Source of the DNA: Streptomyces caniferus | GTDB lineage: Bacteria; Actinomycetota; Actinomycetes; Streptomycetales; Streptomycetaceae | NCBI RefSeq assembly: GCF_009811555.1 | Contig: NZ_BLIN01000005.1 | Span: 3,047,501 to 3,111,500 of the forward strand | DNA length: 64,000 nt | Direction of reading: 5' to 3' | Part shown: positions 1 through 64,000 of the stretch, piece by piece | How positions within the stretch are numbered: the stretch's first letter is position 1 | How the letters are laid out: every line of letters starts with the position of its first letter | Position numbers and translations under genes: made by a program | The notes under the pieces: generated by a model | Told to the model about the DNA's origin: nothing | Database searches by the model: none | The model's input: only the letters and a program-made list of their open reading frames with translations

Positions 1-1
1 G

Positions 2-667
2 CCGGGCTGGCACTCGCGGGCGCTGAAGGAAGAGCTGGCCGAGGTGCTGGGCACACCGATCACCATCGAGAACGATGTGAATCTGGCGGCGGTCGCCGAG
101 CAGCACGACGGCGCCGCACAGGACGCCGACGACTTCGTGCTGGTGTGGGCCGACGAGGGGGTCGGCGCCGCCATCGTGCTGGAGGGCCGGCTGCTGCGCG
201 GGGCCACCGGCGGTGCGGGCGAGATCGGCTATATGCCGCTGCCCGGCGCCCCGTTGTCCCGGGGCGGCGACCGCAGCGCCGCGCAGGCGGACGCCGGGGG
301 TGGCTTCCAGCGGCTCGTCGGTTCGCCGAGCGTGGTCGAACTGGCCCGGGAGTACGGGGACCCACAGGTCCGTACGGTCGCCGAGGCGCTGGCGCACGAC
401 GAGGTCCGGGCCGAGGTCGCGCGGCGGCTGGCGACCGGGATCGCGGCCGTGGTCGCGGTCGTCGACCCGCGGCTGGTGGTGCTCTCCGGCGAGGTCGCAC
501 AGGCCGGCGGGGAGGCGCTGCGTGCCCTGGTCGAGGCGGAGTTCACCGGGCTCGCGCTGCCCCGGCCCGTCCTGCGCCTGAGCGATGTCGACGGCCCTCC
601 GATCCTCCTCGGCGCGCTGCGGACGGCGCTCGCGGAGGTGCGCGACGCGGTGTTCCGGACCGGCTGA
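2..667 (+). CDS. csnR: ROK-family regulator/kinase, C-terminal part (CsnR-like)
   Basis: The frame is open from base 2 and ends at TGA 665-667, so the N-terminal half (the HTH in a ROK repressor) lies outside the window. The visible part has the ROK fold: an IENDVNLAA motif, then a GxGxGAAIV core and GATGGAGEIGYMPLPG. The zinc-binding CxCGxxGCxE motif of ROK sugar kinases is absent; a Ser/Gly/Ala-rich stretch replaces it, which favours a regulator over an active kinase. Downstream genes in the order binding protein, permease, permease, GH4, kinase match what I recall of the Streptomyces chitosan-oligosaccharide operon csnREFGHK. The gene symbol rests on that gene order and is an inference. 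Confidence 0.72.
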   Translation, partial: PGWHSRALKEELAEVLGTPITIENDVNLAAVAEQHDGAAQDADDFVLVWADEGVGAAIVLEGRLLRGATGGAGEIGYMPLPGAPLSRGGDRSAAQADAGGGFQRLVGSPSVVELAREYGDPQVRTVAEALAHDEVRAEVARRLATGIAAVVAVVDPRLVVLSGEVAQAGGEALRALVEAEFTGLALPRPVLRLSDVDGPPILLGALRTALAEVRDAVFRTG

Positions 668-795
668 ACCGGCTGCATCGGCTGAAACGGGGCTATCGGC
701 TCGGCGCCGGGCCCGGTGACGGCGCCGCGGCCCGGACAGGCGGTCGCCGTGCCCCGGTCGCCGCCGGACGCGCCCGTGCCGGAGCGGCCGAGCGG

Positions 796-1863
796 ATCAC
801 CACCCGCGTCACTTCGGTGTCGTCGTTCACCACCAACAATGTGGGGCAGTACTGCTCGTCGGGCATGTGGGTGGATCTCGATCCGTTCCTGAAGAAGACC
901 GGGGTGGACAAGGAGAAGGTCTTCCCCAAGCCCCTCCTGGATTACACGAGTTATGCGGGGGAGCAGTGCGCCCTGCCGCTGCTCGCCGATTCCTACGGGC
1001 TGTACTACAACAAGGACGCGTTTCGGAAGGCCGGGATCACACGGCCCCCGCGCACCATGTCCGAGCTGCGACGCGACGCCGTCAAACTCACCCGGCGGGA
1101 CGGGAACGGCTCCTACCGGCAGGTCGGCTTCATGCCCAACTTCCGGCTCTATCAGAACAGTCCGGACCGCCTGTTCGCCCAATGGGGGCCGGAGTATTTC
1201 GACCGGAAGGGCGGCGCACGGCTCGCCGAGGAACCGGCGAGCCGGAAATTCTTCGCCACCGCACGCGCGTTGCTGGACGCCCAGGGCGGCTACGGGCCGC
1301 TGGAGAAATTCCGTACCACCTTCGGCGACGAGATGTCGTCACAGAACGCCTTTCTGACCCAGAAGCTGGCCATGCACATGGACGGTGAGTGGCGCGGGCT
1401 GATGCTCCGCCGGGCGAAGGCCCCCTTCGCCTGGGGCACGGCGCCGATGCCGGTGCCCGACGACCAGGCGGACACCTACGGCCGGGGGTACCTGACGGGG
1501 ACCGTCGCCGGCATCGCGCACAGCAGCCGGCACCAGAACGCGGCGTGGGAGCTGGTGAAGTTCCTGACCGTGGACACCGACCAAGTGGTCCGTTTCGCCA
1601 ATGCCATCCATAACGTGCCGTCGACGTATGCCGCGCTCCATTCACCCGGCCTGGACGCCGATCCGACGTTCCGCACCTTTCTCGACATCGCACGGAATCC
1701 GCGCAGTGTGGCCCTGCCGCCGTCCACCAACGGCGGACAGTACGTCACCGCGCTGCAGGACTTCGCCTATCGCGTCGAGGCCGGAAAGGTCCCCGATCTC
1801 GACGCGGGGCTGCGCGGACTGGACGCCCGGATCGACGCCGACACCCTTCAGTCCGAGAACTGA
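796..1863 (+). pseudogene. csnE: 5'-truncated sugar ABC transporter binding protein (CsnE-like)
   Basis: From about 817 the frame reads as an extracellular sugar-binding protein: SSFTTNNVGQYCSSGMWVDL, QCALPLLADSYGLYYNKDAF, then a normal C-terminal lobe to TGA 1861-1863. The first 80-100 residues usual in the family, including the lipoprotein signal peptide and the first strands of lobe I, are missing. The frame can be followed back into the ROK gene, but there it is only an out-of-frame reading of that gene. The only internal starts are GTG 817, GTG 841 and ATG 865, none giving an exported protein. Either a deletion removed the 5' end or the sequence was assembled wrongly. Without an export signal the protein could not serve the two downstream permeases. 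Confidence 0.75.
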
Positions 1864-1875
1864 CGGAGAACCGCT

Positions 1876-2832
1876 ATGGCATCCACCGCTCTCGCGCCAC
1901 CCGCACTCCGCCGAAAGCGCAGGCGCGAGCGGCTGCGCACCCTCGGTTTCCTCTCCCCCTGGCTCGTCGGATTCCCGGTCTTCTTCGGCTATCCGCTGAT
2001 CGCCACCGTGTACTTCTCGTTCATGCACTACAACCAGATCGAAGCCCCGGAATTCGTGGGGCTGCGGAACTGGACCTATGTGCTGACGCAGATGCCGCTG
2101 CTCGGGCCCGCGCTGTGGAACACCCTGTGGCTGGTCGTGGTGATGGTCGCGCTGCGGGTGGTGTTCGGCCTGGGCATCGGCCTTCTCGTCACAAAGATCA
2201 AGACGGGCGCCGGCCTCTTCCGTACGGCCTTCTATCTGCCGTATCTGGCGCCCCCGGTGGCGGCCACCGTGGCCTTCGTCTTCCTGCTCAACCCCGGCAC
2301 CGGGCCCGTCAACGGCCTCCTCGGGGCGCTCGGCATCCCCGCCCCGGCCTGGTTCAACGACCCCGCCTGGGCCAAGCCGTCGCTGGTCGTGCTGTCCCTG
2401 TGGGGCATCGGCGACCTGATGGTGATCTTCGTGGCGGCGCTGCTGGACGTCCCCAGGGAGCAGTACGAGGCCGCCGAGCTCGACGGGGCCGGCTCCTGGG
2501 GGAAGTTCCGCTACGTCACCTGGCCGTCGCTCACCCCGATCGTGCTGTTCGCGGTGGTCACCGGCGTCGTCCAGACCATGCAGTACTACACCCAGGCACT
2601 GGTCGCCGGAAAGCTCGCCTCCGGCGTCTCCATCGGCCCCGGCACGGTCATCCAGCCCGGCTACCCGGACCACGCCACCCTCACCGTCCCGCAGCTCGTC
2701 TACTCCCTGGGCTTCCAGAACTTCAACACCGGCGCGGCGTGCGTGCTCTCCCTCGTGCTGTTCGTCCTCGCCATGGCCGTCACCACCCTGCTGCTGCGCA
2801 AGCGCGCCGGCCTGCTCCGGGCGGAGGACTGA
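1876..2832 (+). CDS. csnF: Sugar ABC transporter permease, MalF type (CsnF-like)
   Basis: This 318-residue inner-membrane permease has about six hydrophobic segments, the first near residues 28-50 (TLGFLSPWLVGFPVFFGYPL). Around residue 200 it carries the EAA loop that docks the ATPase (EQYEAAELDGAGSWGKFRYV). GGAG upstream of ATG 1876 supports the start, and the gene begins 12 bases after the binding-protein stop. With the next gene it would form the channel of a CUT1 sugar importer. No ATPase is encoded here, as is usual in Streptomyces, where the shared MsiK ATPase energises such importers. CUT1 membership is well supported; chitosan-oligosaccharide specificity is inferred from gene order. 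Confidence 0.88.
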   Translation: MASTALAPPALRRKRRRERLRTLGFLSPWLVGFPVFFGYPLIATVYFSFMHYNQIEAPEFVGLRNWTYVLTQMPLLGPALWNTLWLVVVMVALRVVFGLGIGLLVTKIKTGAGLFRTAFYLPYLAPPVAATVAFVFLLNPGTGPVNGLLGALGIPAPAWFNDPAWAKPSLVVLSLWGIGDLMVIFVAALLDVPREQYEAAELDGAGSWGKFRYVTWPSLTPIVLFAVVTGVVQTMQYYTQALVAGKLASGVSIGPGTVIQPGYPDHATLTVPQLVYSLGFQNFNTGAACVLSLVLFVLAMAVTTLLLRKRAGLLRAED

Positions 2833-2838
2833 TCCGGC

Positions 2839-3738
2839 ATGGTCACCACGGCCCTCACCACACGCCGCGCCCCGGCCCGCGGCACCACCACCGGCCCGGC
2901 CCGCCGCGCCCACCGCACCCGGCTGCTGCACTGGATCGCCGTGCACGCCGTCGCCCTCGCCGCCGCGCTCTTCTTCGTCCTGCCGTTCGTGTTCGTCTGG
3001 CTCACCTCCGTCATGAGCGACGCCCAGGCGATGAGCGGCGCGTTGTGGCCGCACGAGTGGCACTGGTCGAACTACCTCACCGTCTTCGAGACCCCCGGGT
3101 TCCTGGACTGGTGGAAGAACTCCCTGCTCTACGCGGGCCTGGGCACCCTCTTCACGGTCTGCTCGGCCGTCCCGGTCGCCCATGCGCTCGCCACGTTCCG
3201 CTTCCGCGGCCGGCGCACCGCGCTGCTCCTGGTCATCTCCACGATGATGCTGCCGCCGCAGGTCATCGTGATCCCGATGTACCTGGTCTGGGCGCAGCAG
3301 CTGCATCTGGCCGGCTCGCTGTGGCCGCTGATCCTCCCGATGGCGTTCGGCGACGCGTACTCGATCTTCCTGCTGCGGCAGTTCCTGCTGACCATCCCGC
3401 GGGAGTACCTCGAAGCGGCGAAGGTCGACGGCTGCGGGGAGCTGCGCACCCTGCTGAAGATCATCGTCCCGATGGCCCGGCCCGGTATCGCCGCCGTCGC
3501 CCTCTTCCAGTTCTTCTTCTGCTGGAACGACTACTTCGGCCCGCAGATCTACGCCGCACAGAACCCGGCGTCCTGGACGCTCTCCTTGGGGCTGGAGTCC
3601 TTCAAGAGCGCGCACAGCGTCAACTGGAACCTCACCATGGCCGCGACGCTGCTGGTCATGGCGCCGGTCATGGTCGTTTTCTTCTTCGCACAGAAGGCCT
3701 TCGTCGAAGGCGTCACGCTCACCGGAGTGAAGGGCTGA
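2839..3738 (+). CDS. csnG: Sugar ABC transporter permease, MalG type (CsnG-like)
   Basis: This 299-residue partner permease has a first membrane span at about 32-55 (VALAAALFFVLPFVFVWLT) and four to five more. Its EAA loop reads REYLEAAKVDGCGELRTLLK. The start is ATG 2839, six bases after the csnF-like stop, with GGAGGA from the end of that gene as ribosome-binding site. The C-terminus (AFVEGVTLTGVKG) is the standard MalG ending. It is expected to pair with the preceding permease as the importer channel. Confidence 0.88.
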   Translation: MVTTALTTRRAPARGTTTGPARRAHRTRLLHWIAVHAVALAAALFFVLPFVFVWLTSVMSDAQAMSGALWPHEWHWSNYLTVFETPGFLDWWKNSLLYAGLGTLFTVCSAVPVAHALATFRFRGRRTALLLVISTMMLPPQVIVIPMYLVWAQQLHLAGSLWPLILPMAFGDAYSIFLLRQFLLTIPREYLEAAKVDGCGELRTLLKIIVPMARPGIAAVALFQFFFCWNDYFGPQIYAAQNPASWTLSLGLESFKSAHSVNWNLTMAATLLVMAPVMVVFFFAQKAFVEGVTLTGVKG

Positions 3739-3744
3739 TCCTGC

Positions 3745-5064
3745 ATGCCGTCTCCCCAGGGAGCCACCCCGCACCCCCGCGTCAAGCTCGCCGTGGTCGG
3801 CGGCGGCTCGACCTACACCCCCGAACTCGTCGACGGCTTCGCGCGCCTGCGGGACGTCCTGCCGCTGGCGGAACTCGTCCTCGTCGACCCGGCGGCGGAC
3901 CGGCTGGAGCTGGTGGGCGGTCTGGCCCGGCGGATCTTCGCCAAGCAGGGGCACCCGGGCCGGATCTCCTGGACCTCCGACCTGGACGCGGGCGTCGACG
4001 GCGCGGACGCCGTACTGCTGCAACTGCGCATCGGCGGCCAGGCCGCCCGCCAACAGGACGAGACCTGGCCCCTGGAGTGCGGCTGCGTCGGCCAGGAGAC
4101 CACCGGCGCCGGCGGCCTCGCCAAGGCGCTGCGCACGGTCCCCGTCGTCCTGGACATCGCCGAGCGGGTGCGCCGCCGCAACCCCGGAGGCTGGATCGTC
4201 GACTTCACCAACCCCGTCGGCATCGTCACCCGGGCGCTGCTCGCCCACGGCCACCGGGCCGTCGGGCTGTGCAACGTCGCCATCGGCTTCCAGCGCAAGT
4301 TCGCCGCGCTGCTGGGGGTCTCCCCCGGCGAGGTCGAGCTGGAGCACATCGGCCTCAACCACCTCACCTGGGAGCGGGCGGTACGCGTCGGGGGCGAGGA
4401 CGTCCTCCCCCGGCTGCTGGCGGAACACGGTGACACCCTCGCCGGCCACCTGCGCATGCCCCGCCCGCTCCTCGACCGCCTCGGCGTCGTCCCCTCCTAC
4501 TATCTGCGCTACTACTACCAACACGACGCGGTCGTACGGGAGCTGCGCGGCACACCCTCCCGCGCGGCGGAGGTCGCCGCCATCGAGCGACAGCTCCTGG
4601 AGATGTACGGCGATCCGGCGCTCGACGAGAAGCCGGAGCTGCTGTCCCGGCGCGGCGGCGCCTTCTACTCCGAGGCCGCGGTGGCGCTCACCTCGTCCCT
4701 CCTGCGGGACGTCGGGGACACCCAGGTCGTCAACACGCTCAACCGCGGCACCCTGCCGTTCCTGCCCGACGACGCGGTGATCGAGGTGCCCGCGACCGTG
4801 GACTCGACGGGCGCCACGCCCCTCCCCGTACGCCCCCTCGAACCGCTGTACGCCGGGCTGGTCGCGCACGTCACCGCCTACGAACACCTCGCCCTGGAGG
4901 CCGCGCTGTGGGGCAGGGACGGCCGGAACGCCGACCGGTCCGGCGGGCGCGATGCCGTCTTCTCCGCCCTCCTCGCCCACCCGCTCATCGGCCAGACCGA
5001 CCACGCGGACCGGCTCACCGACGAGCTGCTCGCGCACAACCGGGAGCACCTCACGTGGGCCTGA
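3745..5064 (+). CDS. csnH: Family 4 glycoside hydrolase (CsnH-like)
   Basis: This 439-residue cytoplasmic enzyme has an N-terminal Rossmann motif (KLAVVGGGSTYTPELVDG, residues ~13-30). It also shows the GH4 signatures DFTNPVGIVTRA, the metal-site Cys region GLCNVAIGFQRK and GLNHLTWERA. GH4 enzymes use NAD and a divalent metal and cleave by oxidation and elimination at the sugar ring. Length fits the 6-phospho-glycosidase branch, but the substrate cannot be read from sequence; operon context suggests an imported amino-sugar disaccharide. It begins six bases after the permease and its last ten bases overlap the next gene, so it is translationally coupled to the kinase. Confidence 0.85.
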   Translation: MPSPQGATPHPRVKLAVVGGGSTYTPELVDGFARLRDVLPLAELVLVDPAADRLELVGGLARRIFAKQGHPGRISWTSDLDAGVDGADAVLLQLRIGGQAARQQDETWPLECGCVGQETTGAGGLAKALRTVPVVLDIAERVRRRNPGGWIVDFTNPVGIVTRALLAHGHRAVGLCNVAIGFQRKFAALLGVSPGEVELEHIGLNHLTWERAVRVGGEDVLPRLLAEHGDTLAGHLRMPRPLLDRLGVVPSYYLRYYYQHDAVVRELRGTPSRAAEVAAIERQLLEMYGDPALDEKPELLSRRGGAFYSEAAVALTSSLLRDVGDTQVVNTLNRGTLPFLPDDAVIEVPATVDSTGATPLPVRPLEPLYAGLVAHVTAYEHLALEAALWGRDGRNADRSGGRDAVFSALLAHPLIGQTDHADRLTDELLAHNREHLTWA

Positions 5065-6035
5065 CCGGCACGGCGCTCGCCATCGACGCGGGCAACAGCA
5101 AGACCGACGTGGCGCTGGTGGCCGCGGACGGCAGGCTCCTCGGCACGGCGCGCGGCGGCGGTTTCCAGCCGCCGGTGGTGGGCGTCGGCCGGGCGGTCGA
5201 CGCCCTGGCGCCGCTGGTGCACTCGGCCCTGGCCCGGGCCGGGCACACCGGCCCCGTCGACCACCTCTCCGCCTTCCTCGCCAACGCCGATCTCCCCGTG
5301 GAGGAGGCCGGTCTCACCGCCGAGACGGCGGGCCGGGGGTGGGCGCGGACGGTGAGCGTCCGCAACGACACCTTCGCGCTGCTGCGGGCCGGGCTGCCGG
5401 ACGACGGGGAGCGGGTGGGCGTCGCCGTGGTGTGCGGGGCGGGCATCAACTGCGCGGGGACCGGCCGTGCGGGGGCCACCGCGCGCTTCCCCGCCCTCGG
5501 CCGGCTCTCCGGGGACTGGGGCGGCGGGGCGTTCCTCGCCGACGAGGCGCTGTGGTGCGCGGCCCGCGCCGAGGACGGCCGCGGCGCACCGACCCGGCTG
5601 GCCACGGCCCTGCCCGCGCACTTCGGCCTGACCACCATGCGGGAACTGATCGAGGCACTGCACCTGCGGTCCCTGCCCGGCCACCGCCGCCATGAACTGA
5701 CGCCGCTCCTCTTCACCGTCGCGGAGTCCGGCGACCCGGTCGCCCGCGCCATCGTGGCCCGCCAGGCGGAGGAGATCGCCCTCCTGGCGACCGTCGCCCT
5801 GGAGCGTCTCGGCCTCCTCGGCGAAACGGCCCCCGTGGTCCTGGGCGGCGGGGTCCTGGCCGCCCGGCACCCGCTCCTCCACGACCGGATCACCCGCCTC
5901 CTCGCGGAGCGCGCGCCCAAGGCGGTCCCCCAGGTGGTGACCGCCCCGCCCGTATTGGGCGCGGCCCTGGACACCTTGGACCGGGCGGGGGCGGAGGCGG
6001 GGGCCTATGCGCGCTTGAGGGGGGCTTGGGGGTAG
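5055..6035 (+). CDS. csnK: BadF/BcrA-type amino-sugar kinase (CsnK-like)
   Basis: GTG 5055 is chosen as start because it places AIDAGNSKTDVALV, the phosphate-1 ATP motif of the ASKHA superfamily, at residues ~8-22; upstream in-frame sequence is out-of-frame reading of the GH4 gene. The 326 residues carry CGAGINCAG (phosphate 2 region), LSGDWGGGAFLADEAL and PVVLGGGVLAARHPL (adenosine site). This is the layout of BadF/BadG/BcrA/BcrD ATPases that include glucosamine and N-acetylglucosamine kinases. It overlaps the GH4 gene by ten bases. The likely role is to phosphorylate the monosaccharide released by that enzyme; the exact sugar is inferred. Confidence 0.78.
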   Translation: MGLTGTALAIDAGNSKTDVALVAADGRLLGTARGGGFQPPVVGVGRAVDALAPLVHSALARAGHTGPVDHLSAFLANADLPVEEAGLTAETAGRGWARTVSVRNDTFALLRAGLPDDGERVGVAVVCGAGINCAGTGRAGATARFPALGRLSGDWGGGAFLADEALWCAARAEDGRGAPTRLATALPAHFGLTTMRELIEALHLRSLPGHRRHELTPLLFTVAESGDPVARAIVARQAEEIALLATVALERLGLLGETAPVVLGGGVLAARHPLLHDRITRLLAERAPKAVPQVVTAPPVLGAALDTLDRAGAEAGAYARLRGAWG

Positions 6036-6066
6036 GGGGCGGGACCGGGAGGGCGGGCGCGGGCGC

Positions 6067-6099
6067 GCCGGCCGGGCCTCCCGGGAGCCCCCGGCCGGC
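6067..6099. terminator. Bidirectional hairpin between convergent genes
   Basis: A 10-bp perfect stem (GCCGGCCGGG at 6067-6076, CCCGGCCGGC at 6090-6099) lies between the converging kinase and GntR genes. There is no T-run, as is common in Streptomyces. Confidence 0.6.
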
Positions 6100-6108
6100 C
6101 CCCGGCCC

Positions 6109-6801
6109 TCAGTCCTCCCCCGGAAGCGCCAGATCCCGTACGTGCCCGGCGAGGAGGAGGACCGCGGCGTCCACGGCGGCCTGGGGGTTGCGGGCGCGGA
6201 TGGCGTCGGTGAGGCGGGAGTGGGGGTCGTCGGGAGCGGCGGTGGCGGTGTCCAGGCAGGCGGCGCGGCGGAGTTCCTCGCGGAGGGCGGCGCTCAGGGA
6301 GCGGTAGATGTCGGCGAGGACGGGGTTGTCGCTCGCCTCGGCGACCAGGACGTGGAACTCCGCGTCGGCGGCGGTGAACGCCTCGTCGTCCTGCGCGGCG
6401 AGGGCCGCCCTCCGGCGGGCCAGCGCGGCCTCGATCCCGGCGAGCTGGGCGTCGGTCCGGTGTTTGGCGGCCTGGCGGGCGGCGACCACGTCGAGGCCCT
6501 GGCGGACCTGGGTGACATGGCTGAGCTCGGCGCGTTCGAGGCGGCGGCGCAGGGCGACCGCACTGTCGTCGTCGGAGATCACGAAGGTGCCGTCGCCCTG
6601 CCGGGGCTCCAGGAGGCCGGAGTGCACCAGGGACCGGACGGCCTCGCGGACCGAGGCGCGGCTGACGCCGAGGGTTTCGGAGAGCGCGCTCTCGGGCGGG
6701 ATGCGGCTGCCCACCGGCCAGGCGCCGCTCACGATCTGCGCGCGGATCTCGTCGGTCGCGGTCTCCACGAGCGACACCCTGCCCTTGCGGACCGACTGCA
6801 C
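6109..6801 (-). CDS. GntR-family (FadR/FCD subfamily) transcriptional regulator
   Basis: The 230-residue protein begins at GTG 6801, chosen because AGGGGGAGTGAG lies just upstream and MQSVRKGRVSLVETATDEI is a normal family N-terminus; a TTG at 6870 would add 23 unlikely residues. Residues ~12-75 form the winged helix (SGAWPVGSRIPPESALSETL, RASVREAVRSL). Residues ~95-225 form an all-helical FCD effector domain with the metal-ligand pattern AEFHVLVAEASDN. It converges on the sugar operon, so control of that operon is possible, but the metabolic target is not evident. A perfect 19-bp inverted repeat lies 74 bases upstream of the start. Confidence 0.87.
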   Translation of the reverse strand: MQSVRKGRVSLVETATDEIRAQIVSGAWPVGSRIPPESALSETLGVSRASVREAVRSLVHSGLLEPRQGDGTFVISDDDSAVALRRRLERAELSHVTQVRQGLDVVAARQAAKHRTDAQLAGIEAALARRRAALAAQDDEAFTAADAEFHVLVAEASDNPVLADIYRSLSAALREELRRAACLDTATAAPDDPHSRLTDAIRARNPQAAVDAAVLLLAGHVRDLALPGED

Positions 6802-6874
6802 GAGCTCACTCCCCCTCGGGCGCGGTGACCGGGCTCCGGCCTCACCTGATGTCTGACGACTTGCCGCCAACTCT

Positions 6875-6937
6875 AGGGGGTGTCGTTCGGATCATGGCGG
6901 GCTCGCGGGGCCTGGCACGATCCGAACGACACCCCCT
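6875..6937. repeat. 63-bp element with perfect 19-bp terminal inverted repeats
   Basis: AGGGGGTGTCGTTCGGATC (6875-6893) is exactly mirrored at 6919-6937, enclosing 25 bases. It sits between the divergent GntR and GlnX-like genes; the rest of 6802-7118 shows no gene. The long perfect arms resemble a miniature transposable element or a stable RNA hairpin more than a repressor site. Confidence 0.8.
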
Positions 6938-7118
6938 GGTGCGGGCCCCGGTCGCGCGGCGGGCCCCGCCGGATCGCGATCCGAACAAGATCGGGGCAAT
7001 TGTGGTGTGTGTGTCAGCGGCTACGGACATACTGCTGCCCATGCACCAGTCCTTCGCGTGAGCGCTCCCGGGCGCCGTGCGGGGCCGGTCCCGAAGTCAG
7101 CGCCCCAGGGGAGGTTCC

Positions 7119-8492
7119 GTGTCGATCACCAGCGTGTCACCGCCCGCCCCGGGGCGCAGGACGGCCTGGGCCGAGGGGCTGGACGAGCTGCGTGCCGCGG
7201 CGCGGACCGAGCCGGGCCGGCTGCGGGTGATCGGTGCCGTACTCGCCCTGCTGATGGTGCTGTTCGGCGCCGTCACGGCCTGGCAGGTCACGGACCGGGC
7301 GGCGGCCGCGGACGACGTGGTGGAGCACAGCCAGCCGCTGACCGCGGACGCGGCGAGCATCTACCGCTCGCTGGCGGACGCCGATACGACGGCCGCGGCA
7401 GGCTTCCTGGCCGGCGAGAAGGAGAGCGGGGCGATCCGCGACCGGTACGCCGCCGATATCTCCACGGCGTCCGCGTTGCTGGTCAAGGCGGCGGCCAACA
7501 GCAGCGGTTCGGACGGGGCGGGCGCGCAGATAGCGAAGCTCAACAGCGGGCTGCCGCGCTATACGGGGCTGGTGGAGACGGCGCGGGCGAACAACCGGCA
7601 GGGGCTGCCGCTGGGCGGCGCGTATCTGCGGTACGCCAATGAGCGGATGCGGACGGAACTCCTCCCCGCCGCACGGGCGTTGTACGACGCGGAGACGGAC
7701 CGGCTGGCGGCGGACTACGGCGCGGCCGAGGCATGGCCGTGGTCCGCGATGGCGGCGGGGGTGGTGGCGATCGGTGCGCTGGGGTGGGCGCAGCGGCGGC
7801 ACCACCGGCGCACCAACCGGGTGTTCAACAGGGGCCTGCTGGCGGCGACGGCGGCGTCCGCCGTGGTGTTGGTGTGGCTGGTGGCGGGGCATACGGTGGC
7901 GCGTACCGGGCTGACCGGTTCGTACGAGCACGGCGCCCGGTCGCTGCGGGTGCTCAACGAGGCGCGGATCGACGCGCTGCAGGCGCGCGGGGACGAGAAT
8001 CTGACGCTGGTGGCGCGCGGTGCGGTGCTGACCGGCGGCCAGCAGGATTTCTACGAGGCCGGTTTCCGCTCCGGGATGGCGGATCTGGTGGGCGGGAGCG
8101 GGCACGGGGATGCGTCGGCGAGGAGCAGGCTGGGCGCGGCGCTGGCGCTGGCGGACGACGAGGCGGGACGGCGTCCGGTGCGCGAGGCGCTGACGCAGGT
8201 GCGGCAGTGGCAGGTGCGGCACGGCGAGGCGCGGGCGGCGGACGAGACGGGCGATTACGAGCGGGCGCTGGCCAAGGTGATCGGCGCGGAGGGGTCCACC
8301 GGGGAGTCCTTCGACCGGGTGGCCGCCGGGCTGCAGCGGGCGCTGGTGCACGAACAGGCGGAGTTCCGGTCGGCGGCGGACGCCGGGCGCAGGGCGCTGG
8401 GCGGGCTCGCGGTGGGGGCCGGGGTGCTGGCGGCGGCGGGGGCGGTGGGCGCGGTGCTGGGGATCGGCCGCAGGCTGGCGGAGTACCGGTGA
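7119..8492 (+). CDS. GlnX-like membrane sensor protein
   Basis: GTG 7119 is preceded by GGGGAGG. The 457-residue protein has four predicted membrane spans: residues ~38-60 (VIGAVLALLMVLFGAVTAW), ~208-224, ~240-262 (AASAVVLVWLVAGHTVA) and ~425-448. Between spans 1-2 and 3-4 lie two helical extracytoplasmic regions. Its place directly upstream of a GlnH-like lipoprotein and PknG matches the mycobacterial and corynebacterial glnX-glnH-pknG arrangement. There GlnX is proposed to pass amino-acid availability sensed by GlnH across the membrane to PknG. Identity rests on topology, size and gene order; the sequence itself has no strong motif. Confidence 0.75.
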   Translation: MSITSVSPPAPGRRTAWAEGLDELRAAARTEPGRLRVIGAVLALLMVLFGAVTAWQVTDRAAAADDVVEHSQPLTADAASIYRSLADADTTAAAGFLAGEKESGAIRDRYAADISTASALLVKAAANSSGSDGAGAQIAKLNSGLPRYTGLVETARANNRQGLPLGGAYLRYANERMRTELLPAARALYDAETDRLAADYGAAEAWPWSAMAAGVVAIGALGWAQRRHHRRTNRVFNRGLLAATAASAVVLVWLVAGHTVARTGLTGSYEHGARSLRVLNEARIDALQARGDENLTLVARGAVLTGGQQDFYEAGFRSGMADLVGGSGHGDASARSRLGAALALADDEAGRRPVREALTQVRQWQVRHGEARAADETGDYERALAKVIGAEGSTGESFDRVAAGLQRALVHEQAEFRSAADAGRRALGGLAVGAGVLAAAGAVGAVLGIGRRLAEYR

Positions 8493-8512
8493 GGAGGCCT
8501 GGTGGGAGGGGT

Positions 8513-9538
8513 ATGAGGGTGCGGGCGCGAGGCCTGGTGAATCTGCGTGCCGTCCTGGCGCCGGTCGCGTCCGGAATGTGCGTGATGGCCGCGGCGGCCG
8601 CCGTACTGGTGCCGGCGCTGGGCGGCGACGCCGAGCGGGGCGGGCACGGCGGCGGCCGTGTCTCCTCGCCCGCGGCGACGCACCGGGCGTACGGCCCGGG
8701 GGCGGCGCCGGCCGCTCCGGCCGTCGCGCCGTGCACGGCGCGGAACGCCGCGGAGAGCCTGCGCCCCTCGTCGGAGGACGGGGCGGCGGTGACCCGGATC
8801 AAGGAGAAGGGCCAGCTGGTCGTCGGGGTGGACCAGAACACCTACCGGTGGGGGTATCGCGATCCGGCCACCGGCTCCCTGGAGGGTTTCGACATCGATC
8901 TGGCGCGGGCGATAGCCGTGGACATCCTGGGGCCGCATCCGCATGTGGTCTTCAAGGCGGTGCCGACCAACCAGCGGATTCCGGCGCTGCGCAAGCGCGC
9001 GGTCGACATGGTGGTGCGGACGATGACGATCAACTGTGCGCGCAAGCAGCAGGTGGCGTTCTCGACCTCGTATTTCCAGGCGGGGCAGCAGGTGCTGGCC
9101 CCGGTCGCCTCGAAGATCACGGCGTTCGACGATTCACTGCGGGGCAAGCGGGTGTGCACGGCGGCGGGTTCGACGGGCGAGTCCGAGCTGATGGCACGGG
9201 CGCACGGCGCGAAGGTGCTGACGGTGCCCAATCAACTCGACTGTCTGGTGCGGCTGCAGCTGGGCCGGGCGGACGCGGTGGTCACGGACAGTGCGCTGGC
9301 GGCGGCGCAGGCGGCCCAGGATCCGACGGTGGAGCTCAAGGGCGAGCCGTTCACGGACGAGTCGTACGGCGTGGCGATGAACAAGGACGACCCGGATCTG
9401 GTGCGGCGGGTGAACAAGGTCCTGGACGACTACCGGGGCGGCGGGGCGGACAGCCCCTGGATGCGTGCCTACCGCACGTGGCTGAAGGCCGATCTGCCGG
9501 GCATATCGGGGCCGCCTTCGCCGCAGTACAGCGACTGA
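8513..9538 (+). CDS. glnH: GlnH-like amino-acid binding protein
   Basis: ATG 8513 follows GGTGGGAGGGGT and gives 341 residues. An N-terminal hydrophobic segment (~17-38) is followed by an Ala/Pro/Gly linker and then a periplasmic-binding fold type II: KGQLVVGVDQNTYRWGY, LEGFDIDLARAIA, FKAVPTNQRIPALRKRAVDM, KRVCTAAGSTGESELM and YGVAMNKDDPDLV. This is the SBP family 3 that binds Asp/Glu/Gln-type amino acids. No clear lipobox Cys follows the hydrophobic segment, so it may be anchored by that segment rather than by lipid. No transporter permease adjoins it, which supports a sensing role with the GlnX-like protein and PknG. Confidence 0.82.
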   Translation: MRVRARGLVNLRAVLAPVASGMCVMAAAAAVLVPALGGDAERGGHGGGRVSSPAATHRAYGPGAAPAAPAVAPCTARNAAESLRPSSEDGAAVTRIKEKGQLVVGVDQNTYRWGYRDPATGSLEGFDIDLARAIAVDILGPHPHVVFKAVPTNQRIPALRKRAVDMVVRTMTINCARKQQVAFSTSYFQAGQQVLAPVASKITAFDDSLRGKRVCTAAGSTGESELMARAHGAKVLTVPNQLDCLVRLQLGRADAVVTDSALAAAQAAQDPTVELKGEPFTDESYGVAMNKDDPDLVRRVNKVLDDYRGGGADSPWMRAYRTWLKADLPGISGPPSPQYSD

Positions 9539-9685
9539 TCGCTCCAAGGAGCGGACTACCGCCGCCGAACGCCCCGGGAGGGCCGGATGCCGTCACTATG
9601 GAAGAGGACGTGGGAGGAGCCGACCTCGGCGGCCGGGTGGCCGCAGCAAACGCCGTGCACCGTACGCGTATTGGAGAGGTGATCG

Positions 9686-11005
9686 ATGGGGGTCCCTGGA
9701 CCCTTCCCCGGTTCTCCGGGGAGGCCCGATGCCCCGGTGCTGGGCCGGGAGGAGGTGGACCGCGCCCTGGCGCGGCTCGGTGCCGAGTACGAGGCGATCG
9801 AGACGTCGCTGCTCGCGTTGCAGGACCACGCGGGGCGCCGGCTGCTGGAGGGCGCCGGTCTGTCCGGCATCACCAAGGAGCGCTGGGCCGAGGCGGAGCG
9901 CTCCATCACGGTCCTGTGGACGCTGTTCGACGCGTATACGGCGGCGTTGGAGTCGGTGCGCGAGCTGCGCGAGCGGCGGCGCTGGCCGTCGCCGGAGGAT
10001 CTGGCGGAGCTGACGGAGCTGCTGCACGGCGACGGGGTGACGGTGCCGGGTGCCGCCGCCGACGGCGCGGAGGACGGTCCGGCCCCGCTGGGCGAGCGGT
10101 TCAGTCTGGAGGGGCTCGTCGAGCGGATGAACGGGCTCTACGCGCGGTCGCTGGATGTCATCGTGGCCGCCGATGCCGTCTGGTCGACGCTGCCGGCCCG
10201 GATAGACCTGCTGTCGGCCGAGTTGCAGCGGACGCGTTCGCTGGCGCACCCGGTGGGCGTGCGCCCCGGTGAGCATCCGGCGGGCGACGACCTGGAGCGG
10301 ATCACGGACGAGCTGGTGCGGCTGCGGGCCCGGGTGATCGCGGATCCGCTGGCGTTCTGGGTGTCGTCGTCGACCGGGAGTTCGGCGCCGGGCGGGGGCC
10401 GCCCGGACACCGCCCGCTACGACCGGGCGGCCCGTGCGCTGGAGGACATCCGGCGCGAGGTGGCGGCGGTGCTGGATGTGCGGCAGGACGCGGAGCGGCG
10501 GCTGATGCAGCTGCGTGACGTGCTGTCGCGGGCGGACCGCACACTGACCGAGGCGCGGCAGGCCCGTGGCGAGGTGCTCGCGAAGATCGCCGCGTCGGAG
10601 GTGCCGGCGGTCAGCGGCCCGTCGACGGCGCTGCACGAGCAGTTGGCGGCGGCCGCCGACTACCGCAGACGGGCGCAGTGGCACCGGCTCTCGCCGCTGC
10701 TGGACAGCCTGGAGGAGCGGGCGGAGGACGAACTCCTGCGGGCCCGCGAGTCGTTGACGGCGGTGACCGCGCCGCTGGCGGTGCGGGCCGAGCTGCGCAG
10801 CCGGCTGGACGCGTACCGGGCGAAGGTCTCGCGTCACGGTTTGGCGGAGGATTCGCTGCTGACGGAGCGGTACGACGTGGCGCGGCGGATGCTGTGGAGT
10901 GCGCCGTGCGATCTGCGGGCAGCCGAGCAGGCGGTGTGGCGCTATCAGCGGGCGGCCGCGGAGGCGTTGGTCCCGCAGCAGCTGGAGGGCAGGGGGGATT
11001 CGTGA
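9686..11005 (+). CDS. Conserved coiled-coil protein of the PknG locus
   Basis: ATG 9686 follows GGAGAGGTGATCG. The 439 residues are almost entirely helical with heptad-like stretches (EVDRALARLGAEYEAIETSL, VQQDAERR-type repeats around 250-330) and no membrane span, signal peptide or known catalytic motif. Its stop overlaps the PknG start by four bases (GTGA), so it is co-translated with the kinase. It is probably a structural or scaffolding partner of the signalling system. It has no counterpart that I know of in the compact mycobacterial glnX-glnH-pknG layout. I do not recognise a named family. Confidence 0.75.
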   Translation: MGVPGPFPGSPGRPDAPVLGREEVDRALARLGAEYEAIETSLLALQDHAGRRLLEGAGLSGITKERWAEAERSITVLWTLFDAYTAALESVRELRERRRWPSPEDLAELTELLHGDGVTVPGAAADGAEDGPAPLGERFSLEGLVERMNGLYARSLDVIVAADAVWSTLPARIDLLSAELQRTRSLAHPVGVRPGEHPAGDDLERITDELVRLRARVIADPLAFWVSSSTGSSAPGGGRPDTARYDRAARALEDIRREVAAVLDVRQDAERRLMQLRDVLSRADRTLTEARQARGEVLAKIAASEVPAVSGPSTALHEQLAAAADYRRRAQWHRLSPLLDSLEERAEDELLRARESLTAVTAPLAVRAELRSRLDAYRAKVSRHGLAEDSLLTERYDVARRMLWSAPCDLRAAEQAVWRYQRAAAEALVPQQLEGRGDS

Positions 11006-13593
11006 CGGAGCGGGCCGACGAGCGCTGCCAGCGGCGGGAGTGCGCGGGCAGCTACGAGGATGTCGGCGGCGGTGAGCTGTACTGCGACCTGTGCGGACTG
11101 GCACCGGTGGTCTCGCCGGACGGTCTGGTCTCCTCGCCGCCCACGGGCCTGACGGGCCGGGCGCTCGCGGACGACACGGCGGAGAGGGCACGGGCGGACC
11201 GCGAGGCGGCGGGGGCCTTGCTGACGGTCCCCTCCCCGGCCCCCGCTTCCGGCAACAGCGCGCCCTCCGCCCGTTCGTCGACGTCGCGGCGCTCGGTGTC
11301 CGGGCGGTTGTCGCGCGCGGTGTCCGGCGGGGCTGCGACCCGCGGGATCTCGGCGGTGTCGGTGCGCGGGGCGGGCAGCGGCTCGTCGTCCGGGGCGGCA
11401 CGGGGACGGCTGGGCGCGGGGCTGGTGGCGGTGCCGGAGGTGCCGCGGCCCGATCCTCGTACGGCGGTGCTGGAGCATCCGGAGGTCCCGGAGCGGAAGC
11501 GGTTCTGCAGCCGCGCGGACTGCGGCGCTCCGGTGGGCCGGGCGCGGGGCGAGGAGCCGGGCCGTACGGAAGGCTTCTGCACCAAGTGCGGTCACCCGTA
11601 CAGCTTCGTGCCCAAGCTGCGGCCCGGCGACATGGTGCACGGCCAGTACGAGGTCGTGGGCTGCCTGGCGCACGGCGGGCTCGGCTGGATCTATCTGGCG
11701 ACGGACCATGCGGTCTCCGACCGGTGGGTGGTGCTCAAGGGGCTGCTGGACACCGGCGACGAGGAGGCGCTGGCGGTGGCGATGTCCGAGCGGCGCTTCC
11801 TCGCCGAGATCGAGCACGCCAACATCGTGCGGATCTACAACTTCGTGGAGCACCTCGACCGGGCGACGGGCAGCCTCGACGGCTACATCGTCATGGAGTA
11901 CGTCGGCGGCAAATCGCTCAAGGAACTCGCCAACGACCGGCGCACGCCCCAGGGCAGGCGCGATCCGCTGCCGGTCGAACAGGCCTGTGCGTACGGCATC
12001 GAGGCGCTGGAGGCGCTCGGCCATCTGCACCGCCGCGGCTACCTCTACTGCGACTTCAAGGTCGACAACGCCATCCAGCAGCACGACCGGCTCAAGCTGA
12101 TCGACATGGGCGCGGTGCGCAGGATGGACGACCACGAGAGCCCGATATACGGCACGATCGGCTACCAGGCACCCGAGATCGCCGCGCTGGGCCCGTCCGT
12201 CTCCTCCGACCTCTACACCGTCGCGCGCACCCTCGCGGTCCTCACCTTCGACTTCCAGGGCTATACGAACGTCTTCGCCGACTCGCTGCCCGATCCGGAC
12301 CACATCGAGGTGTTCCGCGCCTACGAGTCGTTCTACCGGCTGCTGGTGCGCGCCACGGACCCGGACCGGGTGCGCCGATTCGCCTCGGCGGAGGAGATGG
12401 CCGAGCAGCTGACGGGCGTCCTGCGGGAGGTGGTGGCGCTCCAGTCGGGCGAGCCGCGGCCCGCGCTGTCCCCGCTGTTCGGGCCCGAACTCCGGGTGGT
12501 CGACACGGAGCTGACGGCCCCGGCGGAGGGCGACAGTTCGCGGCTGGGCGCACGGGGAGCGGCGCGCCGGGAGGAGCCGGTGTCCGGTGGCCCCGCGCTG
12601 CGCCCCCTGGACGTCGCCGGCGCCGCCCTGGCGCTCCCGGTGCCGCGGGTCGATCCCGGTGATCCCCACGCCGGACTGCTGGCCGGGCTGCTGGCCGCCC
12701 CGCCCGCCGAGCTGCTGGGCGCCCTGCGTTCGGCGCCGGCCGACTCCCTGGAGGTCCGGCTGCGGGCACTGCGCGCCCTCCTGGAGACGGGTGACGGCGC
12801 GGCGGCGCGGCAGGCGCTGGAGGAGATCGCGGCGGAGCCCGCGGAGCCGTGGGCCGCCGCGCGGCGGGGCGGCGACGAGCCCGGCACCTGGGGCGCGGAC
12901 TGGCGGGTGGTGTGGCATCGCGGCCTGGTCTCGCTGTGGACCGGCGACCGCGAGAGCGCCGCGCTGGCGTTCGACGCGGTCTACGACGCCTTCCCCGGCG
13001 AGCCGGCGCCGAAGCTGGCGCTGGGGATCTGCGCCGAGCTGCTGGGGCAGTTGGACAACGCCGTGGAGTACTACCGCCTGGTGTGGGCGACCGACCGCAG
13101 CTATGTCAGCGCGGCGTTCGGGCTGGCGCGGGTGCGGCTGGCGGCGGGCGACCGCCGGGGCGCGGTCGAGGCACTGGAGTCCGTCCCGGAGTCGTCCATC
13201 CACTACATCGCGGCGCGGATCGCGGCGGTCCGCGCCCGGCTGCGGGAACGGCCGCCGCACGATCCGCTGTCGGCGGATCTGCGGGCGGCCGCCGAACAGG
13301 TCGAGGCGCTCGAGGACTTCGGTCTGGACGCCGAACGAAGGGAACAACTCACCACCGAAGTACTGGGCAGCGCCCTGGACTGGGTACTCTCCGGTAGCCA
13401 CGGTGCCGGGCCGGACGGCACGGCGGGCGTGGACGAGCGGCCGTCGCTGCTCGGCAGCCCGCTGGACGAGCGCGGTCTGCGGTTCGGCCTGGAGCGGTCG
13501 TACCGGCTGCTGGCACGGCTGGCACAGCGTGGTGAGAAAAGGATCGAACTGGTGGAACGGGCCAACCGCTTCCGCCCCAGGACGTGGGTGTGA
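11002..13593 (+). CDS. pknG: PknG-type serine/threonine protein kinase
   Basis: GTG 11002 overlaps the previous stop. The 863-residue protein has two Cys4 sites, C9/C14/C28/C31 and the rubredoxin-like C169/C174/C193/C196 typical of PknG. The kinase domain (~210-450) has glycine loop CLAHGGLGWIYLATD, ATP-anchoring Lys246 (VVLKGLL) and catalytic loop YCDFKVDN (Asp351, Asn356) in place of HRD. The DFG equivalent is DMG (Asp368), as in mycobacterial PknG. A helical TPR-like region covers ~590-863. There is no membrane span. The extra N-terminal Cys4 site and the Ser/Ala/Gly-rich linker (70-140) enlarge it beyond M. tuberculosis PknG (about 750 residues). It is expected to phosphorylate FHA-type targets in response to amino acids. 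Confidence 0.93.
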   Translation: MTERADERCQRRECAGSYEDVGGGELYCDLCGLAPVVSPDGLVSSPPTGLTGRALADDTAERARADREAAGALLTVPSPAPASGNSAPSARSSTSRRSVSGRLSRAVSGGAATRGISAVSVRGAGSGSSSGAARGRLGAGLVAVPEVPRPDPRTAVLEHPEVPERKRFCSRADCGAPVGRARGEEPGRTEGFCTKCGHPYSFVPKLRPGDMVHGQYEVVGCLAHGGLGWIYLATDHAVSDRWVVLKGLLDTGDEEALAVAMSERRFLAEIEHANIVRIYNFVEHLDRATGSLDGYIVMEYVGGKSLKELANDRRTPQGRRDPLPVEQACAYGIEALEALGHLHRRGYLYCDFKVDNAIQQHDRLKLIDMGAVRRMDDHESPIYGTIGYQAPEIAALGPSVSSDLYTVARTLAVLTFDFQGYTNVFADSLPDPDHIEVFRAYESFYRLLVRATDPDRVRRFASAEEMAEQLTGVLREVVALQSGEPRPALSPLFGPELRVVDTELTAPAEGDSSRLGARGAARREEPVSGGPALRPLDVAGAALALPVPRVDPGDPHAGLLAGLLAAPPAELLGALRSAPADSLEVRLRALRALLETGDGAAARQALEEIAAEPAEPWAAARRGGDEPGTWGADWRVVWHRGLVSLWTGDRESAALAFDAVYDAFPGEPAPKLALGICAELLGQLDNAVEYYRLVWATDRSYVSAAFGLARVRLAAGDRRGAVEALESVPESSIHYIAARIAAVRARLRERPPHDPLSADLRAAAEQVEALEDFGLDAERREQLTTEVLGSALDWVLSGSHGAGPDGTAGVDERPSLLGSPLDERGLRFGLERSYRLLARLAQRGEKRIELVERANRFRPRTWV

Positions 13594-13594
13594 C

Positions 13595-15016
13595 ATGGGT
13601 GTGACTGGGCCGTCCCGGTGTCCGGGCTGTGACGAACCGCTGGATGCGGGAGACAACTTCTGCGGGCGGTGCGGCGTCGATCTGCCGGCGCCCGCCGCGC
13701 CGCCGGCGTACGGCGCCGCCGTACCGCCCCCGCCGCCCGTGCCGCCGGCGCCCCCCGGGCCGCCCGCTCCGGCCGGGCCGCCGCCTCCGAACCCGCAGGC
13801 CCGTCTCCCGTACGGGGACGCGGGCGCGCCGCCGGTGTCCGGCCACGTCCCGCCGATGCCCGGCCATGCGCCCACGGTGCCCGCCCCGGCACCGGCGGCC
13901 GCCACGCCCCCGTCCCCCGACCCGCGCGTCGCCGGATACGAGGTGGTCGCCGACGCGGCCGCCGCGACGTCCGGCGCCCCGGCCGCGGAACGGGGCGCGC
14001 CCGGCTCGGCCGCCGCCCCGGAGACGGAACCCGGTACGCCCGTCGCGCCGTCCGGCACACCCGTCGCCTCCGATGCCCCGTCCGCCACCCCCGCCGACGG
14101 CACCGCCCGCTGTGCGGTCTGCCGGTCCGGCCCGGTGGGGCCGGACGGCTACTGCGAGCACTGCGGCCACGCCCGGCCCCGCGAACGCGATCACATGGAG
14201 CGCGAGTTGGCGGGCGTCGCGGCGGTCAGCGACCGGGGCCACCGGCACCACCGCAACGAGGACTTCTTCGCGCTGCGCGCCGTCGCGCTGCCGGACGGCT
14301 CGCCCGCCGTGGTCGCGGTGGTCTGCGACGGCGTCTCCTCGGCGACCCGCCCGGACGAGGCCTCCACGGCGGCGTCCGAGGCCGCCGGCGAGGCACTGCA
14401 GGCGTCGCTGCCGCGCGGCACGCATCCGCAACAGGCCATGCACGAGGCCATCCTGGCGGCCTCGTCGGCGGTCGACGCACTGGCCGACGCCCCCTCCCCG
14501 GCACCGGACGAGCACCCTCGGCAGAACGCCCCGGCCTGCACCTTCGTCGGTGCGGTGGTCGGCGGCGGACTGCTGACCGTCGGCTGGGTCGGCGACAGCC
14601 GCGCCTACTGGATCCCCGACGACCGCTCGGCGCCGCCCGCCCGGCTCACCGAGGACGACTCCTGGGCCGCCCAGATGGTCGCCAACAACCTGATGTCCGA
14701 GGCCGAGGCGAACGCCGACGAGCGTGCGCACGCCATCACGGGCTGGCTCGGTGCGGATGCCTACGAGGTCGAGCCGCACACCACCACGTTCAAGCCGGAC
14801 GGGCCCGGGGTCGTGGTGGTGTGCACCGACGGGCTGTGGAACTACGCGGAGTCCGCGGAGCAGATGGCCGCGGCGCTGCCGTACGACGCGCCCAGCAGCC
14901 CCCTGAACAGCGCCCGCACCCTGGTCACCCACGCCCTCGACGGTGGCGGGCACGACAACGTAACGGTGGCACTGGTGCCGTTCCCCGCACCCGCGGTGCG
15001 GGCAGAATCGGCCTGA
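13595..15016 (+). CDS. PP2C-family protein phosphatase with N-terminal zinc ribbon
   Basis: ATG 13595 lies one base after the PknG stop. Residues 9-26 hold a Cys4 ribbon (C9, C12, C23, C26). A Pro/Ala-rich linker and a second CxxC...CxxC ribbon (CAVCRSGPVGPDGYCEHCGH, ~171-190) follow. The C-terminal PP2C domain (~205-470) has the metal-binding motifs SDRGHRHHRNEDFF, VVCDGVSSATRPDEAS, VGDSRAYWI, VCTDGLWNYAESAEQM and GGHDNVTVAL. All acidic metal ligands I can check are present. It is very likely the phosphatase that reverses PknG action, encoded in the same transcription unit. No membrane span is seen. Confidence 0.92.
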   Translation: MGVTGPSRCPGCDEPLDAGDNFCGRCGVDLPAPAAPPAYGAAVPPPPPVPPAPPGPPAPAGPPPPNPQARLPYGDAGAPPVSGHVPPMPGHAPTVPAPAPAAATPPSPDPRVAGYEVVADAAAATSGAPAAERGAPGSAAAPETEPGTPVAPSGTPVASDAPSATPADGTARCAVCRSGPVGPDGYCEHCGHARPRERDHMERELAGVAAVSDRGHRHHRNEDFFALRAVALPDGSPAVVAVVCDGVSSATRPDEASTAASEAAGEALQASLPRGTHPQQAMHEAILAASSAVDALADAPSPAPDEHPRQNAPACTFVGAVVGGGLLTVGWVGDSRAYWIPDDRSAPPARLTEDDSWAAQMVANNLMSEAEANADERAHAITGWLGADAYEVEPHTTTFKPDGPGVVVVCTDGLWNYAESAEQMAAALPYDAPSSPLNSARTLVTHALDGGGHDNVTVALVPFPAPAVRAESA

Positions 15017-15049
15017 CCACCCCACGACCGAACGCGTCGGACGCCGGTG

Positions 15050-15097
15050 GGCGCGCCGTACCTCGCACGGGGCGCCCCCTGCGAGGTACGGCGCGCC
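15050..15097. terminator. 18-bp perfect stem-loop between phosphatase and VWA genes
   Basis: GGCGCGCCGTACCTCGCA at 15050-15067 is exactly mirrored at 15080-15097 around a 12-base loop. It lies 34 bases after the PP2C stop and 151 bases before the VWA start, within an operon-like run of genes. It could end or attenuate transcription, or protect the mRNA 3' end. No T-run is present. Confidence 0.5.
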
Positions 15098-15247
15098 CCG
15101 TCCGGGGGACGGCGCGCGCCACGCCCCGTACGACACCTCCGGCCCGAGGGACGAAACGCACCCCGCACCACGTGTCCCGCACCACGCACCACGTACGACG
15201 CAACACGGCCCGATCGACCGGTTACGGCGTCCCAAGGAGCGGAACGG

Positions 15248-16600
15248 ATGGCCAACTTCACCAAGTCCCGTGTGCCGCGTTTCTCCGCCGAGGTGTACCA
15301 GAACCCCTACCTGCCCGAGGGCGGGCGCGAGGTGCACGCCATCGTCACGGTCACCGCGACCGGGGGCGGCACGACCGGGGGCCGTCCGGTCTTCTCGGCG
15401 GGCACCGGAGGGCCGGACGCCGGCGTGGTGATCATGGTGGACTGCTCCGGGTCGATGGACCGTCCGGCGGCGAAGATGCGGGGCGCCCGCGAGGCGACGG
15501 CCGCCGCCATCGACACCCTGCGTGACGGTGTCGGCTTCGCGGTGGTGGCCGGAACCCATCGGGCCGCCGAGATCTTCCCCGGCGGCGGCCGGCTGGCCGT
15601 GGCCGGTGCGGCCACCCGCGCGCGGGCCAAGGAGGCGCTGCGGAGGCTGAGCGCGGGCGGCGGCACCGCCATCGGGACCTGGCTGCGGCTGACCGGCCGG
15701 CTGCTCTCGTCCGCCGAGGCCGGCTTCCGGCATGCCCTCCTGCTCACCGACGGCCGCAACGAGCACGAGTCGCCCGAGGATCTGCGTGCCGCCCTGGACG
15801 CCTGCTGCGGCGTGTTCACCTGCGACGCCCGCGGTGTCGGCACGGACTGGGAGGTCAAGGAGGTCACCGGCATCGCCTCGGCGCTGCTCGGCACGGCCGA
15901 TATCGTCGCCGATCCGGCCGGCCTCGCCGCCGATTTCACCCGGCTGACGGAGAAGGCGATGGGCAAGGAGATCGCCGATGTCGCCCTGCGGCTGTGGACC
16001 CCGCTGGGCGCCGAGACCGTCTTCGTCAGGCAAGTGGCGCCCACCGTGGAGGACTTGACCGGCCGGCGCAGGGACTCCGGTCCGCGGTCGGGCGACTATC
16101 CGACCGGCTCCTGGGGCGACGAGTCCCGCGACTACCACCTCTGCCTGCGGGTCCCGGCCGCCGCCGTCGGCCAGGAAATGCTCGCCGGCCGGGTCTCGTT
16201 GATCACCTCCGCGCCGGACGCCCTCCCCTCGTCCGTCGGCCCGCCGCGCCCCCTGTCACAGGGGCTCGTACGGGCCGTGTGGACGGACGATGTGGCCGCT
16301 TCCACATCGATCGATCCGCAGGTCGCGCACTACACAGGACAGGCGGAACTGTCCCATGTCATCCAACAGGGACTTGATGCCCGTAAGTCCGGCGATATCG
16401 ACTGCGCCCTCGCAAAACTGGGCCGCGCGGTACAGCTGGCCGGCGCCTCGGGGAACGACGGGACTGCGAAACTGCTTGCGAAGGTGGTGGACGTCGTCGA
16501 TGCGGCGACCGGTACTGTGCGACTGAAGGCGAAGGTCGCCGAAGCGGACGAGATGACTCTCGAGACGCGCTCGACGAAAACCGTTCGCGTGAAGAAATAG
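15248..16600 (+). CDS. von Willebrand factor A domain protein
   Basis: ATG 15248 is preceded by AAGGAGCGGAACGG. The 450-residue protein has no signal peptide. A VWA domain spans ~65-235, with a complete MIDAS site: VDCSGSM (DxSxS), a Thr in GGGTAIGTW and Asp in LLTDGRNEHES. The C-terminal part (~240-450) resembles the beta-rich and helical tail found in cytoplasmic VWA proteins beside FHA/PP2C genes. It probably assembles the signalling complex through metal-dependent protein contacts. It sits between the PP2C and FHA genes, reading the same way. Confidence 0.88.
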   Translation: MANFTKSRVPRFSAEVYQNPYLPEGGREVHAIVTVTATGGGTTGGRPVFSAGTGGPDAGVVIMVDCSGSMDRPAAKMRGAREATAAAIDTLRDGVGFAVVAGTHRAAEIFPGGGRLAVAGAATRARAKEALRRLSAGGGTAIGTWLRLTGRLLSSAEAGFRHALLLTDGRNEHESPEDLRAALDACCGVFTCDARGVGTDWEVKEVTGIASALLGTADIVADPAGLAADFTRLTEKAMGKEIADVALRLWTPLGAETVFVRQVAPTVEDLTGRRRDSGPRSGDYPTGSWGDESRDYHLCLRVPAAAVGQEMLAGRVSLITSAPDALPSSVGPPRPLSQGLVRAVWTDDVAASTSIDPQVAHYTGQAELSHVIQQGLDARKSGDIDCALAKLGRAVQLAGASGNDGTAKLLAKVVDVVDAATGTVRLKAKVAEADEMTLETRSTKTVRVKK

Positions 16601-16660
16601 CCACGATCAGTACCGAGCAGTACCACCGAAGCAAATCGGTACGGAGGGGGAAGAACCGAC

Positions 16661-18247
16661 ATGCCGACCTGCCCGAGCGGCCACCAGTCGGTGGCCGAAG
16701 ACTGGTGCGAGGTGTGCGGCCAGCGGATGGCGGGCGCTGTCCCCCCGCCGCCCTCCCTGCCTGCAGGTTTCCTGAACACACCGCCCAGCCAGCCGACCGG
16801 TCAGCCCGGTCCGCCGCCCGGACAGCCCGGCCCGCCGCCCGGCGGCCCCGGCTTCGGCGGCCCCGGCCCCGCGGCCCCGGACAGCCAGGGCGGTCAGGGC
16901 GGTCAGGGCGGTTACGGCTTCCCCCCGCCCGCACCCGGCCCACAGGGCGGCCCCGGCCCCCAGGGTGGCCAGGACGGCTACGGCTTCCCCCCGCCCGCAC
17001 CCGGCCCACAGGGCGGCCCCGGCCCCCAGGGTGGCCAGGACGGCTACGGCTTCCCCCCGCCCGCACCCGGCCCGCAGGGCGGCCCCGGCCCCCAGGACGG
17101 CTACGGCTTCCCGCCGCCCGCACCGGGCCCCCAGGGCGGTCCCGCTCCGTCCGGGCAGCCCGAGACGTGCCCGCAGTGCGGTACGCCGCGTGAGGCGATG
17201 GCCCCCTTCTGTGAGGGGTGCCGCTACAACTTCCTGACCAACTCCCCGACGTCCTACGCCCCGCCGCCCGCCCAGCAGCCGGGCCCGCAGGGCGGTCAGG
17301 GCGGTTACGGCTTCCCGCCGCCCGCACCCGGCCCGCAGGGCGGCCAGGACGGCTACGGCTTCCCGCCGCCGCAGCAGCCCCAGCCCCCGCAGCAGCACGG
17401 CATGCCCCCCGGCCAGCCCGGCCTCGGCGGCTTCCCCGACCAGTCCGCACCCGGCGGCTTCCCGGGCCACCCCGGCCCGCCCCCCGGCATGCCCGGCCCC
17501 GGCCCGTCCGGTCAGCCCGGCCCGCCGCCGCAGCAGGGCGGCGACGACTGGACGCTGAATCCGCCGAGCGCCCAGGCCGGCCCCCCGCCGATGGCGCCCG
17601 CGCCGCCCGGACCGGGCCCGCAGGCCCCGTACGAGCAGCAGCAGCCCGCGCCGTTCCCGCCGCAGCAGCCGGCGCCGTTCGAGCAGCAGCAGCCGCCCCA
17701 GGCCCCGTTCGAGCAGCAGCAGCCCGGCCCGTACGGGCAGCAGCAGATGCCGCCGCAGCAGCCCGGACCGGACCAGCAGTGGAACGGCGGTCCCGGCCAG
17801 GGCCCCGCTGCGCCGCCGCAGGGTCCGCCGCCGGTCGTCGGCGACGGCTGGGTGGTGGCGATCGCGCCGGACCGCGAGTACTTCATGGCGATGATGGGCC
17901 GCAGCGGCCCGGAGGCGGCGGGGCTCAACCTGCCCTCGTACTCCCCCGAGCAGGTGCTCCCGCTCGCCAACGGCCAGATCGCCGTCGGCCGCCGCCGGAA
18001 CAGCACCGGCGAGGCCCCGGACATCGATCTGGGCAGTTCCCCGGAGGACCCGGGCGTCTCGCACCAGCACGCGCTGCTGGTGCAGCAGCAGGACGGCAGT
18101 TGGGCCGTGGTGGACCAGAACTCCACCAACGGCACGACGGTCAACCTCGCCGAGGACCCCATCCAGCCCTATGTGCCGGTGCCGCTCCATGAGGGCGACC
18201 GGGTGCATGTCGGTGCCTGGACGACGCTGACCGTCCGCCGCGGCTGA
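16661..18247 (+). CDS. FHA-domain protein with two zinc ribbons and GYGFPPP repeats
   Basis: ATG 16661 follows GGAGGGGGAAGAACCGAC. The 528 residues start with a ribbon (C4, H8, C16, C19) and then a Gly/Pro/Gln region with 22-residue repeats built on GYGFPPPAPGPQGG. A second Cys4 ribbon (CPQCGTPREAMAPFCEGC, ~170-187) and a long Pro/Gln-rich tract follow. The C-terminal FHA domain (~400-525) keeps the phosphothreonine-binding residues: GRRRNS, VSHQHALL and NSTNGTTVN. FHA domains bind phosphothreonine; in corynebacteria the PknG substrate OdhI is an FHA protein, so this is a good candidate target or reader of the adjacent kinase. It is the last gene before a strong terminator. Confidence 0.9.
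   Translation: MPTCPSGHQSVAEDWCEVCGQRMAGAVPPPPSLPAGFLNTPPSQPTGQPGPPPGQPGPPPGGPGFGGPGPAAPDSQGGQGGQGGYGFPPPAPGPQGGPGPQGGQDGYGFPPPAPGPQGGPGPQGGQDGYGFPPPAPGPQGGPGPQDGYGFPPPAPGPQGGPAPSGQPETCPQCGTPREAMAPFCEGCRYNFLTNSPTSYAPPPAQQPGPQGGQGGYGFPPPAPGPQGGQDGYGFPPPQQPQPPQQHGMPPGQPGLGGFPDQSAPGGFPGHPGPPPGMPGPGPSGQPGPPPQQGGDDWTLNPPSAQAGPPPMAPAPPGPGPQAPYEQQQPAPFPPQQPAPFEQQQPPQAPFEQQQPGPYGQQQMPPQQPGPDQQWNGGPGQGPAAPPQGPPPVVGDGWVVAIAPDREYFMAMMGRSGPEAAGLNLPSYSPEQVLPLANGQIAVGRRRNSTGEAPDIDLGSSPEDPGVSHQHALLVQQQDGSWAVVDQNSTNGTTVNLAEDPIQPYVPVPLHEGDRVHVGAWTTLTVRRG
16910..17164 (+). repeat. In-frame 66-bp tandem repeats coding GYGFPPP units
   Basis: Copies begin at 16910, 16976, 17042 and 17099, nearly identical at DNA level, the third shortened by three codons. 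Two more degenerate units lie at about 17305-17370. The near-identity suggests recent expansion, so length may vary between strains. Confidence 0.85.
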
Positions 18248-18271
18248 CCGTCCGACGACCGCACAGCGACC

Positions 18272-18301
18272 CCGGGGCGTGATCGGCCGATCACGCCCCG
18301 G
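18272..18301 (+). terminator. Terminator of the PknG/FHA operon
   Basis: A perfect 30-base palindrome (CCGGGGCGTGATCGG and its mirror) starts 24 bases after the FHA stop and is followed by a CATTTCC stretch. Confidence 0.7.
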
Positions 18302-18377
18302 CCGCATTTCCGGCCCTCGCCGTCCCTTCCGTCCTACGACCGAAGTCCTCGGCCGGTACGTCTGCCACCATGGACGG

Positions 18378-18782
18378 GTGAACAAGATTCCACGCGGCAC
18401 GCTCGAGGAGCAGACCTTCTACGAACAGGTCGGTGGCGAGGAGACCTTCCGGCGCCTGGTGCACCACTTCTACCAGGGAGTCGCCGAGGACCCGCTGCTG
18501 CGGCCGATGTATCCGGAGGAGGACCTCGGCCCGGCCGAGGAGCGGCTGGCGCTCTTCCTCATGCAGTACTGGGGCGGCCCCCGTACGTACAGCGACGGGC
18601 GCGGTCACCCCCGGCTGCGGATGCGGCACGCCCCCTTCACCGTCGACCGGGCCGCCCATGACGCCTGGCTGCGCCACATGCGGGACGCGGTGGACTCCCT
18701 CGACCTGTCCGAGGCGCACGCGACGCAGCTGTGGAACTACCTGACGTACGCGGCCGCCTCGATGATCAACGCCGCCGACTGA
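18378..18782 (+). CDS. glbO: Truncated hemoglobin, group II
   Basis: GTG 18378 is chosen because the only nearby ATG (18369) runs into a stop after three codons. The 134 residues have the trHbO layout: FYEQVGGEETFRRLVHHFYQ (helix A/B), YPEEDLGPAEERLALFL (E7 region) and QYWGGPRTYSDGRGHPRLRMRHAPF. The last contains the proximal His and the Tyr/Trp pattern of group II proteins. It is cytoplasmic and probably binds oxygen or handles NO or peroxide. It stands alone after the signalling operon and ends before a tandem-repeat spacer. Confidence 0.9.
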   Translation: MNKIPRGTLEEQTFYEQVGGEETFRRLVHHFYQGVAEDPLLRPMYPEEDLGPAEERLALFLMQYWGGPRTYSDGRGHPRLRMRHAPFTVDRAAHDAWLRHMRDAVDSLDLSEAHATQLWNYLTYAAASMINAAD

Positions 18783-18821
18783 GGAACGCCGCACACCGGG
18801 CCGGCCGGATCCGGACACAAC

Positions 18822-18880
18822 CGGCCCGGTCTCCGGACATCATCGGCCCGGTCTCCGGACATCATCGGCCCGCTTCCGGA
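18822..18880. repeat. 22-bp tandem repeat, about 2.7 units
   Basis: The unit beginning CGGCCCGGTCTCCGG repeats exactly at 18822-18843 and 18844-18865 and is partly repeated afterwards. It lies between convergent genes, so it is not coding. Confidence 0.8.
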
Positions 18881-18975
18881 GACACCTCGGGCCCCCGGTC
18901 CGCACACGGCAAGCGCCGCATCGGAGAGGCCCGACCAGGCGAGCGCCCTCGGGCGGGCCCGGTCGGACGGCCTCG

Positions 18976-19701
18976 TCAGGCGGGCGTCACCGTGAGTCCC
19001 GACAGCCCGGCCGGGCCTCCGGTCCGTACCGCGACCGACCCGTACGGGGTGCTCAACCGCAGCCAGCCGCCCGCCGACAGCAGGCTCAGCGGCTGGGGCA
19101 GGGGCGCGGGTCCGGCGGTTCCGGGGGACGTAGCGCCCCCCACGAGCGCGGCGGCCCGCGCCGGGCGCAGAAAGCCCAGCGACTGCGCGGCATGGGCGGC
19201 GCGCAGCGGAAGATGGGTGTCACCGAGGGTGCGCGACCAGATCTCCCGGCCGATGCGGTCCCGTTCGCTGCGGGTGCGGTGCTGCGGCGGCAACGCCTCG
19301 TCACGGGCGCGGAATTCGGCCACCGCGGCGGCCACCGCCCGTACCAGTGCCTCGGGTGCGGGCAGTCCGGGCACCCGCTGCCAGCCGCCGCGCGGCGGCA
19401 GCAGCCCGGTCCACGGCGGGCCGGTGACCGCGGCGGGCACGGTCACCGCGTCCGCCGACTCCTCGATGCCTTCGAGGAGTTCACCGGCCGAGACGGTGGT
19501 GTCCAGGACGCTGTCCCCGGCGAGCCGGGCGGTACGGATCGCCAGTACCTCGAAGGACGGCGGGCGGCCGAAGACGGCGAGCACCCCGCCGCCGGCCTGG
19601 AGGCGTACCGCGGCGGCCTTGTCGTAGTGGATCAGCCGGGCGAGGAAGGCGGCGAGATCCGCCGCCTCCCCCGCGTCGGCAAGGTGCAGCGCCGTCGTCA
19701 T
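18976..19701 (-). CDS. Conserved actinobacterial protein of unknown function
   Basis: ATG 19701 is chosen because it overlaps the thioesterase stop by four bases (ATGA), the mark of coupling; longer in-frame reading runs antisense to that gene. The 241 residues have no signal peptide or membrane span. The N-terminal half looks alpha/beta (ALHLADAGEAADLAAFLARL, VLAVFGRPPSFEVLAIRTARL). The C-terminal half contains a charged helix (RTRSERDRIGREIWSRTL). No catalytic motif is apparent. It is third in the minus-strand EttA - thioesterase operon; that neighbourhood does not reveal a role. Confidence 0.75.
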   Translation of the reverse strand: MTTALHLADAGEAADLAAFLARLIHYDKAAAVRLQAGGGVLAVFGRPPSFEVLAIRTARLAGDSVLDTTVSAGELLEGIEESADAVTVPAAVTGPPWTGLLPPRGGWQRVPGLPAPEALVRAVAAAVAEFRARDEALPPQHRTRSERDRIGREIWSRTLGDTHLPLRAAHAAQSLGFLRPARAAALVGGATSPGTAGPAPLPQPLSLLSAGGWLRLSTPYGSVAVRTGGPAGLSGLTVTPA

Positions 19702-20132
19702 ACCGCGACGGCCCTCTCCTGATGCGACGCGTCGTCCAGGTACTCCTTGAGGATCGCCTTCTCCTCCGCGGTGAGGCGGCGGGGGCGCTCCTCGGTGAAG
19801 TTGTACGGCACGACGACGGTCGAGGCCCGCAGGTAGAGGGTGTCCTCGTCCTTGACCTCGTAGCCGACCGTCATCGACGCGGCGCTGACCTTCGTCACCC
19901 ACAACTCGACGGTCACCGGGGTGGGCCGGTGGACCAGCGGCCGCACATAGTCGATCTCGTGCCGGGCGACGACCGAGCCGCCCGTGAACGACGGGCTGCC
20001 GTCCCCCGGCGCCAGCCGGCGCATGAAGTCGATCCGCGCCTCTTCGAGGTAGCGGACGAACACCGCGTTGTTGACATGGCCGAACGCGTCCATGTCCGAC
20101 CAGCGCAGGGGGCAGGAGTAGAGGTGTCGCAC
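19698..20132 (-). CDS. Acyl-CoA thioesterase, hot-dog fold
   Basis: GTG 20132 starts four bases after the EttA stop and gives 144 residues. The 4HBT-type motif RWSDMDAFGHVNNAVFVRYLEEARIDF is present, with the catalytic Asp in WSDMDAFGHVNN. It is followed by GGSVVARHEIDYVRPL and the sheet VTVELWVTKVSAASMTVGYEV. Proteins of this size act as cytoplasmic multimers that hydrolyse acyl-CoA esters; chain preference cannot be read. It is co-transcribed with EttA and the downstream unknown gene. Confidence 0.88.
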   Translation of the reverse strand: MRHLYSCPLRWSDMDAFGHVNNAVFVRYLEEARIDFMRRLAPGDGSPSFTGGSVVARHEIDYVRPLVHRPTPVTVELWVTKVSAASMTVGYEVKDEDTLYLRASTVVVPYNFTEERPRRLTAEEKAILKEYLDDASHQERAVAV

Positions 20133-20136
20133 GCGG

Positions 20137-21801
20137 TCAGCCCCGGGTGAGCTTCTTGTACGTGGCGCGGTGCGGACGGGCGGCGTCCGCACCGAGACGC
20201 TCGATCTTGTTCTTCTCGTACGACTCGAAGTTGCCCTCGAACCAGAACCACTTGGACTCGCCCTCGTACGCCAGGATGTGCGTGGCGACGCGGTCGAGGA
20301 ACCAGCGGTCGTGGGAGACGACCACGGCGCAGCCCGGGAACTCCAGGAGCGCGTTCTCCAGCGAGGAGAGGGTCTCCACGTCGAGGTCGTTGGTCGGCTC
20401 GTCGAGGAGCAGCAGGTTGCCGCCCTGCTTGAGGGTGAGCGCCAGGTTGAGGCGGTTGCGCTCACCGCCGGAGAGCACCCCGGCGGGCTTCTGCTGGTCC
20501 GGGCCCTTGAAGCCGAACGCGGAGACGTAGGCGCGCGAGGGCATCTCGACCTGGCCGACGTTGATGTAGTCGAGCTCGTCGGAGACCACGGCCCACAGGG
20601 TCTTCTTGGGGTCGATGTTCTCGCGGCTCTGGTCGACGTAGGAGATCTTGACGGTCTCGCCGACCTTGATGTCGCCGGAGTCCGGGGTCTCCAGGCCCTG
20701 CAGCATCTTGAACAGCGTGGTCTTGCCGGCGCCGTTCGGGCCGATGACGCCGACGATGCCGTTGCGCGGCAGCGTGAAGCTCAGGTTGTCGATCAGGACC
20801 TTCTCGCCGAAGGCCTTGTTGAGCTTGTCGACCTCGACGACGACATTGCCCAGACGCGGGCCCGGCGGGATCTGGATCTCCTCGAAGTCCAGCTTCCGCA
20901 TCTTGTCGGCCTCGGCGGCCATTTCCTCGTAACGGGCCAGTCGCGACTTGGACTTGGCCTGCCGCCCCTTGGCGTTGGAGCGCACCCACTCCAGCTCTTC
21001 CTTGAGGCGCTTGGCACGCTTGGCGTCCTTCTGCCCCTCGACCTTGAGACGGGTCTGCTTGGTCTCCAGGTACTTGGAGTAGTTGCCCTCGTAACCGTGC
21101 AGGCGGCCGCGGTCGACCTCGCAGATCCACTGGGCGACGTGGTCGAGGAAGTACCGGTCGTGGGTGACGGCGACGACGGTGCCGGGGTACTTCGCGAGGT
21201 GCTGCTCCAGCCACTGCACGGACTCGGCGTCCAGGTGGTTGGTGGGCTCGTCGAGGAGCAGCAGGTCGGGGGCCTCCAGCAGCAGCTTGCACAGCGCGAC
21301 GCGGCGGCGCTCACCACCGGAGAGGTTGGTGACCGGCCAGTCGCCGGGCGGGCAGCCCAGCGCGTCCATGGCCTGCTCCAGCTGGGTGTCCAGGTCCCAC
21401 GCGTTGGCGTGGTCGAGGTCCTCCTGGAGCTTGCCCATCTCCTCCATCAGCGCGTCGGAGTAGTCGGTCGCCATGAGCTCGGCGACCTCGTTGAAGCGGT
21501 GGAGCTTGCCCATGGTCTCGGCGGCGCCGTCCTGCACGTTCTGCAGCACGGTCTTGGACTCGTCCAGCGGCGGCTCCTGGAGGAGCATGCCGACGGTGTA
21601 GCCCGGGGAGAGGAACGCGTCACCGTTCGACGGCTGCTCCAGACCGGCCATGATCTTCAGCACCGTGGACTTACCGGCGCCGTTGGGACCCACGACACCG
21701 ATCTTTGCGCCGGGCAGGAAGCTCAGCGTCACGTCATCGAGGATGACCTTGTCGCCGTGCGCCTTGCGCGCCTTGCGCATCGTGTAGATGTACTCAGCCA
21801 A
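20137..21801 (-). CDS. ettA: Energy-dependent translational throttle protein EttA (ABC-F)
   Basis: ATG 21801 gives 554 residues, the standard EttA length. Two ABC cassettes are present with Walker A GPNGAGKST and GPNGAGKTT, signatures LSGGERRRVALC and LSGGERNRLNLA, and Walker B LLLLDEPTNHLDAES and LLLLDEPTNDLDVET. Between them lies the charged P-site tRNA interaction linker (RLKVEGQKDAKRAKRLKEEL). There is no membrane domain. EttA binds the ribosomal E site and gates entry into elongation according to ATP/ADP ratio. It is first in a three-gene minus-strand operon. Confidence 0.95.
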   Translation of the reverse strand: MAEYIYTMRKARKAHGDKVILDDVTLSFLPGAKIGVVGPNGAGKSTVLKIMAGLEQPSNGDAFLSPGYTVGMLLQEPPLDESKTVLQNVQDGAAETMGKLHRFNEVAELMATDYSDALMEEMGKLQEDLDHANAWDLDTQLEQAMDALGCPPGDWPVTNLSGGERRRVALCKLLLEAPDLLLLDEPTNHLDAESVQWLEQHLAKYPGTVVAVTHDRYFLDHVAQWICEVDRGRLHGYEGNYSKYLETKQTRLKVEGQKDAKRAKRLKEELEWVRSNAKGRQAKSKSRLARYEEMAAEADKMRKLDFEEIQIPPGPRLGNVVVEVDKLNKAFGEKVLIDNLSFTLPRNGIVGVIGPNGAGKTTLFKMLQGLETPDSGDIKVGETVKISYVDQSRENIDPKKTLWAVVSDELDYINVGQVEMPSRAYVSAFGFKGPDQQKPAGVLSGGERNRLNLALTLKQGGNLLLLDEPTNDLDVETLSSLENALLEFPGCAVVVSHDRWFLDRVATHILAYEGESKWFWFEGNFESYEKNKIERLGADAARPHRATYKKLTRG

Positions 21802-22273
21802 GAGAAACCGTCCGGCAGATTGGATCGATCAGGGTCTGTGCGGCACCGCCCCAGGGCCATCGTGCGACGCGTCCGAGGGAGGGCAGATACACCCCATCTT
21901 GCCGTACGCCTGTGCTCTGGCGGAAACGAGTAGGTCAGAGCGCCCCTGTTCAGCGCCGAGCTCCTGCGACACGGTGTCCGCTTGGTTGCCCTCTGTCAGC
22001 GTTGGTCGCTGCGCAGCGGGCCTTTCTCTTCTCCATGTCCACGTGGCATCCGCCCTCCGGGCCGCGCCCCCCTTGCGGGAAGGAGCGGCGCCGGGGCGCC
22101 GGACGCCAGCGGCCCCGGAGCGTCGCTGCGCTCCGGGGCCGTGGGTTACTCGTTCGACTGCCGCTCGCTCACCATGAGGTCACCGAGCGGCCGCCGAGGA
22201 TCACTGTGCGCCGGTTCTCACCGGTCCGGCCGGGTGTCGCCGGACCCCGGTTCGCACCGGGCGCCGGGTGTCC
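21802..22273. other. Intergenic region: EttA leader and surface-protein terminators
   Basis: No gene is seen in these 472 bases. Two hairpins lie downstream of the minus-strand surface-protein gene. One is at 22223-22246 (GGTCCGGC/GCCGGACC) and a stronger one at 22111-22140, with a 12-bp perfect stem GGCCCCGGAGCG. The segment 21802-21990 should hold the EttA promoter and leader. Confidence 0.6.
22111..22140 (-). terminator. Terminator downstream of the LAETG surface protein
   Basis: Perfect stem GGCCCCGGAGCG / CGCTCCGGGGCC with a six-base loop, 134 bases beyond the surface-protein stop. Confidence 0.55.
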
Positions 22274-23665
22274 TTACGCGGTGCCGGTCTTCTTCTTGCG
22301 GAGGAAGAACACCGCGCCGCCGCCGACCACGACGAGGACGACCGCGATGCCCGCGATCATCGGGGTGGCGTTGCTGGAACCGGTCTCGGCCAGGTCGCCG
22401 CCCTTGTCGCCGCCCGTGCTGCCGCCGACCGAGGCCGGGCTGGGCTTGGAGGAGGGCTTGCCGCCGCCGCTGCCGGCGGTCTTGCAGTCCAGGACCCCGG
22501 AGAAGGACTTCTTGAAGCCGCCCTCACCCTTGATCGTGATGTTGTACGGCTGGTCCTCGGCCACCGGGACGGTCACGGTCTGCGACTTGCCCGGGGCGAT
22601 CTCGTAGTCCTTGCCGGAGAGCTGGAAGCGGAAGGCCTCATCGCCCTTGTTGGCCGCCGTGACGTCCACGCCGCCCTTGGCGCAGTTCTTCTCGGCGGTG
22701 ATCGCCGGGATGGCGCCCTGCTTCTTCCAGGAGACCGTGGCGGCCGCGGAGACCGTGGACTCGCTGGAGCCGGCCAGGATCTGGGTCTGGCTCTTGGCGT
22801 GCTCACCGATGCCGGTGAAGGCACGGCCGACCGGGACCTTGGTGGCGGCCTGCGCGGTCAGCGAGGTGCTGCCGTCGGCGGCGCCCTTCGGCACGTCGAA
22901 GAACAGCTGGGTGCCCTCGGCGGCGCTGGTGACCGGCTTGCCGTCCTTGCCGACGATCTTCACACCGGCCGGCGCACCGGCGGCGGGGGCGATCGTGACG
23001 CTGTCGGCGTTGGTGTGCACGGTGACCGGGCCGAGCTTGCTGCCGGACTTGCCGGAGACGGCCGGCGGGTCCAGCGTCAGCGACGCCTTCGGCTCGCCGA
23101 GGTTCTGCGCGCTCTTCTCGAGGTAGTCGGCGAGCTTCTCGGCCGCCGGGTCGACCGCGTCCACCTTGACGTGGTCGGAGAAGCGCCAGATCGCGACCTG
23201 GGTGCCGGCCGCGGCGGTCTTCTCGGTGAGGCTCCCGGCGCCGGCCTTGGAGGCAAGCGCGGCCAGGTCGTTCACCTGCGGGTACGAGTTCTGCAGAATC
23301 CAGCGGATCTTGCCCGCGTCCCCGTTGTTGTGCAGCGACGAGGCGCTCCAGGGCACTTCCTGGTACTTGGCCTGCTGCTGCGTCGGGTTGTGGATGTCGA
23401 TGCAGTACGTCTGGAGCGTGCCGCCGTTGTCGACCGCCATCTCGAAGAGGCCGGCGCCTACGCGCTGGTCCCCTCCGTCGTTGTGCACAACCGCCTGGTC
23501 GAAGGTCTTCAGACCGCCGAGCGTGGCAGTGGCACCCCCGTGCGTGGAGGTCGCGTCATCCGCCGCGGCAGTCCCCGCGGTGGCTATCGCACCCGCCGCG
23601 ACCAGGCCCGAGGCCACGACCGCGGCGGCAAGGCGAGCTGCGCCCCGCCTCTTCATCGAAAGCAT
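22274..23665 (-). CDS. TQXA thioester-domain, sortase-anchored surface protein
   Basis: ATG 23665 is preceded by AGAGGGGAAATTC. The 463 residues begin with a Sec signal peptide (MKRRGAARLAAAVVASG..., cleavage near TAAADD). The thioester domain has Cys88 in TYCIDIHNP and Gln156 in GTQVAIWRFSD, the pair that forms an internal thioester in TQXA adhesins. Ig-like beta repeats and a Gly/Ser/Pro-rich wall spacer follow. The C-terminus is a sortase signal: LAETG (425-429), a hydrophobic span and RKKK. LAxTG signals are typical of class E sortases in Streptomyces. The protein is expected to be covalently attached to peptidoglycan and able to bond covalently to a surface ligand. Confidence 0.9.
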   Translation of the reverse strand: MLSMKRRGAARLAAAVVASGLVAAGAIATAGTAAADDATSTHGGATATLGGLKTFDQAVVHNDGGDQRVGAGLFEMAVDNGGTLQTYCIDIHNPTQQQAKYQEVPWSASSLHNNGDAGKIRWILQNSYPQVNDLAALASKAGAGSLTEKTAAAGTQVAIWRFSDHVKVDAVDPAAEKLADYLEKSAQNLGEPKASLTLDPPAVSGKSGSKLGPVTVHTNADSVTIAPAAGAPAGVKIVGKDGKPVTSAAEGTQLFFDVPKGAADGSTSLTAQAATKVPVGRAFTGIGEHAKSQTQILAGSSESTVSAAATVSWKKQGAIPAITAEKNCAKGGVDVTAANKGDEAFRFQLSGKDYEIAPGKSQTVTVPVAEDQPYNITIKGEGGFKKSFSGVLDCKTAGSGGGKPSSKPSPASVGGSTGGDKGGDLAETGSSNATPMIAGIAVVLVVVGGGAVFFLRKKKTGTA

Positions 23666-23891
23666 GAATTTCCCCTCTGGGCGAGGCGGTCGAGTGGGAG
23701 AGGTTGCCTCGCCGGAAAGATCCCAAAGAACTCAACAGCCGAACACGTCAGCCCCCGTGAGTACTTGTCGGATCTTATGGAGCAGGTGCATCAGGGTCCC
23801 CAGTAATGGCATCCCATAAGCGATCCGAATCGCAATCGTTACCGACAACAGGCACCCTGACCTGGCATTATCGACAAATCCCCAGAACTTT

Positions 23892-24905
23892 TCAGGGCAC
23901 AGCGGCCTTTTGGGGTGATTGGGGCCCGACTGGAGCCGCCGGAACGGCAGCGTCCGGCACCTCAGCAGATGGCGAAATCGCGGCGGTGGACCGCTTCTTG
24001 ACGGGCGCGGGCCTGCCGGCAGGAGGCTGTTTCCCGGCGGGTGCTGGTCTCTTGGCGGGGGCCGGCTCCTTGGCGGGGGCTGGTCTCTTGGCGGGGGCCG
24101 GCTCCTTGGCGGGGGCCGGCTCCTTGGCGGGGGCCTGTCTCTGGGCCTGGGCCGCTTCCTTGGCGGGAGGCGGTCCCTTGGGCGGAGGCTGTACATCCGC
24201 CTGTACCGGTGCGTTCAGGGTTGTCGGTGCCGGTGCGTTCGGAGGTGTCGGCGTCTCTCCGGGTGCCGGGGGCTCGACACTGCTCCGCGCTGGCTTGCCC
24301 ACAGGCACCAGCCCCTCCCCGGCCCCTTGTTGTTCCCACGTCCCCGATGGTGGGCCCGAAGCGTCCGGCTGTTCTTCCAGAGCCACCGGTCGTTCCAGAG
24401 TCCCCGGTCGTTCCAGAACCGCCGGCTGTTGTTCCGCAGCCGCCGGCCGGGGCACCGGCGAGGAGCGAGGTCCGGGAGGCGGCGGCAACGGGGAGGGCCC
24501 GTGGCCCGCTTGGTCCGCTTCCCTGCGGGCCGGCCGGGCGACTCTCCGGAACGCGGAGGTGCCGCGCGCGAGATCGTGGCCGATCGCCACGGCGTCGACC
24601 TCCGCCGAGAACCAGCGCTGCCCGCCCCGTTCCGGGGGCTGTTCCCCTTCCCTCAGCCGCAAGCGCCCCTGGACGACCAGTGGTTCCCCCACCGCCACCG
24701 ACGCCGCGACATTGTCGGCGAGCGCGCGCCACGACCGGACCGTGTAGAAACTCGTCCCCCCGTCGGTCCAGCGCTCCTGCGCTCTGTCCCACCGACGGGA
24801 GCTCGCCGCCAGCCGGAACCTGGCCACCGTCACACCCGCTGTCGTCTGCCGGTGCTCCACCGCTGTCGCGGCGTTCCCCACCAGCGTCACCATCGTGTCG
24901 TTCAC
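23892..24905 (-). CDS. Single-stranded DNA-binding protein with long repetitive tail
   Basis: ATG 24905 gives 337 residues. Residues ~1-115 form the SSB OB-fold (MVTLVGNAATAVEHRQTTAG, VARFRLAASSRRWD, TSFYTVRSWRALADNVAASV, EPLVVQGRLRL). The remaining ~220 residues are disordered Pro/Ala/Glu/Lys-rich with PAPAKE/PAPAKR hexad repeats. It ends KAAVP instead of the acidic DDDIPF-like tip that recruits repair proteins. It is therefore probably a specialised paralog, like the sporulation SSB of Streptomyces, not the housekeeping one. It lies downstream of the two dynamin-like genes on the same strand. Confidence 0.85.
   Translation of the reverse strand: MNDTMVTLVGNAATAVEHRQTTAGVTVARFRLAASSRRWDRAQERWTDGGTSFYTVRSWRALADNVAASVAVGEPLVVQGRLRLREGEQPPERGGQRWFSAEVDAVAIGHDLARGTSAFRRVARPARREADQAGHGPSPLPPPPGPRSSPVPRPAAAEQQPAVLERPGTLERPVALEEQPDASGPPSGTWEQQGAGEGLVPVGKPARSSVEPPAPGETPTPPNAPAPTTLNAPVQADVQPPPKGPPPAKEAAQAQRQAPAKEPAPAKEPAPAKRPAPAKEPAPAKRPAPAGKQPPAGRPAPVKKRSTAAISPSAEVPDAAVPAAPVGPQSPQKAAVP
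24043..24140 (-). repeat. 36/18-bp tandem repeats inside the SSB gene
   Basis: Alternating units of GGTCTCTTGGCGGGGGC and GGCTCCTTGGCGGGGGC encode the PAPAKR/PAPAKE hexads of the SSB tail. It is a coding repeat, not a CRISPR array. Confidence 0.85.
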
Positions 24906-25070
24906 GGAACACGCCTCCCCCGCGTCATGCGCTCGCTTCCGTCATGTGCCGCTCGCGCTGCGTCGACCTCATGCTGCACGTATGCGGCGGGCGCCGCGGC
25001 GGCATGTGGACGGGTGGCCGCCTGTGGACAACTCGGCCACCCGGGAGAGGGAATCCGCCCTCACGCACCG

Positions 25071-25160
25071 GCCGTCAGGGAACGGCCCGGCACACACCCG
25101 CCGTCGGGCAACCGTCCGGCCACGCACCCGTCGTCAAGCAACGGCCCTCACACGCCCACC
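25071..25160. repeat. Degenerate ~29-bp tandem repeat between GTPase and SSB genes
   Basis: Three diverged copies of a unit like CGTCAGGCAACGGCCCG followed by ACACGCCC are read from 25071 to 25160, ending at the GTPase stop. No open frame uses it convincingly. Confidence 0.45.
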
Positions 25161-25162
25161 CG

Positions 25163-27670
25163 TCAGGTGCCCGACGCCACCGCGTACTGCTCCCGTACCT
25201 CCCGATAGCGCAACAGCTCGGCGGCGACCGGCTCCAGGACTCGCGCCCGTCCGCACCCGGCCGCCGCACTCCGCAGTCGCCGCTCGGCGTCCTGCCCGTA
25301 ACGCCGGGCCGGGCCGCGTGCCACCACCCGGCACATCCACGTCAGCGCCGGCCCGCCCACCGAGCCGATCAGCGCGGGAAGCAGCCCCGAGACCCAGTCC
25401 GCCGCCCCGCCCGCGCCCGTGACCGCGCCCGTGACCGCGCCCAGCAACCAGAGCACACCGACGACTTGGAGTACGGACAGCATTCCCTGCAGCGACGCGG
25501 CGACCGTCCACCAGCGTGGTTTCACGGCCGGTCCGCCCCGGAGCGCCTCCTCGGCCTCCGCCGCCACCTTGTCCAATGCCTCCGGCAACCCGTACGCGCC
25601 CCGGTCCGCCGCCTCCCGCACCGCCTGGGCCCACGGCGCCGGCAAGCCGTGCGCCGCCTCACCCGCCACGGTGCGTACGGCCTGCTCCACCACGGGCCGC
25701 GCCGCCGCCCGGCCGTCCACCGCCGGTTCGCCCCCCTCCCCGGCCGCGCCACCGCCCGCCAGCAGATGCCCCGGGCCCTCCTGCCGCCCCACCGAGCCCA
25801 GCCGCGTCCCGTTGCGCCACAGAGCGGCCCGACCGGCACCGCCCCGGCCGGCACCGGTCCTGCTCACCTCGGCTCTCCCCGTCCCCGTCCCCCGCCCGAC
25901 GTCACCCCGCCCCGCTCCCGTCCGCCCCCTACGGACCTGCCGCGCACCGGCGCGCCCACCGTCCGCCCGCCCGGCGTCGTCCATCCGCCCGGCGCCCGTC
26001 GCCCCTCCCCCGAAGGCCCCCGTGCCCATCGCCCCGGCCCCCGCCCCGGAGCCACGGGTCCGCCACCCGCTCCCCCGCCATCCCCGCATCCGCGCCCACG
26101 GCGACCCGCACGCGCGCTCCGCGTACCGCAGCCAGTCGCGTTCCGCCGCGCGCCCGGTGGCCACCGCCCCGACCGCCTCCGCCAGCCGGTCGTCGAACTC
26201 CGCCCGTGCCTGTTCGGTCAGCCCGACCCGGCTCTGCGCCACATATACGGACCGCAACCGCTCGGCCGCCGCATCCACATCCGCCGCCAGCCGCCGGTCC
26301 GCCGCGCCCCGCTCCGTGACGAACTGACCGAGCGCCTCCCGCAGTTCGCCCACGCCCTTGCCCGTGGCGGCGGACAGCGCGAGCACCGCCGCCCCGGGCT
26401 CCCCGTGCTCGCCGAGCGCCAGCCCGTCCTCGTCCAGGAGCCGGCGCAGATCGTCCACCACCTGGTCGGCGGCGTCGCCGGGCAGCCGGTCCACCTGGTT
26501 GAGCACGACGAACATGACCTCGGCGTAGCCCGCCAGCGGCCGCAGATACCGCTCGTGCAGCACCGCATCCGCGTACTTCTCCGGATCCACCACCCAGATC
26601 ACCGCGTCCACCAGCTCCAGCATCCGGTCCACCTGAGCGCGGTGCTCGGTGGCCGAGGAGTCGTGATCGGGCAGGTCGATGAGGATGAGTCCGTGCAGCT
26701 CGGAGCTGCCGTCCGCCGGGGCATGACGCCGGTGCGCGGGCACGCCCAGCCGGTACAGCAGCCCCTCCGCGCCCGCCCGGCTGCCCGGCCAGACACAGGC
26801 CACGGGCTCCGCGGTCGTCGGCCGCCGCGGGCCGACCTGCGAACGGTTCGCCCCGGCCAGCGCGTTGAACAGCGACGATTTACCGCTGCCGGTCGCCCCC
26901 GCGATCGCGACGACGGTGTGCTCACCGGACAGCCGGTAGCGCTCGTCCGCCGTCTCCAACACCCGCCCCGCGCCCTCCAGCGCCCGCCCGTCCAGCCGGG
27001 ACCGGGACAGCGCGATCAACTCCCGCAAGGCATCCAACCGGCCGCGCAGTCCGCCCGCCACGGCCCGCCGGCCGCCGTCCGCGACCCATCGGTACCCGCC
27101 CCCGCCCTCCCCACCCACCGGCGAACGCGGCTGCACCATCGCCTCACCCCGCGACGCGAACCGTGACCCGCCATACGCCCGCACTCCTGACGCCATGGGG
27201 GCGCCACCCGACGACCTCCCACGCGAGAGCGCCATACCCGCCGCCACAGGCGCCTCTTCCCGCTCCTCGCTCACCGCCTGCCGCACCACCGACCGGGGCA
27301 CTCCCACGTCCCGCGCCCGCCGCGCAATCAACCCGTCATCCCACGCCCCGCCCACCACCGCCGCCCGCACAGCGGGCTCCGCCCCCACGCCCCTCTCCCG
27401 CTCCCCCACGGCCTTCCCGAACTCCCCGGCCTCTCTGCCCTCTCCGACCTCCGCAGGCCGTACGGACGCCTCCGATACCTCGCACCCCACGGATGCCATG
27501 CCGTCCACCGCCGCCACGCCCTCCACCGACGTCACTCCGCCCACCGACGCCGGCATCGAGACCACACCCACCCCCGTCTCCCGCCCCTTCCCCAAGCACT
27601 CCCCGGAACCATCCGTCGCTTCGGCGCCATCCGCCGCCTCGAAACCAACCGCTGCCTGGGAATCGCTCAC
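25163..27670 (-). CDS. Dynamin-like GTPase with C-terminal membrane hairpin (DynA/DynB type)
   Basis: GTG 27670 overlaps the upstream GTPase stop (GTGA). Of 835 residues, the first ~200 are low-complexity and variable. The GTPase domain (~215-480) has G1 [14 protein letters not shown], a Thr-rich switch ([13 protein letters not shown]), G3 [10 protein letters not shown] and G4 [11 protein letters not shown] helical bundle with a Gly/Arg-rich insertion follows. Near the C-terminus two hydrophobic spans ([40 protein letters not shown]) form a membrane paddle. Streptomyces has a paired dynamin-like system (DynA/DynB) stabilising FtsZ rings during sporulation septation; gene pairing and features fit, but which partner is which cannot be decided here. 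Confidence 0.78.
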
Positions 27671-29706
27671 CCCGACACCTCCTCCTTCTCCATCGCCCTC
27701 GCCCGCTCGTCCTCGTCCCGCCGCTGCTTGCGCTTCTCCGTCTCCTCCGGCCTCTCCTTCTGCTTCTCCCGCTGCACGACGGACAGCGCGGCGATCAGCT
27801 CCGCCTGCTGGTCCAGTGGCACGGTCAGCTGGTCCAGCGGTGCCAGCCGCCGCTCCCGCTCACCGTCCAGGGCACGCGCCACATACGTGGCCAGCAGCCG
27901 GGCGCCCCGGTCGCAGAGCCGCAGCGCGGTCTGGGCCCCCAAGAGGTCGGCGAGGTTCTCGCCCGCCGTACGGGCCCGCCGGCCACCGAGCAGAGCCGTG
28001 GCCAACAGCGCCGCCGACTCCTCCGGCTCCACCGACCCCACCCGTTCACCGGCCTGCCCGGCACGCGCCTCACGGGTCTCCTCCTCGGCCAGCTCCTCCA
28101 GGCAGCGCCGCCAGCGCCGGACGATCACACCGAGCCGTCCGCCCGCGCCTTCGGCGGTCGCCAGCGAGACGTCGGCCGCCGCGGGGTCGCGCCGCCAGCC
28201 GTCCGCGGCCCGCTCGTCGGCCTCCTCCACGGCACAGGTCAGCAGCGAGGTCAGCCCGTGGGTCAGCGCGTCGAGCAGCTCGTCGGAGCGGCCGTCGAGC
28301 CCATGGTCGCGCCAGTGCGCCCGCGCGTCCCCGGACAGCACCTCACCGGCCGCGACCTCCTGCCGTACCCGCTCCGCGGCCTGCTCGTACGCCTCCTCGA
28401 CCCGGCCGGCCAGCCGCAGCGCCGCGGCGTGCTGGGCAGCGGCTGCCCCCGCGAGCGCGGGCAGCCGGCTGCGCAGCGACGCGATCACTCCGGCGGCCGT
28501 ACGGTCCGCGGCGGCGGTGCGGGCGACGGGGTCCTGGGCGTGTCGCTCCAGCCAGTCCCGCAGCGCCGCCACGGCCGTGGCGGGCAGCAGACCGCTCCCG
28601 CCGCCGGCCGACTCGGGCAGCTCGGGAATGGTGAACCGCGGGACGTGGCCGAGACCGGCCCGCTGGAGAAGTTCCGCGTACCGCCCGGAAATGTCCGTGG
28701 CGATCTGATGCGGCACCCGGTCCAGCACGGTCACCAAGGTGACGTCGTACTCCTTTGCGGTACGCAGCAGATGCCAGGGCACCGCATCCGCGTACCGGGC
28801 CGCCGTGGTGACCAGCACCCAGACGTCCGCCGCGCAGATCAGCTCCGCGGCCAGCTCCCGGTTGCGCGCCACCAGCGAATCGATGTCCGGGGCGTCCAGC
28901 AGCGCCAGCCCGCTGGGCAATGCCCGATCCGTCTCGATCCGCACCGTGAGCAGCCCCGCCTCACCCCCGCCGGCCGCCCGTGACCCACCCGGTTCCCCGC
29001 CCAGGCCTACGCCACCACCGCCCGCACCGTCATACGCCCCGCCGCCACCGGCCCCCGGCCCCCCTGCCGCATAGCCATAGCCGTAGTCGGAGCCGAAGCC
29101 GATGCCCTGCTCACCACCCGCCCCCTCTGTCTCCTGCCGCTGCCGCTGCCCCTGCCCCCCACCGAGCCCATGCGCCATACGGGCCCCATGAGGCATCCGC
29201 ACCCCGTGCCCGCCTGCCGCCCCGCGCGCACCGCCGGGCGCCACCCCGCCCGCACCGTGCCCGCCGTAATCGCCCCGGCCCAGGCCGTCGCCCGCCGCGT
29301 ATCCGTCCTCGCCACCGTCGTCCTGCTCAGGGACCCACACCCGGGCGAGCTGCGGCAGGACCCGTGGCCCGGCGAACCAGTGGAGATCATCGGGATGACA
29401 GACCAGCACCGGTGTGCGCGTCGTCGGACGCAGCACCCCCGCCTCCGAGACCCGCCGCCCCACCAGCGAATTCACCAGCGTGGACTTGCCCGCCCCGGTC
29501 GATCCGCCGATCACCGCGAGCAGCGGGGCCTGCGGGGAGCGCAGGCGGGGAATCACATAGTCGTCGAGCTGGGCGAGCAGCTCGGCCCGGTTGCGCCGGG
29601 CCCGGGCAGCACCCCGGAGTGGCAGTGGAAAGCGTGCGGCGTCAACGCGGTCGCGCAGAACGGACAGTGCGTCGATCAGCCGGGGTCGTACGTCCAAGGT
29701 CGCCAC
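27667..29706 (-). CDS. Dynamin-like GTPase, first gene of the pair (DynA/DynB type)
   Basis: GTG 29706 gives 679 residues. G1 is [18 protein letters not shown] (67-75 core), the switch threonines are in [12 protein letters not shown]3 is LLDAPDIDS and the G4-like motif is [10 protein letters not shown]. The canonical [NT]KxD is not obvious, so nucleotide specificity may be relaxed. A Gly-rich, low-complexity insertion occupies ~135-260, inside the GTPase domain. The C-terminal half is helical with no membrane span. It is translationally coupled to the membrane-bound partner downstream and preceded by a plausible promoter. A role in septation is inferred from the pairing. Confidence 0.78.
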
Positions 29707-29742
29707 ATGTGCAGAATGCCCAATTTAGTTGGGTTTTTGAAG

Positions 29743-29771
29743 CGTATAACCCCTTGTGCGCGCCGCAAGAA
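29743..29771 (-). promoter_or_regulatory. Candidate promoter of the dynamin-like operon
   Basis: Minus strand: TTCTTG (29771-29766), a 17-base spacer and TATACG (29748-29743), ending 37 bases before the GTG start. In the leader, CCCAATTTAGTTGGG (29719-29733) is a 5-bp inverted repeat that could bind a regulator. The region 29707-30008 has no gene. Confidence 0.4.
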
Positions 29772-30008
29772 CCCCCACAGAACGGGATGAGTGGCGCATG
29801 AGACGTTCGCGACGAGTGGGGCGCAGGCATAACGAGTGCACAACACCCGCCGCACGAGACGTCAAAAGCGGTGCAGGATTCGTACCTGCCTGCGATTATC
29901 GGGACCGCTTCACCGAACCTCCACAACGTGCCACGGAGGTGAAGCAACCGGGACGAGGCACCCGGACCTCTATCCTTGTCCGCGGTCCGTGATCCACGTC
30001 CACACCCG

Positions 30009-30084
30009 GCCCCCGTAGCTCAGTGGATAGAGCAGGTGCCTTCTAAGCACTTGGCCGCAGGTTCGAGTCCTGCCGGGGGCGCCA
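30009..30084 (+). tRNA. tRNA-Arg (anticodon TCT), CCA encoded
   Basis: Acceptor arms GCCCCCG (30009-30015) and CGGGGGC (30074-30080) pair fully. The D-arm is GCTC/GAGC and the anticodon stem GGTGC/GCACT has loop CTTCTAA giving anticodon TCT. The T-arm GCAGG/CCTGC has the usual TTCGAGT loop. Discriminator G is followed by CCA. It reads the rare codon AGA. A terminator follows, and a degenerate integrase begins about 200 bases downstream, marking this tRNA as a former integration site. Confidence 0.96.
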
Positions 30085-30101
30085 CCGCCCGTACGGTGTC
30101 C

Positions 30102-30126
30102 AGCCCTCCCTTGTGGAGGGCTTTTC
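30102..30126 (+). terminator. Rho-independent terminator of the tRNA gene
   Basis: AGCCCTCC / GGAGGGCT with a five-base loop, followed by TTTC. Confidence 0.85.
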
Positions 30127-30309
30127 GCTGGTCAGGGGCGGTTTGGCGGTCCGGCGCGGCGGCTTCGGCAGGGCCGGAACGACTCCTGGAGGCGAAGGTG
30201 GGAGTCCGGCCGAAGCCGGTCCGGTACGGCTCTCGACGGCTGGTTTCCCGAAAACTTCCCGGCGTTTTTCGGCGACACTTTCACGGCTGTGGGCACAGCG
30301 AGCAGCCGC

Positions 30310-30600
30310 TGAGGCTCTTCGATCCGCCCCTGGAGTTCGGTCAGCTGTCCGGTGATGCAGCGTGTGCAGGTGGCCAGGAGGACGGGGGCGCTGCTGCCCG
30401 CCCAGGCGGCGACCCGAGCCGGCGGAATGCCGTTGTTGAGCCAGGTCTTCAGGCAGGTGTGGCGCAGGTCGTAGACACGCTTCCCGACGGGCGAGCTGTA
30501 GTCGTGCTCGCCGAGGACAGCCTTGCGAGCCTTGCGCCAGACCCGGTGGAAGACCGATCCGGCGAGCAGACCGCCTTCCCCCGGAAGGTCGAGCGCGAGG
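30310..30600 (-). pseudogene. Degenerate tyrosine integrase C-terminal fragment
   Basis: The minus-strand frame contains VFHRVWRKARKAVLGEHD, VGKRVYDLRHTCLKTWLNNG and PPARVAAWAGSSAPVLL, closely matching the C-terminus of actinobacterial integrative-element integrases. The Arg of the LRH box is intact, but the usual WAGHS His is Ser. The catalytic Tyr of the VLLxTY motif is Cys (VLLATCTRC). The N-terminal two thirds of the gene are absent; sequence upstream shows only fragments in other frames. Its position just after the tRNA is where an integrase of an element using the tRNA as attB would lie. It cannot be active. Confidence 0.8.
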
Positions 30601-30819
30601 GCAGGTCTTCGCCTCGGCGCCGCTGTTCGGAGGCGACCTGCCCGAACGGTCACGCGTGAGCTCGCGGACCTTCTGGGACCGGATCTCGGCCTCGGTGCAA
30701 GGCCCTCCTGGACCTCGGTGCGGCGGACGGGCCTGGTTCCGGATGCTGGCCCGTCCGCCGGGGCAACGTTGTCGCGGCCGCAGCGGTGCTCAGCTCGGGC
30801 AGGTCGGTCTCGAACGCTG

Positions 30820-31146
30820 TTACGAGGTGGCGTCGCGGGTGCGCAGGTCTTCGTTGATGCGCTGGGCTTCTTCGAGTTGGTCTTCGAGGATGATGATGCG
30901 GCAGGCGGCTTCGATGGGGGTGCCGGCGTCGACGAGTTCACGGGCTCGGGCGGCGATGCGTAGCTGGTAGCGGGAGTAGCGGCGGTGGCCGCCTTCGGAA
31001 CGCAGCGGGGTGATCAGGCGGTGCTCGCCGAGGGCGCGGAGGAAGGCAGGGGCGGTGCCGATCATTTCGGCGGCCCGGCCCATGGTGTAGGCGGGGTAGT
31101 CGTCGTCGTCGAACTTGTCGACGGGGCGGGGAGTGCGAGGGGGCAT
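30820..31146 (-). CDS. MerR-family transcriptional regulator
   Basis: ATG 31146 is preferred (AGAGG three bases upstream); a start at 31170 would add MRPRKKRS. The 108 residues contain a MerR-type helix-turn-helix: [20 protein letters not shown], a wing with [20 protein letters not shown], and a C-terminal dimer helix ([20 protein letters not shown]). There is no effector domain, so it is a minimal regulator of a type found in several copies in Streptomyces. It sits between the dead integrase and a terminator hairpin of the adjacent repeat arm. Target unknown. Confidence 0.85.
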
Positions 31147-31170
31147 AGACCTCTTCTTTCGGGGACGCAT

Positions 31171-31645
31171 CGAGGGGCCCGAGTGCCGTTCTGGCACCCG
31201 GGCCCCGAGCTTTCAACACCATCTACCGACTGACTGCGCCGGCTTTCTTGTTCCGCCGGCCCGCCTGGGAGGGCGGGGCTGCGGGGATCGCGGATGCGTG
31301 ACCGGGGACCACCTTCCAATCCGGGGCCTGCGGTACCCGAGCGGTGTTCTTCCTCGCCCGGGCGATCCTGATGGCGTCTGCTCCTTACCTCATTCGGCTA
31401 CTCGGTTGTACTGCTGGATATCGCGGGTACTGCATGCGACCCCTGGGGCCGCTCGGCCCGGCAGTCAGCGAAGGAACCACCATTTCCGGCCCCGTCGCTC
31501 CACTGCCGTTCCGCGTCCTGTCTGACCTGCTTGCACAGCAGTTCATCTCTGCCGTGCCCTCTTCGACTTCTTGAGTACGGGAAAACACTAACCTCCACAC
31601 GCACCCATGTCTACGCTCGTCGTGACAGATTTTCTCAACAGCCGG
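31171..31645 (-). repeat. Left arm of a diverged long inverted duplication
   Basis: Read on the minus strand, this stretch aligns along its whole length with 32435-32925 read on the plus strand. Shared blocks include GAAAATCTG, TAGACATG, GGCAGTGGAG, TGACTGCCGGGCCG, CAGACGCCATCAGGATCGCC, CTCGGGTACCGCAGGCCCCG and CGGTAGATGGTGTT. It ends in a hairpin at 31174-31206. A 53-codon frame from ATG 31531 and a frame running AIRIARARK...PDWKVVPGH... to TAG can be read here. Neither is kept in frame in the other arm, so coding status is open. The wider gap 31147-31885 holds no convincing gene. Confidence 0.7.
31174..31206 (-). terminator. Hairpin closing the left arm
   Basis: GGGGCCC-G-A-GTGCC pairs with GGCAC-C-C-GGGCCCC (one mismatch, five-base loop). 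The equivalent hairpin in the right arm is perfect. Confidence 0.65.
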
Positions 31646-31885
31646 TGAGTGGACTTCTGCCTCATGCGCACCCGGAAGAGCGCCATTCGGGTTGGCCGGC
31701 CGGTTGGCCGCTCGCGACCGCACCCTCCTGGGCCACCGCCCTGACAGAGGGACCGGCCACCACCGGTGCGTGCCACGAACGGCAGGCCCTCGCCGCAGAC
31801 GCACCGCCCCCTTGAGGTCCTTTGCCTCGGCGCGGCGCGTGTCCGGGTCCGGCTGAGGTCCCGGTAGCGGAACCACAGCGCCCAG

Positions 31886-32299
31886 CTACCGGGAGAGTTG
31901 GGCATGGATGGTTTTGCCGGTTCCGGGGGCTGGGGTGATGGTCAGGTGGCTGGTGAGGTGGCGGATCATGTGCCAGCCGAAGCCACCGCTGCCGCCGTGG
32001 AGATCAGGTGTGCGTTCGCGGGGGGCCGCTGAACTGAGGTCACTGACCGCGGCGGTCATCGTGTCCGGGCCGACGGAAAGTCGGAGGGTGTACCGGCCGC
32101 CGCCGTGGCGCAGGGCATTGGTGGCGAGTTCCGAGACCACCAGGAGGAAGGCGTCCGCACGCTCGGGATCCGGCGCTGGGGTGAGGTTGTCGGTGAATGC
32201 GCGGGTCGCCTCGCGGGCCCGGTGGACACTGTCCGGGCTTTCGCCCCGCACCACGGTCGGTACGGGATGAGGGGCGCTGCCGATCTTCGTGCCGTTCAT
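31886..32299 (-). CDS. RsbW-like ATP-binding protein (anti-sigma factor type kinase)
   Basis: ATG 32299 gives 137 residues with a GHKL/HATPase fold: N-box VVSELATNALRHGGGRY, a G1-like AVSDLSSAAPRE and G2 GGSGGFGWHMIRHL. The G1 motif lacks the usual DxGxG, reading SDLSS, so ATP binding may be weakened. Streptomyces encodes dozens of such proteins, usually acting on sigma-factor/antagonist networks. No sigma or anti-anti-sigma gene adjoins it. It lies between the two arms of the inverted duplication, in the minus orientation. Confidence 0.82.
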   Translation of the reverse strand: MNGTKIGSAPHPVPTVVRGESPDSVHRAREATRAFTDNLTPAPDPERADAFLLVVSELATNALRHGGGRYTLRLSVGPDTMTAAVSDLSSAAPRERTPDLHGGSGGFGWHMIRHLTSHLTITPAPGTGKTIHAQLSR

Positions 32300-32434
32300 G
32301 CGCGTACACCCCACCTGTGATCCATTGCGCCTTTTGCCGTGACAGGCAGTGTGCCCGCCCCTTCGGTTCCCACACCCCGGCGACGCGCTTCCTGGTGCAG
32401 TTTTCACTAGGCGTGGCCGACAGAAGCTCGGCCA

Positions 32435-32925
32435 CCGTCTTCACAGAAAATCTGCCGTGTAGGCGATAGACATGCGGCCTCGCGGGGGTTAGGGTTTTCG
32501 TCGTAGCCAAGAGATCGAAGGCGCGGCAGAGGTCGAACTGCCGCGCGTGCAGTGCCAGAAGAGGCACGGCAGTGGAGTCGCGGGGCCGAAAGATATGCAC
32601 AGGGGCCCCGCGACTGACTGCCGGGCCGGGCGGCCCCCGGGGCCGCGAGCGGAACAGCGGATCCGCAGTAACAAGCAGGTCAGCAGGAGGACGAGAAGGA
32701 GGCAGACGCCATCAGGATCGCCCGGGCGAGGAAGTGAGTCCGCTCGGGTACCGCAGGCCCCGGATTGGAAGGTGGTCCCCGGTCACACATCCGCGATCCC
32801 CGCACTTCCCGCCCTCTCCCGGGCGACGGTGCGGAAACAGAAGGCCGGCAGCGCAGTAAGCCGGCAGATGGTGTTCAAACCCCTCGGGGCCCTGGTGCGT
32901 GTTCGGCACCAGGGCCCCGCGATGC
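32435..32925 (+). repeat. Right arm of the long inverted duplication
   Basis: The plus-strand copy of the unit described at 31171-31645. Its promoter-like block GATAGACATG is at 32465-32474, AAGGAGG at 32697-32703 and a terminator at 32885-32919. Relative to the left arm, one base is inserted after AGGAAG (32731 region). The frame AIRIARARK therefore ends at TGA here, while the left-arm frame continues. No other gene is seen in 32300-33062. Confidence 0.7.
32885..32919 (+). terminator. Terminator of the right arm
   Basis: A 14-bp perfect stem (CGGGGCCCTGGTGC and its mirror) with a seven-base loop. Confidence 0.75.
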
Positions 32926-33104
32926 ATTCCCGTCCGAACTCCGTTTCCGCGCCCGAGCACGGCCGCCGTGCCCCGGGGACGTTCAGCCGGCGTCGGACAG
33001 CCTGACCCGGCAGCAGCCATGCGGACGAGCTCCGCCGACATCGTCGCCGGAGCTCTTCGCCATCAGCCAGACGCGAACCGGACTGAGCACCGCGGTCGAG
33101 GCGT

Positions 33105-33263
33105 CCTCTGAACAGCCTCGCCGCGCGACCCCCAGGTGCCGCGGTGGTGGATGGCGCTCGTCCCGAACAGCAGCAAGGCGGTGACGGTGTACACGGTGCA
33201 GGCCAGGGCAGCCTGCGGGGTCCTGGCCAGGCGGATGAGGTCGACGCCTGCCGTCAGCGCGGC
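33105..33263 (-). pseudogene. Hemolysin-III/TrhA family N-terminal remnant
   Basis: The minus frame reads AALTAGVDLIRLARTPQAAL, YTVTALLLFGTSAIHHRGTW, GSRGEAV, matching the first two spans and the S-x3-H metal-site start of TrhA (hemolysin III/PAQR-like) proteins. The frame is then lost, and the remaining five spans are absent. It lies in a stretch (32926-33603) with no intact gene. Confidence 0.6.
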
Positions 33264-33603
33264 CGGGACACAGCTTCCTTCCTCCCCCGGACTGTTGGGC
33301 CTCGCTGACAACCAGGTAGCCACGCCAGGGGTCTCTCCCCACGGCGTTGGGGGAGGTCAGCCTCGGACCGCCGGGCATGGACTGCCACCACGTCGCCGGC
33401 AGGGTGGAGTCGGAGCCGAGCAATCAGACGTCTCTCACCGTGGTCGTCCAGGGCCCAGTCATCACCGGACGGCTGGACTCGAGGCGGTGGCGGACGTCGA
33501 GGTACTCGAGGGGGTCAAAACGGCTGGGACCGTTTTCCGCTCTCGCTCTTCCGGCCGCCGAGTTGGCCGCTGCCGGGCGGATTCTTTGCCCACAGCGGTC
33601 CGG

Positions 33604-33912
33604 TCAGGCTCGAGCCGGGTGCCCCAGCAAGGCCGACGCCGTCTCCAGTGGTGTGAGACCGGTCGGTGGCACGAGCGCGGCAGCCGGGCGGCACACGAAG
33701 CCGAGGCGGCTCAGGGCTCGGGTCACTTCACCGGCGGAGAAGTCACGGCGATCCTGCCGGGTGATGATCTCCCCGACCTGCTTGACGGGGTAATGGCGGC
33801 GACCGATGAGCACGGACTCACCCGTGATGGGTTCGGCTTTGATGCCCTTCATCGCATCCTGCACCTCGGTCTTGAGCAGGTCGAAAGGGAAGCGGGCGAT
33901 GACGACGCGCAT
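33604..33912 (-). CDS. Small conserved Streptomyces protein (SCO5918-like)
   Basis: ATG 33912 gives 102 residues. The N-terminus MRVVIARFPFDLLKTEVQDA is followed by ESVLIGRRHYPVKQVGEIIT and RRDFSAGEVTRALSRLGFVC. No signal peptide, span or catalytic motif is visible. I recall a family named after SCO5918 found beside cold-shock protein and DEAD-box helicase genes, which fits the placement here. It is last in the minus-strand run csp, helicase, CBS protein, this gene. Function unknown; an RNA or cold-adaptation role is only suggested by neighbours. Confidence 0.75.
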   Translation of the reverse strand: MRVVIARFPFDLLKTEVQDAMKGIKAEPITGESVLIGRRHYPVKQVGEIITRQDRRDFSAGEVTRALSRLGFVCRPAAALVPPTGLTPLETASALLGHPARA

Positions 33913-33972
33913 AGTGCCTCTACAAGGTCGAAGAGAAGCCGGAAACGGATCGCCGGCCTGGACGGAGAGGGA

Positions 33973-34362
33973 TCAACGGGTGAGGACGACGACGCCCAGG
34001 GCGTGCCCGCCCTCACCGATCACGGGTGAGGCCCGCAGCGCGCGTTGACGCATGGCGCGTTCCGCGTCGTGTGCGGACATCACGGGCGAAGTGAAGGGCC
34101 CACGGTCGTAGACGAGGTCCCGCAACCGGGTCTCCTCGGTGTACCAGGAGCCCTGGTGGTGGGCTGTCATCTGGGAGCGGGTGATCAGGCCCGTACACCG
34201 CCCGTCCTCGTCACGGACGAGGAGATGGTCGGCACGGGCCCCGATGAGGACGGACAGGGCCACGTCGACGATCATGTCGTCGCCGACCTGTGGTCCCGGC
34301 GACGACATGACGTCGCCGGCTGCCTTGCCGGAGCGGTCCGCCTGGGGGTAGCTCTGCAGCAT
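33973..34362 (-). CDS. CBS-domain protein
   Basis: ATG 34362 follows GGAGG nine bases upstream. The 129 residues form a pair of CBS motifs: MSSPGPQVGDDMIVDVALSV...LLVRDEDGRCTGLITRSQM and DLVYDRGPFTSPVMSAHDAE...SPVIGEGGHALGVVVLTR. CBS pairs bind adenine nucleotides and report energy state. It is 58 bases downstream of the helicase stop and likely co-transcribed. No fused effector domain is present. Confidence 0.82.
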   Translation of the reverse strand: MLQSYPQADRSGKAAGDVMSSPGPQVGDDMIVDVALSVLIGARADHLLVRDEDGRCTGLITRSQMTAHHQGSWYTEETRLRDLVYDRGPFTSPVMSAHDAERAMRQRALRASPVIGEGGHALGVVVLTR

Positions 34363-34420
34363 CAACGAAAGCCTCCGTGACGATGGTCCGACGAGCCGAG
34401 CGTGATCGTCCGGGACCGGC

Positions 34421-35935
34421 CTAGGCGGCCGGGGCCGAGGAGGTCTGCCGCGCAGTCGGTGTCGCGGTGCGGGCTGATCCTGCGGCACGGCGGGCCTGGG
34501 CGGGGCGGCTGCGGAGGCCGCGGTTGGAGGAGCCACTGCGCTTGGGGCGCTCGACGACGGGTGCGGCGATCGTGACCGGGATGCCGGAGGGCGCCTGCGC
34601 GCCGGTGATGCGGCTCAGCTCGGCCTCGCCCGAGCGGACCTGGGTGGTCTGCGGGGTGATGCCCGCGTCGGCCATCAGGCGGTTCATGGTGCGGCGCTGG
34701 TTGGGCAGGACGAGGGTGACGACGCTGCCGGACTCGCCGGCGCGCGCGGTACGTCCGCCGCGGTGCAGGTAGTCCTTGTGGTCGCTGGGCGGGTCGACGT
34801 TGACGACGAGGTCGAGGTTGTCGACGTGGATGCCGCGGGCGGCGACGTTGGTGGCCACCAGGACGGTGACCTGGCCGGTCTTGAACTGGGCCAGGGTGCG
34901 GGTGCGCTGGGGCTGGGACTTGCCGCCGTGCAGGGCCGCGGCGCGGACACCGCTGTTCAGCAGGTGCTTGGTGAGGTTGTCCACGGCGTGCTTGGTGTCC
35001 AGGAACATGATCGACCGGCCTTCGCGGGCGGCGATCTCCGTGGTGGCGGCGTGCTTGTCGGCGCCGTGGACGTGCAGCACGTGGTGCTCCATCGTCGTGA
35101 CCGCGCCCGCCGAAGGGTCGACGGAGTGGACCACGGGGTCGGTCAGGTAGCGCCGGACCAGCAGGTCCACGTTGCGGTCCAGGGTGGCCGAGAACAGCAT
35201 CCGCTGCCCCTCGGGACGGACCTGGTCGAGCAGCGCGGTGACCTGGGGCATGAAGCCCATGTCGGCCATCTGGTCGGCCTCGTCCAGCACGGTGATGCCG
35301 ACCTGGTTCAGCCGGCAGTCACCGCGCTCGATGAGGTCCTTGAGCCGTCCCGGCGTGGCGACGACCACCTCGACCCCGCCGCGCAGTGCGCTGGACTGGC
35401 GGCCGATCGACATTCCGCCGACGACGGTGGCCAGCCGCAGCTTGAGCGACCGGGCGTAGGGGGTGAGGGCATCGGTGACCTGCTGCGCCAGTTCCCGGGT
35501 GGGGACCAGGACCAGTGCCAGCGGCTGGCGGGGCTCGGCGCGCTGTCCGGCGGTACGGGCCAGCAGGGCCAGACCGAAGGCGAGCGTCTTGCCCGATCCC
35601 GTGCGTCCGCGGCCGAGAACGTCGCGTCCGTCCAGCGAGTTCGGCAGCGTGGCGGCCTGGATGGGGAACGGGGCGGACATGCCTTCCGCGCTGAGGGCCG
35701 CCAGCAGCGCCGACGGCATGTCCAGCTCGGCGAAGGTCTCGGCGGGGGGCAGGGCGGGAGTGTGGGTGACGGGCAGGGCGAACTCTCCCTGCAGTGCCGC
35801 GGGACGCCGTCCGGAGCCCCCGGAACGACCCGTGCCCGAGCGGTTCGGCCCACCGGAGCGGTAGCCGCCGCGGCTTGAGCCGGACGAGCCGGCGGAGCGG
35901 GAGTAGCGGTCATTCGTGCGAGCTGTGCGGTTCAT
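34421..35935 (-). CDS. DEAD-box ATP-dependent RNA helicase
   Basis: ATG 35935 (GGAAGG upstream) gives 504 residues. An Arg/Gly/Ser-rich N-terminus precedes the Q-motif and Walker A GRGRTGSGKTLAF, PTRELAQQV, VVATPGRLKDL, VLDEADQMADMGF (the DEAD box), LFSATLD, then helicase C motifs TNVAARGIHVDNLDLVVN and HRGGRTARAGESG. The C-terminal tail is Arg/Ser/Ala-rich, typical of RNA-binding extensions. It is a cytoplasmic RNA unwinding enzyme. Encoded after a cold-shock protein with a ~290-base leader, it is probably cold-inducible. Confidence 0.93.
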   Translation of the reverse strand: MNRTARTNDRYSRSAGSSGSSRGGYRSGGPNRSGTGRSGGSGRRPAALQGEFALPVTHTPALPPAETFAELDMPSALLAALSAEGMSAPFPIQAATLPNSLDGRDVLGRGRTGSGKTLAFGLALLARTAGQRAEPRQPLALVLVPTRELAQQVTDALTPYARSLKLRLATVVGGMSIGRQSSALRGGVEVVVATPGRLKDLIERGDCRLNQVGITVLDEADQMADMGFMPQVTALLDQVRPEGQRMLFSATLDRNVDLLVRRYLTDPVVHSVDPSAGAVTTMEHHVLHVHGADKHAATTEIAAREGRSIMFLDTKHAVDNLTKHLLNSGVRAAALHGGKSQPQRTRTLAQFKTGQVTVLVATNVAARGIHVDNLDLVVNVDPPSDHKDYLHRGGRTARAGESGSVVTLVLPNQRRTMNRLMADAGITPQTTQVRSGEAELSRITGAQAPSGIPVTIAAPVVERPKRSGSSNRGLRSRPAQARRAAGSARTATPTARQTSSAPAA

Positions 35936-36225
35936 GGAGAACCTTCCTCGATGCGGTACGTCGAGGAATTCCCGGCGGCAATGAGCCGCACACAAAGAAT
36001 CGCAAGAACGAACCGATGAAATGGGATGAAACGAAGCGGGGAGGAAGTGTGTCGACCCTGCACGCCGAAGCGGGACCGGCAATCCCGCAAAGAAGAGTGA
36101 AACAGCTGCCGGATCGCATTTCGGACGGCTTGCCGCCGCATGACAGCGGTCGGGGAGTCGAACTGGCCGCCCGCTTGCCGCGTGTGCGGCCATTGCGGGG
36201 AACGCGGGAACCCCGAAAAGCAACG
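35936..36225 (-). other. Long untranslated leader before the RNA helicase gene
   Basis: No gene lies between the csp terminator and the helicase ATG. The ~290 bases are less GC-rich than the coding regions, with an AT-rich patch at 35975-36035. This would be the helicase promoter and 5' UTR; long leaders are common in cold-regulated RNA-helicase mRNAs. Confidence 0.45.
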
Positions 36226-36260
36226 AGCTGGGGCCCGCACCCAAGGTGCGGGCCCCAGCT
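36226..36260 (-). terminator. Terminator of the cold-shock protein gene
   Basis: A 16-bp perfect stem AGCTGGGGCCCGCACC with a three-base loop, 13 bases beyond the csp stop. On the minus strand TTGCTTTTC follows. Confidence 0.9.
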
Positions 36261-36273
36261 ACGGTGCAACGCG

Positions 36274-36477
36274 TCAGGCGGGAACGATGTTCTCGGCCTG
36301 CGGGCCCTTCTGGCCCTGCGTGACGTCGAAGTTCACCTTCTGGCCTTCCTGCAGCTCGCGGAAGCCCTGGGCGGCGATGTTCGAGTAGTGGGCGAAGACG
36401 TCGGCGCCGCCACCATCCTGCTCGATGAAGCCGAAACCCTTTTCCGCGTTGAACCACTTCACGGTGCCAGTAGCCAT
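36274..36477 (-). CDS. Cold-shock protein, CspA family
   Basis: ATG 36477 with the strong site AAGGAGATATGAC gives the standard 67 residues. RNP1-type KGFGFI, RNP2-type VFAHYS, and the start [20 protein letters not shown] to end [16 protein letters not shown] are all canonical. It is a single-strand nucleic-acid chaperone. A terminator follows directly, so most transcripts are probably monocistronic, with the helicase using its own promoter. Confidence 0.96.
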
Positions 36478-37050
36478 GTCATATCTCCTTCGGGGCAGTG
36501 CCGGAGCCCACACCGTGCGAGCTCCGTATCGCTGCGTTGATTGCCCGTCCGGAAATAAACACCGGAAATACGAAAGCGCTCCGCCGTGTACGACGGCGAG
36601 CACGCTTGAAGTCTTGGGAACCACAACTGCAACTGAGATCGACGGTAGCACGGTACTGGCGTCCACACCCGGCGCATGATCCCGACGCTTTCGGGAGCGT
36701 AAAAAACCCCTACCGCACCAGTGGCCATTTCTGTAGTCGCGGCGTGAGATATTCGACATCGGTGCTCGCCCGCATTCGGCCGGAAATACGTCGGCCCCCT
36801 CGGCCGACCGGGCGACAGGACGGAAAACGCTTCCCACAGGCCGACCCACGGGCAGCGCAGCCGGCCCGGCATGCGGCGCTCGGCCACAGGGGCAACCTTC
36901 TTCTGTTGCCGCAGTCGAGGAAAAACTACACCGACAACAGTAGATATCGGCAGTACGCCCGCTTCCTGAGGGCCGTCGGCGAAGACCCGCCGTCCCGTTG
37001 CGCCCCGAAGGCGGCCATCCCACTACTCCCGCTGCCCAGCCGTCGCGACG
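36478..37050. other. Intergenic region with the csp promoter and leader
   Basis: 573 bases without a convincing gene. Base composition drops from the surrounding level, with AT-rich patches at 36550-36580 and 36905-36960. An imperfect hairpin ACGCTTTCGGGAGCGT lies at 36688-36703, followed on the plus strand by AAAAAA. The csp promoter and 5' UTR lie here. Confidence 0.5.
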
Positions 37051-37617
37051 CTATTCGTCTCCGCTCGCGCCCGCGGCACCCACGGCATCGGCTTCCTCGG
37101 CTGCCTCGGCGGCCGCCCGGACGAGGTTCTGTTCCAGGCGTTCCAGGGCGTGCAGGGCCGCGGTGCGCTCGTCGTCGGAGAGGCCCGCTGTCGAGATGCC
37201 CTCGAGCTGGCTCCAGACCTGCTCGACCTGGCGGCGCAGGGCGTGACTGGCCGCTGTCGGCTCGATGAGCGAGGCGCGTTTGTCGGTAGGAGAGGGGCGG
37301 CGGCGGACGAAGCCGGCCTGCTCCAGGCGCCGGACGGTGCGGGTCATGGTGGCGGCGTCGGAGTCCATCAGGCGCACCAGGTCGGTCTGCCGCCGGGGGC
37401 CGAGCTCCCACAGGTGCATCATGACCAGCTCCTGTCCCGGATGCAGGCCGATCCGGCGCAGGAGCTGTCCGGCGAACATGCGGTGCAGGCGGGCCAGGCG
37501 GAAGATCGCGTGACTGACCGGCCCGCCACTGGCCGCGGCCGGCACCGGGACAGCGGCTTCCTGCCCCGTCCCCACGGGCCCCTTCCCTGCGTCCGGCGTG
37601 GACTGCGTCATCTGCAT
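37051..37617 (-). CDS. MarR-family transcriptional regulator
   Basis: ATG 37617 (or ATG 37611) gives ~188 residues. After a low-complexity N-terminus the MarR core runs ~38-175: FRLARLHRMFAGQLLRRIGL, ELVMMHLWELGPRRQTDLVRLM, recognition helix SDAATMTRTVRRLEQAGFV and wing RRRPSPTDKRASLIEPT. It diverges from an ene-reductase and an MDR oxidoreductase, and two tandem operator-like repeats lie between. It therefore probably represses that pair and itself in response to an electrophile or phenolic compound. No redox Cys is conserved in the core. Confidence 0.88.
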   Translation of the reverse strand: MQMTQSTPDAGKGPVGTGQEAAVPVPAAASGGPVSHAIFRLARLHRMFAGQLLRRIGLHPGQELVMMHLWELGPRRQTDLVRLMDSDAATMTRTVRRLEQAGFVRRRPSPTDKRASLIEPTAASHALRRQVEQVWSQLEGISTAGLSDDERTAALHALERLEQNLVRAAAEAAEEADAVGAAGASGDE

Positions 37618-37757
37618 CTCACTTTCCTGTTCGGTCAGCGTAAGCCTACCTTCCGACCCCAGACCCCACGGCGGCCACGCCGATCCCAAGGCGCATACGG
37701 GCAGGCAGCAAGGTGTTGCGTGCTTCGCACGGGAGAGCGGGAAGGGTTTTCTGGCCA

Positions 37758-37799
37758 TTACTTGTTCGGACAGGTGATTTACTTGTTCAGACAGGCAAT
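37758..37799. promoter_or_regulatory. Tandem operator-like repeats between marR and ene-reductase genes
   Basis: Two 21-base units (37758-37778, 37779-37799) differ at only two positions. Each contains the imperfect palindrome ACTTGTTCGGACAGGT (second copy ACTTGTTCAGACAGGC). Spacing of 21 bp places both on the same DNA face. They start 64 bases upstream of the ene-reductase ATG. Confidence 0.75.
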
Positions 37800-37862
37800 C
37801 GCTGGCCCGGGCTCCCCGAGCGCCCGTGCCGCGGCACCTCACATCTCCCGAGGAAGAGGACC

Positions 37863-38933
37863 ATGACCACTGCTTTCGATCCGATCGACCTGGGCGGCAA
37901 GCGCCTGGCGAACCGCCTCGTGATGGCGCCGATGACCCGTAGCCGCGCCCACGGGCCGGGCGCCGAGCCGACCGAGCTGATGGCGACGTACTACGCGCAG
38001 CGCGCCGGTGCGGGGCTGATCGTCACGGAGGGCATCCAGCCTTCGCTGCTCGGCCAGGGTTACCCCGACACCCCGGGCCTGCACACGGCCGGGCAGGTGC
38101 GGGCGTGGCGGACGGTGACCGACGCCGTGCACCGTGCGGGCGGTGCGATCTACGCGCAGCTGATGCACACCGGCCGGATCGGCCACCCCAGCCTGCTGCC
38201 CGACGGACTGGTCCCGGTGGGGCCGTCGGCGGTGACCGCCAAGGGCCAGGTCTTCACCCATGAGGGGCCGAAGGAGTTCGTGGCGCCGAAGGAGCTGACC
38301 GAGGCGGAGATCCGGCAGACCATCGCCGACTTCGCGGACGCGGCCCGCAACGCGGTCGCGGCCGGGTTCGACGGCGTGGAGCTCCACGGCGCCAACGGCT
38401 ATCTGATCCACCAGTTCCTCGCGCCCAACACCAACCACCGCACCGACGCCTGGGGCGGCGGCACCGAGGGCCGCATCCGCTTCGCCGTCGAGGTCACCGA
38501 GGCCGTGACCGAGGCGATCGGCAGCGACCGGGTCGGCCTGCGGATCTCCCCCGGGAACCAGTACAACGACATCTCCGAGGACCACCCGGACGAGGTCTAC
38601 CTCGCCCTGCTGGAGCGGCTCGCCGGCCTGGACCTGGCCTATCTGCACCTGATGGAGGGGCCGCACCGCGACCTGACCCCGCGGCTGCGCAAGGTGTGGC
38701 CGGGCACGTTCGTCCTCAACCCGTTCACCTACCCCGACGTCACCGGTCCCGACGCGCTGGGGCTGATCGAGGACGGCAGCGCGGACATGATCGCCTACGG
38801 CTCGCTGTTCCTGGCCAACCCCGACCTGCCGCGGCGGCTGGCCTCCGGCGGTCCGTTCAACACCGCCGACAAGGCCACCTTCTACGGCGGCGACCACCGC
38901 GGCTACACCGACTACCCCACCCTCTCCGCCTGA
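37863..38933 (+). CDS. Old yellow enzyme family ene-reductase
   Basis: ATG 37863 with GAGGAAGAGG upstream gives 356 residues. The FMN-dependent TIM barrel is complete: NRLVMAPMTRSRA, QLMHTGRIGHP, the substrate-binding pair in VELHGANGYLIHQFLAPNTN (H-x2-N), GRIRFAVEVTEAV and DMIAYGSLFLANPDLPRRL. It belongs to the NemA/OPR-like alkene reductases that reduce activated C=C bonds of enones and nitro compounds with NAD(P)H. Being divergent from MarR and followed by an MDR reductase, it fits an electrophile-detoxification unit. Confidence 0.93.
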   Translation: MTTAFDPIDLGGKRLANRLVMAPMTRSRAHGPGAEPTELMATYYAQRAGAGLIVTEGIQPSLLGQGYPDTPGLHTAGQVRAWRTVTDAVHRAGGAIYAQLMHTGRIGHPSLLPDGLVPVGPSAVTAKGQVFTHEGPKEFVAPKELTEAEIRQTIADFADAARNAVAAGFDGVELHGANGYLIHQFLAPNTNHRTDAWGGGTEGRIRFAVEVTEAVTEAIGSDRVGLRISPGNQYNDISEDHPDEVYLALLERLAGLDLAYLHLMEGPHRDLTPRLRKVWPGTFVLNPFTYPDVTGPDALGLIEDGSADMIAYGSLFLANPDLPRRLASGGPFNTADKATFYGGDHRGYTDYPTLSA

Positions 38934-39017
38934 GCGGCGACCCCGCCGAGGCGGCCGCACGCTGAGCGACAGCGCGTGCGGTTCCCTTCTCCACCCGCCC
39001 CTACCTGGGAGTCTGCG

Positions 39018-39923
39018 ATGTCCCAAGCAATCACCTTCTCCGAGTACGGCGCACCCGAGGTGCTGCGACTGTCGGAGGTCAGCACGCCGGAGCCGGGCCC
39101 GGGCCAGGTCCGGATCCGTGTGCGGGCCGCCTCCGTGAACCCTCTCGACATCAAGATCCGGTCCGGTCTGATGGCCGAGGCCGCCCCGGCCCGCTTCCCC
39201 GTGGTCCCCGGCCTGGACGCGGCCGGTGTCGTCGACGCCGTCGGCGAGGGGGCCGACGCGGCCGTGGGCGACGAGGTGCTCGGTGCCGCGGTCGGCGGCA
39301 GCTACGGCGAATACGCCCTGCTCGACCGGCCGGTGGCCAAGCCGCAGGCCTTGTCGTGGGAGGTCGCCGCCTCGCTCGTCACGGTCGGCGAGACCGCGTC
39401 CCGTGTCCTGCGGCAGCTGGGCGCGAAGGAGGGGCAGACCCTGCTCGTCCACGGCGCCGGGGGCAGCGTGGGCACCGTCGCGGTGCAGCTGGCCGCCGCC
39501 CGCGGGATCACCGTCGTCGGCACGGCCGGTGAGCACGACATCGAGCGCGTCACCGCGCTCGGAGCCACCGCGGTCCGCTACGGCGACGGCTGGGTGGAGC
39601 GGGTGAAGGCCGCGGCTCCCCAGGGAGTCGACGTCGTCTTCGACGCCTCCGGTGCCGGCGTACTCGCCGACTCCGTTGCCCTGACCGGTGACAGCGCACG
39701 TGTCATCACCATCGCCGACATGGCCGCCGCGCAGCACGGCGTCCGCTTCAGCGCCGGCGGCGCCGACCCGGCCGACGACTCGCTTGCGCAGCTGGTGCGC
39801 CTGGCCGCCACCGGCGAGCTCGACGTCCCCGTATGGCGCGCCTATCCGCTCGGTCAGGCCGCCGCCGCACACGGCGACATCGAGGCCCGCCGCAACCGGG
39901 GCAAGGTCGTGCTCCTTCCCTGA
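39018..39923 (+). CDS. Zinc-free MDR oxidoreductase (quinone-reductase-like)
   Basis: ATG 39018 (CTGGGAG upstream) gives 301 residues. The N-terminal GroES-like part (ITFSEYGAPEVLRLSEVSTP, RAASVNPLDIKIRSG) lacks the Cys/His zinc ligands. The Rossmann part has LLVHGAGGSVGTVAVQLAAA and the NADPH end motif RRNRGKVVLLP. It lies 84 bases after the ene-reductase and is presumably co-regulated by MarR, reducing quinones or enones. Confidence 0.9.
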   Translation: MSQAITFSEYGAPEVLRLSEVSTPEPGPGQVRIRVRAASVNPLDIKIRSGLMAEAAPARFPVVPGLDAAGVVDAVGEGADAAVGDEVLGAAVGGSYGEYALLDRPVAKPQALSWEVAASLVTVGETASRVLRQLGAKEGQTLLVHGAGGSVGTVAVQLAAARGITVVGTAGEHDIERVTALGATAVRYGDGWVERVKAAAPQGVDVVFDASGAGVLADSVALTGDSARVITIADMAAAQHGVRFSAGGADPADDSLAQLVRLAATGELDVPVWRAYPLGQAAAAHGDIEARRNRGKVVLLP

Positions 39924-39932
39924 CCCCCTGCC

Positions 39933-39965
39933 GCCGCCTCGCACCGCCGGAGCGGGCGAGGCGGC
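39933..39965 (+). terminator. Hairpin after the MDR gene
   Basis: GCCGCCTCGC / GCGAGGCGGC, 13-base loop, ten bases after the stop. Confidence 0.6.
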
Positions 39966-40138
39966 CGGGCCGCAGTCGACACCCCCGGCCGGCTGCGGCC
40001 CACCCACCCACCGGACGCCCCCTCACCAAGGACGCAGGCCCGCGAGACCCATGGCAGCCCGGCCCGGCCCCGTGCCGCTGACGGCCGACGCGGCACCGAC
40101 TTCCTCGCCCAGCACCGCGCCTGAGCAGCCGCATGCGC

Positions 40139-40169
40139 GGGGCCGCACCGGCTACGGCGGTGCGGCCCC
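40139..40169. terminator. Second hairpin in the convergent spacer
   Basis: A 12-bp perfect stem GGGGCCGCACCG with a seven-base loop. It serves either the MDR gene or the aminotransferase gene coming from the other side; the rest of 39924-40302 shows no gene. Confidence 0.65.
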
Positions 40170-40302
40170 GGGGGTGGTCCCCCTGGCCGACGGCCCCGTT
40201 CCGGCCGGTGTCTTTCCCGGCTGCTCCCTCCGGTCCCTCCGCGCTCACCCGCCCCGCCGTCTCCTCCCGGTGGCCTGCGGCGAGCCGGCCGGCCGCCTCG
40301 TC

Positions 40303-41082
40303 CTACAGCCGCTCGCCGGGCAGGGCCAGGAACGATGCGCGGAGGCCGACGAGGGCGGGGTGATCGGTGGGCAGGTGGAGGTCGTCGAGGGCGCCGATGG
40401 CCCGTACGCCGATGGTGGTGTTGGTGGCGAATGCCGCCTGGATGCCGGGGAGGTGGCCGACGGGGACCGGTGCGACGGTGTGGGCGTGACGTTCCCGGAG
40501 CAGGGCCATGGTGACGCCGGGCAGGACGTCGGCCTCGGGCCGCAGCACGTGGCCGTGGGCGTCGATGAAGCCGATGTTCCAGGTGGGGCCCTCGGAGACC
40601 AGCCGGTCCGGGCCCACGAACAGGGCGTCGTCGAATCCGGCCAGCTGGGCGGCGCGCCGTTGGTGGAGGGCTCCGAAGAGGCCGGTGTGCTTCACCTGTG
40701 CCACATCGCGCTGGTAGCGGACGGTCTTCACGCGCAGCGGGGGCAGGGGCAGCGCACCGGCCGGGCGGTGGGTCACGAGCACATGGGGGTCCTGTGCGTC
40801 GGCCGGGTGCCCGATGTCCAGGCCGGGGTCCAGGACGGTGACCCGCACGACGAAGGCGCCCGGCTCGTCGCCCACCGCCTCGCGCACGTACCGGCGTACG
40901 AGGGCGGGGGCGAGGTCCGCGCCGAACACCGTGCGGCAGTCGCGTACCAGCCGGTCCAGGTGCCGGGACAGGCCCCGCACCCGCTGGTCGTCGACGCGCA
41001 TCGAGGTGAAGTGGCCGTAGTTGGTGAGCGCGAGGGTGCGGAGCGCGTCGGGGTCTGCCGGGTGTCCGTTCAAGAGCGCCAT
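40303..41082 (-). CDS. Class IV aminotransferase (PabC/Ilv-like PLP enzyme)
   Basis: ATG 41082 gives 259 residues. Fold-type IV features are LTNYGHFTSMRVDDQRVRGL, the probable PLP Lys in RDVAQVKHTGLFGALHQR, DDALFVGPDRLVSEGPTWNI (phosphate/substrate region) and ATNTTIGVRAI. It is cytoplasmic. Size and motifs fit aminodeoxychorismate lyase or a D-amino-acid/branched-chain relative; the substrate is not decidable. It is isolated, between convergent MDR and divergent XRE genes. Confidence 0.85.
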   Translation of the reverse strand: MALLNGHPADPDALRTLALTNYGHFTSMRVDDQRVRGLSRHLDRLVRDCRTVFGADLAPALVRRYVREAVGDEPGAFVVRVTVLDPGLDIGHPADAQDPHVLVTHRPAGALPLPPLRVKTVRYQRDVAQVKHTGLFGALHQRRAAQLAGFDDALFVGPDRLVSEGPTWNIGFIDAHGHVLRPEADVLPGVTMALLRERHAHTVAPVPVGHLPGIQAAFATNTTIGVRAIGALDDLHLPTDHPALVGLRASFLALPGERL

Positions 41083-41410
41083 GCGCCTCAGTCTGGCGCC
41101 CTCCCGCGGAGCGTGCACCGTCCGCCCCGTCGGCCGGTTCTCTCCCGCGGCGCGTGCATCGTCCGCCGTGCCGGCCGTAAGCGGGCTGGTGGGCGCTGGG
41201 GGTGAGGGGTTGTGCGCCGTGCGGAGCGGCGGGCGCTGGAGGGGGGCGTGGGGCGCGGATGAGAGCCGGGCGCAAGTGGGGGATGCCTGAAGCCCCCTGG
41301 TGCGCCTGCGCTACTGCGCGCAACGCCCAGGCAGCTACTTGACTTTGGTCATCGCGATTCAGTCCCGCTTGTTGGGTATTGACTGTTCCATCCCGTTCTC
41401 TCTGGATATG

Positions 41411-41427
41411 CCAACGTGAAGCGTTGG
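41411..41427. promoter_or_regulatory. Inverted repeat upstream of the XRE/TPR gene
   Basis: CCAACG-TGAAG-CGTTGG lies 24 bases before the ATG. A possible -35 TTGACT is at 41379 and GATATG at 41405, with wide spacing. The repeat could be an autoregulatory operator. The rest of 41083-41450 shows no gene. Confidence 0.45.
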
Positions 41428-41450
41428 CGGCATGTGCTTGGAGGCGAACC

Positions 41451-42845
41451 ATGGCCGCCCGACCACTCGTCGCGCGTCAGACCAACCAGCGACTGCGGTC
41501 CCTCATCCAGGAAGCCTCGCTGTCCAACTCCGCTCTGGCTCGCCAGGTGAACGTCCTGGGGGAGGCACAGGGCCTGGACCTGCGGTACGACAAGACGTCC
41601 GTGAGCCGGTGGCTGGGCGGTCAGCGGCCGCGCGGCCGGGTTCCCGCCATCATCGCCGAGGCGCTGAGCGGCAAGCTGGGCCGCACGGTCTCGACGGAAG
41701 AGATCGGCATGGCCAACGGCAACAGCGTGACCTGCGGGGTCGGGCTCCACTTCGCGGCGACCGTGGAGGACGCGCTGGAGCAGGTCCGTGAACTATGGCA
41801 TATGGACGCCGAATCCCGGGGGCTTTTGTCCCGTTCCGCCATGACCGCCTCGGCGTTGGTGGAGCCGAGCAGGGACTGGCTGATCAGCTCCCCGGACCCG
41901 CAGGTGGCGCGCAACGGGCGGCTGGGGCCGCGGGTGGGCATGACCGATGTGGAGCTGGTCCGGGCGACCACCCAGGCGCTGGCCGAGCTCGACCACCGGG
42001 TCGGCAGCGGTTATGTGCGGCCGGTGGTGGTCTCGTGCCTCAGCAGCGTGCTGTCCGGGCTGATGGACGGGAGCTACGGCGAGACCACGGGGCGGCAACT
42101 GTTCGCCGCGGCGGCCCGGTTGACGGAGTTCGCCGGGTACACGGCCCTGGACACCGGGCAAGCGGGCCTGGCGCAGCGGTACTACATCCAGGCGTTGCGG
42201 CTCGCGCAGGCCGCGGACGACCGCTGCTACGGCGGTTATGTGCTGGCGGCCGGTCTGAGCCGGCTCGCCGTCGGCGCCGGCTGTTCCAGGGAGGCGGTGC
42301 AGCTCGCACGGGCTGCGCAGGAGGGCACCCGGGGGCGGGCCCCGCTGGCCGCCCAGGCCCTGTTCTACGCGGCCGAGGCCCGCGGCTACGCCATGCTCGG
42401 GGACGCGCGGATGTGCAAAATACTGGCGGACAAGGCCACGGACGCCATGGCGCATGCCGTTCCGGGGGACGGTCCCGAGTGGATCGCGCATTTCGACCGG
42501 GCCTATCTGGCGGACGAACTGGCGCACTGCTACCGGGATCTGAAGCAGCCGCGTCCGGCCGTCCGCCGGGCCGAGGAAGCGCTCGCCCGGCATCCGCGGA
42601 CCCGGGTGCGGCGCCGCGCCATCGATCTGCTGCTCCTCGCCACCGTGTTAGCTCAGGCCGGCGATGTGGAGGAGGCGTGCCGGGCGGGCGTGCAGGCGGT
42701 GGCGTTGCTCAGCCGGCTGAGGTCGGCGCTCGGCGAGCGGTACTTGCAGAGCTTCAGGGACGAGTTGCGGCCGTACGGGGACGCGCAGTCGGTGCGCGAC
42801 TTCGATGCCCTGGTCCAGGAGAGCGGCGTGCGGGTGCCCCGGTGA
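41451..42845 (+). CDS. XRE-type regulator with TPR-like C-terminus (NsdA-like)
   Basis: ATG 41451 with GGAGGCGAACC gives 464 residues. The N-terminal HTH is divergent: RLRSLIQEASLSNSALARQV, then DKTSVSRWLGGQRPRGRVPA. The remaining ~380 residues are helical repeats (LFYAAEARGYAMLGDARMCK, YLADELAHCYRDLKQPRPAV, IDLLLLATVLAQAGDVEEA). This is the build of the Streptomyces NsdA/NsdB-type regulators that affect development and antibiotic production. It is upstream of an RsbW-like gene and the PKS operon, but nothing shows it controls them. Confidence 0.8.
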   Translation: MAARPLVARQTNQRLRSLIQEASLSNSALARQVNVLGEAQGLDLRYDKTSVSRWLGGQRPRGRVPAIIAEALSGKLGRTVSTEEIGMANGNSVTCGVGLHFAATVEDALEQVRELWHMDAESRGLLSRSAMTASALVEPSRDWLISSPDPQVARNGRLGPRVGMTDVELVRATTQALAELDHRVGSGYVRPVVVSCLSSVLSGLMDGSYGETTGRQLFAAAARLTEFAGYTALDTGQAGLAQRYYIQALRLAQAADDRCYGGYVLAAGLSRLAVGAGCSREAVQLARAAQEGTRGRAPLAAQALFYAAEARGYAMLGDARMCKILADKATDAMAHAVPGDGPEWIAHFDRAYLADELAHCYRDLKQPRPAVRRAEEALARHPRTRVRRRAIDLLLLATVLAQAGDVEEACRAGVQAVALLSRLRSALGERYLQSFRDELRPYGDAQSVRDFDALVQESGVRVPR

Positions 42846-43131
42846 CGCGCGTCCGGCGAGAGGACGGGTCGCGGGCGGGAGGCCCGTCGCATGGTGCCGA
42901 CGGCCGGCCGGCTCGTCCGGTCCGCGGGGAGGTGCGGAGCCGGCGCCTGCCCGGCCGTCGGCGGTAGGGAGCCGCCCCGGAAGGGGGCGGTGCAGCGGCG
43001 GGTGAGCACCGGTCGCCGGGTGGCGATCCGGCCGGCCGCTTGGGGTGAGGTCCGGTGCGGGGGTGCGGCGTGGGGGGGCGGCGCGAGGTGGTGCGGTCGG
43101 CCGCCCTCGGGGCCGGTTCTCGGGGTGTGCG

Positions 43132-43656
43132 TTACGGCGCCATGCCGTTCCGCACGCCGGCGGTCAGCGGTATCGCCGCCCATACGGTGCAGCTGCTGTC
43201 GGCCTCGGTCCTGCGGCCCCACCGCGAGGAGCAGTGGGCGACCAGTTCCAGGCCGCGGCCGTGCTCCTGGGTCTGGGCCGGGCGGCGCATCAGGGGAACC
43301 GACGCGGTGCCCCCGCGGTCGTGCACCTCGAGGTGCAGCAAGCCCTCCGACCTCCATATCCGGCACGTGACGCGTCTGCCGGCGGAATACTGAATGGCAT
43401 TGGTGAAGAGTTCCGACAGGACGAGCAACACCGGATAGCGTGTGTCGTCGTCATCGATGCCTTGTCCGTCGAGCCAGGCGCGGACCAGGTTCCGGCAGAC
43501 GGGCACCGCCCGCTTCACGGCCGGCAGACGAAATGCCACACGCTGTGCGGAGCGCCAGCAGTCGGCGGGAATCAAGGCGTTCCTTTCCCGGGGCCAGCTC
43601 GCGATATGCCGGGCGGTCACCATGACTTCGGCCGAATGCGTAGTGGTGGGTAACAT
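43132..43656 (-). CDS. RsbW-like ATP-binding protein
   Basis: ATG 43656 is preceded by AAAGGGG. The 174 residues show an HATPase core: N-box LVLSELFTNAIQYSAGRRVT, G1 VHDRGGTASVPL and G2 EHGRGLELVAHCSS, plus a 40-residue N-terminal extension. DRGG replaces the DxGxG motif. It probably acts as an anti-sigma or protein kinase component. It is not adjacent to a sigma factor. The 286-base gap on its left (42846-43131) and the leader on its right contain no gene. Confidence 0.85.
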   Translation of the reverse strand: MLPTTTHSAEVMVTARHIASWPRERNALIPADCWRSAQRVAFRLPAVKRAVPVCRNLVRAWLDGQGIDDDDTRYPVLLVLSELFTNAIQYSAGRRVTCRIWRSEGLLHLEVHDRGGTASVPLMRRPAQTQEHGRGLELVAHCSSRWGRRTEADSSCTVWAAIPLTAGVRNGMAP

Positions 43657-44193
43657 TTGACTACCCCTTTCATACGTGCCTCATGGACCTCGATGCCGCT
43701 CTCGCCTCATGAAGCACGGCCGGCGCCATCGCTCGATCTGTCCTGGCGGCGGCCTTCGCAGTGCGCCGCGTCGCCTCCGGTGCGTACCGGGCCGCTTTCT
43801 GACCTCTGCTTTCCCGATAATTCAAGCAGTTCGAGAGTCTGCCCGGGAAGGCGCACAGTGCGGCGTCGGGAGCGGGCGGGGCATATTGCGACGCGAAATA
43901 CTATCACCATAAGAAAACGGTTGCGCATTACCGTCGGAAGAATTGACGGTAATGCGCAACGGGGCGCCAGGGTTTCGGCGGCAAGAATGTATCAGAAATC
44001 GCGGCGGTTCGGAATTGCGGCATCCGTTTGCGTGAAAAGAGGAGAGGGGTGAGGAAAGGGGAACGGGGTGATTTCGCCGGTGTTCCTGTACGGCCCGGGG
44101 TGGGCGAGGGCGGAGCGCGGGGCGGGCAGACGGACGCCCGGCGGGCTGGTGGACAGCCCGCCGGGCGGATGCGGTTCCCGATGGCCTACAGGG
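43657..44193. other. Spacer: ATP-binding protein promoter and PKS 3' region
   Basis: No gene is visible. 43657-43910 should hold the promoter of the ATP-binding gene. The strong terminator of the PKS operon is at 43920-43960, and about 230 bases of untranslated tail follow the PKS stop. Confidence 0.55.
43920..43960 (-). terminator. Terminator of the PKS operon
   Basis: A 16-bp perfect stem (GTTGCGCATTACCGTC and its mirror) with a nine-base loop; on the minus strand it is followed by CGTTTTCTTATGG. Unusually AT-rich for this genome. Confidence 0.85.
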
Positions 44194-47100
44194 CTAGTTC
44201 GCCGTCAGTTCCAGGCCCAGATGCTCGGCGATGCCGGCGGCGAGCGCGGCGAGGGTCGGGTGCTCCCAGACGAAGTTCCTCGGCAGGGAGATGGCGAAGG
44301 AGCGGTCGATGCGGACGCGCAGCTCCATGGCCAGGAGGGAGTCGAATCCCAGTGACTTCAGGGGCGTCTGCGGGTCGAGGGAGCTCTCCCCCAGCCGCAG
44401 CACGTCGCGGACGTGTCCGGCCAGATGCTCCTCCAGCGCCGCCCTTCTGGCCAGGCCGGGCGGCAGTGCCGCGAGCCGGGCCCGCATGTCCTCGGTCTCC
44501 TCGGCCTCGGGCGGTGCGGTCCGGTCCGGCGGCGCCTGTTCCGACACCTCGCCGAAGAACGGGAGATGACGGCCGGCGGGCGGGACCCAGGTGTCCGGCG
44601 GGCCGGGGATCACCCCGGTCTGCACCCGCCGGTGGGCCAGCAGCGTCCGCAGGGCCGCCAGGCCGTGGTCCGTGGGGATGGTGCGGTAGCCACGGCGGCT
44701 GAAGTCGGTGGCGACACCGATCTCGCCCCACGGCCCCCAGTTGACCGCGACCGTGGGCAGCCCCTGTGCGGAGCGCCAGGCCGCGAACCCGTCGAGCCAG
44801 GAGTTCGCCGCCGCGTAGGCGCCCTGGCCGGGGTTGCCCAGCAGCGAGGCCATCGAGGAGAACGCCGCGAACCAGTCCAGCGGATGGTCCTGGGTGGCGT
44901 GGTGGAGGTGCCAGGCGCCGACGACCTTCGGCATCCAGACCCGTTCCAGCTGGCCGTCGTCGACGTTGGTGATCACCGCGTCGTCCAGCACCATGGCGCA
45001 GTGCACCACCCCGCGCAGCCGGTACCCGTCGGTCACCGCGGTGGACACCAGCCGCCGGGCGACGTCCGGATCGGCGATGTCGCCCAGGACGACCGACACC
45101 TTCGCGGTTCTGCCGATCACCGTGGCGAGAGTCTGCGCGACGTCGGGCTCCGGGGCACTGCGGCCGTTGAGCACCACATGGCCGGCGCCGTGGGCCGCGA
45201 GCCATTTCGCCGTGGCCAGGCCCAGACCGCGCAGTCCGCCGGTGACGATGTAGGCGCCGCCCTCCTCCACGGGCATGTCCATCTCGGGCAGCACCGCGGG
45301 CGCTTCCCCGTCGTCGGGCACGGTCAGCACCAGCTTGCCGATGTGGTCGGCGGCCGCCATGGTGCGGAAGGCCGTGGTGGCCTCGGCGAGCGGATACTCC
45401 GTGCAGTGCAGGGGCTTGAGCCGCCCCTCCTCGAACGCGCCGAGCACCTCCTTCCACACCGTGGCGAAGGTGTCGGGGCGGTTGCGGTGCAGCTCGATCA
45501 GGTCGACGGTGCTCAGGGTGACGTTGTGCCGCAGCGGCAGCATGCCGAGCGGAGCGTCCGCCATGATGTCGCGCACCCCCAGCTCCACGAACCGGCCGAA
45601 GGGGCGCAGCGTCTCCAGGCCGGTGCGGATGGCCGCTCCGGACAGCGAGTTGAGGACGACGTCGACGCCCTCGCCGTTCGTCGCCTCGCGGGTGCGTTCG
45701 CCGAACTCCAGCGTGCGGGAGTCCATGACATGGCGGATGCCCATGCCCCGCAGATAGCGGCGCTTGTCCTCGCTGCCGGCCGTGGCCAGCACCTCGGCGC
45801 CCAGCAGCCGGGCCACCGCGATGGCCGCCAGACCGGTGCCGCCGGTGGCGGAGTGGATCAGCACCCGTTCCCCGGCGGCGAGCCGGGCGACCGAACGCAG
45901 CGCGTACCAGGCGGTCAGGAAGGCGATCGGGAGCCCGGCCGCGGCGACCGGTTCGATGCCGAAGGGGACGGGGGCGACCGCGTCGGCGGGGAGCGTCAGG
46001 AACGACCCGAACGCTCCGCCGCGCAGATCGACGGCGATCACCTCGTCCCCGACCTGGGGACGCTCCACCCCGGCGCCGACCGCGCTGACCACACCGGAGC
46101 ATTCGAAACCGATCCGGTAGCGGACGTCCAGGTCGCCGGGGAGCAGGCCCATCGCCGTGAGGACATCACGGAAGTTGAGGCCGGCGGCGGTGACCCGCAC
46201 CTCGACCTCGCCGGGCGCCGGCGCGCGGCGGCCGGTGACGGCGTACTCCAGGCTCGACAGATCGCCCAGCCGGCTCGCGCGCAGCCGGAAGCCGTCCGCG
46301 CCGTACCGCACGGTGCAGGGGGTGGCGGTCCGGTCCTGTCCGTCGTCCGGCACGGCGTGTTGCAGCCGGGCGACGTGCCGGCCGCCCGCACGCAGGGCGA
46401 CCTCGTCGTCGTCCGCGTCCGCCAGCAGCTCCAGGGCCACGTCCTCGGGGTCGGCGTCGTGCGGGTCGGCGTCCACCAGCACAGGCCGGACCTCGGGGTG
46501 TTCCAGCGCGGCGACCCGCAGCAGGCCGCGCACCGCGCTCTGCCCGAGATCGACCTCGTCGGCCGGCAGCACGCTGCGGGCGCCCCGCGTGACGACGTAC
46601 AGGCGCGGCGACGAGGAGGTGGCGGTGATCGCCTGGACGGCGCCGAGCAGCCGGCGGGTGCGCCACAGGGACTGCACCGTCGGCTCTCCGCCCTGGGCGC
46701 GTCCGCACACCAGGACCACCCCGCGCGGGGTTTCGAGGGTGGCGGCCAGGCGGCCGCTGAGGGCTTCGCGGAACGCGCCGAGCGAGGTGTCGTCCAGCGG
46801 GCGGTCCCAGACCACCGTGCGGGCGCAGTGGGAGCGCAGCGCGGCGGCCAGCGCCTGGGCCGAGCCGTCCGCTTCGCCCACGACGACCCAGCTCCCCGGC
46901 GCCCGGCCGCCGTCCGGCGCCGCACGGGGTGCGGACTTCCAGGCGATGTCGAGGAGCCAGTCGTCGACCTCCGGGGTCTCGCGCACGGCCCGCCGGGCGA
47001 AGCGCAGACCGTTGACGAGGAGGACCACGGCGCCGCTGTCGTCCAGGAGGCGCACATTGGCCACGATGGCCTGCGCGGTGATCTCGCTGACGTGCGCGTG

Positions 47101-50100
47101 GCAGTACACGGCGGTCGTGGGATCGCCGAGGATGCGTACCGCCTGCATGCTCACCGGCAGCACCAGCGCCGGGTCGTCCTCGCTGATCAGGGGTGCCACG
47201 GCGAGCTGGGCACAGACGTCGAGGAGGACGGGGTGGACCGGCAGGCCCGGCGGCGGGGTGCAGGCCTGGGGCGGTACCGCGACCTTGGCCCAGAAGCTGT
47301 CGTTGTGGCGGCCGGCGTGCAGTTCGAGGACACCGGTGAACGCCGGGCCGTGCTCCAGGCCGCGGCGGCGCAGGCTCTCGTAGAGCGCGTCCGGCTCCAG
47401 GCGCAGCGGATGGCGCAGGCTCATCGCGTCGACGGATCTCGGCCGCAGCTCGGGCCGTACGGTCAGCCGGTGCAGCACCGCGTCGGCCTGCACCTCCCAG
47501 TCGCCGCTCTCGTTCCGGGCGAGGATCTCGCAGTGCGCCCGGTCCGGTGCGGTCATCGTGACGGCGGTCGAGACCTCGGTGTCCGGGCCGAGCCGCAGCA
47601 GCTGGGTGAAGTGGACGTCGGTGACCTCCACTTCGTGCGGTGCCGCGCCGAAGACCTCGCAGGCGGCCGAGAGCGCCAGTCCGCAGTGCGCCGCCCCGGG
47701 GAGGACGGCGTTGCCGTGCACCCGGTGGTCGCCCAGCCAGGGCAGTGCCCCGGTGCCGGCGTCGGCACGCCAGCTGTGCCGCGCGGGTTCGCCGGGGAAC
47801 TCGGTGTGGTGGCCGGGCAGCTGGGCCCTGGGGGCGTCGGCGGCCTGCGCGGGCGGGGCGGCGTCGGCCCAGTGGTGGCGGCGGTCGAAGGTGACGGTGG
47901 GGGCGTCCACGAGGCTGCCCTCGCCGTAGAGGCGCCGCCAGTTCACCGGCACGGCGGCGCAGTGCAGCGCGGCGAGCTGGGTACGGAACGTGGCCTGCTC
48001 GTCCTCCTCGCGGCGCAGCGTGGGCAGGACGACGGGCTCCGCGACGAGCCCGGCCAGGCTCCGCTCGACGGAGTGGGTGACCACGGGGTGGGGCGAGATC
48101 TCGGTGTAGACCACGTGGCGGTCGGCCGCGGCGGCCGCCACCGCCTCGGCGAAGCGCACCGGGCGGCGCAGGTTGTCGCACCAGTAGTCGGCGTCGAAGG
48201 CCGGCGTCTCCCCGGCCTCGACGACCGTCGAGTAGAACGGCACCTTGGGCGACCGCGGATCCAGACCGGCCAGGGCCGACCGCAGGGCCGGCAGCACCGG
48301 GTCCACCAGCGGACAGTGCGAGGCGACGTCCACGGCGATCGGGAAGACCGGGATCTTCCGGGCCTCCCAGGCGGCGGCCAGCCGGCTCACCTCCGTGGTC
48401 CGGCCGGCCACGACGGTGGAGTCGGGCGCGGAGAGGACGGCGACGGACACGGTGTCGGCCGCGCTGTCCGCGAGTTCCGCCCGCACCGTGGCGGCGTCCA
48501 GGCCGACGCTCAGCATGCTGCCGGAGCCGGCGATGTCGCTCAGCAGTCCGGAGCGCCGGCAGATCACCCGGACCCCGTCGGCCAGTGTCAGCGCACCGGC
48601 CACCACCGCCGCCGCGACCTCGCCCATCGAGTGCCCGATGACCGCGGCGGGTTCGACGCCGTACGAGCGCCAGGTGGCGGCGAGGGCGATCTGCAGGGCG
48701 AACAGGACCGGCTGCACCGTGCCGCACCCGTGGACCGGCTGTCCGCGCCGCACCACGTCGAGGACGGAGACCTCGCTCTGCGCCTTGATCAGCTCGTCGA
48801 CCTCGGTCAGCGCGTCGAGGAAGGCCGGTTCGGTCCTCAGCAGTCCGCGCCCCATGCCGGGCCACTGGGAGCCCTGGCCGGAAAAGACCCACACCGGTTG
48901 CCGCTCCACGGCGGCGCCCACGGCGCCGGTCACGACCCCGGGGTTCCGCTGCCCGGACGCGAAGGACCGCAGGGAAGCCAGGAGTTCGCGGCGTGCGGAG
49001 GCCACCACGCCCAGCCGCCCGTGACCGGCGCAGCGCCGGAGGGCGAGAGTGTGCGCGAGGTCGCGCAGCGGCACGTTCGCGCCGTCGCCCTCCATCCAGT
49101 CCGCGAGCCGGGTGGCCGCGGCCGGCAGTACGTCGGGCGAGCCTGCCGACACGAGGAAGACCTCGGACGCCCCCTGGGCCGGCCGGCCGGGGCCCTGGTG
49201 ACGGACGGCCGGGCGGTCCGGGGCCTGTTCCAGCAGGACGTGGGCGTTGGTTCCCGAGAAGCCGAAGGAGGAGACGGCGGCCAGCCGGGTGACCGTCCTC
49301 AGGGGCCAGGCGGACAGCTCCGTGGGGACGAAGAAGCGGGTGCCCGCCGCGGAGATGGCCGGGTTCCAGCGCCGGAAGTGCAGGTTCGCGGGGATGGTGC
49401 CGCGCTGCAGGCACAGCACGCTTTTGATCAGTCCGGTGATGCCGGCGGCCGGTTCGAGGTGCCCGACGTTGGTCTTCACCGACGTCAGGGCGCAGCGGCC
49501 CGGTCCGTTGCCGTAGACCTCGGCGAGGCTGGCGAACTCGATCGGGTCGCCCACCGGGGTGCCCGTGCCGTGGGCCTCGACCATGCCCACGTCCCGCGGG
49601 TCGACGCCGGCCTGCCGGAGGGCCTCCTGGTAGAGGGCCGTCTGGGCGGTCACCGACGGGGCGGCCAGCCCTTCGGACGAGCCGTCCTGGTTGGTGGCCG
49701 AGCCGCGCAGCACCGCCAGGACCCGGTCACCGTCCCGTACGGCGTCGGAGAGACGTTTCAGCACCACGACGCCGCAGCCCTCGCCCCGTACGAACCCGTC
49801 GGCGCCGGCGTCGAAGGTCCGGCAGCGCCCGCCGGCCGACAGCATGCCCATCCTGGCGAAGGACCGGGTGATGCGCGGCTGGAAGCTCAGGGTGACGCCG
49901 CCGGCGAGCGCGAGGTCGCACTCGCCGTCGGCCAGCGCCCGGCGTGCCATGTGCACGGCCACCAGCGAGGAGGAACAGGCGGTGTCCAGCGCCACGCACG
50001 GGCCCTGCAGACCGAGCAGGTAGGAGATCCGGCCGGCCGCCACACAGTGGCCGTTGGTCAGGATCGACCCCTCCAGTTCCTGGGGATGCCCGGCCAGACG

Positions 50101-50547
50101 GTCCATGTAGTCGCTGTAGCTGATGCCGGCGAAGACGGCCGTCGGGGTGCCGTTCATCCGGTCCGGTGGCAGGCCGGCGTGTTCCAGGGCCTCCCAGGTG
50201 ACTTCCAGCAGCAGGCGGTGCTGGGGGTCCAGGACGTCGGCCTCCCGGCCCGCGACGCCGAAGAAGGCGGCGTCGAAGCCCGTCACATCGCGCAGGAAGC
50301 CGCCCTGACGGGGGGTCGGTGCCCGGCTCCCCGGTCCCGGGGAGTCGAGGGAGTCCTCCGGGACGAGGCGCCGGCGCTCGGCGGGCAGTTCGCCCACCGC
50401 GTCCCGCTCCTCGACCAGCAGCCGCCACAGGGCGGCGGGCGAGTCGGTGTCGCCGGGCAGCCGGCATCCCATGCCGATCACGGCGATCTGTTCCGTCTCG
50501 TGGGGGGGTCGCATCTCGGCTGTCGAGCCGTGCATGTCGTTGCTCAT
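44194..50547 (-). CDS. Fully reducing type I polyketide synthase, KS-AT-DH-ER-KR-ACP
   Basis: ATG 50547 (GGAG upstream; an in-frame start at 50586 is less likely) gives 2,117 residues. The order is KS ~21-440 (Cys191 in [11 protein letters not shown]; His326 [10 protein letters not shown]; His363 [10 protein letters not shown]), then AT ~555-860 (Ser640 in GHSMGEV). VASH at ~741 in place of HAFH suggests methylmalonyl-CoA. DH follows at ~925-1215 (HxxxGxxxxP at His941; [10 protein letters not shown]), ER ~1440-1740 ([15 protein letters not shown]), KR ~1760-1950 ([15 protein letters not shown]) and one ACP (~2040-2110; Ser2070 in LGFDSLL). All catalytic motifs look intact. There is no thioesterase, reductase or docking domain. 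A single fully reducing module with mycobacterial-style order may work iteratively to make a branched saturated chain. Confidence 0.93.
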
Positions 50548-50582
50548 CGGGTCTCCGTACGTGGGAGGTGATCTGCCCGTGG

Positions 50583-51917
50583 TCACACGGCTTCCGGACT
50601 GCCGAGGAGAATGGCGTTCTTCACGCCGCCGACCTGGTAGTTGAAGCTCAGCGCGTAGTCGAAGTCGAGCGGCCGCGGCCGCACGCCGGGGACGGGGTCG
50701 AAGGGCAGCCCGTCGGCCGGCTGCTCGCAGTTGGCGGTGGGGCAGACCTGCCCGCGCTCCATCATCATCAGCGTCATGGCGACGCCCAGGCAGCCGGCCG
50801 GTGCGCCGTTGTGGCCGAAGCAGCCTTCCTGGGACGTCATCAGCACGTCGCCGTCGGGCCCGTAGAGCTCCTTGATGGCGTTCGCCTCGAAGGCGGTGAC
50901 GACGACATTGCCGTCACTGCCGCCGTGCACGTACGGCACGTCGTCGATCCGCCAGCGGTCGCCGAGGCAGCGGCGGACGGCGCTGACGAGTTCCGCGCCG
51001 GTGTCGTCGCACGCGAGGGGGTTGGCCAGCCCGTCGCGGGTCATGGCGGTGGCCAGCACCTGGCCGTAGACGTGCGCCCCGCGCCGGGCGGCGTGTTCCC
51101 GGCTCTCCATGATCACGGTGGCCGCGCCCTCGCCGTGGTTGATGCAGTCCGCCCGGCGGTCGTAGGGCCGCATGAGGGAGGTGAAGGACGGCAGCAGTTC
51201 CGGCATGTCGGTGGTGCGGAGCGCGTCGTAGGTCTGCTGGGCCCCGCTCAGCAGCCGTTGGATGTTCTGGATGAGGTGGACGTTGAAGACGTCGACCCCG
51301 GTCACGACCGCGATGTCGACCTCGCCGTGGGCGATCATCCGCCGGGCGTTGCCGATCTGGACGGCGGACGAGGCACAGCCGCACGAGACGGTGTAGCAGG
51401 GGCCGTTGGACTGCGTCAGCGCCGCCTGCACCAGGGCGACATCGGACGGCGTCACGGCTTGTTGCGCCGCGACGAACAACTCCATGGCCTCCGGTGCGGA
51501 GGTTTTCCCGGGATCGGCACTCAGCACCGAAAGATAGCTTTCGACATTCGAGTCCACTCCCCCGCGGCCGACCAGAATCGCGGCTTCTCCCAGGGCGCCG
51601 CCGCAGAATGTCAGCCCGGCATCCGTGGTGGCCTCCGCCATCGACACCAGCCCGAATCGGTGCGCCGAGGTGTAATGCTGGGAGAAGAACGGCGGGACGT
51701 CCGGGAGGCGTTCGTCGAACATCTCCCGGGTGAGCTCGACCGAGCCGTAGTAGACCTCGTCACGCTTGAGGCAGGACCGGCCGTTGGAAACGACGTCCCA
51801 CATGTCGTCGGCGGTGAAGACCGGCTCCGTACGACCGGGCAGGCAGAATCCGACCCCGGTCACCACCACATCCCGGCCGTCGCTCCAGCTTTTGTCTTTA
51901 CCAGCTTCTCGGTTCAC
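50583..51917 (-). CDS. Stand-alone FabF-like ketosynthase
   Basis: GTG 51917 (GGAG seven bases upstream) gives 444 residues. The thiolase fold has Cys181 in VSCGCASSAVQ, His331 in YVHGGSDGNVVVT (usually HGTGTxxND) and His369 in GCFGHNGAPAGCLG, so the Cys-His-His triad is complete. The strand around VVVTGVGFCLPGRTEPVF is typical of type II KS/CLF. The HGGSDGN motif sets it apart from housekeeping FabF. It ends 35 bases before the PKS start. It may supply a starter or perform one condensation for the PKS; no ACP or malonyltransferase gene accompanies it. Confidence 0.88.
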   Translation of the reverse strand: MNREAGKDKSWSDGRDVVVTGVGFCLPGRTEPVFTADDMWDVVSNGRSCLKRDEVYYGSVELTREMFDERLPDVPPFFSQHYTSAHRFGLVSMAEATTDAGLTFCGGALGEAAILVGRGGVDSNVESYLSVLSADPGKTSAPEAMELFVAAQQAVTPSDVALVQAALTQSNGPCYTVSCGCASSAVQIGNARRMIAHGEVDIAVVTGVDVFNVHLIQNIQRLLSGAQQTYDALRTTDMPELLPSFTSLMRPYDRRADCINHGEGAATVIMESREHAARRGAHVYGQVLATAMTRDGLANPLACDDTGAELVSAVRRCLGDRWRIDDVPYVHGGSDGNVVVTAFEANAIKELYGPDGDVLMTSQEGCFGHNGAPAGCLGVAMTLMMMERGQVCPTANCEQPADGLPFDPVPGVRPRPLDFDYALSFNYQVGGVKNAILLGSPEAV

Positions 51918-51996
51918 GACTGGACTCCGTCCCTCATGAGGTTCAACATGGTCGTTCTCCTCTGCACATCGCTTTCTTCCTGGAGACGCACAGCAC

Positions 51997-52203
51997 CTAT
52001 TCGGCGATTCGTGTGCGGTAACACCAGCGATACACAGGGACCGGTTCTCCGCCCAAGTCCGCGTACTCGCCGTAGAATTCGAAACGCTCGTAGCCGTTGC
52101 CCCGCAGGATCCTTATCGGATCGCCCGCATTGTCGCGCGCGTGCTGCGGCAGGCCATTTCCCTCCGGCCCGTCGACGAGGATCACCATTCTTCGTTGCGC
52201 CAT
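51997..52203 (-). CDS. Small DUF5988-like protein leading the PKS operon
   Basis: ATG 52203 with GGAGGACAGC upstream gives 68 residues. The start MAQRRMVILVDGPEG is followed by ILRGNGYERFEFYGEY and PVYRWCYRTRIAE. It has no signal peptide or membrane span. The short beta-rich layout and the YERFE...YRWCYRT pattern match a DUF5988 family I recall beside Streptomyces biosynthetic genes. It is the first gene of the operon, 79 bases before the ketosynthase. Function is unknown; partner or accessory protein of the ketosynthase is a guess from position. Confidence 0.75.
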   Translation of the reverse strand: MAQRRMVILVDGPEGNGLPQHARDNAGDPIRILRGNGYERFEFYGEYADLGGEPVPVYRWCYRTRIAE

Positions 52204-53788
52204 GCTGTCCTCCGGTGTTCTGTCGCAGTGGGTTTTCTGGGGAGGCTTCGGATGTGCGGTCGGGGGAACCCGGGTGCAGATCACTGCGGGGCGGCGGACC
52301 GGGCGGGGCCCGGGCGGCTGCGGAAAAGGACCGGGTGTCCCCGGGGGCGCGGTGGAACAGTGGCCGGCCGGCCTCAGAGGGCCGGCCGGGCTCCGTGGAG
52401 GGAGGCCGGCAGGGGGGTGCCGGCGGGGCGGGGGGCCGGGTGCCGGGTGCCGTCCGGGACCACTGCGGTCGCGGGGACGGCCGGACGGGAGCTGCCCCGG
52501 ACGTCCTCCGTGGGACCGTCCGGATGGCCGGTGGCGCCGTCGGAACTCGTCGGCGCGTTCCCGTCCCCGATGGCCAGGCCTCGGCCGTGGACCGGGGAAT
52601 TCCCCTTGGGAAAGGCCGAGTGGGGGGTCATCGTGCGGTCCTGGACGGCGGGTGCGACATGCGGCCCTGACGTCGGAACCGGCGTGGGTTCGTGCGGGAG
52701 CCCTGCGGAACCGGCGCTCTCGTCGCCGTACGGACCGTGGGGCGGGCGGCTGCGGAACGGTACCGGCGGCCACGCGGAGCGGCAGGCCGGGGATGTCGCG
52801 CCGCCCGGGGCGGCGAGCACCGGCGTGGCGCCGGGGGCGTGAGGGGCGTGGCACCGCCGGACCGGGAAGAGACCGGCGCTGTCGTGGTGAGGCCCGGGGT
52901 CAAGGCGCGTAGACCGTTGACCCAGCGAAGGATGGAAATGGTTCGCATGAAGCCCCCTGACCGAATGTGGGGGCCGATCAGCCGGTGCCGACGAATCGGC
53001 ACCGGCTGACGGATCCAAAACCCTCTACCGGGGACGCCCATACGGCATCTCGGTCTGACCGCAACCAGGCGCTGGGCCGGGCCAACGGGTAGGCCAGGTG
53101 CCGCTCCCCGGAGAGGATGGGCGGCCCACCGGTTGGATGCGACTAGTTATCCATGCGGCTCGTCGGGCTACAACAGTCAACCGATAAGGCCACCCGTTCG
53201 GAGCAGCGCGAAAAGAAGGAACTCGTACCAACTTGCGCAATGGCCTGAGGAGATGCCTTTATTCCATCCATGACTGATGAAGCGTTTGATTGCTCACTGC
53301 TCCCGCTCGGTGGCGCAGAAGAACCGTGCGCAGCAGCGAGCGCGTCGCTTGTCATTCTTGTGCGTGGAACGCGGCGACAGCCGACGTACTGTCAATAGGC
53401 GCCGGTCACCTACGGCGATGACGGGACACCGGAAGTCACCACAGCATCGGCAACGCCCCCGCCGCATGCGCAACTCCTGTCCCTCATAACCGAGTTGGAG
53501 AGGATTTTCATATTCTCCCGTGCGGGTGACGGAGTCACGGGAGGCCTCCGGTACGGCACCGTCCGCACCGGCGAGTCCGGTCCTTTTCGCCGACCTTGGA
53601 CAGCTGTTGTCCCCTCCCTCGGCGAACGGCACGCCAAAGCCCTCTCCGCCGGAGCCCGCAGTTCACCGCACCGCCCACAGGCATGAAGTCAGCACGATTC
53701 CCCGACGCCGGTTCCACGCTCCAGAGCGAATCACGCCAGCAGTACCGGGCGGCCGAATAACTCCTCAGCAGACAAGGGTGATTCGATA
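52204..53788. other. Gene-poor region upstream of the PKS operon
   Basis: No recognisable gene in 1,585 bases. The minus frame 52374-52631 (85 codons from ATG, GC-rich third positions, Pro/His/Gly-rich, starting MTPHSAFPKGN) might be a small gene; a longer coding-like bias runs up to about 52920. Above 53140 the GC content falls noticeably. A hairpin CTCCCGTG/CACGGGAG lies at 53515-53543. The promoter of the PKS operon should lie in 52204-52600. Confidence 0.5.
52978..53009. terminator. Strong hairpin in the gene-poor region
   Basis: A 14-bp perfect stem TCAGCCGGTGCCGA with a four-base CGAA loop. Which transcript it ends is not clear. Confidence 0.6.
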
Positions 53789-54838
53789 ATGAACAAGGAC
53801 GCCGGGTCCCGGTTTCCGGGGGAGGCCGAGATCCTCACGATGTCGCTCGCCGACTACGGGGAACGGAGGTGGCCGGCCGCGATGCACGGCCTGGAGACCC
53901 TGACCATGTCCCCCTACCAGGCCGGGTGGCGGCTGCGGGTCGTTCCCAGCATCGGGCACGTCCTCGTCCGGAAGGTCACCCGCCGCGTGGTCAACCGGGC
54001 GCTGCACTGCTGGATCGCCGACGAATGCGGTCTGTCGACGGTGAAGAACAGCCTCGCCGTCCTCGTCCGGGTCCTGGAACAGGCGGTACGGGACGGGGTG
54101 CTCGACGCCAATCCGGCCCGGGTGGCCGGCTGGCAGCAGGAGTACCAGCGTGCGCAGAGCGAACGCACGACTCCGCGGGCGCTGGCCCTGCCGGACGTGC
54201 AGGCGCTGGAGCGGCTGGCGGCCACCCTCGTCCAGCGGTCCTCGGACGGCTATGCGGGGTGGGGCGACATCGTCCGGTTCGCCGCCTGGACCGGTACCCG
54301 CTTCAGCGAGGTGTCCGCCCTGCAGGCCCAGGACATCGACATGGGCACCTGGACCTGGCAGGTCCAGCGCTTCACCGTGTCCGCGCCGGCGGGCCTGGAC
54401 GACCGTGCCTGCCGGGGCCGGCACCAGCGGGTGGTGCCGCTGCGTCCCGCCGCGCGGGAACTGGCGGCCGGCCGGCTGGAGGCGGCGCGGCACACTCCCG
54501 TGGCCCGGCTGTTCACCGGTCCGCACCGGAGCCGGTTCACCGCCGCGGCGCTGCGGGACACGACCCGCTGGGACGATGTGGTGGCCGAACTCGGTCATGA
54601 GTACCTCCGACGCCAGGATCTGCGCCACACCGGCCTGACGTGGATGGCGGACGCCGGGCTTCCGTTGCCGTTGCTGTGCGGCGCCGCCGGGCGCCCTCCG
54701 CAGGACGCCCGGCGGTACCTGCCCCCTGACGGGCCGGTGCGGTCCGCGGAGCGCCCTGGGGAGCCACCGGCGAGTTCGGCCCCCGCCCGTACGACGGGCG
54801 GGGGCCGAACCGCTTTCCGGCGTCCCCCCGCGGGGTGA
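53789..54838 (+). CDS. Atypical tyrosine recombinase/integrase
   Basis: ATG 53789 gives up to 349 residues. An N-terminal SAM-like region (~20-110) is followed by a catalytic domain: Arg171 in AAWTGTRFSEVSALQ, Arg279-His280 in RRQDLRHTGLTWMADAG and a candidate nucleophile Tyr310 in DARRYL. The first His of the HxLRH box is Gln276. The usual GH before the Tyr is replaced by CGAAGR. Substitutions of this kind suggest weakened or altered activity. A 16-bp hairpin lies inside the last 21 codons, so the C-terminal tail may be extended by mutation. No attachment site or element genes were found beside it. Confidence 0.72.
   Translation: MNKDAGSRFPGEAEILTMSLADYGERRWPAAMHGLETLTMSPYQAGWRLRVVPSIGHVLVRKVTRRVVNRALHCWIADECGLSTVKNSLAVLVRVLEQAVRDGVLDANPARVAGWQQEYQRAQSERTTPRALALPDVQALERLAATLVQRSSDGYAGWGDIVRFAAWTGTRFSEVSALQAQDIDMGTWTWQVQRFTVSAPAGLDDRACRGRHQRVVPLRPAARELAAGRLEAARHTPVARLFTGPHRSRFTAAALRDTTRWDDVVAELGHEYLRRQDLRHTGLTWMADAGLPLPLLCGAAGRPPQDARRYLPPDGPVRSAERPGEPPASSAPARTTGGGRTAFRRPPAG
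54775..54809. terminator. Hairpin inside the 3' end of the recombinase frame
   Basis: A 16-bp perfect stem TTCGGCCCCCGCCCGT with a three-base loop. It sits where the convergent recombinase and IPT genes should terminate. Confidence 0.65.
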
Positions 54839-54936
54839 CGGCGCCGGGTTGCCCGGACGGGTCCGGGCGGGCCGCCGGGTGCGGCCCGCGGACCCCGGCC
54901 GGGCGGCCCCGGGCCGTCATCCCGCGGGGCGGGTCG

Positions 54937-55749
54937 TCACAGGTAGGTGAACGACCCGGCGTTGGCGCTGCCGGCCGCGGTCTGGACGGTCACCTGCACC
55001 GTCGAGCCGACCGTGCCCGGCGGGACGGTCCCGGTCAGGGACGTGCCGCCCGCGTTGACCACCACGCCGGTGGCCGGTGCGGCCCCGAAGAGCACGGTGG
55101 CTCCCAGGAGACCGGTCCCGACGATGGTGAACGTGGCGCCGGCCGCCGCCGAGGACGGCGACACCGTTCCGGTGACCGTCGGAGGCGCCGCCAGGTAGGT
55201 GTACCCACCGGGGACGTTGGTGGTGCCGCCCGGGGTGGTCACCACGACCGGGACGTTGCCTCCTGCGGGGGGTCCCGCGGGAGTGACACCGAACAGGACG
55301 CTGCCGGAGAGGTCCGTGCCCACGACCGTCGCGGCGTTGCCCCCGATGGTGACACTGGCCCCCTGCAGGCCGGAGCCGACGATGACGAAGGACGTGCCGC
55401 CCGCAACCGGCCCCGAATTGGGGGTGATGACCGCGGCCGTCGGCGGGCCGGACTCCACGTACACGTACGTCGCCGGGTTGCTGGTACCGCTGCTGGTGGT
55501 GACGGTGACCTGCACGGCGCCCGCGGCGTGTGCCGGGGCGAGGACCGTGACGGTCAGCCCCAGCGGGTCCTGGCCGACGACGGTCGCCGTCGACGTCCCG
55601 AAGAGGACGTTGGTGGCGCCGCCGAGGCCGAGCCCGATCAGCTGGACGGTGTTGCCGCCCGCGGTCGGCCCCGAGCTCGGTACGACGCCGAGCAGCACGG
55701 GCCCGAAGGGCAGTGCCGGAAGGGCCGGGTGGATGGTGGGTGTGGACAT
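54937..55749 (-). CDS. Three-domain IPT/TIG repeat protein without export signal
   Basis: ATG 55749 with AGGAGGACCTCC upstream gives 270 residues. Three Ig-like IPT/TIG units begin GVVPSSGPTAGGNTVQLIG, ITPNSGPVAGGTSFVIVG and VSPSSAAAGATFTIVG, each ~80 residues and ending TYVYV, YTYL or FTYL. The N-terminus MSTPTIHPALPALPFGP has no signal peptide, and there is no anchor. Such units are normally in surface or phage-tail-like proteins, so the export route is unclear. It converges on the recombinase gene. Confidence 0.85.
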   Translation of the reverse strand: MSTPTIHPALPALPFGPVLLGVVPSSGPTAGGNTVQLIGLGLGGATNVLFGTSTATVVGQDPLGLTVTVLAPAHAAGAVQVTVTTSSGTSNPATYVYVESGPPTAAVITPNSGPVAGGTSFVIVGSGLQGASVTIGGNAATVVGTDLSGSVLFGVTPAGPPAGGNVPVVVTTPGGTTNVPGGYTYLAAPPTVTGTVSPSSAAAGATFTIVGTGLLGATVLFGAAPATGVVVNAGGTSLTGTVPPGTVGSTVQVTVQTAAGSANAGSFTYL

Positions 55750-56091
55750 GGAGGTCCTCCTGCGGTGTGCGCTCGCTGCTGCCGGGCCCACTCGCGACAG
55801 AGGTGGCTCACAAGCCAGGGCCCGAGCACTGGCGGCAGCCGGCCGTACAGGAGGACGGTGCAGACGGTGCACGGCGGCCGGTCGCATCCGTGCGGTGCGC
55901 AGGGCCGTCGGTGCCGTCGGCCGTCCTTCGGGCCCCACAGCGAAGAGGGCTGGAGGGTGGGCCGGCTGCTGAAGCCCGAGGGGGATGGACGGCCCACCGA
56001 CCAGGCTCCACCAGTAACCCAGAAGAGGGGACGCCGGACAATCGCGTTGACGCCGAAGCACCCGTTCGGCTCAGCGCGCGGACCGGCGGAT
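55750..56091. other. Spacer upstream of the IPT gene
   Basis: 342 bases with no convincing gene. It should hold the IPT promoter and the end of the monooxygenase transcript; no clear hairpin is seen near 56092. Confidence 0.4.
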
Positions 56092-57444
56092 TCACCACCG
56101 GGCGCAGACCGCGGCGCGGACCTGTGCCGGGTAGTCCTCCAGCGCGAGGGCGGCGGAGATGTCGTGGCCCTGTCGCAGCATCGCGGCGACGGCGGCCGGG
56201 GAGTTCAGGGCGGCGTTGCGGGCGTCGATGGCTTCCTGGGTCGCCGGGGCCAGGAATTCACCGGCACCGCGGCCGCCTTGCTGGCACCGGGTCACATAGG
56301 GGCGCAGTTTACGTTCGTAGCGGGCGAAGGCCGTGCGGTGGTCGCCCTCGGCGAGGGCGAGTTCCCCGGCGAGGACATAGGCGCCGATGATCGCCGAGCC
56401 GGTGCCCATGCCGCCGACCGTGGCGCCGTGGGCGGCGTCGCCGAGGAGCGCGATACGGCCCGTGGACCAACTCGGCACATCGGCACGGCTGATGGAGTCG
56501 AAGTAGACGTCCCCGGCCTGCCCGAGCGTGGCCATGAGTTCCGGTATCCGCCAGCCGGCGCCGTCGTAGGCCCGCGCTATCGCCTGCTTCCGCGCACGGA
56601 GGTCGCGCCGGTCGTGGCCCCTCTCCTCCTCGGAGGCGAAGACGCAGAACGCCTCGCCCGCGTAACCCGGTTCCGCGGCGCGGCGGGAGGTGCGGCCGAC
56701 GGTGGCCAGGCGGCCGGGTTCGCCGTAGCCGACCGGGCGGGCGGCGAGGTCTCCGGCGGCTTCGGGCAGGTCCCAGGCGGCGATGTAGTAGCCGAGATGG
56801 CGGACGAAGTCCCTCTCGGGGCCGAAGGCGAGCCGGCGAACGGTGGAGTGCAGACCGTCGGCGCCGACGACGAGGTCGAAGGTGCGCGGCGCGCCCCGTT
56901 CGAAGGTGACCTGGACGCCGTCGGCGGTCTCGGCCAGGGAGGCGATGGAGTCGCCGAAGAGGTACTCGGGCGGGCAGGCGTCCGCGGGCGGAGGACCGGG
57001 AGTGTGGTCGGCGCCGAGCGGGGCCAGGCTGTGCCGGTAGAGGATGCGGGACAGGTCCGAGCGGAGTATCTCGACCTCGCCACCGGCGAATTCGGGTGGC
57101 ATCGCGGCCAGCGGGCGGCCCCGGCCGTCGATGAAGGTGAGAGGGTCGCCGCCGCCCGTGCTGTGGTCGCGGATCTCCTCCAGGACGCCCATGCGTTCCA
57201 GGACCGTCAGCTGCGTCGCCCCGCGGAAGTCGACCGCGAAGCCACCGCGCCGCAGGGCGGGCGCCACCTCGATCACGGTGGGCCGGAAGCCGTAGCGGCC
57301 GAGCCAGTGGGCCAGGGCCGGGCCGGCCACGCTGGCGCCGGAGATCAGAACCGAGCGCTGCGGCAGTGCCGTTCGCGGCCCCCGCCCCGGCTCCCGGCCG
57401 GTCCGGCCCGCACCCTCGCACCCCGCTGTCGTTTCGTACGTCAC
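56092..57444 (-). CDS. FAD-dependent aromatic-type monooxygenase
   Basis: GTG 57444 is taken as start because GGGGGAG lies seven bases upstream; GTG 57447 is possible. The 450 residues follow the PHBH/TetX pattern: dinucleotide-binding SVLISGASVAGPALAHWLG, GRRGG-like ALRRGGFAVDFRG, the DG motif VVGADGLHSTVRRLAFG and the GD motif IALLGDAAHGATVGGMGTG. It is a cytoplasmic flavoprotein using NAD(P)H and oxygen; the substrate is unknown. It diverges from a TetR regulator across 95 bases, so it is probably repressed by it and may inactivate or modify an aromatic antibiotic or metabolite. Confidence 0.9.
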   Translation of the reverse strand: MTYETTAGCEGAGRTGREPGRGPRTALPQRSVLISGASVAGPALAHWLGRYGFRPTVIEVAPALRRGGFAVDFRGATQLTVLERMGVLEEIRDHSTGGGDPLTFIDGRGRPLAAMPPEFAGGEVEILRSDLSRILYRHSLAPLGADHTPGPPPADACPPEYLFGDSIASLAETADGVQVTFERGAPRTFDLVVGADGLHSTVRRLAFGPERDFVRHLGYYIAAWDLPEAAGDLAARPVGYGEPGRLATVGRTSRRAAEPGYAGEAFCVFASEEERGHDRRDLRARKQAIARAYDGAGWRIPELMATLGQAGDVYFDSISRADVPSWSTGRIALLGDAAHGATVGGMGTGSAIIGAYVLAGELALAEGDHRTAFARYERKLRPYVTRCQQGGRGAGEFLAPATQEAIDARNAALNSPAAVAAMLRQGHDISAALALEDYPAQVRAAVCARW

Positions 57445-57484
57445 CACACGCTCCCCCGTCGGTCCGTCGTACTGACAAGAGAAA

Positions 57485-57521
57485 CTGTATCCGGCGGACA
57501 CCGTTCTGTGTACCCCGGACG
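57485..57521. promoter_or_regulatory. Candidate TetR operator in the divergent promoter
   Basis: Two related 16-base units starting CTGTATCC (57485) and CTGTGTAC (57506) match at 11 of 16 positions with a 21-bp period, between the monooxygenase and TetR genes. Confidence 0.35.
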
Positions 57522-57539
57522 CAATTTTAGGATGCGGGG

Positions 57540-58328
57540 ATGGCGGGAGACGAGGACAAGCGCAGCGTGTTCGGGGACCAGGCGGGCAGCGTCGAGCTGC
57601 TGTGGGGCGGGCGGGAACGGCCCAGCCGGGGCCCCAAGCCGGCACTGAGCCTGGAGCGGATCACGCGTACGGCCGTTTCCCTCGCCGACGCCGGCGGGCT
57701 CGCGGCGGTCTCCATGCAACGGGTCGCGGCCGAACTGGACTTCACCAAGATGTCCTTGTACCGCTATGTGCCGGGGAAGAGCGAGCTGGTCGCGCTGATG
57801 ATCGACACGGCGATGGGCGAGCCGCCGGGCGCGGCCGCACCCGACGGCTCCGGCCAGGACGGCCGCGACGGCCGCGACGGCTGGCGGGCGGCGCTGTGGG
57901 CGTGGGCCGAGGCGCTCGCGGCGGTCTACGCCCGCCACCCCTGGCTGCTGGAGGCGGCCGTCGGCCCCCGCGTCATGGGCCCGCACGAACTCGGCTGGAC
58001 CGAGCGCGCCCTCGCCGCGCTCGCGCATACCGGCCTGACCGGCGGCGAGCAGCTCGACGCCGTGGTCGTGGTGCACGGCCATATCCGCACCCTCGCCCAG
58101 GTGTCGGCGTCGATGGGGCTGGGCAGCGCGCGGGCCAAGGGGCCGGAAGGGGTCATGAGCGCGGCGCTGAACGAGCTGCTCGCCGGCCGCGCCGACCGCT
58201 TTCCCGCGGTCGCCGCGGCCGTCGCCGACACCGGCGGTGCCTCCCGCGACCAGGCCTGGGAGTTCGGCCTGGAGCGGATCCTGGACGGTCTGGAGGCCTA
58301 TATGGGCAGGGCGCGGGGCCGGACCTAG
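57540..58328 (+). CDS. TetR-family transcriptional regulator
   Basis: ATG 57540 gives 262 residues. A ~35-residue N-terminal extension precedes the HTH: LERITRTAVSLADAGGLAAV, SMQRVAAELDFTKMSLYRYV and PGKSELVALMIDTAMG. The C-terminal part (WRAALWAWAEALAAVYARHP, LDAVVVVHGHIRTLAQVSAS) fits the TetR_C family of antibiotic-responsive repressors. It is divergent from the FAD monooxygenase, its likely target. It converges with the epoxide hydrolase, the two stop codons sharing the palindrome CTAG. Confidence 0.88.
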   Translation: MAGDEDKRSVFGDQAGSVELLWGGRERPSRGPKPALSLERITRTAVSLADAGGLAAVSMQRVAAELDFTKMSLYRYVPGKSELVALMIDTAMGEPPGAAAPDGSGQDGRDGRDGWRAALWAWAEALAAVYARHPWLLEAAVGPRVMGPHELGWTERALAALAHTGLTGGEQLDAVVVVHGHIRTLAQVSASMGLGSARAKGPEGVMSAALNELLAGRADRFPAVAAAVADTGGASRDQAWEFGLERILDGLEAYMGRARGRT

Positions 58329-59401
58329 GAGGCTGTCCGCGCGGCGGACGCGGGCAGCGAGCCCAGCCAGTCGAGGAGGAGGTGGTTGACCTCCTCGGGG
58401 CGTTCCTGCTGGACCCAGTGGCCGCAGCCGTCGAGGATGTGGGAGCCGGTCAGGCCGGGGAGGGTGTGCGGGAACGCCTTGATGGCGTCGGCCATCCAGT
58501 TGGTGGGGGCGTCGTGTTCCCCGCCGATGAAGAGCGACGGCTGGCGGAGGACGGCCCCGTCCCAGGCCGCGAGGTCGTCCCAGTCCCGGTCGACGTTGCG
58601 GTAGCGGTTGAGCCCGCCGGTCAGGCCGGTGCGCTCGAACTCGCCCGCGTAGAAGTCGAGATCGGCCTCGGTGAGCCAGGGCAGCGGCAAGGGGAGCTCG
58701 GGGAAGCGGTCGGAGAGCTTTCCGCCCGGGAGCACCGAGAAGCCTCCGACGTGGTCCCCGTCGGACGCGGACTTGGCCTCGCCCGAGGCCGCGGCGTAGA
58801 ACCCCGCGATCCAGCCGCGGACATCGGGGTCGATCTCCGCCTCCGCCCGGCCCGGCTCCTGGAAGTAGTTGATGTAGAACTCGCCCGGACCGCCGAGCCG
58901 CGCGAAGGCCTCGGTGGGCCGGATGCCGCCACGGGGGGCGTACGGAACGCTCAGCAGCGCCACGGCGGTGAAGACGTCGGGCCGCAGCAGCGCCGTGTTG
59001 GCGGCGATGGGCGAGCCCCAGTCGTGACCCACGATGACCGCGCTCTCCTCGCCGAGGGCGCGCACCACCGCGGCGTTGTCGGCGACATGGGCCAGCATCC
59101 GGTAGGCCGCCACGTCACGGGGCTTCGCGGAACGCCCGTAGCCCCGTACGTCGATCGCGACCGCCCGGTAGCCCGCCGCGGCGAGCGCGGGGAGCTGGTG
59201 GCGCCAGGAGTACCAGGACTCGGGGAAGCCGTGGACCATCAGGACGAGGGGCCCGCTGCCCTGCTCCACCAGGTGGATGCGGCCGCCGGGGACCTCGACC
59301 GTGCGGTGGGTCGCCTCCGGCAGCGGGCCGGCCGGCGGCTGCGGGGCCGGGGCGGCCGGGGAAGTGGGCGGCGTGGGCGGCGTCTTGGCGGACTGCGGCA
59401 T
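58325..59401 (-). CDS. Epoxide-hydrolase-like alpha/beta hydrolase
   Basis: ATG 59401 with GAGGAGGATGC upstream gives 358 residues. After a Pro/Ala-rich N-terminus (~1-30) come the oxyanion motif VLMVHGFPESWYSWRHQLPA, DVRGYGRSAKP, the nucleophile elbow VIVGHDWGSP (Asp) and a cap domain. The catalytic His is in ILDGCGHWVQQERPEEVN. An Asp nucleophile with HGFPxxWYSW is the epoxide hydrolase/dehalogenase pattern. No secretion signal is evident. Substrate unknown. Confidence 0.9.
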   Translation of the reverse strand: MPQSAKTPPTPPTSPAAPAPQPPAGPLPEATHRTVEVPGGRIHLVEQGSGPLVLMVHGFPESWYSWRHQLPALAAAGYRAVAIDVRGYGRSAKPRDVAAYRMLAHVADNAAVVRALGEESAVIVGHDWGSPIAANTALLRPDVFTAVALLSVPYAPRGGIRPTEAFARLGGPGEFYINYFQEPGRAEAEIDPDVRGWIAGFYAAASGEAKSASDGDHVGGFSVLPGGKLSDRFPELPLPLPWLTEADLDFYAGEFERTGLTGGLNRYRNVDRDWDDLAAWDGAVLRQPSLFIGGEHDAPTNWMADAIKAFPHTLPGLTGSHILDGCGHWVQQERPEEVNHLLLDWLGSLPASAARTAS

Positions 59402-59602
59402 GCATCCTCCTCGTGGAGTCGGCGGCGCCGGTGGTGGCGCTGCCTGCGGACGGCGGCACAGGGTGCGCGGGCCGTCGGCCGACGCGGCCCGCGGCCCCCG
59501 CGACCACTCCCCACGATCATGGTCCTGCCCCCGCCGCATGCGCGAGGAATCTTGCCGGGACGGCAAACCGGCCGGACGCAGGCCCGCGCCGTTGACCTCT
59601 CC

Positions 59603-60682
59603 CTACAACCGCACCGTGCGCCTCGGTTGTTCCTTCGCCCCCGTCAGCAGGCCATGCAGGGAGGAGAATTCGTCGACGCACTTGGCGGTGCCGTTGACCA
59701 CGCAGTCCAGGGGCTGGTCGGCGACCACCACCGGGACGCCCATCTCCTGCTGCAGCCTGCGGTCCAGGCCGCGGAGCAGGGCGCCGCCGCCGGTGAGGGC
59801 GATGCCGCGCTCGATGATGTCGCCGGACAGCTCCGGGGGGCATTCGTCGAGGGTGCGGTGGACGGCGCGGACGATCGCGTCGACCGGCTCGGCCAGCGCG
59901 TCGCGGATCTCCTCCTCGCTGATCTCCTGGATCCGGGGCAGGCCGCTGACGTGGTCGCGGCCGCGGACCGTGTAGGAGGTGGGGCGGTCCGGTTCGCCTT
60001 CCTCGTCGACGTCGACCGGGGTCCAGACCGCCGAGCCGATCGCGATCTTGATGTCCTCGGCGGTGCGCTCGCCGATGGCCAGCGAGTGCTTCTTCTTGAG
60101 GTGTGCGGTGACGGCGGCATCCAGGGCGTCGCCGGCGACGCGTAGGGACTGGGCGGTGACCAGGCCGCCCATGGAGACGACGGCGACCTCGGTCGTACCG
60201 CCGCCGATGTCCACCACCATGCAGCCGACCGGCTCGTCCACGGGGAGGCCGGCGCCGATCGCGGCGGCCATCGGCTCCTCGATGAGGTGCACTTCGCGGG
60301 CGCCGGCGCTCCGGGCGGAGTCGATGACCGCGCGCCGTTCGACGCCCGTGACGCCGGAGGGGACGCAGATGACCACCCGCGGCCGGGAGAACCGGCGGCC
60401 GGGCAGGGCCTTCTTCATCAGGGCGCGCAGCATCCGCTCGGCGGCGTCGAAATCGGCGATGACGCCCTCCCGCAGGGGGCGCATCGCGGTGATCCCGGAC
60501 GGCGTCCGGCCGATGGTCCGCTTGGCGTCCGCGCCCACGGCGATCACCTCACCGGCGGCGTTGACCGCGACGACGGACGGTTCGTTCAGCACCACGCCCT
60601 TGCCGCGGGCGTACACCAGGGTGTTGGCCGTGCCGAGGTCGATGCCTATGTCGTACGTACCGGACGAAGTGCTGGACGCCAT
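59603..60682 (-). CDS. mbl: MreB/Mbl-family actin-like protein
   Basis: ATG 60682 gives 359 residues with all actin-fold motifs: phosphate-1 YDIGIDLGTANTLVYARG, connect-1 EEPMAAAIGAGLPV, phosphate-2 MVVDIGGGTTEVAVV and adenosine IALTGGGALLRGLDRRL. No mreC, mreD, pbp2 or rodA gene is near, so it is more likely the separate Mbl paralog of Streptomyces than MreB itself; that assignment is inferred. No Shine-Dalgarno sequence is visible (AAAACCCCC directly precedes the ATG). It forms membrane-associated filaments, in Streptomyces linked to spore-wall synthesis. Confidence 0.85.
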   Translation of the reverse strand: MASSTSSGTYDIGIDLGTANTLVYARGKGVVLNEPSVVAVNAAGEVIAVGADAKRTIGRTPSGITAMRPLREGVIADFDAAERMLRALMKKALPGRRFSRPRVVICVPSGVTGVERRAVIDSARSAGAREVHLIEEPMAAAIGAGLPVDEPVGCMVVDIGGGTTEVAVVSMGGLVTAQSLRVAGDALDAAVTAHLKKKHSLAIGERTAEDIKIAIGSAVWTPVDVDEEGEPDRPTSYTVRGRDHVSGLPRIQEISEEEIRDALAEPVDAIVRAVHRTLDECPPELSGDIIERGIALTGGGALLRGLDRRLQQEMGVPVVVADQPLDCVVNGTAKCVDEFSSLHGLLTGAKEQPRRTVRL

Positions 60683-60850
60683 GGGGGTTTTGTGTGCTCT
60701 CTCGCGACAAAGTGGGATCCTGGGGCATTGCACCGCAGACAACCCCATGGGCGATCAATGGCGTTCATTGCGGGCAATTGATAAGACTACTGCGGGACCG
60801 GAATGGTTCCCTCCCACCGGCCCCTGCCACGCCCCCTCTCCTCGCTCCCC

Positions 60851-62971
60851 TCACCTGCCGCCGTCCCCCTCCGCCTCCGCCCCCTCATCCTCCCCGAGGT
60901 CGGTGCGCGGCTCCCGGGACAGCGCCTCCGCCAGGTCGTCGAGGGCGTCGAGCTGCAGGTCCGCCACGCGCAGGGCGACACCGCGGCTCTCGTCCTCCGC
61001 GTCCCACCTCTCCCATACGGCCCGCAGGTCGCTCCAGTTCAATTCCCCCCGCTCCCGTACGGCGCGGGTGGCCTCCTCCAGGGAGGCGCGCAGTTCGAAG
61101 GCGAACGCGGTGGCACCGGGCGAGGCCGCGGCATCGCGTTCCGGAAGGTGGACCTCAAGGATCATCGTGACCCGGCCCATGGTGGCGAGCGCGGCGCTGG
61201 CCGCGTTCGCCGAGGCGAGCGACAGGCCGCGGTGGCGTACGGGCTCCTTCTCGGCGCGGGCCTCGCTCTCCTCCCAGGCGGCGCGGGCCGCGCGGGAGTC
61301 CAGCAGGGCGTCGCGGACCTGCCGGGGGCGGCGTTCGGCGGGCTGTGCGTAGAGGTCGAACACGGCCAGCGCGTACTGCCCGTTGGCCGCCAGCCACGCG
61401 GCGAGGCCGTCGCGGAGCTTGGGGGTCTCCCAGGCCGGGAACAGCGCGTACGACAGCATCGCGAGCAGTCCGCCGAGGAGGGTGAGCACGAGGCGTTCCT
61501 GCACGGTCTGCTCCCAGCCCGCCCCGGCGATGCCGAGCAGGAAGACCACATAGGCCGCCACGCACGCCGAGGTCACCGAGAAGCCGGTGCGCATCAGCAG
61601 ATACATCAGTCCCACGCAGACCACGGCGAGCCCGGCGCTGACGTACCTGTCCGGATGCGCCAGGGCCATCAACGCGCCCGCGACGGTGACGCCGACGAGG
61701 GTGCCGATGAAGCGGGCGATGCCGCGGGAGTAGGTCTGGGCGAAGTCGGGGCGCATCACCACGACGGAGGCCAGCGGCGCCCAGTAGCCGTGGCCGAACG
61801 GGAGCACGGTGCCCAGCAGATAGCCGGCGTCGGCGACCGCGGCGACCCTGAGGGCGTGCCGGAGGATGTGCGAGGACCAGCGCGCCTCGCGGTGCAGCGA
61901 GCGCAGCGCGCCCGGCACCAGCCGCGGGACGCTGGGGCGCAGCAGATGGCCGCGCTCCGCCTCGGTGGTGGGGCGGGTGGCCTGGACCGGCTCGTCGGTG
62001 AGCTCGACGGCGTCGGCGAGCAGCGAGATCAGCCGGTACGCGGAGCGCCGGGCGGCCCCGTGGAGCATCGGGCCGGTGGCGGGGACTTCGAGGGTGGCCA
62101 TCGCCTCGGGGGGCAGCCGGACCGGCCGGGCGTGCCGTACCGCGTGGGCGACGGCGTCCAGGACGGTGGCCGCGGCGCCCAGCAGGTCGCGGGCCCGGTC
62201 GCGTTCGGGCCCTTCCAGCGGGGCGCCGACGACCGGGTCGGCGAGGGAGGCGAGGACCGGCCGGACGCGTTCGGCGAGTCCCCGGGGGCCGTGCAGCTGT
62301 ACGGGGCGGCGCCTGGCCTGACGGGGGGTCACGGCGGAGGCCAGCCGGGCGTCCATCAGGGGGGCCGGGTCGAACGGGGCGACCGGGTCGTGCCGCAGCC
62401 GCCGGGCGTAGTCCGCCTCGTCGGCCAACGCGTCGGCGAGCGCATCGCGCTGGGTGCCCCAGGGGCGGACCGGGAGGACCACGATGAGGGTGGCCTGGAC
62501 GAGCCCGCCGAAGAAGATCAGGGCGGCGTGTTCCAGCGCGCCGAGGACGGAGGTCGGCAGGGTGACGGTGACCAGCATGATCGCCACGGTCTGGGTGCCG
62601 ACCAGCCCGGCGACCGGGCCGATCGCCCAGGCCATCCCGGCCAGGAAGGTCCAGCCGGCCAGGAGCAGGACGAAGGCGACGAGGTGGGCGGCGGCCAGAT
62701 AGCCGAGGAAGGTGGAGACCGCCAGCGCCCCGGCGACGGCGAGCGCGAGCACCGGGCGCGGCCGCATGCTGCGCTGGAAGGTGACGATGCCGGAGGAGAA
62801 CGCGCCGAAGGCGGAGGAGACCGCGAGGGACGGGTCGCCGCGCCACAGGCACAGGCCGATGACCAGGGCGACGCCGGCCGTGCCGCGGAGGGCGATCAGC
62901 GGGGTGAGCTTGGTCCGCTCGATGGTCAGCCCCGAGCGAGCGGCTTCCTTGAGCGCACGCGACCAGGTCAT
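60851..62971 (-). CDS. FUSC-family integral membrane protein
   Basis: ATG 62971 gives 706 residues. Two blocks of about five to six hydrophobic spans (~25-165: VALVIGLCLWRGDPSLAVSS, VAFVLLLAGWTFLAGMAWAI; and ~390-530: SAGLAVVCVGLMYLLMRTGF) are each followed by a cytoplasmic helical domain. This is the fusaric-acid-resistance/aromatic-acid-exporter (FUSC/YccS) layout. No Shine-Dalgarno is obvious, but TATCCT lies 10 bases before the ATG, so the message may be leaderless. The transported substrate is unknown. The spacer 62972-63236 shows no gene. Confidence 0.85.
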   Translation of the reverse strand: MTWSRALKEAARSGLTIERTKLTPLIALRGTAGVALVIGLCLWRGDPSLAVSSAFGAFSSGIVTFQRSMRPRPVLALAVAGALAVSTFLGYLAAAHLVAFVLLLAGWTFLAGMAWAIGPVAGLVGTQTVAIMLVTVTLPTSVLGALEHAALIFFGGLVQATLIVVLPVRPWGTQRDALADALADEADYARRLRHDPVAPFDPAPLMDARLASAVTPRQARRRPVQLHGPRGLAERVRPVLASLADPVVGAPLEGPERDRARDLLGAAATVLDAVAHAVRHARPVRLPPEAMATLEVPATGPMLHGAARRSAYRLISLLADAVELTDEPVQATRPTTEAERGHLLRPSVPRLVPGALRSLHREARWSSHILRHALRVAAVADAGYLLGTVLPFGHGYWAPLASVVVMRPDFAQTYSRGIARFIGTLVGVTVAGALMALAHPDRYVSAGLAVVCVGLMYLLMRTGFSVTSACVAAYVVFLLGIAGAGWEQTVQERLVLTLLGGLLAMLSYALFPAWETPKLRDGLAAWLAANGQYALAVFDLYAQPAERRPRQVRDALLDSRAARAAWEESEARAEKEPVRHRGLSLASANAASAALATMGRVTMILEVHLPERDAAASPGATAFAFELRASLEEATRAVRERGELNWSDLRAVWERWDAEDESRGVALRVADLQLDALDDLAEALSREPRTDLGEDEGAEAEGDGGR

Positions 62972-63236
62972 AGCGAGAGGATACGGTCCGAAGGTGGACG
63001 TTCCGGGCTGTCGTGGGCGGCGGTCCTGACGCGTCCCGTCACCCGTCCACCGGGAAAATCCCGGTAAACCGCCCTTCCCTCGCACGTAAAACGTCCCAGG
63101 TCACAAAGGGGATGCCCGGATTCCGCACGGCGGTGCGAGCAAGGCGACACCCCGGAACGGAAACCGGTGCCCGCACCGGCGCCCTCTAGCTGGTCAGCCG
63201 GGACAGCTCCCGGGTGTGTGGCAAGGAGAAGGCCCC

Positions 63237-64000
63237 GTGCGCAAAGCCCTGTTCCATCCGGTGATCGCGCTGATCACCCTGACCGTCCTCGTCTGTACGG
63301 CCGGCTGCGGCACCGGCGCCACCCAGGCCTCCCCCATACGGTTCGGCGGCACCCAGGCGGGCGCCGCCCTGCACGCCATGCCCCCGGGAAAGCGGTCGCT
63401 GGTGCAGTGGCCCACGCACCCCATCAGCTTCGACGTGGAGAGCCGGGTCGGCGGGGCCGGCCGGAACACCCCGATAGGCGTGACCACCCTGCACGGCCCC
63501 AAGTCGGGCTTCACCGGCAAGGTCTGGGTGTGGGCGCCGCCGGAGTACTACGAGAAGCGGAACGCGAACAAGGGCTTCCCGGTGATGGAGGCGCTGCCCG
63601 GCTCGTACGGCTTCCCCGCCAACTACTGGACGGGTTCCGACCTCAAACTGGAGGAGAGCCTCGCCCAGTGGTCCCGCAACGGCAGCAGCCTGCCGTTCAT
63701 CGTCGTCATGCCGGTGCTCAACCCCGATGACCAGCAGTACTACGACGGCAGCGACATACCGGGCCGGCCGAAGATGGGCACCTGGCTCAGCCAGGACGTG
63801 CCCGACCTCGTACGGCAGAACTTCCGCACCCTCAGGACCCGCGACGCCTGGGCCATCATGGGCTCCTCCTCGGGCGGTTTCGCGGCCCTGAAGAACGTGC
63901 TCCAGCACCCGGACACCTTCAAGGTGGCGATACCGAACGGGCCGGACATCGTGCCCGACTCGCCGCTGTGGAACGGCCACGCCGAGGCGGAGCGGGAGAA
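63237..64000 (+). CDS. Secreted lipoprotein esterase, Ag85/esterase-D-like (3' cut by window)
   Basis: GTG 63237 with AAGGAG eight bases upstream opens a frame that runs to the window end (254 codons seen). The N-terminus VRKALFHPVIALITLTVLV is followed by the lipobox TAGC, so it is exported and lipid-anchored. The mature part contains VWVWAPPEYYEKRNANKGFP, EALPGSYGFPANYWTG, FIVVMPVLNPDD and the nucleophile elbow WAIMGSSSGGFAALKNVLQH (GxSxG). This is the mycolyltransferase/esterase-like alpha/beta hydrolase family. The His and acid of the triad would lie beyond the window. Substrate unknown. Confidence 0.88.
   Translation, partial: MRKALFHPVIALITLTVLVCTAGCGTGATQASPIRFGGTQAGAALHAMPPGKRSLVQWPTHPISFDVESRVGGAGRNTPIGVTTLHGPKSGFTGKVWVWAPPEYYEKRNANKGFPVMEALPGSYGFPANYWTGSDLKLEESLAQWSRNGSSLPFIVVMPVLNPDDQQYYDGSDIPGRPKMGTWLSQDVPDLVRQNFRTLRTRDAWAIMGSSSGGFAALKNVLQHPDTFKVAIPNGPDIVPDSPLWNGHAEAERE

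Follow-up and report, generated by a model that had tools for sequence, protein, structure and literature searches.

A ketosynthase-like protein without the condensing residue set, paired with a mycocerosic acid synthase-like polyketide synthase in Streptomyces caniferus

The window, i.e. the whole stretch of 64,000 bp of Streptomyces caniferus DNA that was analyzed (contig NZ_BLIN01000005.1, positions 3,047,501 to 3,111,500), contains a conserved two-enzyme core that consists of a stand-alone ketosynthase-like protein (lone KS) and a type I polyketide synthase (PKS) resembling mycocerosic acid synthase (MAS). As judged from the aligned sequences, the lone KS lacks the residue set of a condensing enzyme, in that the first catalytic histidine is absent and the lysine is exchanged for glutamate. 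We lean, by a small degree, toward a function in which a saturated acyl chain with methyl branches is built by the core and then moved off the synthase, unextended, by the lone KS. What is new here is that a synthase of known type is paired with a free-standing KS0-like protein, a combination that is undescribed within the literature searched: no description of the KS-synthase pair or of the operon was found in titles and abstracts among the literature matches listed, in agreement with the initial annotation, which had not recognized a described pathway, and no paper with the term DUF5988 was found in the literature search.

Operon organization

Three co-directional genes on the minus strand, for a DUF5988 protein, the lone KS and the synthase, lie within positions 44194-52203 (Table 1), as proposed in the initial annotation; the DUF5988 membership of the small protein passes the PF19450 cut-off. 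Also as proposed, no thioesterase, ligase, tailoring enzyme or transporter is encoded among the three genes according to Pfam.

Table 1. Predicted features of the operon and of its surroundings (positions in the window)
Feature	Position	Strand	Remarks
DUF5988 protein, 68 aa	51997..52203	-	PF19450, E 4.8e-19, 68.5 bits (gathering score 27)
Lone ketosynthase-like protein, 444 aa	50583..51917	-	Pfam ketoacyl-synthase N (E 2e-16) and C (E 2e-11)
Lone KS, Cys181 codon (= FabF Cys163), predicted nucleophile	51375..51377	-	Cys in 158/158 rows
Lone KS, Gly333 codon at the FabF His303 place, inside HGGSDGN	50919..50921	-	His in 0/158 rows
Lone KS, Glu364 codon at the FabF Lys335 place	50826..50828	-	Glu in 157/158 rows
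Lone KS, His369 codon (= FabF His340)	50811..50813	-	His in 158/158 rows
MAS-like type I polyketide synthase, KS-AT-DH-ER-KR-ACP, 2117 aa from ATG 50547	44194..50547	-
Synthase KS domain	49225..50493	-	canonical Cys-His-Lys-His
Synthase AT domain	47953..48894	-	GHSMG/VASH as in mycocerosic acid synthase
Synthase DH domain	46993..47787	-
Synthase ER domain	45319..46275	-
Synthase KR domain	44725..45258	-	LDD motif and Ser-Tyr-Asn kept
Synthase ACP domain	44236..44424	-	nothing after it
G+C-rich hairpin, 14 bp, 3' of the synthase	44135..44167	-	fold z -2.64 vs shuffles
IPT/TIG-repeat protein, recurrent operon neighbor	54937..55749	-	PF01833, 3 stretches
Phage-integrase-family gene beside the operon	53789..54838	+	PF00589

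For the synthase, an alternative start at GTG 50586 overlaps the stop codon of the lone KS gene; the start is more likely at ATG 50547, because this codon is preceded by GGAG with a 5-nt spacing and agrees with the start assigned in a relative (locus L001; MSND). A short open reading frame with a good ribosome site (51949-51914; 11 codons plus stop) overlaps the start codon of the lone KS gene. A similar frame is present at the KS start in L001, L002, L004 and L005 and absent in L006 and L007; a coupling leader is one possible reading, chance another.

A strong terminator had been assigned downstream of the synthase. A hairpin is indeed predicted there, but it has no T-run (44167-44135) and was not listed by the terminator scan, which needs one; the hairpin is a possible transcript end.

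The polyketide synthase

KS, AT, DH, ER, KR and ACP domains were identified by Pfam in one protein, and no domain follows the ACP, which bears out its description as a fully reducing PKS without release domain. The closest solved relatives of the synthase are mycocerosic acid synthases (best PDB match, 1535 bits). MAS is also the best PDB match of the AT domain, with GHSMGE and VASH common to this domain and the MAS entries, in support of the methylmalonyl-type AT motif reported initially. The synthase was aligned as the window sequence plus 37 relatives, all from one gene cluster and with copies split by the gene caller excluded (e.g. L020 and L035). The KS Cys-His-Lys-His, the AT Ser and His, the DH Asp, the ER glycine checked, the KR Ser-Tyr-Asn and the LDD residues checked are kept in 38/38 sequences, and the DH His and the ACP Ser in 37/38 (one X, one gap); the AT motifs GHSMG and VASH were found in 37/38 and 38/38 sequences, respectively. 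The initial claim of intact catalytic residues throughout the operon therefore holds for the synthase motifs of these 38 sequences, but not for the lone KS, in which the counterparts of FabF His303 and Lys335 are absent. The synthase sequence is split into several fragments in L020 and L035, attributable to sequencing error, gaps or decay.

The domain order, the sequence relation over the full length, the GHSMG/VASH motifs and the absence of a release domain after the ACP are shared with MAS and Pks2 of mycobacteria. In contrast to these, the synthase stays below the equivalog cut-off (2400) of its best NCBIfam model (Pks2, NF041183; 1871.2 bits), it has a lone KS-like partner, and its operon contains neither a FadD-type ligase nor a PapA-type acyltransferase; in mycobacteria, separate FadD and PapA proteins start and end the chains alongside MAS/Pks2-type synthases.

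Active site of the lone ketosynthase

The lone KS family was aligned with E. coli FabF, four KS or chain-length-factor (CLF) proteins of the same genome and the synthase KS domain as references. Its 158 rows comprise 120 proteins of 400-485 aa (those listed among 324 matches, the KS of the window included) and 38 called locus genes of >380 aa; 155 of these rows are distinct, and 151 remain once repeats and rows lying wholly within another are removed. In the rows aligned, the first His, Lys335 and the GFGG gating loop of elongating ketosynthases of the FabF/FabB type are not found: at the Lys335 place there is no Lys (0/158), and Glu (157) or Arg (1) instead, and the loop is replaced by a YQVGG-like sequence. 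The HGGSDGN motif, which had been noted as unusual, is the footprint of the loss of the first histidine. The Cys and the second His are invariant, which argues for an active enzyme, and the AF2 model (pLDDT 88.9) has a FabF-type fold, with FabF/KAS-type structures among the matches listed.

The HGTGT histidine is required for decarboxylative condensation, and KS domains that lack it are expected to be non-elongating (KS0), with release or transfer suggested as their role (PMC4661987; excerpt). By this criterion, the lone KS resembles the KS0 domains of multimodular PKSs, since its Cys is kept and the HGTGT histidine is absent; it differs from them as a separate 444-aa protein that is paired with one synthase, and by the exchange of Lys335 for Glu as well. 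An entry for FabF K335A with covalently linked dodecanoic acid (PDB 2GFY, entry title) indicates that an acyl-enzyme can form at the Cys without this Lys. The GFGG loop is described as a gate that orders transacylation and condensation (PMC7138838; excerpt), and such a gate would be dispensable in a non-condensing protein. In the DEBS ketosynthases, which use methylmalonyl units, Phe400 is replaced by Val or Ile according to that excerpt. Val/Ile is found at this place also in the lone KS family; however, the synthase's own KS domain has Phe, and Val/Ile is therefore not diagnostic of branched chains. From the residue pattern as a whole, acyl transfer without condensation is a probable activity of the lone KS.

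An ordinary condensing enzyme, in which His331 of the HGG sequence replaces His303, is very improbable: His is present there in 138/158 rows, but Asn in 18 and Arg in two (among distant relatives, Asn in 15/16 and Gln in 1/16), and Lys335 is absent and the GFGG gate changed in addition. The absence of two residues of the elongating set would also fit a synthase partner with a purely structural, non-catalytic role, comparable to a CLF. We give this reading hardly any credence, for the Cys and the second His are kept in 158/158 rows, whereas in the CLF control from the same genome Glu stands in place of the Cys and Arg in place of His340.

A KS fold that serves for chain release and not for condensation, as is proposed for the lone KS, is represented by the CalA3 KS of calcimycin synthesis, which releases its chain by amidation (C-N bond formation); this KS keeps His332 and Lys367, and either mutant lost amidation (PMC10006239; excerpt). 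CalA3 is an assembly-line module, and its Cys-His-His and Lys are kept. Since CalA3 needs the His and the Lys, a releasing KS need not resemble the lone KS, and the analogy is a loose one. The AmcF-AmcG KS-CYF of cispentacin synthesis is likewise a small non-canonical KS system, but performs true C2 elongation on a discrete ACP (PMC10698177; excerpt); the lone KS scores 97.6 bits against the AmcF model (cut-off 325), a weak match.

A second group of KS with 41-52% identity was found in 12 sampled genomes (loci L112-L123). The clusters contain further KS/CLF-like genes, KAS III-like genes and SDRs, and many also contain genes for a CoA transferase, a CocE-like hydrolase and an AMP ligase (assigned by Pfam for two genes of L112, and read by eye for the rest). 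The pattern of Cys, no His303, Glu and His was found in 16/16 distant relatives aligned, and it therefore probably predates the association with the synthase. A QEAxFGH motif is likewise present in the neighboring CLF-like protein of L112-L119. The glutamate, in 157/158 rows and in all 16 distant relatives, and the occurrence of the latter in clusters rich in thiolase-fold genes would also be in line with a non-decarboxylative condensing or cyclizing enzyme akin to OleA or HMG-CoA synthase, in which Glu364 would deprotonate an alpha-carbon and the synthase product would be coupled to another acyl chain. The FabF/KAS type of the listed structure matches speaks against this reading, which we regard as quite unlikely.

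Distribution of the pair

A scan of genome contigs by exact peptides, which reaches close relatives only, revealed 41 homologous loci, far beyond chance. The KS and synthase genes adjoin on one strand in 40 of them, and the contig of the remaining one ends just after the KS gene. Of the 392 Streptomyces genomes sampled, 32 have the core KS (at least 65% identity) and 34 the synthase (DH-ER stretch as query; E 1e-60 or better), including all 32 KS genomes; the two extra genomes have weak matches (38 and 37% identity) and no core KS. Across 35 loci, the divergence of the KS between two loci correlates with that of the synthase (r 0.74; species kinship ignored), with the KS more conserved (mean divergence 0.28) than the synthase (0.34). 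Relatives were also found in Kitasatospora, Streptacidiphilus, Actinocorallia and Asanoa. The initial view of the set as a minimal pathway, with the lone KS as a candidate for loading or release, gains support from the occurrence of the pair in the same 32/392 genomes and from the conserved residue pattern, which speaks against condensation.

The KS gene precedes the synthase gene in 40/40 loci that show both, the three genes include no acyl-CoA ligase or loading domain, and the residue pattern fits transfer without condensation in either direction. These points favor a lone KS that loads the synthase with a starter acyl group from the fatty-acid-synthase ACP, the product being released by hydrolysis or by another enzyme of the genome. 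We consider such a loader doubtful, for it leaves release unexplained in an operon without thioesterase, and an iterative synthase can often be primed by its own KS domain.

The DUF5988 protein

The AF2 model of the DUF5988 protein (pLDDT 78.7) consists of strands throughout (predicted all-beta). By profile search in six frames, DUF5988 was found in 30 of the 41 loci (28 upstream, two downstream) and was not found in the operon of the other 11, which comprise eight loci labeled as S. violaceusniger-type, L037, and two Asanoa loci, one of these (L041) without upstream sequence. In L031, tblastn gave a weak match just upstream (29 residues, E 0.002) that is absent from the profile search at E<=1.

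Among the 392 Streptomyces genomes, 169 contain DUF5988. All 32 pair-bearing genomes hold at least one copy somewhere, compared with 137 of the 360 genomes without core KS (Fisher p 3e-13, a value that is partly trivial, as the operon usually carries DUF5988, and that ignores relatedness). Two genomes, G372 and G360, have a single match each, about 40 kb from the KS; the one in G372 (L124, about 4189-4383) follows a regulator-like gene. A second copy is present in the S. caniferus genome (G000:C2:1082127-1082324). This copy and the 30 best-scoring others, i.e. not a random sample, were viewed and lie mostly in unrelated contexts; the copy in L057 adjoins a thioesterase-like gene.

Hence, with DUF5988 in 30/41 operons only and the other copies viewed mostly in unrelated contexts, the protein is likely an accessory factor in the operon; it may act in trans, given that all 32 pair genomes have a copy. 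The 68-residue protein had been named as a candidate for loading or release; a defining role for it is not supported, in light of the 11/41 operons in which it was not found and the 137/360 genomes that hold it without core KS. Of DUF5988, KS and PKS, whose co-occurrence had been suggested as a check, KS and PKS occur together (same 32/392 genomes), and DUF5988 is present in 30/41 operons. As a sole loader or releaser, the protein was rejected as a required part of the operon, since it was not found in 11/41.

Neighboring genes and plasmids

The KS was found on 22 plasmid records (21 Streptomyces, one Kitasatospora). In the seven annotated plasmid loci viewed (L129-L134 and L138), an IPT/TIG-repeat gene is near in 7/7, and genes for DNA primase, PrimPol or DnaB helicase are near the KS in 6/7. 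A gene of the TIG cluster flanks the operon in 22/41 cases (40 loci plus the window; L041, with no called KS, is left out), and the link of IPT/TIG-repeat proteins to the operon is real as a neighborhood. The 61 TIG domain matches of the S. caniferus genome (9.1 Mb) fall at about nine sites, and a signal-peptide-like start was recognized, by a crude pattern, in 2 of 39 called TIG proteins. The integrase gene cluster represented beside the operon occurs in 8/42 cases (41 loci plus the window, the window being one of the eight).

An AMP-binding-enzyme gene flanks the operon upstream, on the opposite strand, in 7/41 loci, all of the S. violaceusniger type (L016, L017, L020, L021, L024, L025 and L033; two of these genes were tested for the assignment). 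It lies behind an arginine-catabolism-like block with a class-III aminotransferase and an arginine-deiminase-like protein. Beside it, a chorismate-binding/glutamine amidotransferase fusion (one tested) is encoded in six of the seven loci, L020 being the exception. In L130, an Acyl_transf_3 gene is located some 6 kb past the synthase. L005-L008 and L012 have a glycosyltransferase-like gene close to the operon, with an EryCIII-like C-terminal domain in the one tested; a glycolipid is a possibility for the product at these five loci.

Proposed function

By its similarity to MAS, the synthase would iterate with methylmalonyl-CoA, each unit being fully reduced. The lone KS would then take the chain from the ACP onto Cys181. 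Because His303 and Lys335 are absent, decarboxylative condensation would not be expected, and the acyl group would pass to a nucleophile instead, probably with Glu364 as general base and His369 as helper. The direction of this transfer would be release to an acceptor (alcohol, amine or water) rather than starter loading, a preference to which we give an even chance. The DUF5988 protein would be a small accessory factor in this scheme. The AMP-binding gene in the flank of 7/41 loci, by which a ligase is possible there, counts against this scheme.

More tentatively, and with lower confidence than for the transfer itself, the lone protein may found a new Cys-Glu-His class of the ketosynthase fold that offloads, or non-decarboxylatively joins, polymethyl-branched lipids from a dedicated one-module synthase, and the pair may represent a plasmid-spread lipid pathway of Streptomycetaceae that is linked to IPT/TIG-repeat proteins.

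Significance

The pair bears on the question of how fully reducing bacterial synthases of one module that lack a release domain start and end their chains. It offers a small, testable system with a ketosynthase-fold protein of consistently unusual active site, in 32/392 Streptomyces genomes. Should chain release be the role of the lone KS, branched-lipid engineering would gain an offloading part that is ready for use. The pair would also extend the known cargo of linear Streptomyces plasmids to lipid synthesis.
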